Part shown: positions 1 to 31,907 of the stretch, one piece after another | Position numbering within the stretch: position 1 is the first letter of the stretch | How the letters are laid out: each line of letters opens with the position of its first letter | DNA from: a virus | IMG/VR virus record: IMGVR_UViG_3300009154_000171 | Span: 1-31,907 of that record | Reading direction: 5' to 3' (one strand) | Length of the DNA stretch: 31,907 bases | Program-made: the position numbers and the translations under genes | The notes under the pieces: model-generated | Databases searched by the model: none | What the model saw: only the letters and a program-made list of their open reading frames with translations | What the model was told of the DNA's origin: nothing

Positions 1-3
1 TAA

Positions 4-453
4 TTACATTATAGTTGTTTTAATTGATGCTGTCAATTGCCAGTTCCAAAATTCATGCTGTGCTAATCTATCTGCAAAAAAATTAAGAATTGATTGTTCA
101 CGAGAAGCATCTGCAACATCGCAAGCACTCTTTAATTTTTCAATAATATGATTGTTTGTTGTAATTAATTCAAGATACATCTGTGTGGCACTTAATTCAA
201 GCGAATCATTAATTTTTAAATCACTGTTTGCTTGTAGCTGAGCTAATCCAAATGGTGCTTTTGAATTTAATTTACGAATATTTTCTGCATATGTATCAAT
301 TGAATCAAATAGATCTTCATAGATTTCTAGGAAAAATGCGTGATCTTGCTTAAACATACGACCTTCTACATTCCAGTGATATCCGTGTGATTGTGCATAC
401 ATATTCATTGAATCTGCTTGCAGTTCTTTTAGTACCTTAATTAATGCTTCCAT
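4..453 (-). CDS. dps: Dps-like ferritin (DNA protection during starvation protein)
   Basis: The 149-residue product matches the Dps family: an all-helical ferritin that forms a 12-subunit shell, oxidises Fe(II) with peroxide and can shield DNA. Visible signature: SHGYHWNVEG near residues 22-31, followed by H38, D53 and E57. Together with H26 these have the spacing of the inter-subunit ferroxidase site. The usual second acid four residues after H38 is Leu42, with Glu43 next to it. The length is at the short end for the family, with no long Lys-rich N-terminal tail. The ATG at 453 lies 7 bases past the end of an extended -10 (TGGTATAAT), with no Shine-Dalgarno sequence, so the mRNA is probably leaderless. 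It follows a small basic protein gene. In a phage this is an accessory stress or iron-handling gene. Family assignment is confident; the role in infection is inferred. Confidence 0.88.
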   Translation of the reverse strand: MEALIKVLKELQADSMNMYAQSHGYHWNVEGRMFKQDHAFFLEIYEDLFDSIDTYAENIRKLNSKAPFGLAQLQANSDLKINDSLELSATQMYLELITTNNHIIEKLKSACDVADASREQSILNFFADRLAQHEFWNWQLTASIKTTIM

Positions 454-459
454 GCTTTT

Positions 460-468
460 ATTATACCA
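460..468 (-). promoter_or_regulatory. Extended -10 promoter for dps, leaderless geometry
   Basis: On the minus strand this reads TGGTATAAT, a perfect extended -10. Six bases (AAAAGC) separate it from the ATG at 453, so transcription would start at or next to the A of the start codon. I see no -35 hexamer and no ribosome binding site. Confidence 0.6.
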
Positions 469-474
469 GCTTTT

Positions 475-618
475 TTAATTAGAGCCTTTTGCTTTATATC
501 CTCTATAGCCTGTTTTCTTCTTATTCATTGAGCCAGGCTTGTGGTACCCGCCTTTATTTGGCGTTGCTGCTTGGCGTTGAGCCAAAGCCTTTTCAACTTT
601 GTCAAGATGCTTTCCCAT
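475..618 (-). CDS. Small basic protein of unknown function (47 aa)
   Basis: This short open frame encodes MGKHLDKVEKALAQRQ at its start and ends in a Lys/Gly/Tyr-rich tail (…KTGYRGYKAKGSN). It is strongly basic, with about eleven Lys and three Arg in 47 residues, and has no Cys or membrane segment, so a nucleic-acid-binding role is conceivable but unproven. A strong ribosome binding site (AAGGAGAA) stands about 6 bases before the ATG. A perfect TTGACA/TATAAT promoter with an 18-base spacer lies just upstream at 644-673. Dps follows 21 bases downstream and has its own promoter. I do not recognise the family. Good initiation signals make it a credible real gene. Confidence 0.7.
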   Translation of the reverse strand: MGKHLDKVEKALAQRQAATPNKGGYHKPGSMNKKKTGYRGYKAKGSN

Positions 619-643
619 TTTTTCTCCTTGTTTGGTTATTATT

Positions 644-673
644 ATTATAGTACGTTTACTACAATTTTGTCAA
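644..673 (-). promoter_or_regulatory. Consensus promoter, minus strand
   Basis: TTGACA (668-673) and TATAAT (644-649) are both exact consensus, with an 18-base spacer. It reads toward the small basic protein gene at 475-618. Its -35 lies 5 bases from the -35 of the divergent plus-strand promoter. Confidence 0.75.
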
Positions 674-678
674 CAGTT

Positions 679-706
679 TTGCGTGAAATAAATCACAATG
701 TATAAT
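679..706 (+). promoter_or_regulatory. Promoter for the lone plus-strand gene
   Basis: TTGCGT (679-684), a 16-base spacer and an exact TATAAT (701-706). The expected start point is about 713, only 3 bases before the ATG at 716. This argues against the upstream in-frame ATG at 698, which would lie inside the promoter. Confidence 0.55.
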
Positions 707-715
707 TACTTTATC

Positions 716-1015
716 ATGTCATCTATTAATATTATTCTTGCAGTTGGCGGAATTGCAACTGCTTTAGCAGCAATTGGTTATATTTTAGCAAAAGGATTTA
801 AATTTATTCAATCTGCTACAAGATTTATGGATGATTGGTACGGTACAGAAGAGTATCCAGGTGTGGTGGAAAGATTAGCACACGGTAATGCAAGATTTGA
901 TAATATTGAAAAAGAAATCAGCATAGTTAAAGCTGAATTATTTAATAACGGCGGATCATCATTGCGTGATTCAATTGATAGAATTGAAGAAGCCGTAACT
1001 AAAAAAAATAAATAA
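716..1015 (+). CDS. Small membrane-anchored phage protein, DUF2746-like
   Basis: A 99-residue product (MSSINIILAVGG…) with one N-terminal hydrophobic segment (about residues 4-25), then a short linker and a charged, partly coiled tail. The block DDWYGTEEYPGVVERL followed by ELFNNGGSSLRDSIDRIE matches a layout I know from actinophage membrane proteins of the DUF2746 type, often found near lysis genes. Their function is not settled. An in-frame ATG at 698 would add MYNYFI, but the -10 box covers 701-706, so I prefer 716 and a near-leaderless mRNA. It is the only plus-strand gene here, is divergent from the 475-618 gene and convergent with hsp20. A lysis or host-membrane role is inference. Confidence 0.75.
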   Translation: MSSINIILAVGGIATALAAIGYILAKGFKFIQSATRFMDDWYGTEEYPGVVERLAHGNARFDNIEKEISIVKAELFNNGGSSLRDSIDRIEEAVTKKNK

Positions 1016-1031
1016 AGAGCAGTTTTTGTTT

Positions 1032-1083
1032 GGGGCTTGCTCAGGCCCCTAATCTGCGACTTCCCGATGAATGGATGCAGATT
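1032..1083. terminator. Inverted repeats between convergent genes, possible terminator
   Basis: Two inverted repeats lie between the convergent genes ending at 1015 and 1097. The first, 1032-1049, has a GC-rich stem (GGGGC with GCCCC, plus T·G and T-A pairs) and a 4-base loop. The second pairs AATCTGC (1051-1057) with GCAGATT (1077-1083) around a 19-base loop and is followed by an AT-rich run. Neither has a clean U-tract, so termination is plausible from position more than from sequence. Confidence 0.4.
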
Positions 1084-1096
1084 TATATTATATACC

Positions 1097-1531
1097 TTAT
1101 TTTATTTTAATGGTCTTAGGCTTTGCTTCTTCTGGAAGTTCCCGTTCAATATTAATTGAAAGTAATCCATTTTCAAGTGAAGCAGACTTAACAATCATAT
1201 ACTCGCCCAATGTAAAGTGTTGAGTAAAGTTACGTCCAGCAATTCCACGATGCAAGAAATCAGACTTTTCATCTTTTTCTTTTTCGCTCTTAATTGTTAG
1301 AGTATCTTTTTCTACCTTAATATCAAGGTCTTCACGGGAATATCCCGCAACTGCAAGTTCAATTACATAATTGTCCTCGTCAACCTTTTTTACATTATAT
1401 GGTGGGAATTGAGATGTTGTTTTTTTATTTGATTCCCATCTTACAAACTGATCATTAAACCCTAGAAAGAACGGGTCATTAAAAATAGATTGAATTTGTA
1501 CAAATGGGTCTATATACTTTAGATGTGTCAT
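1097..1531 (-). CDS. hsp20: Hsp20 / IbpA-type small heat-shock protein
   Basis: The 144-residue product is an alpha-crystallin-domain chaperone that holds unfolding proteins in a refoldable state without ATP. Visible features: a short variable N-terminus with an aromatic DPFFLGF patch, an alpha-crystallin domain from about residue 43 (PPYNVKKVDEDNYVIELAVAGYSREDLDIKVE), the IbpA-like RGIAGRNFTQHFTLGE block, the SLENGLLSI strand, and a C-terminal IKI (I-x-I) motif used for oligomer assembly. Start chosen at the ATG at 1531, with AAAAGGAG 9 bases upstream. The gene has its own extended -10 promoter and a structured leader. sHSP genes occur in some phages (for example T4-like cyanophages); protecting virion proteins or host enzymes during infection is inferred. 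Confidence 0.92.
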   Translation of the reverse strand: MTHLKYIDPFVQIQSIFNDPFFLGFNDQFVRWESNKKTTSQFPPYNVKKVDEDNYVIELAVAGYSREDLDIKVEKDTLTIKSEKEKDEKSDFLHRGIAGRNFTQHFTLGEYMIVKSASLENGLLSINIERELPEEAKPKTIKIK

Positions 1532-1540
1532 GTTACTTAG

Positions 1541-1587
1541 CTCCTTTTCAGCAAGTTAGTTAAATTCAGAACCCTTACGGCATTCTG
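1541..1587 (-). promoter_or_regulatory. Structured hsp20 leader, candidate ROSE-like RNA thermometer
   Basis: The predicted transcript begins near 1588 with a hairpin (1567-1587, CAGAA…TTCTG arms, CC/GG inner pairs, GUAA tetraloop). Further on, UUGCU (1550-1554) is followed by GAAA and then AGGA of the Shine-Dalgarno (1542-1545). UUGCU opposite AGGA is the hallmark pairing of ROSE thermometers, which control small heat-shock genes in proteobacteria. A competing fold pairs CUUGCU with AGC-U-AAG and leaves AAAAGG in the loop. The call rests on pattern and gene context only. Confidence 0.4.
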
Positions 1588-1594
1588 TATATAT

Positions 1595-1603
1595 ATTATA
1601 TCA
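1595..1603 (-). promoter_or_regulatory. Extended -10 promoter for hsp20
   Basis: Minus strand TGATATAAT, an exact extended -10, with no recognisable -35. It places the transcript start near 1588, giving a leader of about 57 bases that begins with a hairpin. Confidence 0.55.
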
Positions 1604-1607
1604 CAAA

Positions 1608-2645
1608 CTATGAATTAGATCTACCATGCTGATCGGAACGATTTCCGTATCCCACACTTGGCTTCCCGTCATTTTGCGGTGGGCTATTGTAAGTTGATCT
1701 CCAACCAACATCTCCCATACGATCACCAAAATTAGTTCCAGAAACTATGTCTCCTGTAGGAGTAAATACTCCATCCCAAATAGATGTTGAATCTTTTGTT
1801 GGAACTGGATCTCCACCTTTTACAATAGGTTCATTTACTGCAATTGCAGCCATAGCTTCTTCTGCATGTGCTTTAGTTGTATAGCAACCAATTACTTGAC
1901 CAGTTCCCACTTTAGTAATAGCATATCCGCCTTGGCAATCTGGAACATTGTATTCAAGTTTAAATCCATTTCCGCCGCCCAATCTTCCAGCACCAGCTGA
2001 TTCTTTTTCAATTTTGTTTTCTCTGTTTACAATAGCACGAGACCATGCAAATCCTGCATCTCCGCCCCAAGCATTCCACATAATTTTTCCGTTAGAAGGA
2101 TCGTTCCAATTTTTGCCCTTTTTATCAACTTCATGTCTTGAAAAGAAAGAATACATTCTTTTAACTGTATCAAGAGACATTGATCTTCCAGCAACTATAT
2201 CACTTGCACGACCCCAACCTACGGGTGTTCCTGCTCCAGTTGCTAGGCCTGCATCTCTCCATTTTAATGCACGGCGTGCCGCTGCTTTCATTCCCGCATT
2301 TGGCTGATATCCACCATCAGCTTTTTTGACTGGAATACAATTAGGAACTGTCTTTCCATCTTTATCTTTAGTCCCAGCATATTCATAGCCTTCCCAACAT
2401 GGGCCTTGTCCTTTTTCAATACATGAGATACATTTTTCTGTATCTGAAATATAATGATGATCATTACCTAAATCATCGCATCCGCAAGTCATGCATTTTT
2501 TTACACTTGCTTCTGGTTCATTGGCATATAAAGCAGCCATTTGTGCTTGTGCTTTTTGTTTGCTTGGATGTGTTCCAGCAACATGTCCAGTATTTTGTGC
2601 TACTACTGAAAACTTATCTCCGTGTTGAATTATTTTATATGGCAT
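1608..2645 (-). CDS. Modular zinc-ribbon phage protein with duplicated end module
   Basis: 345 residues in modules. Residues 1-45 (…GHVAGTHPSKQKAQAQMAAL…NEP) and 228-273 (…GQVIGCYTTKAHAEEAMAAI…NEP) are copies of one short alpha/beta module. Residues 51-75 hold a CMTCGCDD…CISC zinc-ribbon-like cluster. Residues 83-107 hold CWEGYEYAGTK…VPNCIP. Residues 118-206 form a block with GRASDIVAG, VKRMYSFFSRHEVDK and WGGDAGFAWSR, which I have seen in phage head-region proteins and as modules fused to proteases or portals, without a settled function. The C-terminus is Gly/Ser/Asn-rich. It is leaderless by geometry: TGATATAAT ends 7 bases before the ATG at 2645. A structural or maturation role is possible, but I cannot name one. 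Confidence 0.65.
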   Translation of the reverse strand: MPYKIIQHGDKFSVVAQNTGHVAGTHPSKQKAQAQMAALYANEPEASVKKCMTCGCDDLGNDHHYISDTEKCISCIEKGQGPCWEGYEYAGTKDKDGKTVPNCIPVKKADGGYQPNAGMKAAARRALKWRDAGLATGAGTPVGWGRASDIVAGRSMSLDTVKRMYSFFSRHEVDKKGKNWNDPSNGKIMWNAWGGDAGFAWSRAIVNRENKIEKESAGAGRLGGGNGFKLEYNVPDCQGGYAITKVGTGQVIGCYTTKAHAEEAMAAIAVNEPIVKGGDPVPTKDSTSIWDGVFTPTGDIVSGTNFGDRMGDVGWRSTYNSPPQNDGKPSVGYGNRSDQHGRSNS

Positions 2646-2651
2646 AGTAAT

Positions 2652-2660
2652 ATTATATCA
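2652..2660 (-). promoter_or_regulatory. Extended -10 promoter, leaderless geometry
   Basis: Minus strand TGATATAAT, then six bases (ATTACT), then the ATG at 2645. This is the same -10 to ATG spacing as at dps. It lies immediately after the 3' end of tRNA-Gln and serves the modular zinc-ribbon protein gene. Confidence 0.6.
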
Positions 2661-2661
2661 G

Positions 2662-2732
2662 CTCCCTGACCTGGATTCGAACCAAGATACCCGCCTCCAA
2701 AGGGCGGTGTCCTACCGTTAGACGATCTGGGA
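2662..2732 (-). tRNA. tRNA-Gln (anticodon UUG)
   Basis: 71 bases. The acceptor TCCCAGA pairs with TCAGGGA with one A·A mismatch. The anticodon stem CCGCC/GGCGG closes the loop CTTTGGA, giving anticodon TTG. The T arm carries GGTTCGAATCC. U1-A72 and discriminator G73 fit glutamine tRNAs. No CCA is encoded. It reads CAA, a favoured codon in AT-rich genes. It starts one base after the CCA of tRNA-Ser. Confidence 0.9.
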
Positions 2733-2733
2733 A

Positions 2734-2824
2734 TGGCGGAAGATGTAGGATTCGAACCTACGGTAGTTTTTAACACTACGATCAGTTAGCAACCGATTGC
2801 TTTAGACCACTCAGCCAATCTTCC
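2734..2824 (-). tRNA. tRNA-Ser (anticodon GCU), CCA encoded
   Basis: Acceptor GGAAGAT/ATCTTCC is perfect. The anticodon loop TTGCTAA gives GCT. A long variable arm (GTAGT…ACTAC) shows a class II tRNA, as expected for serine. G73 is followed by an encoded CCA (2734-2736), the only tRNA in the array with one. It reads AGC and AGT. Confidence 0.92.
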
Positions 2825-2825
2825 G

Positions 2826-2898
2826 TACCCATAGTTGGATTTGAACCAACGCTTTCACGATTTTAAGTCGTGTGCCTCTACCACTGGGCTATAAGGGC
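2826..2898 (-). tRNA. tRNA-Leu (anticodon UAA) with class I variable loop
   Basis: 73 bases. The anticodon loop CTTAAAA within stem CACGA/TCGTG gives anticodon TAA, which reads the leucine codon UUA. The T arm GTTGG-TTCAAAT-CCAAC is normal. G1·U72 with A73 and a GCCC start match bacterial tRNA-Leu(UAA) as I recall it from E. coli. The variable loop is only AAAGC (5 bases), whereas bacterial leucine tRNAs have a long variable arm. The acceptor also has a U5·U68 mismatch. Identity by anticodon is clear; charging by host leucyl-tRNA synthetase is uncertain. Confidence 0.8.
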
Positions 2899-2902
2899 TT
2901 AG

Positions 2903-2973
2903 AGCGAATAGCGAGAATCGAACTCGCACATTAACCTTGGCAAGGTTACGCACTACCACTATGCAATATTCGC
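2903..2973 (-). tRNA. tRNA-Gly (anticodon GCC)
   Basis: 71 bases. The acceptor GCGAATA/TATTCGC is perfect. Stem TAACC/GGTTA closes the loop TTGCCAA, giving anticodon GCC. The D arm TGCATAGTGGTAGTGC and discriminator U73 are typical of bacterial tRNA-Gly. No CCA is encoded. Confidence 0.92.
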
Positions 2974-2976
2974 AGG

Positions 2977-3100
2977 GGCTATAAACGATTGCGACTTCCA
3001 GTTGCACATGACGTACATGCTGTATCTGTCTCACACGCCACTCATCCGAGTTTCGGGTGTATATGTAACTATAACATCCTAAGTTGTGTCGTTTATAGCC
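2977..3100. ncRNA. Structured element inside the tRNA array, candidate non-coding RNA
   Basis: A 124-base stretch closed by a perfect 12-base-pair helix (2977-2988 with 3089-3100, GGCTATAAACGA and its complement). It sits 3 bases from tRNA-Gly and 3 bases from tRNA-Met/Ile, so it fills the place of a tRNA in the array. Inner hairpins: 2991-3005 (GCGAC, loop TTCCA, GTTGC) and 3043-3059 (CATCCGA, loop GTT, TCGGGTG). Each has one pair that is G·U if plus-strand RNA is made but A·C in minus-strand RNA, and the outer helix also gains a U·G pair (2989-3088) on plus. This favours the plus strand, while the tight packing favours co-transcription with the minus-strand tRNAs. It has no tRNA cloverleaf and no open frame. 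Function unknown. Confidence 0.5.
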
Positions 3101-3103
3101 TTG

Positions 3104-3177
3104 TAGAGCAAGTAGGACTTGAACCTACGATTACCGAATTATGAGTTCGGGGCTTTAACCAACTAAGCTATTGCTCC
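3104..3177 (-). tRNA. tRNA with anticodon CAU (elongator Met or lysidine-modified Ile)
   Basis: 74 bases. The acceptor GGAGCAA pairs with TTGCTCT, with G1·U72 as the only wobble. Stem CCGAA/TTCGG closes loop CTCATAA, giving anticodon CAT. The D arm AGCTTAGTTGGTTAAAGC and the T arm are normal. An initiator tRNA would normally show a 1-72 mismatch and three G-C pairs in the anticodon stem; this has neither. Met elongator and Ile2 (AUA reader) cannot be separated by eye; AUA decoding would make sense in an AT-rich phage. Confidence 0.88.
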
Positions 3178-3185
3178 CTATTTAA

Positions 3186-3425
3186 TTATGCGTGTGGAGG
3201 TTTTTTTGCTTTATTTTCTTTTATTTTATGCCGCTCATCAATAGTTTCATATGCAAACACTGATAATGCTTTTTCATTTTTTGCGTAGTGATGACCGCAA
3301 AACATAAGTTGACCTGTTACGCCTTTTACTAAAACTAAGGCTTCTGCATAACATTGATCGCAACGATCAAGTGGGCTTAATACATACTGTACTTCTTCTG
3401 CAACTGATTCTATTGTCATATTCAT
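3186..3425 (-). CDS. Small Cys/His protein, DUF7455-like
   Basis: A 79-residue product beginning MNMTIESVAEEV. The core LDRCDQCYAEALVLV…GQLMFCGHHYAKNEKAL has CxxC followed by CxHH, a compact zinc-binding layout I associate with a small actinobacterial family (DUF7455), function unknown. The C-terminus is Lys-rich. The open frame continues upstream to 3518, but that part is tRNA-Asn read through in frame, so it is not coding. Two in-frame ATGs (3425, 3419) follow a TATAAT at 3427-3432. If that box is used, 3419 would be a leaderless start; if the tRNA transcript reads through, 3425 behind AGAGAGAG is better. The gene sits inside the tRNA array. Confidence 0.7.
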   Translation of the reverse strand: MNMTIESVAEEVQYVLSPLDRCDQCYAEALVLVKGVTGQLMFCGHHYAKNEKALSVFAYETIDERHKIKENKAKKPPHA

Positions 3426-3426
3426 A

Positions 3427-3432
3427 ATTATA
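3427..3432 (-). promoter_or_regulatory. Possible -10 box before the small Cys/His protein
   Basis: An exact TATAAT on the minus strand, 7 bases before the ATG at 3419. There is no TG extension and only a weak -35-like TTACAA, so this is tentative. It would separate transcription of the downstream tRNAs from tRNA-Asn. Confidence 0.35.
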
Positions 3433-3460
3433 CTCTCTCTAGTAGTTGTTTTGTAATTTG

Positions 3461-3533
3461 CTGGCCCACCAGGTCTCGATCCTGGGACATTCGAATTAAC
3501 AGTTCGACGCTCTACCAACTGAGCTATGGGCCA
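3461..3533 (-). tRNA. tRNA-Asn (anticodon GUU)
   Basis: 73 bases. The acceptor TGGCCCA/TGGGCCA is perfect with U1-A72 and G73, typical of asparagine tRNA. Stem TCGAA/TTCGA closes loop CTGTTAA, giving anticodon GTT. The D arm TAGCTCAGTTGGTAGAGC is canonical. It is the first tRNA transcribed in the array, separated from the others by the small Cys/His protein gene. No CCA is encoded (GCAA follows). Confidence 0.93.
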
Positions 3534-3543
3534 TCAGTAAAAT

Positions 3544-3831
3544 TTATTCTACTATACCAAATGGATTTTTGTCAATCATTTTAAGCAAATCTTCTGGACT
3601 ATCAATTAATCTTCTTTGTGCTTCAAACTTGCCCAACTGTACCATTTCATCTGCAATTGTGTGCATCATATCAAGCAATCCTGCAGCATATCTTTTATTT
3701 TTAGGATCAGCTTCTTCAATTTCTTTTTGCATGTTTACAACTGATTGTGTAAAATATTCGCAAAGTTGTGTAAGCGAAATATAAATATCTTTTTCATCTT
3801 CAATTGTTCTTATTGTGCCATTTGCCAACAT
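3544..3831 (-). CDS. Hypothetical helical protein downstream of terL
   Basis: A 95-residue product, mainly helical by composition (LCEYFTQSVVNMQKEIEEADP, then LLDMMHTIADEMVQLGKFEAQRRL), no Cys, no membrane segment. I do not recognise the family. Start at the ATG at 3831 with AAAGG about 10 bases upstream. It lies 39 bases downstream of the large terminase and is probably on the same transcript, so a head or packaging accessory role is possible but only from position. Its 3' end contains the tRNA promoter. Confidence 0.65.
   Translation of the reverse strand: MLANGTIRTIEDEKDIYISLTQLCEYFTQSVVNMQKEIEEADPKNKRYAAGLLDMMHTIADEMVQLGKFEAQRRLIDSPEDLLKMIDKNPFGIVE
3546..3575 (-). promoter_or_regulatory. 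Promoter for the tRNA array
   Basis: TTGACA (3570-3575) with an 18-base spacer to TAGAAT (3546-3551). An overlapping alternative is the extended -10 TGGTATAGT (3551-3559). Either would start RNA about 6-11 bases before tRNA-Asn. It lies inside the 3' end of the 3544-3831 gene. Confidence 0.55.
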
Positions 3832-3870
3832 ATTTTTTTTCCTTTATTAGTGGTTATAGGTTGTAGTCTA

Positions 3871-5718
3871 TCAGAGCATACGAATGCTGTCAATAGGAGA
3901 TTCATCTTCATCTTCTTCTATTCCTAGATAATCCCGCAAATTTGATGGCATCTCTTCTCTATCTGGAAGCTTAATTGTTTTATTTCTAATAAGTCTGGCA
4001 TCTGATTCTTTTCTTAATTGATCTAATTCATCTGAAAATACCCCAGCGTAAGTATATAGTTCAACTTCAGGGTTTATGTCCCTAGGTGTTAACGCTACTG
4101 AGTTGTATATAGCCCCGCAAACGGCATCTGAGAGGTCCTTAGAGCCCTTTCGGGGGTGGTCTACCTTATCCTTTACAATACGCAATTGAAGCAGTTCATC
4201 AATCAGCAGTTGAATCCTGGGTCCGTCTACCCGCTCTTCAGTAATACATAGTGACATATCCTCGTAATGCTTTTTAGCAACAGACAAAGTTTCACAATTC
4301 ATTCCATGAGCTTTTAACTGTTGCATCATATCGTGTGAATTCCAACGGTCAAATGTAACCATCTTAATATTAAATCCACGTTCTCTTAAACTAATTATAT
4401 ATTCTTTTACTTCTGTAAAATCTACTGATCGTGATGATGTAGGTGTCCAAAATCTTACTGCGTCTACTATAATTCTTGGGGCTGCTTCTTTCATCTTGTC
4501 CCCAATTTTCATTGTAACCCAATTATGAACATGAGCTAATGCTACGGCACAATGGTCATGTTTTTGTGCAAGGTCAACGTGAATGTAGTACCATTTTTCT
4601 GGATCTGGTTTAAAAGTATCAGCAAAGCGACCATACGAATCTACATTTAAATTAGGATTTGCAAATGCTTTTTCAATTACTGCACGGTTTTTAAAGAAAG
4701 CGTCTGTTGCATCTGGTGGCATACAAGCAAAACGAGATAACGCATCAGTTGGGTCTGTATAAAAATCAATAGTAAAATCTGTTATTTTACGTGTAGGATT
4801 TACCTCCCATGTTGGTCTTTTAAGTGCATATACTCTAGGAATTTTGTAGGAAACAATATGATCTTCTTCCCATTCCATTTCAAATTCATTTCCCTCCACG
4901 CCATCTGGCAACTCTGGATCTACTTTAAATTTCCAATGTCGTAATATAACTTCTTTTTCAGCAATAACGTCATTATATCTTTGTTGAATGTAATCATTTT
5001 TAAAACGTGGAAATGAAAGCAAAATTACTTTGCCAAAATCTGGAAAACGAGAGTTTACAGATGCACGATACATCTTATATATAGATGATGCTGTCTTTGC
5101 TTGTTCATTCCCAGATGTTGACTCTAGGTCAAAACCTGAAATTTCATCAAGAATAACAACAAGAACGTTATATCCTTCCCAAGCTTCTCTTTCTGAGTGA
5201 CCTGAGTGAACTGTAACGCCTTTATCAAATTCAACCATGTTAGCTTTTGATATATACTTGCCTTGAAACCAAGGTGATTTTTCAATACGTTGGTTAAATC
5301 CTTTAAAGAATACTCGATTTGCCTGAACTGCGTTAATAGCAATGTTAATAATATCAATTGCATCGCCTGGGGGTTTGCCATAATATCTGGCAGGATCTGT
5401 AAGACAAAGAAGTAAATGCACCATATATGCACAAGCAATAGTAGAAGTATAGTCCTTACCAGAACCCTTACCAAGTTGTAGAATTACTTCATTACATGTT
5501 TGTTTAAATATCTTGCGACCTTCATCTTCCCCATAAATTTTAATTAGGGTTTCTTGCTTATAAATTTGAGTAGATGCTTTGATCATTGTGTATTGATGTT
5601 CTGATAAAGAAGGTAAGCCTAAGTAATCTCTGCTTGTTACAAACTCTTCAAGAGGTGCTGGTTTTTCTACAAACTCATCACCTTCAAGAGCATCTAAAAA
5701 AATGTTAAATTCGGACAT
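3871..5718 (-). CDS. terL: Terminase large subunit
   Basis: 615 residues. The ATPase motor that pumps DNA into the prohead and the nuclease that cuts concatemers. ATPase domain: Walker A GKGSGKD at 83-89 and Walker B VVILDE at 187-192. Nuclease domain of RNase H fold: D382 in IHVDLAQKHDH, D457 in VTFDRWNSHD and D528/D531 in KDLSDAV, the expected acidic metal ligands. Length is normal for a full two-domain TerL. The ATG at 5718 overlaps the small terminase stop (TAATG), so translation is coupled. It acts at the portal vertex with TerS. The C-terminal 65 residues after the nuclease are acidic and less conserved in character. Confident. Confidence 0.93.
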   Translation of the reverse strand: MSEFNIFLDALEGDEFVEKPAPLEEFVTSRDYLGLPSLSEHQYTMIKASTQIYKQETLIKIYGEDEGRKIFKQTCNEVILQLGKGSGKDYTSTIACAYMVHLLLCLTDPARYYGKPPGDAIDIINIAINAVQANRVFFKGFNQRIEKSPWFQGKYISKANMVEFDKGVTVHSGHSEREAWEGYNVLVVILDEISGFDLESTSGNEQAKTASSIYKMYRASVNSRFPDFGKVILLSFPRFKNDYIQQRYNDVIAEKEVILRHWKFKVDPELPDGVEGNEFEMEWEEDHIVSYKIPRVYALKRPTWEVNPTRKITDFTIDFYTDPTDALSRFACMPPDATDAFFKNRAVIEKAFANPNLNVDSYGRFADTFKPDPEKWYYIHVDLAQKHDHCAVALAHVHNWVTMKIGDKMKEAAPRIIVDAVRFWTPTSSRSVDFTEVKEYIISLRERGFNIKMVTFDRWNSHDMMQQLKAHGMNCETLSVAKKHYEDMSLCITEERVDGPRIQLLIDELLQLRIVKDKVDHPRKGSKDLSDAVCGAIYNSVALTPRDINPEVELYTYAGVFSDELDQLRKESDARLIRNKTIKLPDREEMPSNLRDYLGIEEDEDESPIDSIRML

Positions 5719-6242
5719 TAGTCTACTATTACTGCTTCAATTTGTCCTGTAACCTGAGATAATCTTTTTGACACTTCCCATTTACAGTGTTCACATTTTG
5801 CAGTAACATCCTTTAATATTCCAACTAATAAATCTTGCTTTCTTTCTGATTCTAATATCTGATCAGCCATGGAATCGCTTTCAAGAACTCCCGCTTTATT
5901 AAGCATATCAATACGCTTAGCTTCAATGTCAGCAATAAGTTTTAACGCTGCGTTCTTTGTGTTAAGCTCTGAGGCAATGCCTGCTTCTTCCACAACATTC
6001 CAAGCTTCTTTAATCAACATATTGTAATGTTCGTCTGCTCCAGCAAGAGCTTCTTTTGCACGTTCACGAATAATTTTGCTATCTTGCACAAAATTTTTCC
6101 AACTCTTTACATGATTTTCTACTTGAACCCGAGTAAGTCCTAAACTGGTTGCAATTTTTGCGGGGGAATTGCCTTTAAGCAATTCTTCTACTACTTTATT
6201 CATTTGATCAAATTGACCAGCAAGCTCTATTGAATTATCCAT
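5718..6242 (-). CDS. terS: Terminase small subunit (probable)
   Basis: 174 residues directly upstream of and overlapping terL. Residues about 15-50 (VVEELLKGNSPAKIATSLGL…VENHVKSWKNF) form a helix-turn-helix, the DNA-recognition element of small terminases. A long helical region about residues 55-120 with an alternating hydrophobic pattern would support ring oligomerisation. The C-terminal part has a CEHC pair (residues about 150-153), possibly metal-binding, which is not a universal TerS feature. Expected role: bind the packaging site and stimulate TerL. It overlaps the FmdB-like gene by 8 bases. The call depends on position plus the HTH. Confidence 0.8.
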   Translation of the reverse strand: MDNSIELAGQFDQMNKVVEELLKGNSPAKIATSLGLTRVQVENHVKSWKNFVQDSKIIRERAKEALAGADEHYNMLIKEAWNVVEEAGIASELNTKNAALKLIADIEAKRIDMLNKAGVLESDSMADQILESERKQDLLVGILKDVTAKCEHCKWEVSKRLSQVTGQIEAVIVD

Positions 6243-6417
6243 TATCTGTTTTATAAAAACCTGATCCTTTAAATTGTATACCTATATTATTAACTATCAT
6301 TCTAATCATATAGCTGCCGCATGAACATGTTAAAGACAAATCTCTATTATCTATTGATCTTTTTTCTTCAACAATGTGTGTTTCATCATCTATACAACGA
6401 TATTGATATGTTGGCAT
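6235..6417 (-). CDS. FmdB-like small zinc-ribbon protein
   Basis: 60 residues with MPTYQYRC at the start, LTCSCGSYMIR in the middle and IQFKGSGFYKTDNG at the end, the layout of the FmdB putative regulatory family. The usual four-Cys ribbon is reduced: C8 lacks its CxxC partner (CIDD instead) and the second knuckle is CSC, leaving three Cys (H14 may help). AGGA stands 8 bases before the ATG at 6417. It overlaps terS by 8 bases, so it is in the terminase transcript. FmdB-like genes are common beside phage packaging genes; function is unknown. Confidence 0.75.
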   Translation of the reverse strand: MPTYQYRCIDDETHIVEEKRSIDNRDLSLTCSCGSYMIRMIVNNIGIQFKGSGFYKTDNG

Positions 6418-6425
6418 ATTTTTTC

Positions 6426-7043
6426 CTATTCAAACAAAATATTTCCATCAACATTATTACAAATAGCAGGACTCCAAAGATCTTCATTAATTACGTTTGG
6501 ATCAATATACCAATCTTCAAAAGGTCTATTTTCTCCGTGATTTATATTTTCTGCAATTAATTTATAACCGTGTGTTTCAAGAATATTTTTTGCTGTATCT
6601 TTATGTTTATGATTATCTGGCCAATTAGTATCATAAATATCATGCTCAAAAGTTATAACCGAAAAGCGATATTCTTCAAAAGGCATTCTAAGTAAAACCG
6701 CTAAAGTGTTTTCAGCTGGTTCAATGTCAAGTTGCAAATAATCAATTTGTTTTGGTGCACTGTATTCTTTAAATAAATCAAAATAATCTGCTGTTGTTGC
6801 ATCAAGTGTTAAACACGGATTATTTCTAGATTTAAAGTTATCCGCACATTCTGATTTAATTTCTATGCCAAAGCCTTTCCACATATATTCTTGTTCAAGG
6901 TTGTATGTGTTAGAATCTATCCACGGATCAAATGCGCCAATTTCTACGTAGTATCCATCTTTTTTCCAATTAGTCATATTAAGAACAAATGATTCTTGTC
7001 CCGCTTGTGATTGTGAGCCAGCTTGTTTTTTTAGATTACCCAT
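6426..7043 (-). CDS. FkbM-family methyltransferase (probable)
   Basis: 205 residues. YYVEIGAFDPWIDSNT (about 31-46) is the SAM-binding motif I of FkbM-type methyltransferases. GFGIEIKSECADNF follows as motif II region, and IDYLQLDIEPAENTLAVL is the characteristic FkbM post-motif (LxLDIEgxE). These enzymes O-methylate sugars or small molecules. It sits beside a glycosyltransferase and a sugar nucleotidyltransferase, so methylation of a phage-made glycan is the likely job (inference). It carries both a strong Shine-Dalgarno (AGGAGG, 12 bases before ATG) and a TTGACA-18-TATAAT promoter whose -10 ends 7 bases before the ATG, so it may be made from its own transcript as well as by read-through. 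Confidence 0.78.
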   Translation of the reverse strand: MGNLKKQAGSQSQAGQESFVLNMTNWKKDGYYVEIGAFDPWIDSNTYNLEQEYMWKGFGIEIKSECADNFKSRNNPCLTLDATTADYFDLFKEYSAPKQIDYLQLDIEPAENTLAVLLRMPFEEYRFSVITFEHDIYDTNWPDNHKHKDTAKNILETHGYKLIAENINHGENRPFEDWYIDPNVINEDLWSPAICNNVDGNILFE

Positions 7044-7049
7044 TATTTA

Positions 7050-7079
7050 ATTATACCTCCTAATACTTGCTTTTGTCAA
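7050..7079 (-). promoter_or_regulatory. Promoter before the FkbM-like gene
   Basis: Exact TTGACA (7074-7079), 18-base spacer, exact TATAAT (7050-7055), then six bases (TAAATA) to the ATG at 7043. The AGGAGG just upstream of the -10 could serve ribosomes on the read-through mRNA but would be absent from the short one. Confidence 0.6.
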
Positions 7080-7392
7080 TGGCAATTTTAAGTAAGATTA
7101 AATAACCAATTAAATCATCAATATCATTGTCTCCCGCAAATCCTTGATTGTTTTTTACACGATTAATCTTGTCATCAATTCTAATTTTAATCTGCTCAAT
7201 ACTATCAGATTGTGCAAATATTCTAACTGGACTGAGTGCTGAATCTCCATATGAAACATTTTTTTTAATAAGCATTTCCATAATCTCTAGGCATGCTACT
7301 ATAATCTTACTACCTGAAGGTGCTCCAGTAGCAATTAATTGAAGATCTGTAATCCAAGATTGATATCCGCTTTTATCTGGATAATCCGACAT
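7060..7392 (-). CDS. DUF1599-like protein (nucleotide modification associated domain)
   Basis: 110 residues. KKNVSYGDSALSPVRIF, KIRIDDKINRVKNNQ and DIDDLIGYLILLKIAI give the three-block pattern (YGDS…RIDDK…DD..GYL) of the DUF1599 family, an all-helical domain that comparative genomics has linked to phage nucleotide-modification operons; biochemistry is unknown to me. The acidic DD pairs suggest a metal-dependent, MazG-like nucleotide-handling fold, which is inference. The ATG at 7392 overlaps the stop of the nucleotidyltransferase (TAATG), and GAGAGG provides a ribosome site. It lies within the glycosyl/methyl modification cassette, which fits a modification role. Confidence 0.65.
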   Translation of the reverse strand: MSDYPDKSGYQSWITDLQLIATGAPSGSKIIVACLEIMEMLIKKNVSYGDSALSPVRIFAQSDSIEQIKIRIDDKINRVKNNQGFAGDNDIDDLIGYLILLKIAIDKSKY

Positions 7393-8054
7393 TATAATTC
7401 CTCTCTATACAACATTTTAAGACCATTTACTGTTCCAATATCTAGGTACTTGCCTTGTGCAACTACCGCTTTTACATCCTTACCTTCATTAACCCAATCC
7501 ATAATTTGAACGCCTGGATTTGGAAGCTCTTCATCAATATAAGTATTTTGTACAGCCATCGCTCCCCACATATAATTATAATCACAGCCTGGGGTCTTGT
7601 CAAGAGCATCAATAACTCTGTTAAACTCATCAAACTTAATCTGCCCAACTCTGCCTTTGATATCTTCATGACATTCGAATGCTGCTAATGTTACGTCTGC
7701 ATCAGACCAAGCAAGTTGTCTGTAAAAATCTCCGTCAGAACCTGGCATATAAGTATCTGGCATACCAATAATGTATTTAGAGTTTGGGTTAACCATCATT
7801 TTAACTAATGCATCTGACATTGTTGAAGGTTCAATTTCATATACAACTGCTGTCGGTGGCAAATCCATTTGATTTACAATAGGAAGCCATGATTTTCTAG
7901 TTGATATCTTTACTATGTCGCAAACCTTAAGCATTTGCTCTACATGCCATTGTAATATATTCTGTTGATCAGTTAATGGTAAACAAAACTTTGGGATTCC
8001 GCCCAATCTTGATGCACTTCCAGAAGCAGGTAGTAAACCAATTACCGCAGCCAT
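7392..8054 (-). CDS. Sugar-phosphate nucleotidyltransferase
   Basis: 220 residues of the NTP_transferase (Rossmann-like) fold. The N-terminal LLPASGSASRLGGIPKFCLPL carries the G-x-x-x-R-x-G…PK nucleotide-binding signature. YIIGMPDTYM (about residues 94-103) supplies the metal-binding Asp. GAMAVQNTYI and YLDIGTVNGLKML near the end match glucose-1-phosphate thymidylyl/cytidylyltransferases. The reaction would be NTP plus sugar-1-phosphate to NDP-sugar; sugar and base cannot be read by eye. It overlaps the glycosyltransferase by 13 bases, so it likely supplies that enzyme with its donor. Compact, lacking the C-terminal beta-helix of longer family members. Confidence 0.82.
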   Translation of the reverse strand: MAAVIGLLPASGSASRLGGIPKFCLPLTDQQNILQWHVEQMLKVCDIVKISTRKSWLPIVNQMDLPPTAVVYEIEPSTMSDALVKMMVNPNSKYIIGMPDTYMPGSDGDFYRQLAWSDADVTLAAFECHEDIKGRVGQIKFDEFNRVIDALDKTPGCDYNYMWGAMAVQNTYIDEELPNPGVQIMDWVNEGKDVKAVVAQGKYLDIGTVNGLKMLYREEL

Positions 8055-8695
8055 TCTTGAGCCTTTCTACGATCAATATTCCAAACACCATTAATCTTAA
8101 AGTCTTGTTCTTTCTTTTGATTAAAGTATGCTTCATTTACAAAAAATGTTTCATTGTTTCTATTCTTTAACTTTTCATCACTATTAATAGTTTGAGACGC
8201 ACCATCTGGCACATTAACTTTTATAGTACCATTTACATAGCCGTCTTTTACACTTGAGCGCATAACTCTTTCATAGTAGTCATTGTCTTCAAAGTAAATT
8301 GGATAAAAGAATTCATCAAATAAACCAACTTCTCTTACAATATTTTCTCCAATTGAAAAACAGCTCCAGCCCTCTACTGTCATAACAAGTTTTTCTTTTC
8401 CACTTGCACGATTTAATTCTTCAAGAGATCCTGGAACCCAATGTGTATCTGCTGATGAAAACATCCAGTATTCTTCATGTGGATAAAGTTTTATGGTTAG
8501 GTTCCAAGAACCAGACATGCCAAGATTTGACGGCAGATTAAGTACTCTTACATTTAAATCTTTACGCTTAGGCTCATATGGCTCTTTGCCATTATTTAAT
8601 ATTAATATTTCTTTAACTGGATAATCAATTGTTTCTAAGTTTTGATCTAACAGATCATATCTATTTAAAACTGGTATAGCTAATACTGGTATCAC
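8042..8695 (-). CDS. Family 2-type glycosyltransferase
   Basis: 217 residues, GT-A fold. The N-terminus AIPVLNRYDLLDQNLETI is a typical family 2 opening. NLPSNLGMSGSWNLTI (about residues 54-69) is the conserved post-nucleotide motif. SSADTHW takes the place of the DxD metal site. FYPIYFEDNDYYERV (about 130-144) is the ED acid/base region. It would transfer a sugar from an NDP donor to an unknown acceptor (virion protein, host surface or DNA base). It starts with GTG at 8695, in a GTGA overlap with the stop of the upstream HTH gene, and runs into the nucleotidyltransferase. Confidence 0.82.
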   Translation of the reverse strand: MIPVLAIPVLNRYDLLDQNLETIDYPVKEILILNNGKEPYEPKRKDLNVRVLNLPSNLGMSGSWNLTIKLYPHEEYWMFSSADTHWVPGSLEELNRASGKEKLVMTVEGWSCFSIGENIVREVGLFDEFFYPIYFEDNDYYERVMRSSVKDGYVNGTIKVNVPDGASQTINSDEKLKNRNNETFFVNEAYFNQKKEQDFKINGVWNIDRRKAQEWLR

Positions 8696-8853
8696 TTAGT
8701 CCATTTTCTTTGCTGTTTAATTAGACCCCATCTTTGCAAGGATCTTTGAATAGTCATATGGCTACATTTAGCTTCCATCGCCATATCTAAAATGCTTTTT
8801 TTTTCTATAACGTAGCGCTTATAGCACCAGTCTTTACTATCATATAATTTCAT
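8692..8853 (-). CDS. Small helix-turn-helix protein (53 aa)
   Basis: A short frame from the ATG at 8853 to TGA at 8692, encoding MKLYDSKDWCYKRYVIEKKS at its start. SILDMAMEAKCSHMTIQRSL followed by QRWGL has the spacing of a helix-turn-helix like those in resolvase-type and homing-nuclease-associated HTH domains. The gene starts inside the 3' end of the RuvC-like gene (14-base overlap) and ends in a GTGA overlap with the glycosyltransferase start, so it fills an otherwise non-coding gap exactly. Basic C-terminus (KQQRKWTK). It could be a small DNA-binding regulator; function unproven. Confidence 0.7.
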   Translation of the reverse strand: MKLYDSKDWCYKRYVIEKKSILDMAMEAKCSHMTIQRSLQRWGLIKQQRKWTK

Positions 8854-9397
8854 TGACCGCATACCAAGCTATCCCCGCCGCATCAGCAACATTATCGGAC
8901 TGAGTTTCAATGCCCAGCGTTCTACTAAAATCAATAGTGCGTTGCTTTCTACGCTCTCTGATTTTTCCTTTAATCCAGGTATCGGATTTGTCTGGGAACT
9001 CATTTTTTATCGCCTGCTTTTCTGTTTTATTAAAATTTTTGTTGCCTATATAAGATTGCCAGGTTATAGGATGAACCTCAACCACTTGCATATTATCACT
9101 GAGTAACTCTCCCATTATAGCACCAAATACGTATGCCATCTTTATTCCCGTGTGAACTGATTTCACTGATATAGCTGCTTCTATGACTACAAAATCTGTA
9201 TCAAGCTCTTTTTTAAAAGCTTTTATCTTTCTTTTTGCATCAAGAATTCTTTGATATACATCTCCTCCATCAAAAGTAATCTCTCCCCATTTTATTGGCT
9301 TTTTGCCATCCATCAAGCAAAAAGCAATACTATTTGTACTGGCATCTATTCCAAGTACTTTCCCAGATCTTTTATTGATTAATTTTGCCAGAGACAC
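8840..9397 (-). CDS. RuvC-like Holliday junction resolvase
   Basis: 185 residues with the RNase H fold of RuvC. Catalytic acids are visible: D18 in KVLGIDASTNS, E73 in FVVIEAAI, and D168/D172 in SDNVADAAG. The region 110-150 (HPITWQSYIG…KTEKQAI) matches the HPxxWK-type segment of the family. It would cut branched DNA before or during packaging and in recombination. GTG start at 9397 overlapping the zinc-finger gene by 26 bases. It lies at the end of the recombination block, with RecA and nucleases upstream. Family call is confident; the start could be a few residues later. Confidence 0.87.
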   Translation of the reverse strand: MSLAKLINKRSGKVLGIDASTNSIAFCLMDGKKPIKWGEITFDGGDVYQRILDAKRKIKAFKKELDTDFVVIEAAISVKSVHTGIKMAYVFGAIMGELLSDNMQVVEVHPITWQSYIGNKNFNKTEKQAIKNEFPDKSDTWIKGKIRERRKQRTIDFSRTLGIETQSDNVADAAGIAWYAVNEII

Positions 9398-9671
9398 TTT
9401 TTACCATTTCTACCAAAGCTTTTCTTTCTTTTTCTTTTTTAGCGCTTTGACATTTATCGCAAATACGACCTTCATTATATCTGCTAAGTATGACAGTGCA
9501 GCCTGTAGTTTTACAGATTCTTTTAGCCCCCGCAAGTCTTGCTTTCTTTTCATAATAAGCTTCTTTTAATTTTTGATTTGTTGCTATTCGGCAACACTCA
9601 TCAGAACAATATTTTTGATTGTGTGTTTTAGACTCAAACTCATTATTACATTCATTATAAGCACATATCAC
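9372..9671 (-). CDS. Double zinc-finger protein of unknown function
   Basis: 99 residues with two Cys clusters. The first is CAYNEC…KYCSDEC (residues 3-8 and 21-25), like the MYND/zinc-ribbon finger of small phage DNA-binding proteins. The second is CKTTGCTVILSRYNEGRICDKC (about 53-74). The tail is Lys/Glu-rich. I have seen the YNxGxxCxxC pattern in actinophage HTH/zinc-finger proteins. GTG start at 9671 in a GTGA overlap with the Cas4-like gene. Probably a nucleic-acid-binding accessory or regulator in the recombination operon; no catalytic motif is visible. Confidence 0.7.
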   Translation of the reverse strand: MICAYNECNNEFESKTHNQKYCSDECCRIATNQKLKEAYYEKKARLAGAKRICKTTGCTVILSRYNEGRICDKCQSAKKEKERKALVEMVKSVSGKINQ

Positions 9672-10456
9672 TTTGTAAGTACCAACGGTTCTATGTAAAT
9701 ATCGCCTTCTTCATTTTTCATGTCTTTCCAGCAAACTGTTTTAACTGGACAGCCTTTACAAGCCCATTGAGATTTTGTAAATGTTCTTTCTGGAAGAGTG
9801 TTGGCTTCGTATGCACCATAAACTTTTCTCATCCAGTCCCATACACCATCTACAAGGTTTTTATTTTTTTCATCCATATTAATTGGAACAATTAAAAAAC
9901 TATTATCATTTTTATTTTCATAAAAGAAAAAACCCTGTTGTGCTCCACGAATCTTCATATATGTAAGTAGTTGAACTTTGTGATATGGCAAACCATCCAT
10001 CTCCGCTTGCCTAATATCAAATATTTCTTGTTTAGCAGATTTAATTTCTCCTACTACCTCTTTGCCGTTCCATTCAATAAAAGTGTCTGCAAATCCTCTA
10101 ATCGGTGGATCATCATTGGTAACTTCAATTTCATTTGCTCTAAATACTGACGTTTTAGCCATATTCTTTTGAATCCTATCATGGACATACGTACCGTTAT
10201 CCATATTAGAGATACCCATAGCATCGGTTTCATTTGTAAACTCTGCACCATTAAAAGCAATGAACCAATATCTAGGGCAGTTACCATTACCATAACCAAC
10301 ACCACTAGGGCTAAATGTCTTTTTTTGTGTAAATTCGTTTGGTCTTTTACCACTTAATACCGCCTCCTCGTACATTTCTGCAAACTTAATTGGATCAAAT
10401 CCTTCTGGATCATTTATTTTTTTAAACTTAAGATTAGCTATTATATCTCTTCCCAT
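9668..10456 (-). CDS. Cas4/RecB-like PD-(D/E)XK exonuclease with Fe-S cysteines
   Basis: 262 residues. Ordered motifs: C60 in GNCPRYW, H92 in TYVHDR, D124 in GFADTF, E137-x-K139 in VGEIKSAK, Q162 in HKVQLLTYM, and C233, C236, C242 (WACKGCPVKTVC). This is the Cas4/AddB plan: a RecB-type nuclease core stitched by a 4Fe-4S cluster from one N-terminal and three C-terminal Cys. No CRISPR array or other cas gene is in the window, so a DNA end-processing role in phage recombination is far more likely. TAATG overlap with the upstream gene. Confidence 0.87.
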   Translation of the reverse strand: MGRDIIANLKFKKINDPEGFDPIKFAEMYEEAVLSGKRPNEFTQKKTFSPSGVGYGNGNCPRYWFIAFNGAEFTNETDAMGISNMDNGTYVHDRIQKNMAKTSVFRANEIEVTNDDPPIRGFADTFIEWNGKEVVGEIKSAKQEIFDIRQAEMDGLPYHKVQLLTYMKIRGAQQGFFFYENKNDNSFLIVPINMDEKNKNLVDGVWDWMRKVYGAYEANTLPERTFTKSQWACKGCPVKTVCWKDMKNEEGDIYIEPLVLTK

Positions 10457-10782
10457 TATGCCCCATATCTAGCAGAATACTTTAGGGCATCTACTAATTT
10501 ATTAATTGCTTCTTCTGCTGTATAGTACACATTTTTTTTCTTTGCATTCTCCCCACCTTTTTCAAAGGTGGTATAAAATCTAGATAGCATCGCAAATTTT
10601 GCACTCAAAGCTTGCATTTTAATTATAAGGTCTGGAGCTTTAGAAGAGGGAACATCTGGTTTTGCAATAAGCTTAATTATAAGGTCAAGTGCATAATCAA
10701 GATCTGAGTCTCCCATAAACTCTTTCATATCATTAAATTCTGTAATTTCGTTTATAATATCAATTGTTGATTTATCTGTCAT
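10456..10782 (-). CDS. Hypothetical helical protein in the recombination operon
   Basis: 108 residues, mostly helical (EFMGDSDLDYALDLIIKLIA; IIKMQALSAKFAMLSRFY; AEEAINKLVDALKYSAR). No Cys and no known catalytic motif. Overlaps its neighbours at both ends (TAATG with the Cas4-like gene, ATGA with the acidic protein), which supports a real coupled gene. I do not recognise the family; the place between nuclease genes suggests a DNA-metabolism accessory, but nothing in the sequence proves it. Confidence 0.65.
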   Translation of the reverse strand: MTDKSTIDIINEITEFNDMKEFMGDSDLDYALDLIIKLIAKPDVPSSKAPDLIIKMQALSAKFAMLSRFYTTFEKGGENAKKKNVYYTAEEAINKLVDALKYSARYGA

Positions 10783-10961
10783 TCAAGAATCCTAACTACA
10801 AATTGACATGGGTCTCCGCCATCTTCCCATTCTTTTTCTTCTTCTTCAGATATAGGGGGAATTCCATCATGAGTTGCACATACAACATCAGAAATCCAGC
10901 CACGTTCTACGCCATTATTAAACCAAATTTGAAACTCGTCAAGATCTTTTTCTTCAATCAT
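10779..10961 (-). CDS. Small acidic phage protein (60 aa)
   Basis: Sequence features: WFNNGVERGWISDVVCATHDG, then a Glu-rich run (SEEEEKEWEDGGDPC) and a hydrophobic end (QFVVRILE). The WISxxVCxTHDGxP…EExEWxxGGDPC pattern recurs in small proteins of many actinobacteriophages, to my recollection, with no known function. The two Cys and the His might bind metal. ATGA and 8-base overlaps with neighbours show it belongs to the same transcript. Useful as a hint to the host group. Confidence 0.72.
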   Translation of the reverse strand: MIEEKDLDEFQIWFNNGVERGWISDVVCATHDGIPPISEEEEKEWEDGGDPCQFVVRILE

Positions 10962-11262
10962 TATGTGTCTCCCAACACTCTATCAACTGCTCTAGTAGTG
11001 CCCATTCTATTACCGCAAGCCTTGTTTTTTTAGATTCTTCGCCAAGTATGAGCTTAAGGACTGGATATTTATTCCTATCAACTTTAAAAGTATCTGTGCA
11101 AATTTTTGCCCAAATACTTTGCGAGATGGAGATGCTTTTTGAGTACTCTTTATAATCAACCAAAAAATTATGCCATTGAGCATCTCCTTTTTGATAGTCA
11201 CCACGACCACTATTTTTTTGCCTTTTTGCGCCATCTCTTTTAATTTCACCACGTTCTGACAT
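10954..11262 (-). CDS. PD-(D/E)XK nuclease-like protein, possible Holliday junction resolvase
   Basis: 102 residues. GAKRQKNSGRGDYQKGDAQW followed by FLVDYKEY gives a D-x(n)-(V)D-x-K arrangement typical of small PD-(D/E)XK endonucleases. A later KLILGEESKKTRLAVIEW strand pair completes the core. This layout resembles small phage resolvase-type nucleases I know from actinophages; it lacks the longer RecU or Hjc extensions. TAATG overlap with the upstream zinc-ribbon gene. If right, the phage carries two unrelated junction-cutting candidates (the other is RuvC-like). Fold assignment moderate, substrate inferred. Confidence 0.6.
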   Translation of the reverse strand: MSERGEIKRDGAKRQKNSGRGDYQKGDAQWHNFLVDYKEYSKSISISQSIWAKICTDTFKVDRNKYPVLKLILGEESKKTRLAVIEWALLEQLIECWETHND

Positions 11263-11459
11263 TAAACAGCCACGCTAGAATGGTGTCCTCGTGAACAAGT
11301 CCACATTAATTTATTATTAATTTTATCAATATGTCCTTCATAAATAACTTCATCACAATCTTCATGTTGACATGAAAATGATCCACTTGCAGGCTCTAAA
11401 TTAATATAATTAACTTTATCATTAATTTTTTTGTTTAAAAAATTTTCAAGATTTGTCAT
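11262..11459 (-). CDS. Small zinc-ribbon protein (65 aa)
   Basis: CQHEDCDEV (residues 30-35) and CSRGHH (about 55-60) give a CxxxxC…CxxxHH knuckle pair likely to hold zinc. The N-terminus is helical (LENFLNKKINDKV). It overlaps recA by 14 bases and ends in TAATG with the next gene. Family not recognised; small zinc ribbons of this kind often bind nucleic acid or act as adaptors. Confidence 0.65.
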   Translation of the reverse strand: MTNLENFLNKKINDKVNYINLEPASGSFSCQHEDCDEVIYEGHIDKINNKLMWTCSRGHHSSVAV

Positions 11460-12444
11460 AAATTTTCTCCTGTAATTCTTTTACTACATTTAAATTATTT
11501 CTAAGGTAGTCTACTGTCTTTGCTCTTCCTTGAAATCTTTCTTCACCAACTGTATACCAAGCACCGCCTTTTTGAACAATACCCATCATCTCAGCAACAT
11601 CAAGGACTTCTCCAACACTGTCAACCCCAAGAGTTTCCCCTTGATAGTAGAAATCGTATTGACCCGAAAGGTTGGGGGGTCCAAGCTTATTATAGTCAAT
11701 AATCCAGTTAACTGGTCTTCCAACCCTTTGTTCAATAATCTTATCGCCAACTTGTATGCCAGACTTAATGGCATTTGCTTCGGCTTCTGATGACCACAAT
11801 TTAATAATTGTGGAAGAGAAAAATTTAACAGCCATTCCTCCTGTTGGAATGTGAGAGGCATGCATAGATCCAAATTGATTCCTCTGCTGGGAAATAAGTA
11901 CAAGAAGTGTATTTTTATTTGCATAGTTAAGCATTTTGACTGCATGTGTCATGTCCTTTGCTTCTGCACCAATCTGCTTGGTGTCTTCAAGTTTTTTTAA
12001 CTCTGTACTATCTTTTTCAAAATAAATTGCTGGTAGTAGTGCTGAAATAGAGTCTACTACAATTATGTCAACCCCAGCTTCCATAAGCTGAGTTGCAATA
12101 TCTACCATATCATTAATTGATTTTGCTTGTGAATAGATAAGTGAATCTGAATCAACACCAAGCGTTTTAGCCCAAGCAACATCGTAAGATGCTTCTGCAT
12201 CAACCCAAGCGCAAGTTTTACCATTTTTTTGTGCATCTGCAATCATCTGCAAACAAAAAGAAGATTTACCTGCTGATTTATTTCCCCAAACCATTACTTG
12301 ACGACCAAAACCTAAGCCGCCCTTTAATGCAAGGTTCAAACCAATGCTAGGAGTCTTTTGTTTTTCTACGCTTACTTTTGTTGCTAATTGGACTCTTGCC
12401 CGTGTCTTGGGGTCTAGCTTTGCTAGAATCTCTTCCGTTATCAT
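11446..12444 (-). CDS. recA: RecA/UvsX-like recombinase
   Basis: 332 residues. Walker A GNKSAGKS at 54-61, catalytic-type E84 region (WVDAEAS), Walker B VDIIVVDS at 125-132, then ISQQRNQFG with the L1/L2 region (MHASHIPTGGMAVKFF) that contacts ssDNA. It forms ATP-driven filaments on ssDNA for strand exchange. Shorter than bacterial RecA at the C-terminus and lacking its acidic tail, typical of phage recombinases. ATG at 12444 lies inside the 3' part of the upstream frame (98-base overlap). Belongs with the Cas4-like nuclease and resolvases as a repair and recombination module. Confidence 0.92.
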   Translation of the reverse strand: MITEEILAKLDPKTRARVQLATKVSVEKQKTPSIGLNLALKGGLGFGRQVMVWGNKSAGKSSFCLQMIADAQKNGKTCAWVDAEASYDVAWAKTLGVDSDSLIYSQAKSINDMVDIATQLMEAGVDIIVVDSISALLPAIYFEKDSTELKKLEDTKQIGAEAKDMTHAVKMLNYANKNTLLVLISQQRNQFGSMHASHIPTGGMAVKFFSSTIIKLWSSEAEANAIKSGIQVGDKIIEQRVGRPVNWIIDYNKLGPPNLSGQYDFYYQGETLGVDSVGEVLDVAEMMGIVQKGGAWYTVGEERFQGRAKTVDYLRNNLNVVKELQEKIYDKS

Positions 12445-12601
12445 TCATGCTCTTCTCTAATTCGTGGGCCAACTCTATAACCTGCTTACTCTTACTTGTT
12501 GATAAAAAGTCTATTATGTTATAGATTGCCTTTTCATCTTCTGCTCTAATTACAAGCAGATACTCACCTTCTGTTCCTTTAAGGATATACGATTGAGTCA
12601 T
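12347..12601 (-). CDS. Hypothetical protein overlapping recA
   Basis: 84 residues from the ATG at 12601 (MTQSYILKGTEGEYLLVIRA…). The first ~50 residues look like a small alpha/beta domain (ILKGTEGEYLLVIRAEDEKA, IYNIIDFLSTSKSKQVIELA). The last ~30, encoded in the overlap with recA, are basic and low-complexity (RDSSKARPQDTGKSP…KSKRRKTKDS). A TTG at 12610 could extend it by three codons, but that overlaps a TGGTATAAT -10 box; ATG at 12601, 9 bases after the box, fits a leaderless mRNA. Unknown family. The long overlap lowers certainty about the true 3' half, though no other frame covers 12445-12600. Confidence 0.6.
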   Translation of the reverse strand: MTQSYILKGTEGEYLLVIRAEDEKAIYNIIDFLSTSKSKQVIELAHELEKSMNDNGRDSSKARPQDTGKSPISNKSKRRKTKDS

Positions 12602-12609
12602 ATAACTCA

Positions 12610-12618
12610 ATTATACCA
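12610..12618 (-). promoter_or_regulatory. Extended -10 promoter upstream of the recA block
   Basis: Minus strand TGGTATAAT with no -35 of note. The start point would be near 12603, 2 bases before the ATG at 12601. It would drive the 12347-12601 gene, recA and the recombination genes downstream. Confidence 0.55.
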
Positions 12619-12621
12619 AAC

Positions 12622-12834
12622 TTATTCATTTTCTGTTTGTGGTGTTTCTGCCAATTCAAATCTAATAATTTTGCTATCTGGATTTTGATCCACAGCAATA
12701 CTTTTAGATGAATAATTATCTAACAATTCTTCTACTGAAAGCTCAATAGAACCTAATTTATTTAATATTGCAGCAATAATTTGCTCAATACTAATATTAA
12801 AATTGTTAATATTGTCGTTTGTCTCTTCAGTCAT
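12622..12834 (-). CDS. Hypothetical acidic protein after dnaE
   Basis: 70 residues, acidic and Asn/Ile-rich, with a helical centre (SIEQIIAAILNKLGSIELSVEE is broken across two helices). No Cys or catalytic motif. AAGGAGG lies 6 bases before the ATG at 12834, inside the dnaE 3' end, and the ATG overlaps the dnaE stop (TAATG). Clearly coupled to the polymerase gene. Unknown family. Confidence 0.65.
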   Translation of the reverse strand: MTEETNDNINNFNISIEQIIAAILNKLGSIELSVEELLDNYSSKSIAVDQNPDSKIIRFELAETPQTENE

Positions 12835-15800
12835 TAGCCTACCTCCTTTACGTATACTGTTCCATCTTCCATTTCAGCAATTGCAGGATCGCATATCTTT
12901 CCCGCCTGCATTTTACCCAGAGCTTTTGTGTAAAGTTTTGGAAAAACAATAACACGCTCTAAACTTTTATCCGCATCTGACAAGATAATATGAGCCATCA
13001 TTTTATTAGCTTTTGTTTTGTAATGTGTAAAATCAAGAACTAATCTTTTTCCTGATTCAATCTTTAATTTATCTCTGTAAAGCCATTGAACAAATGGATC
13101 ATCTATCTTATTTACCACATCATCAATTGTTAAATACTTATGAATACGGTTATCTCCTACTAAGAAGAAATACATCATTCCCGCCTCAATCTTAGTATTA
13201 ACCTCATGAAAAATACCTACCGAGCCTGTATCATCTACAAGCTCAATTCTAGACCATGTAGGGCCTTTCTTAATTGATTTAACCATAGCAAGTAATACAA
13301 AACAACCACTTTCAAGAAAGTCTTGCAAAGGATTAACCTGTGCTTTAATCTTTGGCGTTAACTTACCAGTATCAAACTTTGGAATTCCAAGGTACTCATA
13401 TAGGTTTTCATTTTCATTTCCAAGGCGTGGGTTGTCTGGAAAAGCTGAAGCACCAATCATATTAAGAGACTCTAAAGCTCTTGAGTTGATTCCGCTACCT
13501 TTTTCTTTAGCTTTTTCTGTAAACTCTGCATATGTTTTGAAAGGTCTTAAAGCAGTTATTTTACTTCCAATGTTATCAGAAATATATTTAATATTTGACA
13601 AACCAAATCTTATTGAGTTTCCTTGAATGCTAAAGTCAAGATCAGATTCATTTACATGGGGTAGTAATACCTTAATTCCCAATCGCTTAGCCTCAAGGAG
13701 GTAGTCTGTTCTGGCATCTTTGTCTTTTTCATTTTTAAGAATGGCAAACATAAACTCAAGAGGATAATAACATTTAAGCCAAGCCGTATAATAAGAGAGC
13801 ATAGAATAAGCAATAGCGTGGGAACGATTAAAAGAATAACCTGCGTGAGCTTCAAAATCATGCCAAAGCTTTGCCGCATCCTCTGGTGTAATATGATTTG
13901 AAGCGCCTGTGATAAACTGTTCTTTATATACGTCAAACTCTTTTGCATCTTTCTTCTTTCCAATAATCTTTCTAACCTTATCAGCATCAGCCCATGACAT
14001 TCCGCCTAAGTGTACGCAAGCCTGCATAACCTGCTCCTGATAAATAATAACTCCATATGTTCTTGCAGTAAACTCTTGCATAATTGGGTGAGCGTATGCA
14101 ACCATTTCTTCACCACGCTTACGCCTAATGTAAGCACCACCTACAGTATTCATAGCACCTGGACGAACCAAAGCGTTAGATGCTGCAAGATCTTCAAACT
14201 TATCTACACCCATCTTAATAAGAAGGTTTGTGTATGGCGTTGCTTCTGCTTGAAACACTCCCTTTGTAAAACCATTTGAAAGGTTTTCATAAACCTTTGG
14301 GTCATCAAACTTAATATCCTTAAGATTAATATCTTTCTTTTTTACGTGTTTGATTGTTCTAATTGCATCATCAATAACAGATAATGTTTTTAGCCCAAGT
14401 ACGTCAAGCTTGATAAGTCCTAGGTCTGCTGTTTGATCCATATCATATGCAACAACTGGAATACGACCTGATATTGAATCATTTGGATCTTTGCGTGTTT
14501 CAATAGGAACATACTTACTAATGTCATCTTTTGCAACTACAACTCCCGCTGCATGCATACCATTTCCACGAATTTTTCCACGAAGCATAGAAGCATACTT
14601 AGTCACTTCAGGATACTTGGTGCGAAACTCTTGTGTACTTTGACTTGATTCATATTCTTCAAATGTTTCAACACCCTTAAGTGCTCTATCTACTTCGCCA
14701 AGTGGCACAAGCAAAGCTCTAGCAACGTCTCTTACAACACCTTTATCCTTAAAATACTGGTATGTAGAAATAGAAGCAACGTGTTTAAACTTCTTGCGAA
14801 GATATTCTTTAACTTCTCCACGGCGACGATCCATAAAGTCTGTATCAATATCGGGAAAGTCATTACGTTCTGGGTTAATAAATCTAAAGAACAGCAAATC
14901 GTATTCAATTGGATCTACCTCTGTAATACCCAAAAGATAACATACTAAAGATCCTGCTGCTGATCCTCTTCCTGGTCCAACAAGGATTTCATTTGTTTTT
15001 GCCCAACCAACCATATCGCTGACAACAAGGAAATAGCTAGCAAAGTTTTTATCGGAAATAACTTGGAGCTCTTCTTTAAGTCTTTCTTTATACGCTTCAT
15101 CTTGTAACCCCTTTTCTTCTAGCGCTTTGTTACACATATCTTTTAATGTCTTTAATGCATTCTTTTTAGGAACTGGAAGTAAATCTAAGTTCTCATGAAA
15201 ATCATATATGTCAATCTTGTCAGCAATCTCTACTGATGTTTGATAAATGTCTTCTCTTGTAATCCCCGCTTTTTTAAAGTCCGCTTTAATCTCATCATAG
15301 GATTGAATATAAACGTTAATATCAGCGAAAGAGATAGGGCGATTGGGATAAAAATAATCAAACCTATCAATAAGATTAGTATGTACACGACCACTTGCAT
15401 GGTCTGCTTCTTTATTTTGAGCTGGTTTAGTAGAAAGGATAAGAAGTAATTCTTCCAAATCTCTTTCTTCTTTTTTAGCAAAATGACAATCTCCTGTAGC
15501 AACTGGCTGTATCCCCAATTCATCAGCAATCTTTAACAATTCTGAATTTAAATTATCTGGGTTATGAGCTTGTACTTCTATATAGAAATCTTTTTCAAAA
15601 CGTGTTTTAAATGTTTTAGCAATATCTTTTGCTTTATCATTTTCTCCACGCTCAATAGCCTTTGATATAAGACCATTCATGCAACCAGATATTACAATTA
15701 TACCGTCACCGTACTCAAATAGTACTTCCATATCAATACGTGGCTTATGATAATAACCTTCAGTCCAAGCAATCTGTGAAAGCTTTTGAAGGTTCTTAAC

Positions 15801-16109
15801 TCCTAAGTCATCTTTTGCAAGCAAGATAATGTGATTGTATAGAGATGTATTATCATCACGCTTTGAAACTGCTCTCTTGTCAAACCTATCTGTTGAAGAT
15901 ATATACGCTTCTAGACCAAGTATTGGTTTCATCCCCAGCTCTTTTGCAGCAATCTGCATATCTCTATGTGCTGCTAAAGATCCGTGATCTGTGATAGCCA
16001 AACATGTCTGACTTTGATTTTTTGCAGCCTCAAGTAATTCATGGGGTGTATTTAAACCATCCATAAGCGAATAGTGCGAATGGACATGCAAATGAACAAA
16101 GTCAGACAT
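12834..16109 (-). CDS. dnaE: DNA polymerase III alpha subunit
   Basis: 1091 residues, full-length bacterial-type C-family replicative polymerase. PHP domain: HLHVHSHYS (residues 6-14) and ITDHGS (39-44). Palm: GPGRGSAAGS (378-387) and FPDIDTDF (418-425), with D420 and D422 as the catalytic pair. Finger and helix-hairpin-helix region: YQEQVMQACVHLGGMSWADAD and HAGYSFNRSHAIAY, as in DnaE. The C-terminal OB fold (GPTWSRIELVDDTGSVGIFHE) and tail follow. The PHP His/Asp residues look intact, so its proofreading-type activity may be present. The ATG at 16109 has only a weak AGAAAG site, 24 bases after ssb. It replaces the Pol A-type enzyme many phages use. Confidence 0.95.
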   Translation of the reverse strand: MSDFVHLHVHSHYSLMDGLNTPHELLEAAKNQSQTCLAITDHGSLAAHRDMQIAAKELGMKPILGLEAYISSTDRFDKRAVSKRDDNTSLYNHIILLAKDDLGVKNLQKLSQIAWTEGYYHKPRIDMEVLFEYGDGIIVISGCMNGLISKAIERGENDKAKDIAKTFKTRFEKDFYIEVQAHNPDNLNSELLKIADELGIQPVATGDCHFAKKEERDLEELLLILSTKPAQNKEADHASGRVHTNLIDRFDYFYPNRPISFADINVYIQSYDEIKADFKKAGITREDIYQTSVEIADKIDIYDFHENLDLLPVPKKNALKTLKDMCNKALEEKGLQDEAYKERLKEELQVISDKNFASYFLVVSDMVGWAKTNEILVGPGRGSAAGSLVCYLLGITEVDPIEYDLLFFRFINPERNDFPDIDTDFMDRRRGEVKEYLRKKFKHVASISTYQYFKDKGVVRDVARALLVPLGEVDRALKGVETFEEYESSQSTQEFRTKYPEVTKYASMLRGKIRGNGMHAAGVVVAKDDISKYVPIETRKDPNDSISGRIPVVAYDMDQTADLGLIKLDVLGLKTLSVIDDAIRTIKHVKKKDINLKDIKFDDPKVYENLSNGFTKGVFQAEATPYTNLLIKMGVDKFEDLAASNALVRPGAMNTVGGAYIRRKRGEEMVAYAHPIMQEFTARTYGVIIYQEQVMQACVHLGGMSWADADKVRKIIGKKKDAKEFDVYKEQFITGASNHITPEDAAKLWHDFEAHAGYSFNRSHAIAYSMLSYYTAWLKCYYPLEFMFAILKNEKDKDARTDYLLEAKRLGIKVLLPHVNESDLDFSIQGNSIRFGLSNIKYISDNIGSKITALRPFKTYAEFTEKAKEKGSGINSRALESLNMIGASAFPDNPRLGNENENLYEYLGIPKFDTGKLTPKIKAQVNPLQDFLESGCFVLLAMVKSIKKGPTWSRIELVDDTGSVGIFHEVNTKIEAGMMYFFLVGDNRIHKYLTIDDVVNKIDDPFVQWLYRDKLKIESGKRLVLDFTHYKTKANKMMAHIILSDADKSLERVIVFPKLYTKALGKMQAGKICDPAIAEMEDGTVYVKEVG

Positions 16110-16133
16110 GTTTAACTTTCTGTTAGTTATTTA

Positions 16134-16811
16134 TTACCACTCAACGGCTGATGAGGTGGATGACGCTTCTGCGCTTGATGAGTCAGAAGTAATTCCTAGA
16201 TAGAAATTCTCCTGCTCTGAATACTGAACATCACGAACTGCTGTCTTAGCAAGATCAAATAGTTCATACTTGTCAAAATCAATTTCTGCTGCATTTGCTG
16301 TAGGCAAAGGAATAATTGAATAGTTGGTATCAGTCTTCTCACCTGTACGCTTTAGCTTCCAGTTAAGATTTGTAATACTTCCTGTCTCACCTGCATAAGC
16401 AACAACTTCTTGTGTTGCTGACTTAGGACCAACGCCCTGTGAGAAGATTGCGACATACGGTTCTTCTGCTCCGTCATCAACTAGCACGTTAGCGTAAAAA
16501 CGCTGACGACCTTTCCAACCAGCCTTTGGATCACGACGATGCATTTCGCATCCGTAGCAACGACCTTGATCTTCAATTGTGCAAAGCGCCTTGCGCTTAT
16601 AATCATGTGGATTTGTGTGTTCAATTGCAATAAAAGCAAGTCCAGCTTTTTCAACATATGTTGCTGAGTCTGCATCAATTTCTTGCATGAAGCGAATTTT
16701 TAACGATTGACCATCTTTAAGTTGTAGCCATCTTCCTTTTTGCGAATCACCTGAGTGTGATTTTTGTTCCATTTGAAGGTTCATAGCCTTCAAGCCTGTT
16801 ACTATACCCAT
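16134..16811 (-). CDS. ssb: Single-stranded DNA-binding protein, gp32-like with zinc knuckle
   Basis: 225 residues. SLKIRFMQEIDADS and LAFIAIEHTNPHDYKRKALCT lead into CTIEDQGRCYGCEMH, a C/C/C/H zinc site like that in T4 gp32-type ssDNA-binding proteins. FYANVLVDDGAEEPYVAIFSQG gives further OB-fold strands. The C-terminus is Ser/Glu-rich ending SSAVEW, in the place of the acidic protein-interaction tail of SSBs. It lies first in the ssb-dnaE transcript, with AAGGAG before the ATG at 16811. It coats ssDNA at forks and recruits replication proteins. Family resemblance to actinophage ssDNA-binding proteins is from memory. Confidence 0.8.
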   Translation of the reverse strand: MGIVTGLKAMNLQMEQKSHSGDSQKGRWLQLKDGQSLKIRFMQEIDADSATYVEKAGLAFIAIEHTNPHDYKRKALCTIEDQGRCYGCEMHRRDPKAGWKGRQRFYANVLVDDGAEEPYVAIFSQGVGPKSATQEVVAYAGETGSITNLNWKLKRTGEKTDTNYSIIPLPTANAAEIDFDKYELFDLAKTAVRDVQYSEQENFYLGITSDSSSAEASSTSSAVEW

Positions 16812-16856
16812 TTATTTCTCCTTGTGTAGTGGACCATATTGTGTCCTGTTATTAAC

Positions 16857-16865
16857 ATTATATCA
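16857..16865 (-). promoter_or_regulatory. Extended -10 promoter for ssb-dnaE
   Basis: Minus strand TGATATAAT overlapping the stop codon of the primase gene. The start would be near 16850. The ~39-base leader contains an inverted repeat, GGAC-N8-GTCC (16831-16846), just after the start point, a possible operator or small hairpin, and then AAGGAG. Confidence 0.5.
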
Positions 16866-17822
16866 CATAACAGCGTACTCAAAATGCGAAATTGCATTCT
16901 TTACACACTGTTTTATTTCTTCATCATTCATGTCTCCAACATCTTTAGCAGAATGAGGATACATAATATTGTGGTCGTATTTAGCCCACAAAACATTTTT
17001 ATTTTTTAATTTGTTAGCAATAGTCATACCTAAAGCTTTTCCAGCAGCATCAGCATCTGTCATTATAATAATTGTTGATGCATACTTGTTTAAATGATTT
17101 AAATTAATATCAGATATGCTTCCGCCTAATGTAGCAACAGCATTTGGATACCCCGCCTGCCATAAACGAATAACATCAAAGCTAGATTCAACAACAATTA
17201 TAGTTCCGCCTTCACGCTTTGCCCTATTTAAATTAAACATAGTTTTGTTGCGTGGAAGATTGGGACTATTCTTAAAAGACTTTCCCTCAATTGATCTACC
17301 AATTATTCCAACTGGTAGGCCGTCGGGAGAATGCAATGGCACAGTAACCATATTCTGTCTATCTGAATACCCAAGCTTAAAGTAGTTAATCGCATCCAAA
17401 GTTATGTTGCGTGAAGCAAAATAATCTATAGCTTTAGAATTATTTATTACATCTGCGTAAAGCTTGTCTAAAGTAAGTTGTGAAAATTCTGTAAACTCTG
17501 GTTTATCATCAAGCAACTCTTTTAATCCATCTTCAAAAGCTTCTGCTTGAGTTTGTTTATTTGCAGATATAAATCTTAAAGCCTCAAAATCATTTCTATT
17601 GGTTAACTGTTTAACCAAATCTAATACTGTTCCAGATGAATCACAATTTTGATTATAACAAATATATAAACCCTTTGAATAACTTACAGCAAAAGCTGGG
17701 GAGTCTACGTTATGATGAAATGGGCATAGGCACAAAAAGTCTGTACCAGTCTCTGAAACAATATCAATATTGCAGGAACGCAAAATAGAACGGAGATCCG
17801 CTTTACTATATGCATCTAACAT
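16863..17822 (-). CDS. dnaG: DnaG-type DNA primase
   Basis: 319 residues. N-terminal zinc-binding domain: C33-P-F-H36 and C55…C60 (CLCPFHHN, YICYNQNC). RNA-polymerase core: VGIIGRSIEGKSFKNS. Toprim: IIVVESSFDVIRL with E212, and IIIMTDADAAGKAL with D256 and D258, the metal-binding acids. Shorter than bacterial DnaG (about 600 aa) because the C-terminal helicase-interaction domain is missing, as is common in phage primases. AAAGGA precedes the ATG at 17822. It primes lagging-strand synthesis with the DnaB-type helicase encoded nearby. Confidence 0.9.
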   Translation of the reverse strand: MLDAYSKADLRSILRSCNIDIVSETGTDFLCLCPFHHNVDSPAFAVSYSKGLYICYNQNCDSSGTVLDLVKQLTNRNDFEALRFISANKQTQAEAFEDGLKELLDDKPEFTEFSQLTLDKLYADVINNSKAIDYFASRNITLDAINYFKLGYSDRQNMVTVPLHSPDGLPVGIIGRSIEGKSFKNSPNLPRNKTMFNLNRAKREGGTIIVVESSFDVIRLWQAGYPNAVATLGGSISDINLNHLNKYASTIIIMTDADAAGKALGMTIANKLKNKNVLWAKYDHNIMYPHSAKDVGDMNDEEIKQCVKNAISHFEYAVM

Positions 17823-17825
17823 TTT

Positions 17826-18107
17826 TTATCCTTTAGGTATTAAACTCTGTCCCGAGAAACCTTCATATTTCAGTGCTTTGGCTTTCCCAAGATACATGCC
17901 ATACATAACCAAGTTGAAGGTATAATGATCCTTCTCCTCGTTATATTTTATATTAAATTGTGGCTGTATGTCAAGAACAGGAATATAACCTTTGTCCCGC
18001 ATCTGCTGGACTAAAAGCCTTTCATAGTTCTCTTTAGAGCTTTGGAGTTTAGAATCATCAAGTATGGTTCCGCTTATCCAAAAGTCATGTATTTTTCTTG
18101 GGTACAT
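17826..18107 (-). CDS. Hypothetical protein between helicase and primase
   Basis: 93 residues. Features: ENYERLLVQQMRDKGYIPVL (helix then strand), and a beta-rich part (FNIKYNEEKDHYTFNLVMYG) ending GKAKALKYEGFSGQSL. No Cys, no membrane segment, no known motif. It stops 3 bases before the primase ATG, so it is in the same transcript. An extended -10 promoter stands 21 bases upstream of its ATG at 18107. The site before the start codon (TTAGGCAG) is a weak ribosome site. Replication accessory by position only. Confidence 0.65.
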   Translation of the reverse strand: MYPRKIHDFWISGTILDDSKLQSSKENYERLLVQQMRDKGYIPVLDIQPQFNIKYNEEKDHYTFNLVMYGMYLGKAKALKYEGFSGQSLIPKG

Positions 18108-18110
18108 GGC

Positions 18111-18150
18111 TGCCTAACTGTCTTGATAATTATACCAAGTTAGCTAGGCA
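18111..18150 (-). promoter_or_regulatory. Extended -10 promoter flanked by an inverted repeat
   Basis: Minus strand TGGTATAAT occupies 18129-18137. On the plus strand TGCCTAACT (18111-18119) is mirrored by AGTTAG-CTAG-GCA (18138-18150), a 9-base inverted repeat with a 4-base insertion, with the -10 box inside. This could be an operator that controls primase-region expression. The start point would be near 18122. Confidence 0.4.
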
Positions 18151-18158
18151 TTACATAT

Positions 18159-19385
18159 TTAACCAATAGGGATATCGTAGACTTCTTTAACAATTCCCCG
18201 ATTAAGATCCCAGTCTAAATACATTCCAAAATCAGTTCCGTGGCGGTTCTTGCGACTTACAATCTCCATGATATTGCTATCAGGGTTTTTGTGAATTGCC
18301 ATAGCCATATCAGCATCATATTCAATTGCCTTAGACCAAGCAACTTGACTTAGCATAGGTGGTGAATCATGATCTGCTACTTCTTCTGCAGTTGCTGCAG
18401 TAATATCAATAATAGGAATATTATTACTCATTGCTAACTTCTTAAATGACTTTGAGATATTCATATTTCTTTCAGTTGGGCCCTTTGAGTTTTGATTATC
18501 AGCAAACAACTGGTGATAGTCAAGAATAACAATGTCAGGTTTATATTGATCAATCTTTCCCTGAATAACATTTGGAGTTACTTCTCCCATTCCTTCATTT
18601 GATACTAATATAAACTGATTTTTGTCAGCAAACTTCTTTGAACCCCAGTCATCAAACTGATCTATATTAACATGTCCTCTAGCAAAGTCTGATGCCTTAA
18701 ACAATCCCGACCCCATCATAGTATAGATACGATCACGCATATTTTCAGGAGTCATTTCAAGGGATACAATCATTGGCTTAAAGCCCTGTTCCCATGCTTT
18801 GCAGGCCAAATAAGAAGAGAACCACGTCTTACCCTTACCTGGCCAACCAATCATCACTATAAGGTGCCCTGGAGCCATTCCAGTAGGGTATGCGTAGTCA
18901 ATAGCCTTAAATCCTGTCATGATTCCTGGACTACCACCCATTGCATCTGAACGGTCTTTAATTGCCTTAAAATGTTTTTCTGCTTCTTTATAATCAGTTA
19001 AATCAACATCTCTAACATTTGCAGTAAGCTTTCCAAGAGCTGTGAGTTCTGATTGCATTTGAGCAATTACTCTACCCGAAGCTTCTGTTTTTAAACTTGC
19101 CCCCGAAGACAACAATAGGTTGCGAAGGCGGGAAGCAAGATATTCATTTTTAAGTTGATCTAGGTAATAGGCTGTCTCGCCCTTTACGCTAGTCGGTTCA
19201 AAATCTTTAAACTTTTCAGTAAGGACAGAAACATCAGGTACAGCTTTAAACTTTAAATAGTAAGACTTTAATCCTTCCCACACATCTCTGTGCGAAGTAA
19301 AGACTTCATCAATATTTCCAGACATTACTACGGAAATATCTTTGTTCTCACATATTGCTGTGATTACTGCTGATTCTGTATTCAT
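18159..19385 (-). CDS. dnaB: DnaB-type replicative helicase
   Basis: About 408 residues from the ATG at 19385 (MNTESAVITAICENKD…). RecA-type motor: GHLIVMIGWPGKGKTWFSS carries Walker A. MIVSLEMTPENMRDRIYTMM is the DnaB motif after strand 2. PDIVILDYHQLF is Walker B. The final arginine-finger region is SRKNRHGTDFG. The N-terminal collar (DEVFTSHRDVWEGLKSYYLK) is shorter than in bacterial DnaB. A TTG at 19400 would add MKKET, but lacks a ribosome site; AGAAAGAG precedes the ATG. Overlaps the upstream gene. It unwinds DNA at the fork and partners the primase. Confidence 0.9.
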   Translation of the reverse strand: MNTESAVITAICENKDISVVMSGNIDEVFTSHRDVWEGLKSYYLKFKAVPDVSVLTEKFKDFEPTSVKGETAYYLDQLKNEYLASRLRNLLLSSGASLKTEASGRVIAQMQSELTALGKLTANVRDVDLTDYKEAEKHFKAIKDRSDAMGGSPGIMTGFKAIDYAYPTGMAPGHLIVMIGWPGKGKTWFSSYLACKAWEQGFKPMIVSLEMTPENMRDRIYTMMGSGLFKASDFARGHVNIDQFDDWGSKKFADKNQFILVSNEGMGEVTPNVIQGKIDQYKPDIVILDYHQLFADNQNSKGPTERNMNISKSFKKLAMSNNIPIIDITAATAEEVADHDSPPMLSQVAWSKAIEYDADMAMAIHKNPDSNIMEIVSRKNRHGTDFGMYLDWDLNRGIVKEVYDIPIG

Positions 19386-19707
19386 TGTCTCTTTCTTCAA
19401 CCATAGTCTTTGTCTTGGCCCTAATCAATTCACGACGGGCTTTATCTTGCTCAATTTGAGTAAGAGTTAAATCTATCTTTTCAAAATTATAAAAAAACCA
19501 TTGTATAGGATGACCTGGGCGACTCATCTTAAAATAATATTCTAAAAGCTCTTTGGATCTATCATACCCTATGCTATCAATAACATCTTGCATAGCCCAC
19601 TTTTCACGATAACGATTTACAATTGGAGATTTACCATAGACCTGCTTGTATAAAGCACAATAGAAACCAACTAAACCGTAGGCTAATTTTGCTTCATCTT
19701 TAGTCAT
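19348..19707 (-). CDS. Hypothetical protein upstream of the helicase (possible helicase helper)
   Basis: 119 residues. YGLVGFYCALYKQVYGKSPIV, REKWAMQDVIDSIGYDRSKE and LLEYYFKMSRPGHPIQWFFYNFEKID suggest a compact helical domain; the C-terminus is charged (QDKARRELIRAKTKTMVEE). No Walker motif, so it is not a DnaC-type ATPase. It overlaps the helicase start, and genes in this position often encode helicase loaders or origin proteins; that role is inference. ATGA overlap with the next gene upstream at 19704. Confidence 0.65.
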   Translation of the reverse strand: MTKDEAKLAYGLVGFYCALYKQVYGKSPIVNRYREKWAMQDVIDSIGYDRSKELLEYYFKMSRPGHPIQWFFYNFEKIDLTLTQIEQDKARRELIRAKTKTMVEERDNEYRISSNHSNM

Positions 19708-19916
19708 TTTTTATTAGCCTTTAGCTCTTCCTCTATCTCGCTAACTTTTTCCATTAACTTTTTTTCTACAAAAGCATAAACCCTATTTGTGGCTTCGTCA
19801 ATAGTTTCACCATTGCGTTGAAAATCTTCAATTCCAATACCAACTTTTAAGCTTTCAAAATTACCTAGGTTACGGGTAAACTGTAAATCAACTTTAACGT
19901 TAGTCTGATTCGTCAT
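19704..19916 (-). CDS. Hypothetical protein (70 aa)
   Basis: VKVDLQFTRNLGNFESLKVGIGIED is a beta-hairpin-like half, followed by a helical half (ETIDEATNRVYAFVEKKLME, KVSEIEEELKANKK). I recall similar short proteins (FTRNLGNxES…DEAxxRV) in replication regions of actinophages, with no assigned function. Overlaps both neighbours by 4 and 17 bases, typical of this operon. Confidence 0.65.
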   Translation of the reverse strand: MTNQTNVKVDLQFTRNLGNFESLKVGIGIEDFQRNGETIDEATNRVYAFVEKKLMEKVSEIEEELKANKK

Positions 19917-20139
19917 TTTTTTGAATGTCTTCCTTTTCCATTAAGGCAAATCCTGGCTTAAACTTCTTATGACCTTTATCTGCTAAGTGCTGGTAAAGCA
20001 TCATAAGGCGATCTGATATTGCTATCATAGCATCTAGGTCTTCTTTTTGTCCAGCCAGCTCCATTGCATACTCTAAAACCCTCATGGAAGCATCAAGTGT
20101 TTGTTTTGCTTCTTTACTTAATTTATTTTCGTTTACCAT
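19900..20139 (-). CDS. Hypothetical helical protein (79 aa)
   Basis: A single helical protein: LSKEAKQTLDASMRVLEYAM, then DLDAMIAISDRLMMLYQHLA, with a charged tail that is coded in the overlap with the next gene. No Cys or motif. Seven-base overlap with the HTH gene upstream. Unknown family. Confidence 0.6.
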   Translation of the reverse strand: MVNENKLSKEAKQTLDASMRVLEYAMELAGQKEDLDAMIAISDRLMMLYQHLADKGHKKFKPGFALMEKEDIQKNDESD

Positions 20140-20648
20140 TCAGGTTGTTTCCAAACTGGACTAAATGTCCCATCATTGTTTTTAACATATAAAATATTTT
20201 CTTGTCTCATTATTGCTTCTATCTCTGCCCTACTTGGCATATTGCCTGGATGAACTTCTCCATCATTTCTAGGCCTGCCCCTATGAACAGTTTTAAAAAA
20301 TTCATGCATTTCTCTAACATCGTCTTCACTCCAATAGTATTTGCCTGGAGTTTTTTTACCATTTAAAGAATAAACTTGTTGAGGTTTTTTTATATTACCT
20401 GCGTACAAATGTCTTTTAATTGTATCTTCATGTCTTCCAATAATTTTACAAACTTTAGAGAGAGGGTAAGCGTTTTGCATATTATTCTTAACATCAGTTA
20501 AAACAAAAGCTACACGCTTACCCATCTCATAATCCCAAGCGACCATTAGATCTTCTGCTCTTGATTGCCTCAAGACTTTGTAAAGCTTGGTATTTAAATA
20601 GAAATACCGTAACTTTTGTGAAGTCTTTCCTCGTTTTTTGACAGCCAT
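20133..20648 (-). CDS. MerR-like helix-turn-helix DNA-binding protein
   Basis: 171 residues from the ATG at 20648 (MAVKKRGKTSQKLRYFYLNT). AYPLSKVCKIIGRHEDTIKR followed by HLYAGNIKKPQQVYSLNG is a winged-helix MerR/excisionase-type domain. KYYWSEDDVREMHEFFKTVH and RGRPRNDGEV follow. A longer start at 20681 (MDDQKRRKVWCM) is possible, but AAGG 8 bases before 20648 supports the shorter form and reduces overlap with the zinc-ribbon gene. This type of phage protein is common next to replication genes; it likely binds phage DNA as a regulator or origin factor. Confidence 0.72.
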   Translation of the reverse strand: MAVKKRGKTSQKLRYFYLNTKLYKVLRQSRAEDLMVAWDYEMGKRVAFVLTDVKNNMQNAYPLSKVCKIIGRHEDTIKRHLYAGNIKKPQQVYSLNGKKTPGKYYWSEDDVREMHEFFKTVHRGRPRNDGEVHPGNMPSRAEIEAIMRQENILYVKNNDGTFSPVWKQPEW

Positions 20649-20776
20649 GCACCAAACCTTGCGTCTCTTTTGATCATCCATCTATTCCCACACATAATGC
20701 AATAAAGCTCAACACGGATTTTTTGGGAATAAACCCTGTCTACAAATACTCTGCCTTTGCATTTTTTACAATACAT
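20594..20776 (-). CDS. Small zinc-ribbon protein (60 aa)
   Basis: MYCKKCKGRVFVDRVYSQ and VELYCIMCGNRWMI give CxxC at residues 3-6 and 26-29, a clean zinc ribbon like that of transcription-factor or RNA-polymerase-type ribbons. The second half is basic and is coded in the overlap with the HTH gene. Ribosome site weak (AAAGAAAA). Cys pairs and spacing make it a credible gene. Function unknown; DNA-binding or regulatory is a guess. Confidence 0.65.
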   Translation of the reverse strand: MYCKKCKGRVFVDRVYSQKIRVELYCIMCGNRWMIKRDARFGAWLSKNEERLHKSYGISI

Positions 20777-20795
20777 TATTTAGTTTTTCTTTTGC

Positions 20796-21098
20796 CTACT
20801 TAGAAGATGGCTTCTTAGCAGCGGCCTTCTTAGGCTTTGCAGCCTCGTCTAGCTTCTTGGTAACGGCTGATGTTGCAAACTGTGCAACAATACCGAAAGC
20901 AGGATCTTTCTTGTTAACATAGCGCAATGCTACTGGAACAAGTGATGCCCACAAAGAGTTTGCAACTAGCAACCACTCGTGTCCACCAAAACTTGAGATA
21001 GATACATGTGTTGTTGCTGCAACAATTGTTGCTGCTCCAATAATCTGACCTACCAAGTTACGAACATAAGATTCAATCATTGCTTGATTAATCTTCAT
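20796..21098 (-). CDS. Holin-like membrane protein
   Basis: 100 residues. Two hydrophobic segments, about 15-33 (LVGQIIGAATIVAATTHVS) and 41-60 (EWLLVANSLWASLVPVALRY), then NKKDPAFGIVAQ and a Lys/Ala-rich cytoplasmic tail (KPKKAAAKKPSSK). The LLVANxLWASxxPVALRYxNxxDPAFG pattern is one I know from actinophage holin-like proteins. Small size, two segments and basic tail fit a class II holin, but no endolysin is seen next to it in this window. AAAGGAG before the ATG; promoter at 21150-21155. Confidence 0.68.
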   Translation of the reverse strand: MKINQAMIESYVRNLVGQIIGAATIVAATTHVSISSFGGHEWLLVANSLWASLVPVALRYVNKKDPAFGIVAQFATSAVTKKLDEAAKPKKAAAKKPSSK

Positions 21099-21149
21099 TT
21101 TTTTCTCCTTTTAGTTTGTTGGTATTGCTGGGCATTGAAACCCTTCTTT

Positions 21150-21169
21150 ATTATAAGTTTTAGCTTATA
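21150..21169 (-). promoter_or_regulatory. Possible -10 with inverted repeat upstream of the holin-like gene
   Basis: Minus strand TATAAT at 21150-21155 overlaps an inverted repeat TATAAG (21152-21157) and CTTATA (21164-21169) with a 6-base loop. No good -35. It could be an operator over a weak promoter or simply the end of the phosphoesterase transcript. Confidence 0.35.
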
Positions 21170-21968
21170 CCGAAAATAATTTCCCATCTACAAAACAAGT
21201 GTAGTCAGGGGAAATTTCTACTATCTGTACATGAGGACGTTCACCGTTCTCAATGTGAGCGATAGCAAAACCTTTTTGCCAGTTATGGTTTTGTGTATAC
21301 TTCATGCCATCTGACTTTTCATCACACATATGTCCAATTTCGTATCCACGAATTGCCCTGCCACCTGTTGCAAGTGGAAGCTCATATGTTTGAAAGTGTG
21401 AAGCAATTCTATGTGAATGACCTCTAATTAAAGAAATCTGTAGATCATCAATGTCTTTTCTTACAGCGCCTGTATCAGCGATTGAAAGTCCATGATGAAC
21501 GTGAATGTCTCCAAAACGATGTTTTGGTAATTCATTATAATAAATATATTCATAGCCCAAAGAGTCTAGGGACCAAAGTGATTCTGGTGTAACATCTGAC
21601 AAGTATTCTGGAAGCTTTTTATCTAAGTAATCAAAAATTCTAATATCGTGATTTCCAAGTGCTGAAAATAACTGTGCATCTGGAAGCATCTCTCTGGTTT
21701 TAGCATAAAAATCTCTTGCACCCTTTGCTTCATGACGAATCATTGGAACAATTAAATCTCTACTATCATCTTTATACAACTGCATAAATTCTGCAGAACG
21801 ACCCTCTGTGTACTTGCTATAGCATGCTTGGTCATCTGTGTCTCCCAAATAATCTACAACATCTGGCTTAAACCACTTCATAACCTTAAACCATAATTCA
21901 ATGGCTTTATCATCTTGATATGGAAATTGCTGATCAGATGATAGCATCCATTTTAAATCATTACTCAT
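21165..21968 (-). CDS. Calcineurin-like metallophosphoesterase
   Basis: 267 residues. Motif I is SSDQQF (D12, with Gln14 where the family has His), motif II DYLGDTDD (D43), motif III ALGNHDIR (N106, H107, D108), motif IV HVHHG (158-159) and motif V IRGHSHR (H184, H186). These are the two-metal ligands of the MPE fold, so it is probably active despite the Gln. Substrate is open: nucleic acid ends, cyclic nucleotides or a phosphoprotein. AAAGGGA ribosome site and its own TTGACA-18-TACAAT promoter. Not part of an SbcCD pair here. Confidence 0.82.
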   Translation of the reverse strand: MSNDLKWMLSSDQQFPYQDDKAIELWFKVMKWFKPDVVDYLGDTDDQACYSKYTEGRSAEFMQLYKDDSRDLIVPMIRHEAKGARDFYAKTREMLPDAQLFSALGNHDIRIFDYLDKKLPEYLSDVTPESLWSLDSLGYEYIYYNELPKHRFGDIHVHHGLSIADTGAVRKDIDDLQISLIRGHSHRIASHFQTYELPLATGGRAIRGYEIGHMCDEKSDGMKYTQNHNWQKGFAIAHIENGERPHVQIVEISPDYTCFVDGKLFSV

Positions 21969-21994
21969 GTAATCCCTTTCTGGGGGTTTAGTTA

Positions 21995-22024
21995 ATTGTA
22001 TCGCATGTTATTGTTTTCTGTCAA
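21995..22024 (-). promoter_or_regulatory. Promoter for the metallophosphoesterase
   Basis: Exact TTGACA (22019-22024), 18-base spacer, TACAAT (21995-22000). The -35 overlaps the stop of the HNH gene. A ribosome site (AAAGGGA) follows before the ATG at 21968. Confidence 0.6.
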
Positions 22025-22281
22025 GCAGCGTGTGCTTTATTATGTTCTTTTCTTGAACATATAAAAAGATTAATTAATCTATTATCAGTCTTATCATTAT
22101 TGATATGATGAATAGTTTCCCAATCTTCTATAATTCTATTTAATTGTTTTTCAATTATAAGGCGGTGTTCATAATACCAACCTTTAAAATTTTTAGGATG
22201 TTCTGGTACTTTTACCAATACATATCCTTCACGACTTATTTTCCTATCCCGCTTATTCCAAAAGCTGATAGGTATATACAT
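22021..22281 (-). CDS. HNH endonuclease
   Basis: 86 residues. YEHRLIIEKQL and IHHINNDKTDNRLINL followed by SRKEHNKAH give the HNH signature: H58/H59, N67 and H80/H84 around the beta-beta-alpha metal fold. This short form is like free-standing homing HNH nucleases in phages. It lies between tail genes and the phosphoesterase, with a TAATG overlap at its start. It could be a mobile endonuclease or a packaging-associated nicking enzyme; no intron is seen nearby, so homing in intergenic space is plausible. Confidence 0.82.
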   Translation of the reverse strand: MYIPISFWNKRDRKISREGYVLVKVPEHPKNFKGWYYEHRLIIEKQLNRIIEDWETIHHINNDKTDNRLINLFICSRKEHNKAHAA

Positions 22282-22700
22282 TAAGAATTACTTGCTACTG
22301 CAACCCAATATAAATACATGCCCTTTGTTCCAGAAGGTGAACTAGAAACAATTGTAAAACTTGCTTCTGATGCCGTAGGCATTTTATCAATATATGCATA
22401 AGCTTTATTTCCTTTTGACGATAAAGAAAGAACGGTTCCAACTACGGTTGGAGGTTTTGAAAATGAATAATTAATTGTTACATGATTATTTTCAATTAAT
22501 TTGCGACCTGATTGAAATGAAATAGCTCCAGAAGTAGTTATTGGTAAACCACTAACTGTATCATATGTAGTATCAGTATGAGTTGTTGCTTTTTGCAAAC
22601 TTTCAATTTGATCTTGTTGTTGATTTACAGTATTGATTAATGCTGAAATTGTTGTATAGTCAATAACTGCATTATCTGATTGTATAATCTTATTACTCAA
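22281..22700 (-). CDS. Tail-fibre-like protein with coiled coil
   Basis: 139 residues. An N-terminal coiled coil (ALINTVNQQQDQIESLQKA) leads into a Ser/Thr/Gly-rich beta part (GAISFQSGRKLIENNHVTIN, SFTIVSSSPSGTKGMYLYWV), the organisation of short trimeric fibre or receptor-binding proteins. TTG start at 22700 with AAGGAG 6 bases upstream is well supported. Eight-base overlap with the gene before it. Function as a virion surface protein is inferred from composition and context. Confidence 0.65.
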   Translation of the reverse strand: MSNKIIQSDNAVIDYTTISALINTVNQQQDQIESLQKATTHTDTTYDTVSGLPITTSGAISFQSGRKLIENNHVTINYSFSKPPTVVGTVLSLSSKGNKAYAYIDKMPTASEASFTIVSSSPSGTKGMYLYWVAVASNS

Positions 22701-23091
22701 TTGGTTCTCCTTCTTGATGGACTAAAATTTCTTTTTGTCCCGCATCAACTATATCTGTATTAATCCAGTTTAGCACATCTGGATCAACTACATGTCTGCG
22801 CTTTGAATCACTTATAAGATATATTTTACCATCAGATATATCCTTGACCAAAGATCCATCTCTAAATCCTAAAGTACCGCCAGATGTTAGTTTGTTTAAA
22901 AATCCAGCATCAATTTTTAATACTGGAAGACACCATGATTGCATGGCTCTTTCAGAAACAAACTTAAACCTTTTATTTCCTTTTACATAGTAAAAAGAAC
23001 CAGCGTTTGATCCAATCAATCCGCTGGGTATAAAAGGTGCGTCTTTAGTTATCTGTATTGATTTTTTGTGAAAGGCTTTGAGAATATTCAT
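22693..23091 (-). CDS. Hypothetical tail-region protein with a surface-repeat-like domain
   Basis: 132 residues from the ATG at 23091 (MNILKAFHKKSIQITKDAPF). FVSERAMQSWCLPVLKIDAG and LGFRDGSLVKDISDGKIYLI followed by RRHVVDPDVLNWI resemble a small beta-rich unit (GSLVK…IYLIS.SKRRHV) found in bacterial surface and phage structural proteins. A TTG at 23112 would add MIKRKQQ but overlaps the previous gene more deeply. Probably a virion component; not identified. Confidence 0.6.
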   Translation of the reverse strand: MNILKAFHKKSIQITKDAPFIPSGLIGSNAGSFYYVKGNKRFKFVSERAMQSWCLPVLKIDAGFLNKLTSGGTLGFRDGSLVKDISDGKIYLISDSKRRHVVDPDVLNWINTDIVDAGQKEILVHQEGEPIE

Positions 23092-23221
23092 CTGTTGCTT
23101 TCTCTTTATCAATCAACTGTGTAAGCTCTGCTCTTAAGATAGCAACTTGTGTTTCATATTGTGAAACAATTTCACCAATACGTTGTTGTAATGCTGTAAT
23201 TACTAATTCTACTTTTTCCAT
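23045..23221 (-). CDS. Small coiled-coil protein
   Basis: 58 residues from the ATG at 23221 (MEKVELVITALQQRIGEIVS). A continuous amphipathic helix (QYETQVAILRAELTQLIDKE) suggests a coiled coil. The open frame extends to 23314, but the extra 31 residues overlap the previous gene and AAAAGAGAT precedes only the inner ATG. Overlaps the 22693 gene by 47 bases. Likely a chaperone or linker of tail fibres; not recognised. Confidence 0.6.
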   Translation of the reverse strand: MEKVELVITALQQRIGEIVSQYETQVAILRAELTQLIDKEKATDEYSQSLSQKINTDN

Positions 23222-23237
23222 TTTTATCTCTTTTCTA

Positions 23238-23462
23238 TTAGTTTGAAGATGTAAATTTTGCAGCTTCTTCATTAAGTGCAGATATTTGTGATTCTGCTTC
23301 AGATATATCTGCATTAAGTTTTGCTATAATAACTGTATCTTTGTTGGTTTTTGTATTTTCTTCAAGCAAAGCTATTTCATTATTATATTTGTTATAAGAA
23401 ATATTTTTAATATGAGAGTTAATTATTCCTATTTTTTCTTCTGGTGTTAATTCTATTGTCAT
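23238..23462 (-). CDS. Small coiled-coil protein, first gene of its transcript
   Basis: 74 residues: an N-terminal KIGIINSHIKNISYNKYNNE, then a long helical heptad region (IALLEENTKTNKDTVIIAKL, NADISEAESQISALNEEAAK). No Cys. Strong ribosome site AAAGGAGG before the ATG at 23462 and a good TTGACT-17-TATAAT promoter. A tail-assembly or fibre-attachment role is guessed from position. Confidence 0.65.
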   Translation of the reverse strand: MTIELTPEEKIGIINSHIKNISYNKYNNEIALLEENTKTNKDTVIIAKLNADISEAESQISALNEEAAKFTSSN

Positions 23463-23477
23463 TATTCCTCCTTTACT

Positions 23478-23506
23478 ATTATAACCTATTTATACTATAT
23501 AGTCAA
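23478..23506 (-). promoter_or_regulatory. Promoter for the 23462-22021 gene group
   Basis: TTGACT (23501-23506), 17-base spacer, exact TATAAT (23478-23483), then AAAGGAGG and the ATG at 23462. Confidence 0.65.
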
Positions 23507-23512
23507 TTAATT

Positions 23513-24241
23513 TTAAAAAGCTTGTTTAATTAAACTAGGATCAGTCCAAAACATTGATAATGTATATCTTATTCCTTTTGTTACTGCCCTAACCCCGTGA
23601 ATTGTTTTTTCATCTCCTTTAAAAGTAATTAAAGATCCTTTTTCTGGCTTAATTGAAAAATTATCATATTGCGGAAACCAAATTTCTCCACCCTCATAAT
23701 CATCATTAAGATAAATAAGTGTTGAGTAATGTTTTGTTTGAAACCTACCAGCAAAACTTTTTAAATAATCTTTTGGTATATTATGCATTGCAAGCATTTC
23801 ATAATCATGATCTATTTCATTTTCAAGAAAATAATCTATGTGTGGAGTTTGTTCTCTGCCTATCCTCCATCTATTAATTAAATATTGTTCTTTTAATAAA
23901 TTTTTTACATCAAATCTTTCTTCTGTATAAAATTGCATTTTTTTTGCTAATTCATCAAAGTATTCTTTATCAAGACTATATCTTTCAAAAAAATCTTCAT
24001 TTGTAAAATTAATGCACATACCCTTCCATTGAATAATAGAAGGCCATAAAGCTGGATCTGTTTCTTTTTCTTTTGGATAATTAATATCAAAATCTAAATT
24101 CCACAAATCTTCAGAAAAAGATTTAATGTAAAGTATGTCTTCACATTCTTTATTTGTTAAAAAATTTTTTATTACTCTTATTTTTGGCTTCTCTAAATCA
24201 ATTATTTCCATTTTACCATTTTCCAATTGGGCAAGTTGCAT
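23513..24241 (-). CDS. 2-oxoglutarate/Fe(II)-dependent oxygenase (prolyl-4-hydroxylase type)
   Basis: 242 residues. The double-stranded beta-helix core has H134-x-D136 (QTPHIDYF), YLNDDYEGGEIWFP (the conserved mid-strand), KGSLITF, and H215 with R225 (TIHGVRAVTKGIRYTLSMFW), so all iron and 2-oxoglutarate ligands are present. These enzymes hydroxylate protein Pro/Lys, nucleotides or lipids; the GGEI/PxxGSLITF version is the P4H type, widespread in aquatic phages. ATG at 24241 has no clear ribosome site; the ATG at 24211, one base after the upstream stop, is a good alternative. It may modify a tail or host protein. Confidence 0.85.
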   Translation of the reverse strand: MQLAQLENGKMEIIDLEKPKIRVIKNFLTNKECEDILYIKSFSEDLWNLDFDINYPKEKETDPALWPSIIQWKGMCINFTNEDFFERYSLDKEYFDELAKKMQFYTEERFDVKNLLKEQYLINRWRIGREQTPHIDYFLENEIDHDYEMLAMHNIPKDYLKSFAGRFQTKHYSTLIYLNDDYEGGEIWFPQYDNFSIKPEKGSLITFKGDEKTIHGVRAVTKGIRYTLSMFWTDPSLIKQAF

Positions 24242-24446
24242 TTAAAAGTTTTGTTTTTGCTTTCATAAAACATGCACATTTTTTACATTGTTTTGTTATT
24301 TGAATTAATTCTGGACATGCTTTACATATATTAAGCCTATTTGTAGCATCTTTTTCAGATACAGTATCTATATTTAAATTAACAATATCCCAAGGTCTTG
24401 TTTCACCTAAATTTTCTTTATACTCTTGCCATTTACTTTTACTCAT
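24213..24446 (-). CDS. Cys-rich small protein paired with the oxygenase
   Basis: 77 residues. RLNICKACPELIQITKQCKK then CACFMKAKTKLLNATCPIGKW: six Cys in a CxxC…CxxCxC…C layout that likely binds zinc or Fe-S. The C-terminal tail TCPIGKW is a pattern I recall from small phage proteins beside oxygenase or glycosyltransferase genes. N-terminal part is helical and acidic. It overlaps the oxygenase ATG and the upstream gene (ATGAGTAA), so the three are one unit. Function unknown; a co-factor or substrate protein is possible. Confidence 0.7.
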   Translation of the reverse strand: MSKSKWQEYKENLGETRPWDIVNLNIDTVSEKDATNRLNICKACPELIQITKQCKKCACFMKAKTKLLNATCPIGKW

Positions 24447-24666
24447 TTACTACAGGAGCCTTAAATTCTTCGCCATCCCATGTCCATCCGCTAGCTTCTG
24501 GAAAAAGCTCCATGTCTGTAGCATCTATTACAATAGGATTACTGGATAATGCAGCATTTACCATTTCTATCCTTGGAACGCCTTTTGATGGAAATCTAAG
24601 GTAGCATGCCAGTTCCCCTTCAACTATCAAAGCATATACTTTAAGTGGGCCATATTCTTCATTCAT
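24439..24666 (-). CDS. Hypothetical small protein in the oxygenase unit
   Basis: 75 residues: GPLKVYALIVEGELACYLRF (beta hairpins), PRIEMVNAALSSNPIVIDAT and EASGWTWDGEEFKAP. It resembles small tail-fibre assembly or cap proteins that track numbers of bases such as PxGWxWDGxxF near phage fibres, from memory only. AAGGAG before the ATG at 24666 and a promoter at 24686-24714. Confidence 0.6.
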   Translation of the reverse strand: MNEEYGPLKVYALIVEGELACYLRFPSKGVPRIEMVNAALSSNPIVIDATDMELFPEASGWTWDGEEFKAPVVNE

Positions 24667-24685
24667 AATAACTCCTTTTTTGTTT

Positions 24686-24714
24686 ATTATACATTATTAA
24701 GTTTAATCTGTCTA
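24686..24714 (-). promoter_or_regulatory. Promoter for the oxygenase unit
   Basis: TAGACA (24709-24714), 17-base spacer, exact TATAAT (24686-24691). It abuts the stop of the fibronectin-type fibre gene and separates that gene from the oxygenase unit. Confidence 0.55.
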
Positions 24715-26487
24715 CTAACAGTATGTTGAAGCGTATACACAATTACAACCCGAATCGTATACATAAAAATCAATACACCCTCCAGAAAATACTGCATTAC
24801 ATATTGTATCTGGCGTACAGCCAGACGGAGGTGTAGACGGAGGTGTAGACGGAGGTGTAGACGGAGGTGTAGACGGAGGTGTAGACGGAGGTGTAGAAAC
24901 AGTAGATCTTGTTCCAGTAACTCCATTTGTTTGATATGGATACCAATTAGATACTCCATAAGAATTATATCCTCTAACCCAATACCATCTGGTATTTCCT
25001 GACCCAATTGTTGTATCTAAATAAGGAGATGATTGATTTGAAAAATCTGGAGATGCTAAATTTGAAGGATAAGCTGTGGATGTAAGATTCCAAAATATAT
25101 CATAACCTGTAGCATTTGTAGAACCGCTGAATGTTAATTCAACTCCATCAGTTCTAGTAGTTGTTGCAGATAAAGATGTTGGAATTGTAGGAAGATTTGA
25201 TAGTCTGGTGCCAGTTACTCCAGGGGTTCCCCCTGGGTACCACGAGCTGGTGCCGTCAGAATTTTTACCTCTTACCCAGTATTCTCTTGATGCGGTTGTT
25301 GTGGGAGATCCAATACTTGTATCTAAATACGGTGAGCTAACTCCAGCAAAATCTGGCGTTGAAGAATTAGTTGGAGCAAGGCCCCCAACTATATTCCACC
25401 AAATATCATAACTTGTTGCATTTGAAGAACCACTAAATGTTAAATTGACGCCATCTGATCTATTTGTTGTTGCAGATAATGATGTTGGAGTAGTTGGAAG
25501 TGATACAGCTGTAGTTATATTAATAAAGTTTGAATACGCTCCGCTACTTGATCCACTTGCATTATTGGCTGTAACCACACAATATATATCATATCCAACA
25601 TACGTAGAGCTTGAAGTGTAGCTACTACTATTTGCACCACTAATAGTTGTATACTCACTGTATGGTGGGTATGGCAAAGACCTATAATACCCCCATTGGT
25701 AACTATATGAAGTTGGAGAGTTAGTCCAAGAACCATTATTTGTTACTGAGTATAAATAAGAAGATGAAGAATATCTAGCTATTGTTGGTGATGAAACAAG
25801 TGTTGGCACTGTTGATTTTGATGATGTTACTGAACCATTACCACTATCATTATAATTTGTATAAGTATATTTTGCAGTTAAAGTAATAGAGCTTGTATCT
25901 GAAATAGCAACAGTTATTGGTAAATTAGATCCGCTTGGGGTTCCCGCCGTTGCTGTAGCTACTCCACTATTGCTAACAGATAAAGTGTAGCTATAATTAG
26001 AGTTATAATTTGTTATAGTAACGTTATATCCTGTAGAAGTTGGAGTTGGTGTATTAAATGTAGGAGTTGGTAGCGTTAATTTTGTACTACCAGTGACGGG
26101 GGTTCCAAATGTTGATGTTACTGAATTATAAGGAGTTATTCTCCAATATATTGGAGAATTGCTACTATTTAAGCTGTAAGACGAAGAAGTTGTTGATCCA
26201 CCATTTGTTCCTTGATAAACAGTTGTTCCATATGATATTGAAGTTCCATATTCAATTTTTACTGATGTTGTGTTTGCACCAAACGATATTGTCCAAGTTA
26301 CTGTATTTAAGTTAGATGATGTTGATATAGATGGAGTTCCAGGAGTTAAAGCGGTAGTAAAAAATTGCTTCCAAATTCCATTAACATTTACCCATCCAGC
26401 ATATACGGTCTTCCAAACACCCTGTACATTTACCCATATATTTGAAATGCTTTTCCAATTTCCATTAACATTTACCCATTGTGCCAT
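24715..26487 (-). CDS. Fibronectin type III-like fibre protein with PPST hinge and Cys-rich tip
   Basis: 590 residues. Starts with three WVNVNGxWK repeats (residues 4-12, 22-30, 32-40), perhaps a virion-anchoring motif. Several beta-sandwich fibronectin III-like domains follow. Two of about 100 residues are near-copies (TPTSLSATT…DGV.LTFSGS.NAT.YDI.WN…SSPYLDT.IGS…YWVRG.NS…). Then comes a hinge of PPST repeats (six 12-base units) and a tip with six Cys (C-TPDTI-C, GGC, GCNC, C at the end), likely disulfide-linked outside the cell. Ser/Thr/Tyr-rich throughout. Expected to be a tail fibre or adhesin; receptor specificity in the tip is inference. AAGGGA precedes the ATG. Confidence 0.78.
   Translation of the reverse strand: MAQWVNVNGNWKSISNIWVNVQGVWKTVYAGWVNVNGIWKQFFTTALTPGTPSISTSSNLNTVTWTISFGANTTSVKIEYGTSISYGTTVYQGTNGGSTTSSSYSLNSSNSPIYWRITPYNSVTSTFGTPVTGSTKLTLPTPTFNTPTPTSTGYNVTITNYNSNYSYTLSVSNSGVATATAGTPSGSNLPITVAISDTSSITLTAKYTYTNYNDSGNGSVTSSKSTVPTLVSSPTIARYSSSSYLYSVTNNGSWTNSPTSYSYQWGYYRSLPYPPYSEYTTISGANSSSYTSSSTYVGYDIYCVVTANNASGSSSGAYSNFINITTAVSLPTTPTSLSATTNRSDGVNLTFSGSSNATSYDIWWNIVGGLAPTNSSTPDFAGVSSPYLDTSIGSPTTTASREYWVRGKNSDGTSSWYPGGTPGVTGTRLSNLPTIPTSLSATTTRTDGVELTFSGSTNATGYDIFWNLTSTAYPSNLASPDFSNQSSPYLDTTIGSGNTRWYWVRGYNSYGVSNWYPYQTNGVTGTRSTVSTPPSTPPSTPPSTPPSTPPSTPPSGCTPDTICNAVFSGGCIDFYVYDSGCNCVYASTYC
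24827..24898. repeat. 12-base tandem repeat, six copies
   Basis: Six head-to-tail copies of GGAGGTGTAGAC (the last ends in A instead of C). It codes for PPST repeats on the minus strand. Each unit is a multiple of three, so slippage would change hinge length without a frameshift. Confidence 0.9.
24899..25505. repeat. Tandem duplicated fibronectin-like domain
   Basis: Two adjacent segments of about 300 bases each encode near-copies of one domain (about residues 330-430 and 430-530). They share DGVxLTFSGSxNATxYDI and SSPYLDTxIGS blocks, pointing to a fairly recent duplication. Confidence 0.7.
26365..26487. repeat. Triplicated WVNVNGxWK coding motif
   Basis: Three copies of a short unit encode WVNVNGNWK, WVNVQGVWK and WVNVNGIWK, at about 10-18 residue intervals, sharing the bases CATTTACCCA on the plus strand. 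Confidence 0.75.
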
Positions 26488-26499
26488 ATTAAATATCCC

Positions 26500-28185
26500 T
26501 TATGGAGTATACTGAAGGAATATATCACCATTATAATATGGTCCCCCAGTTCCAGGAGTTCCAGATGCAGCATAATGTGCAATTTTTATATTTTTAGCAG
26601 ACAAAAGAGATGCACTAGTATTATTTACTAAGTCTGGGTCGTCTTGTTTAATAAGAAGAGTTTCTCTAGATATTATAGTATTTGGAACTCCCGCACTTCC
26701 TGATCCATAAAGAGTTAATCCATCAACTCCTCCAGTTCCTCCTATAGGTACTATATGCAATCCATTTGCATCGGTAGAAAGTTTTATCTCTGCTGTTCCA
26801 ACTGTATTAACAAGTTTTATTGAATCTGAAGCTCCACCTGATGAAGTTATAGTTATTCCATAAGATCCATATGAGGTTTTTATTGTACTTCCAGTAATTG
26901 TTCCACCAGTAATTGTTGAGGCAGCAATAACTCCAGAAAAATAAGCTGATCCTGCGGGCAAACTTATAGCATTTCCAAGTTTATCGGTGCCAGAAAAAGA
27001 AGTAGATGTTATTGCAAAAGATATTTTATCTAAATCTGCTGTACTCCCAGTATCATAACCCAAAATTCCATATTGATTAACAAGTAATCTTGCACCTGAA
27101 GTAGCACTAGCACCAGAATAAAAAGTAGTTCCATTTGCACCAACATATTGAATTTGTCCTGTAGCATTTGATATTTGAGAACCAACCATTTTTAATGCTG
27201 TTGCAACAAGGGCATTTCCATTATAAGCATTAGAAGCAACAACAGAAGCAAGCGTTCCAGCAATTGAAGCATTTGAATCTACGCTTCCAGCAAATACCGC
27301 ATTACCTGTTGCGGAATCAATATAAAATGTTTTTGCACCTGTTTTAAAACCTGCAATACCTGTACTATTTAATATAATACCAGTTCCAGTTGTGGTTCCA
27401 TTTACAACATCAAATAAACCAACATCTGTTCCAAAATCTCCAGCAAATAAAGAACCTCCATCTAATTTAATATCTCCATTATTGTTTACAGATACATTAT
27501 TTGTTCCAATAGCTGAGAAGCCTGGAGTAGTAACATATATTGGAGATGAATATTCTGAATAAATTCTTTTACCATCAACATCTGTTGTTTCTGCACGAAC
27601 TTTAATTGCATAAGTTTGATTAGGCGCTAAATCTCTAACTGCTAAGGAGAGTCTTCCTGGAGCATTTAAATCAGATGGAACAACCGCATCTGTTGTTCCC
27701 GCCAAAAATGTTGGAGTATTTGATCCAGCAGAACTTGATTTTACAATAGTTCCGCCATTTGCGGTTGCGCCAGTTGGTGAAGATTGTGTTACTGCTCCAG
27801 GCGGGTTGCCCAGTGTTGTAGTTAGTGCATCAAATATAAAATTATTTTGAGCATTTGTAGTAATAGCACTTGGCATCTTAACAGTATTTACTGGACTTGA
27901 ATTGCTATTATAATAAATTCTTGCAGTACCTGCAGCTGACCCATTGTAAGGCGTACCAGAAAGCGTATACTTTTGCGTTGAAGATAACCCTGTAAAATTA
28001 TATGTAAGTTGTGTACCAATTGAACCTGCTGGTACTGTGTAAGTTTTTGATATAGCAGAGCCTACAGGATTTTTAGGAGTAAGAGTAAAAATAACTTTAG
28101 TACAGTTTGCTGGTTTAGCAAAACTGATAGCTATTGATGTAGTTGAAGCTGATACGCTTAAACTAGCAATTGTTCCAACTGCCAT
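26500..28185 (-). CDS. Tail fibre protein with fibronectin-like domains and repeats
   Basis: 561 residues. Residues 1-100 and about 130-225 are fibronectin III-like (TIASLSVSASTTSIAISFAK; DLAPNQTYAIKVRAETTDVD). From 225 the chain is Gly/Ser/Thr-rich beta-helical fibre (GDIKLDGGSLFAGDFGTD, GIILNSTGIAGFKTG, STITGGTITGSTIKT). The C-terminal region has GLHIVPIGGTGGVDGLTLYG and ends with YYNGDIFLQYTP, a pattern like phage fibre tips. AAGGAGG before the ATG. Host-contact function inferred. Confidence 0.78.
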   Translation of the reverse strand: MAVGTIASLSVSASTTSIAISFAKPANCTKVIFTLTPKNPVGSAISKTYTVPAGSIGTQLTYNFTGLSSTQKYTLSGTPYNGSAAGTARIYYNSNSSPVNTVKMPSAITTNAQNNFIFDALTTTLGNPPGAVTQSSPTGATANGGTIVKSSSAGSNTPTFLAGTTDAVVPSDLNAPGRLSLAVRDLAPNQTYAIKVRAETTDVDGKRIYSEYSSPIYVTTPGFSAIGTNNVSVNNNGDIKLDGGSLFAGDFGTDVGLFDVVNGTTTGTGIILNSTGIAGFKTGAKTFYIDSATGNAVFAGSVDSNASIAGTLASVVASNAYNGNALVATALKMVGSQISNATGQIQYVGANGTTFYSGASATSGARLLVNQYGILGYDTGSTADLDKISFAITSTSFSGTDKLGNAISLPAGSAYFSGVIAASTITGGTITGSTIKTSYGSYGITITSSGGASDSIKLVNTVGTAEIKLSTDANGLHIVPIGGTGGVDGLTLYGSGSAGVPNTIISRETLLIKQDDPDLVNNTSASLLSAKNIKIAHYAASGTPGTGGPYYNGDIFLQYTP

Positions 28186-28195
28186 TTATTCCTCC

Positions 28196-29122
28196 TTACA
28201 ATACTTGAACGTAATACTCAATGTCAAGCGGTGTTCCATATACTTTTGCTATTGGTGTTGAAAGAGCTGATTTGCTGATTATATAATCTTCGGTAGTTAA
28301 TTCTGTTGATACTGAAGCTTTAATAGCATCAATTGTAACTGAAGCTGTGGTATCTGTTTTTATGTTTATCGAACTAATTGTATTAGTAAAAGAAATATTT
28401 GCTGGAAATATTGCACTTAAAACTTGATATCCTGAATTATCTGATAATGTATAATTAAATACATAAGAATTATTTTGTACATCTTTAAATGTAACTGTTA
28501 AAATTCCAGCTACTGTATTATAAGCAAGTATTTTTAATGCATCTAAATCTGAATAACCCGCCAAACTAAAACCAAATGTATTATTTTCATACATAGTGTT
28601 TTGAGCCAGATCAACCGAAAACCCACCAATTCTTGGCGAAGCTGTTCCTTGGGGAACGTATCCAGTAATTGATACTGTTCCTTGATCTGTAATGGTTTGA
28701 CTTTGATCAGAAATGCTTGCTACCCAATTTGATAAATCTGAAAAATCAGTAATTATTCTATTATTTCTATTTGCAACATCAGTAATTCTTGATTCTGGAT
28801 ATAGGCCAACCTCATAAATATTTGCATATAAACTTGCAGGCAATGTGCCTCTTACAATAATTAAATCTGGATTACCACCTGTTGCAGACTTATAAGTTTT
28901 TAGAGATACTGGAACTCTTGCAGTTTCAAAACTAAGTTCAACGTCAGATGTAGACGGAGCAGTATCAATTGCTCCAAAACACATATCTGCTGCCCATTCA
29001 GTTCTTATTCCAGCAAGGTATTGGAGCAACACCTTTCTTCCATTTGTAGTAATAAGGTTTTCTGATCTTCCTATTTCTTTACCATCTTGTTTAAATACAT
29101 ATGTTCCTTTAAATTGTAACAT
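28196..29122 (-). CDS. Structural tail/baseplate protein
   Basis: 308 residues. MLQFKGTYVFKQDGKEIGRS and NLITTNGRKVLLQYLAGI begin with a motif I recall in tail-fibre-connector proteins (N.I...G...LL.YLAG). The middle part (about 120-270) reads as a carbohydrate-binding-like beta sandwich (FSDLSNWVASISDQSQTITD). It ends with a beta strand (YYVQVL). Overlaps the next gene upstream by 14 bases. A baseplate or fibre-hub part, unproven. Confidence 0.65.
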   Translation of the reverse strand: MLQFKGTYVFKQDGKEIGRSENLITTNGRKVLLQYLAGIRTEWAADMCFGAIDTAPSTSDVELSFETARVPVSLKTYKSATGGNPDLIIVRGTLPASLYANIYEVGLYPESRITDVANRNNRIITDFSDLSNWVASISDQSQTITDQGTVSITGYVPQGTASPRIGGFSVDLAQNTMYENNTFGFSLAGYSDLDALKILAYNTVAGILTVTFKDVQNNSYVFNYTLSDNSGYQVLSAIFPANISFTNTISSINIKTDTTASVTIDAIKASVSTELTTEDYIISKSALSTPIAKVYGTPLDIEYYVQVL

Positions 29123-29906
29123 TATATGTAACCGCCTTTGTTGTTGAATCAGTATATTTTGCTGCTATTTTAAATGAATAATTTCCACTAAATGAGTAGC
29201 CAGCTTTAGGAGTAATGGTAAAAAAATGATAACCATTTGCATTAAGATTTGAATTTGAATGATAAGGATAAAAAGTTTTTTTGCCAGGAACATCTAAGTT
29301 TGATCCAGTTACATTAACTTCATAACCAATTGCATTTTCATAACCTTTCCATTTTAAAGTAATGTTGCTTGTTGTTTTTACTGTGTAAGATACTGTTGAT
29401 AAAACAACAGCTTTTTTTATTGCATCGCTTTTTATAGTTTTTGTTGCATTAGCATTTGTAGAATCAGCTCCACCTACAGCATTTATTGCTGTTGATACTT
29501 GATGGTTTGATATATCTGCAACCGCAGTATATTGAATTTCTCCATCTGTTGAAATTTCATCAGTAGCGGGATCAAAAGTTACAATTAAAGAAATTAAACT
29601 TGAAGCATTAGATTGGTTATATTCTATGCTTGCAGGATCTGTGGGGTCCCAATAAACATTTGTTGGAGGGTGCAAGGTTATAGATAGAACACCTTCATCA
29701 GTATCGTCTGATTGTTTTACCTGATTTGTTTTTAAATATTTAAGATAATCATCATCATTAAGTACAACAACTTCGCCAACATAGTTATTTATATAGAAGG
29801 AATCTTTGGCTCTTGGGTCATCTTGGTGCAAAACAAGGGTTTTACGTTTTTGTACGCTTCCTGCTAGCCCTGTAACAACTCTATTGCTTGAATACACGTT
29901 GGTCAT
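29109..29906 (-). CDS. Structural tail protein with beta-sandwich domains
   Basis: 265 residues. N-terminal part (VVTGLAGSVQKRKTLVLHQD…) is charged and helical/strand mixed. The rest has two Ig-like or fibronectin-like stretches (IQYTAVADISNHQVSTAIN; ITLKWKGYENAIGYEVNVTG) and ends with GNYSFKIAAKYTDSTTKAVT. Strong AAAGGAGG before the ATG at 29906. A TATAAT at 29922-29927 lies too near the ribosome site to be convincing. Virion protein of unknown place. Confidence 0.65.
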   Translation of the reverse strand: MTNVYSSNRVVTGLAGSVQKRKTLVLHQDDPRAKDSFYINNYVGEVVVLNDDDYLKYLKTNQVKQSDDTDEGVLSITLHPPTNVYWDPTDPASIEYNQSNASSLISLIVTFDPATDEISTDGEIQYTAVADISNHQVSTAINAVGGADSTNANATKTIKSDAIKKAVVLSTVSYTVKTTSNITLKWKGYENAIGYEVNVTGSNLDVPGKKTFYPYHSNSNLNANGYHFFTITPKAGYSFSGNYSFKIAAKYTDSTTKAVTYNVTI

Positions 29907-29929
29907 TTTTCCTCCTTTACCATTATACC

Positions 29930-31907
29930 TTATCCTATTTGATTAAGGGTTAATACAGTTTTTAAACCCTGATCAAATGATTGTTGAACTCCTTGAACAA
30001 AATATGTTTGATTAGATATATTCTTCAATGAATAATTAACTTTAACAACATCTCCAATTTCAAATAAAGGGTTTCCATATACTGAAACTGTTGTATCCCT
30101 ACTGAACCCGTCAACTGCTCTAAAAATATTCTTTAAAATTCCTAGTGCAGCATTTTTTGATTGTACCCAGTTTGATCTAATCTCAATACTTTCATTAATA
30201 TTTGCTGGATCAAAAACTTTTTCTATTGCTACTTCGCTACTTAAAGAAACTAACTCATTAGTATTAATTAAAAACGTTACATCCAAATTTGGATTTACTG
30301 CGTCTGGAAATTTTTTAATCCATATAGATGACGGGGATCCGTTAATAATTGCAAATCTGCCTCTGAATCCAGAATTATATATTTGAGAATATGCAAGTGC
30401 ATCTGAACCTACAGTTACATGTTCAAGGGTTTGTTTTTGCCCCTCTCCCGTATAGTAGTACCAACGATACGGTGCGGGTAAAGCATAAGCACTAAGCGCT
30501 GGTGCAGTTTGATATTGAATGTCATAATAATTAATTCCAAAAATTTGTGGCTTTGTTTGCATCATATAATTAATTTCAAAAACTTTATGTCCTCCAGCTA
30601 TAGTGCTTGCAAAACTTGGTAGTTGCCAGTGATACCACATTGCTGGATCTGTCAAAGCAGTTTGAGTTGCATATAATTCAGAAAAAGCTATGCTTCCAGC
30701 TGTAGAATTTTCTTGATTTTTAGTTTGTGCAAATATACCATATTGACCTGATGTATTAATTGTTATATCTTTTGTTTCTATATTTAATTTCTTTTTATTT
30801 AAATGAATTTCAAATGAAGCGCTTTTAATTTGTTGTTTTGTAACAGAATCAATCCATGTGTTTGGGTTTTCAATTTTAACAAATTTAAGATGAACAGATT
30901 TTCCAAATTCTTCAAAAGGTGAACCTGCTGGATAAGATGCAATATCATTTAATAATGATTCGCTAATATCAACAAAAGGAATTCCTTTACCAGCTTTTGA
31001 TAAAAGTGAATTACTTTCAGTACCTTGATAAACATATAAACGATATGCGGGGGTTGCAGCAAGTGAGCTACCAATATATTTTGTTCCACCATTTTCTTGT
31101 CTTAATTCTACATATATTGGATTACTGCCACTTCTTATACCAAATACTATTCCCCCGCCCATTCCAATATGAAATGGATTTCCAGAACTTGGGCCTACAT
31201 GCATTTTTGTAGAAAATGTATTATACGGATGACTTGAATCACTTTGCTCACTACTTCCTGGAACTAATATGCTATATGTTCCAACGGTTGTGGCGTTCAT
31301 TTGAATGTGATTATTTGAATTTAAAGAAGGATTTAGTCCACCTGTAACAATCATTTTTGAATAAAGAGAATTAACATCTGATGAGCCAGATGTTGATGAA
31401 CCATTTAAATTTGTAATAAGGTTATGTGTTCTTACTGGAGTATTAAATAGTCCTCTTTCAACGTTTGCAATTTTGCCTGTTGGCGAATAATGTATTACTC
31501 CGCCCCAGCCTGACCTAGCAGAAAAATCTGAAACAGCTGTAGATAAATCAGAACTGCTTGATACTATAACTCGATAATCATTATCAATAAAACTTGCAGT
31601 CATTGCTGGATCTATAACATTTAATTTTCCAATATTAAATTTAAATTCTTTATCTTTAAAAGATACTATTTCTCCTTCAATAATCGCATAACCTGCGTGA
31701 TCTACTCCAAATGAACTAAATGTATTTGTTAAATCATCTGGATTAATATAAAAATAATTTTGAGAATAAGAATATATTGAATCATTTAAATAATTAAAAG
31801 TACAAACATCTTCTTTTTCTGCTTGCCATAAAACGTCATATTTATCTATTAAATTTGTTGTTAATGTTTTAACGCTGGTCAATCCTTCTAGACCAATTGT
31901 TTTTACA
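29930..31907 (-). CDS. Tail/baseplate protein, cut by the window edge
   Basis: The open frame continues beyond the right edge; codons to 31906 read VKTIGLEG before TSVKTL, so the start is outside and the visible part is about 658 residues. The middle (about 160-400) looks like a LamG/concanavalin-type beta domain (ASFEIHLNKKKLNIETKDIT; GIFAQTKNQENSTAGSIAFS). The C-terminal ~100 residues carry NPLFEIGDVVKVNYSLKNI and TYFVQGVQQSFDQGLKTVLT, the ending of baseplate-hub or tail-lysin-type proteins seen in phages. Probably a baseplate or tail-tip component upstream of the fibres. Confidence 0.7.
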   Translation of the reverse strand, partial: VKTIGLEGLTSVKTLTTNLIDKYDVLWQAEKEDVCTFNYLNDSIYSYSQNYFYINPDDLTNTFSSFGVDHAGYAIIEGEIVSFKDKEFKFNIGKLNVIDPAMTASFIDNDYRVIVSSSSDLSTAVSDFSARSGWGGVIHYSPTGKIANVERGLFNTPVRTHNLITNLNGSSTSGSSDVNSLYSKMIVTGGLNPSLNSNNHIQMNATTVGTYSILVPGSSEQSDSSHPYNTFSTKMHVGPSSGNPFHIGMGGGIVFGIRSGSNPIYVELRQENGGTKYIGSSLAATPAYRLYVYQGTESNSLLSKAGKGIPFVDISESLLNDIASYPAGSPFEEFGKSVHLKFVKIENPNTWIDSVTKQQIKSASFEIHLNKKKLNIETKDITINTSGQYGIFAQTKNQENSTAGSIAFSELYATQTALTDPAMWYHWQLPSFASTIAGGHKVFEINYMMQTKPQIFGINYYDIQYQTAPALSAYALPAPYRWYYYTGEGQKQTLEHVTVGSDALAYSQIYNSGFRGRFAIINGSPSSIWIKKFPDAVNPNLDVTFLINTNELVSLSSEVAIEKVFDPANINESIEIRSNWVQSKNAALGILKNIFRAVDGFSRDTTVSVYGNPLFEIGDVVKVNYSLKNISNQTYFVQGVQQSFDQGLKTVLTLNQIG

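Follow-up and report, generated by a model that had tools for sequence, protein, structure and literature searches.

Phage chaperone genes preceded by a two-hairpin, ROSE-like leader that is probably an RNA thermometer

The window, by which we mean the whole 31,907-nucleotide (nt) stretch of IMG/VR virus record IMGVR_UViG_3300009154_000171, carries a phage gene for the small heat-shock protein Hsp20, and the short leader of this gene is probably an RNA thermometer of a two-hairpin, ROSE-like type that would govern how much of the protein is translated. An earlier note on this DNA had proposed such a thermometer before hsp20. The ROSE-like reading is supported chiefly by comparison, namely by conservation, covariation, and a bulged G; the scope of the proposal was too narrow, however, because the same element also stands before phage dnaK and groESL. 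Hundreds of other phages carry this design before their own chaperone genes, a place for which no earlier description of it was found.

All parts of the leader are located on the minus strand. The extended –10 element (TGATATAAT) described in the earlier note is present at 1603-1595, and the transcript start near 1588, deduced from the position of this element, is plausible; the resulting leader has 57 nt (1588-1532) and ends at the Hsp20 AUG (1531-1529). The GUAA-capped hairpin at its 5' end (hairpin 1, 1587-1567), CAGAAU[G]CC-GUAA-GGGUUCUG in a rule-based parse, is paired from C1587-G1567 to A1583-U1571 and further through U1582.G1572, C1580-G1573, and C1579-G1574. It additionally contains a bulged G1581, which is absent from the earlier note and invariant in the relatives. 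An A/U-rich linker (1566-1556), which appears single-stranded from its sequence and differs in length among relatives, leads to hairpin 2 (1555-1541), which in the ROSE register matches the ROSE_3 model and has a GAAA loop. Its pairs are C1555-G1541, U1554-A1542, U1553.G1543, C1551-G1544, and U1550-A1545, with G1552 bulged. UUGCU (1554-1550), GAAA (1549-1546), and the Shine-Dalgarno (SD) sequence AGGAG (1545-1541) thus follow each other in the order already recognized, and the AUG lies nine bases past AGGAG. A rival hairpin, ACUUGCU/AGC-U-AAGU (1556-1535), is mutually exclusive with the ROSE register. The matches of our covariance models R1 and R2 (see below) place the whole two-hairpin element at 1538 to 1586. 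The gene under its putative control (1097 to 1531, minus strand) encodes 144 residues and is a genuine hsp20, as had been supposed, with matches to PF00011 (E = 1.1e-18) and phrog_432 (3.7e-40).

Several other features are found in the vicinity. Close to hsp20, at 4-453 (minus strand), a further stress gene encodes a ferritin/Dps-like protein (PF00210, E = 1e-14). Inverted repeats AATCTGC..GCAGATT and GGGGC..GCCCC follow hsp20 at 1030-1085 (minus strand) and resemble a terminator separating this gene from the convergent open reading frame (ORF) at 698-1015 (plus strand). ORF 1608-2645 encodes a mosaic protein with a DUF2188-like segment, and six tRNA genes (2662-3533, minus strand) are located upstream of it.

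Among 4,227 Rfam families searched against 601 nt around the leader, ROSE_3, which was built independently of the present analysis, ranked top by both bit score and E-value, and the match covered the full length of the model (1-69/69) with 27.4 bits and an E-value of 0.0015. In the search of the whole window it was the best match (E = 0.079) apart from tRNAs and tRNA-overlapping matches. The covariance search proposed in the earlier note therefore singled out ROSE_3 as the best family, but at a score below the gathering score of 43 bits; at gathering level Rfam gave no ROSE match, and because of this difference we name the leader ROSE-like and not a ROSE_3 member. The leader has the two-hairpin consensus structure of ROSE_3, and both helices are backed by covariation. 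The classical ROSE and ROSE_2 families gave no match in the leader stretch at E-values up to 10, and ROSE_3 gave none at E-values up to 1 on ten more distant IMG/VR hsp20 loci. Sub-threshold ROSE_3 matches were found in Melnitz-3, Atu_ph07, and C48C1 and also in second elements beside phage dnaK, while the record of Pseudomonas phage Y7 reached 69 bits.

Two covariance models were trained on the phage leaders themselves, R1 on eight leaders from the window's clade and R2 on hsp20 leaders only; the window is in both training sets, and the searched sources overlap these sets. When 382 kb of phage DNA was searched with R1 on both strands, 61 matches were obtained, all of them hsp20 leaders on the coding strand. 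R2 located the element before hsp20 in 74 of 76 phage sources, and whole phage genomes mostly have a single match, before hsp20. The window leader scored 74.2 bits with R1 and 67 bits with R2, and no other R2 match is present in the window's record. Vibrio phage PWH3a-P1 has no recognizable element. On 200 bacterial genomes of one phylum, R2 gave no match, a result that is uninformative for want of a positive control; ROSE_3 matched in 7 of these genomes, with 3 above the cut-off.

A total of 80 IMG/VR loci with Hsp20 relatives (97 to 47% identity), together with the window, gave 60 distinct leaders, and nearly all of them adopt one architecture composed of hairpin 1, an A/U linker, and hairpin 2 over the SD. 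The element is found in Pelagibacter phages Mosig, HTVC008M, and HTVC115P, in cyanophages S-CRM01, P-TIM40, Syn33, syn9, and S-RSM4, and in Melnitz-3, C48C1, Agrobacterium phage Atu_ph07, and Sinorhizobium phage Phosso. TGNTATAAT is located upstream in 70 of 81 leaders, and a T4-late-like promoter (TATAAATA) is found in some relatives; retention of the RNA element despite this other promoter suggests that regulation acts through the RNA. The stem of hairpin 1 varies freely around a fixed core, X-[G]-CC-loop-GG-G. The bulged-G geometry of this hairpin (window 1567-1587, and relatives) is that of the thermosensing hairpin, X-[G]-CC/GG versus Y-[G]-CU/AG.

Loss of the UUGCU/AGGA complementarity in related phages had been named beforehand as the observation that would count against a thermometer, and the complementarity is in fact kept. 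By a rule-based, model-free count, a hairpin of 3 bp-[G]-2 bp over the SD is possible in 74 of 75 distinct hsp20 leaders; the corresponding shares are 12% after shuffling of the bases 5' of the SD and 14% for other phage start sites that have GGAG. In the hsp20 alignment A8 (70 distinct rows), standard pairs occupy 99.4% of the cells, against 80.2% in shuffles and 65 to 67% after a one-column slide, and double-sided changes occur in 186 cells against 48.7 in shuffles and affect 10 of the 12 pairs; these counts lean towards the model because the large alignments were fitted to it. The model-free evidence consists of the rule-based parse of hairpin 1 and the rule-based count of hairpin 2. MAFFT alignments of full leaders put either hairpin 2 or the 3' strand of hairpin 1 in the wrong place, and a gapless seed with a covariance model was used instead. 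In hairpin 1, six of the seven modelled pairs are double-changed and 99.0% of the cells are paired; in hairpin 2 the values are four of five pairs and 100%, its covariation being modest relative to that of hairpin 1. The bulged G is invariant in hairpin 1 (74/74) and in hairpin 2 (69/69 rows having a letter there). The anti-SD and SD strands also change together, with C-G replaced by U-A in many leaders, by G-C in S-RSM4, and by CAC/GUG in S-TIM54; by inspection, GUC[G]CUU/AAGGAC in S-RSM4 and CAC[G]CUU/AAGGUG in S-TIM54 each have a changed SD matched by the anti-SD.

Gene-blind pattern scans of IMG/VR, in which the protein was ignored, gave at least 238 matches. Among the matches listed, Hsp20 is encoded by 217 of the 237 downstream ORFs, and the remainder consists mostly of Hsp20 starts truncated at the ends of contigs. 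Genuine exceptions are dnaK (L211, L283), groES followed by groEL (L285), and a few small phasin-like ORFs with hsp20 directly behind them. A ROSE-type hairpin precedes phage dnaK in 51 of 62 distinct leaders of related genes and phage groES in 12 of 23 distinct leaders. R2 recovers many of these dnaK and groES elements plus second elements just after dnaK, and the 17 second elements that were read all precede hsp20. The leaders of dnaK and groES together have 174 cells changed on both sides, where shuffles give 40.2; hairpin 1 covaries strongly, and hairpin 2 hardly varies and has no double change. The element was not seen by eye before distant dnaK genes of huge phages (L538, L539) or before groES of Roseobacter phage CRP-902 and Xanthomonas phage XaC1 (L540, L541), and a second group of phage groES (L520-L534) is without it.

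The genes are often arranged in compact modules. Element-dnaK-element-hsp20-clpS modules are found in L283 (5117-7027 and 7060-7130), L426, L448, L460, L492, and others; they often lie beside a ClpX-like ATPase and form a compact phage proteostasis cluster in which ROSE-like leaders are repeated. Operons of groES-groEL with a ROSE-like leader before groES are present in L285 (3804-5771), L507, L513, and L536. In T4-like phages, a phasin-like ORF of 63 to 78 residues heads an element-led operon with hsp20 (L226, 12970-13188; L238, L265, L268, and L323); the one tested has no Pfam or PHROG match. We rejected this ORF as a separate target, as it is the first gene of a phasin-hsp20 operon, and its contigs carry a T4-like clamp, clamp loader, and RegA. 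The neighbours of dnaK-hsp20 include genes for an exonuclease, a pyrophosphohydrolase, and a ClpS-type protein of phages, and a virion protein is also found on dnaK contigs. Contamination was rejected as the source of the dnaK cases because these contigs bear phage genes, and less certainly for groESL because the neighbours are mostly unnamed. One groESL viral locus (L514, 1-170, plus strand) has at its end a sub-threshold match to betaproteobacterial tmRNA, a possible host hint.

For the window's own leader, the calculated energies favour the rival hairpin. At 25°C it has –7.0 kcal/mol, against –1.7 for the ROSE core and –2.6 for the ROSE hairpin with an outer ACU/AGU helix, and at 42°C the values are –4.1 for the rival and +0.5 kcal/mol for the ROSE core. 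The nearest-neighbour model prefers the rival by 4 to 5 kcal/mol, and SD exposure in the window is predicted to be almost flat from 4 to 50°C. The temperature folding suggested in the earlier note accordingly gave no clean switch, and the caution expressed there about CUUGCU pairing with AGC-U-AAG was justified: this fold is real and thermodynamically stronger in the window, though confined to the window's clade. Folding of the leader against temperature is a weak test, because the Pseudomonas-type leader L082 (from phage record Y7, which is marked UNVERIFIED and is probably host DNA) also has a small predicted temperature change. Most relatives, unlike the window, reach their energy minimum in the ROSE hairpin with its bulged G. 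Among hsp20 leaders, the rival sequence AGCUAAGU occurs in 17, all from the window's clade, and its retention while the Hsp20 proteins diverge to 72% identity, together with the energies at both temperatures, speaks for a reading in which the SD of this clade is controlled by ACUUGCU/AGC-U-AAGU, alone or in two states with the ROSE register, as a derived and perhaps bistable thermometer or as an attenuator of mild, constant effect. The clade member L011, in which the anti-SD has C for U, the bulged U is lost, and the two folds are nearly equal (–6.9 and –6.6), points the same way. This reading is possible, if on balance doubtful: the alternative hairpin places GG of the SD in its loop of 7 bases, it does not occur outside the clade, where the ROSE hairpin usually has the lowest energy, and the energy rules omit the G.G contact that Chowdhury reportedly described for ROSE in 2006. 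Our conclusion is that the element derives from a ROSE-like thermometer and has been kept as one, and that it may be bistable in the window's clade.

A structured leader could also serve without sensing temperature. Hairpin 1 would then protect the 5' end of the mRNA, a stable 5' hairpin being a known mRNA stabilizer (PMC3669281), and hairpin 2 would impose constant low translation or respond to a protein or an ion. The tight association with hsp20, dnaK, and groESL, the resemblance to functional ROSE elements, and the invariance of the bulged G at a position whose loss abolishes sensing in Pseudomonas make such a leader unlikely. As for chance complementarity around an ordinary SD, UYGCU near GGAG is not rare, and a similar hairpin can form at 12 to 14% of shuffled or unrelated phage starts; the comparative data nevertheless refute it with near certainty, since the hairpin is kept by 74 of 75 leaders, covaries, is accompanied by another hairpin that also covaries, and is gene-specific.

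The bacterial Hsp20 proteins closest to the phage Hsp20 are mostly proteobacterial. YYGCT lies near the start in 72 of 78 leaders of these closest bacterial hsp20 genes, against about 16% expected by simple base frequency, a count that is indicative only because the motif itself helped to decide which start codon was taken. The thermometer probably moved along with its gene. The terminase (3871-5718) and the DnaE-type polymerase (12834-16109) of the window are 64 to 67% and 56 to 57% identical, respectively, to those of Streptomyces phages, including BillNye (Stanwilliamsviridae), and for this reason the host may be an actinobacterium, possibly one of low G+C content; the window itself has 34.8% G+C. 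We know of no ROSE element in actinobacteria.

In the mechanism that we propose for the thermometer, a constitutive-looking, sigma-70-like promoter with an extended –10 would produce the mRNA, and hairpin 1 at its 5' end would act as a permanent structural and protective stem. The anti-SD CUUGCU of hairpin 2 would pair with the SD AGGAG across the bulged G, and the resulting weak helix would block ribosomes at low temperature and open on warming, allowing Hsp20 synthesis. The transcript start, the register used in the window sequence, the melting, and the heat-induced synthesis of Hsp20 are the parts of this scheme that we infer. The same design on hsp20, dnaK, and groES-groEL of many phages would constitute a phage-borne heat-shock regulon for which host heat-shock sigma factors would not be needed. 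We judge it likely that phages of very different hosts carry such a regulon of their own, in which repeated ROSE-like thermometers switch these genes translationally and the virus senses temperature directly, independent of host regulators; ROSE elements would then control Hsp70 and chaperonin genes too and would have spread with phages beyond the bacterial groups of their first description.

If this is true, some phages sense the temperature themselves and produce chaperones only when protein folding is likely to come under stress, which bears on the effects of warming on virus-host encounters in lakes and oceans. Chaperone genes are common in phages, with relatives of the window's Hsp20 encoded in 505 phage records, and the cultured phages concerned include S-CRM01, syn9, P-TIM40, S-RSM4, Mosig, HTVC008M, and Melnitz. 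For mechanistic work the leaders offer many naturally occurring minimal ROSE elements that covary strongly, to which hairpin 1 adds a second bulged-G hairpin with a conserved core. No report of ROSE elements in phages was found in the open-access literature, a scope that would miss any account in a subscription journal; in selected published studies on cyanophage small heat-shock proteins, neither "thermometer" nor "UTR" occurs.

Among the known thermometers, classical ROSE and ROSE_2, which we take to be RF00435 of rhizobia and RF01832 of enterobacterial ibpA, respectively, also belong to small heat-shock genes, but they have three or four hairpins, whereas the phage element has two. Two features of the ROSE class are present here, namely a position in the 5' UTR of a gene for a small heat-shock protein and CUU[G]CU/AGGAG with a bulged G; four U residues paired with the SD, as in fourU elements, are not found, the anti-SD strand being CUUGCU. 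Like the Pseudomonas ibpA thermometer, to which ROSE_3 (RF02523) appears from its architecture to correspond, the phage element has two hairpins directly before a small heat-shock gene with the AUG a few bases downstream, and it shares with the ROSE_3 model the AUGCC/GGGU core of hairpin 1 and U(U/C)GCU against AGGAG with a single bulged G in hairpin 2. Structure probing of the Pseudomonas ibpA thermometer showed that hairpin II melts while hairpin I stays closed, and deletion of the bulged G39, on its own in P. aeruginosa and combined with U38C in P. putida, locks the element shut (PMC3669281). The phage element differs in that it is A/U-rich and scores below the Rfam gathering score, and its extended –10 is sigma-70-like (T4-late-like in some relatives), not sigma-32. 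It is also carried by phages of several host phyla, stands before dnaK and groES as well, and has a strong rival fold in the window's clade. One phage thermometer had been reported before 2023; the earlier phage RNA thermometers are those of lambda cIII and SPbeta blyA, the latter a fourU (PMC4166951, PMC10586365). They resemble the present element as temperature-dependent leader structures in phage mRNAs, but they are built differently (two alternative conformations and a fourU helix), serve lysis/lysogeny control and an autolysin, and are single cases instead of a widespread chaperone-linked family. Most likely, the phage element functions as short ROSE elements do. Its carriers and its downstream genes set it apart: it is unusually widespread in phages and stands before more genes than the bacterial originals do.
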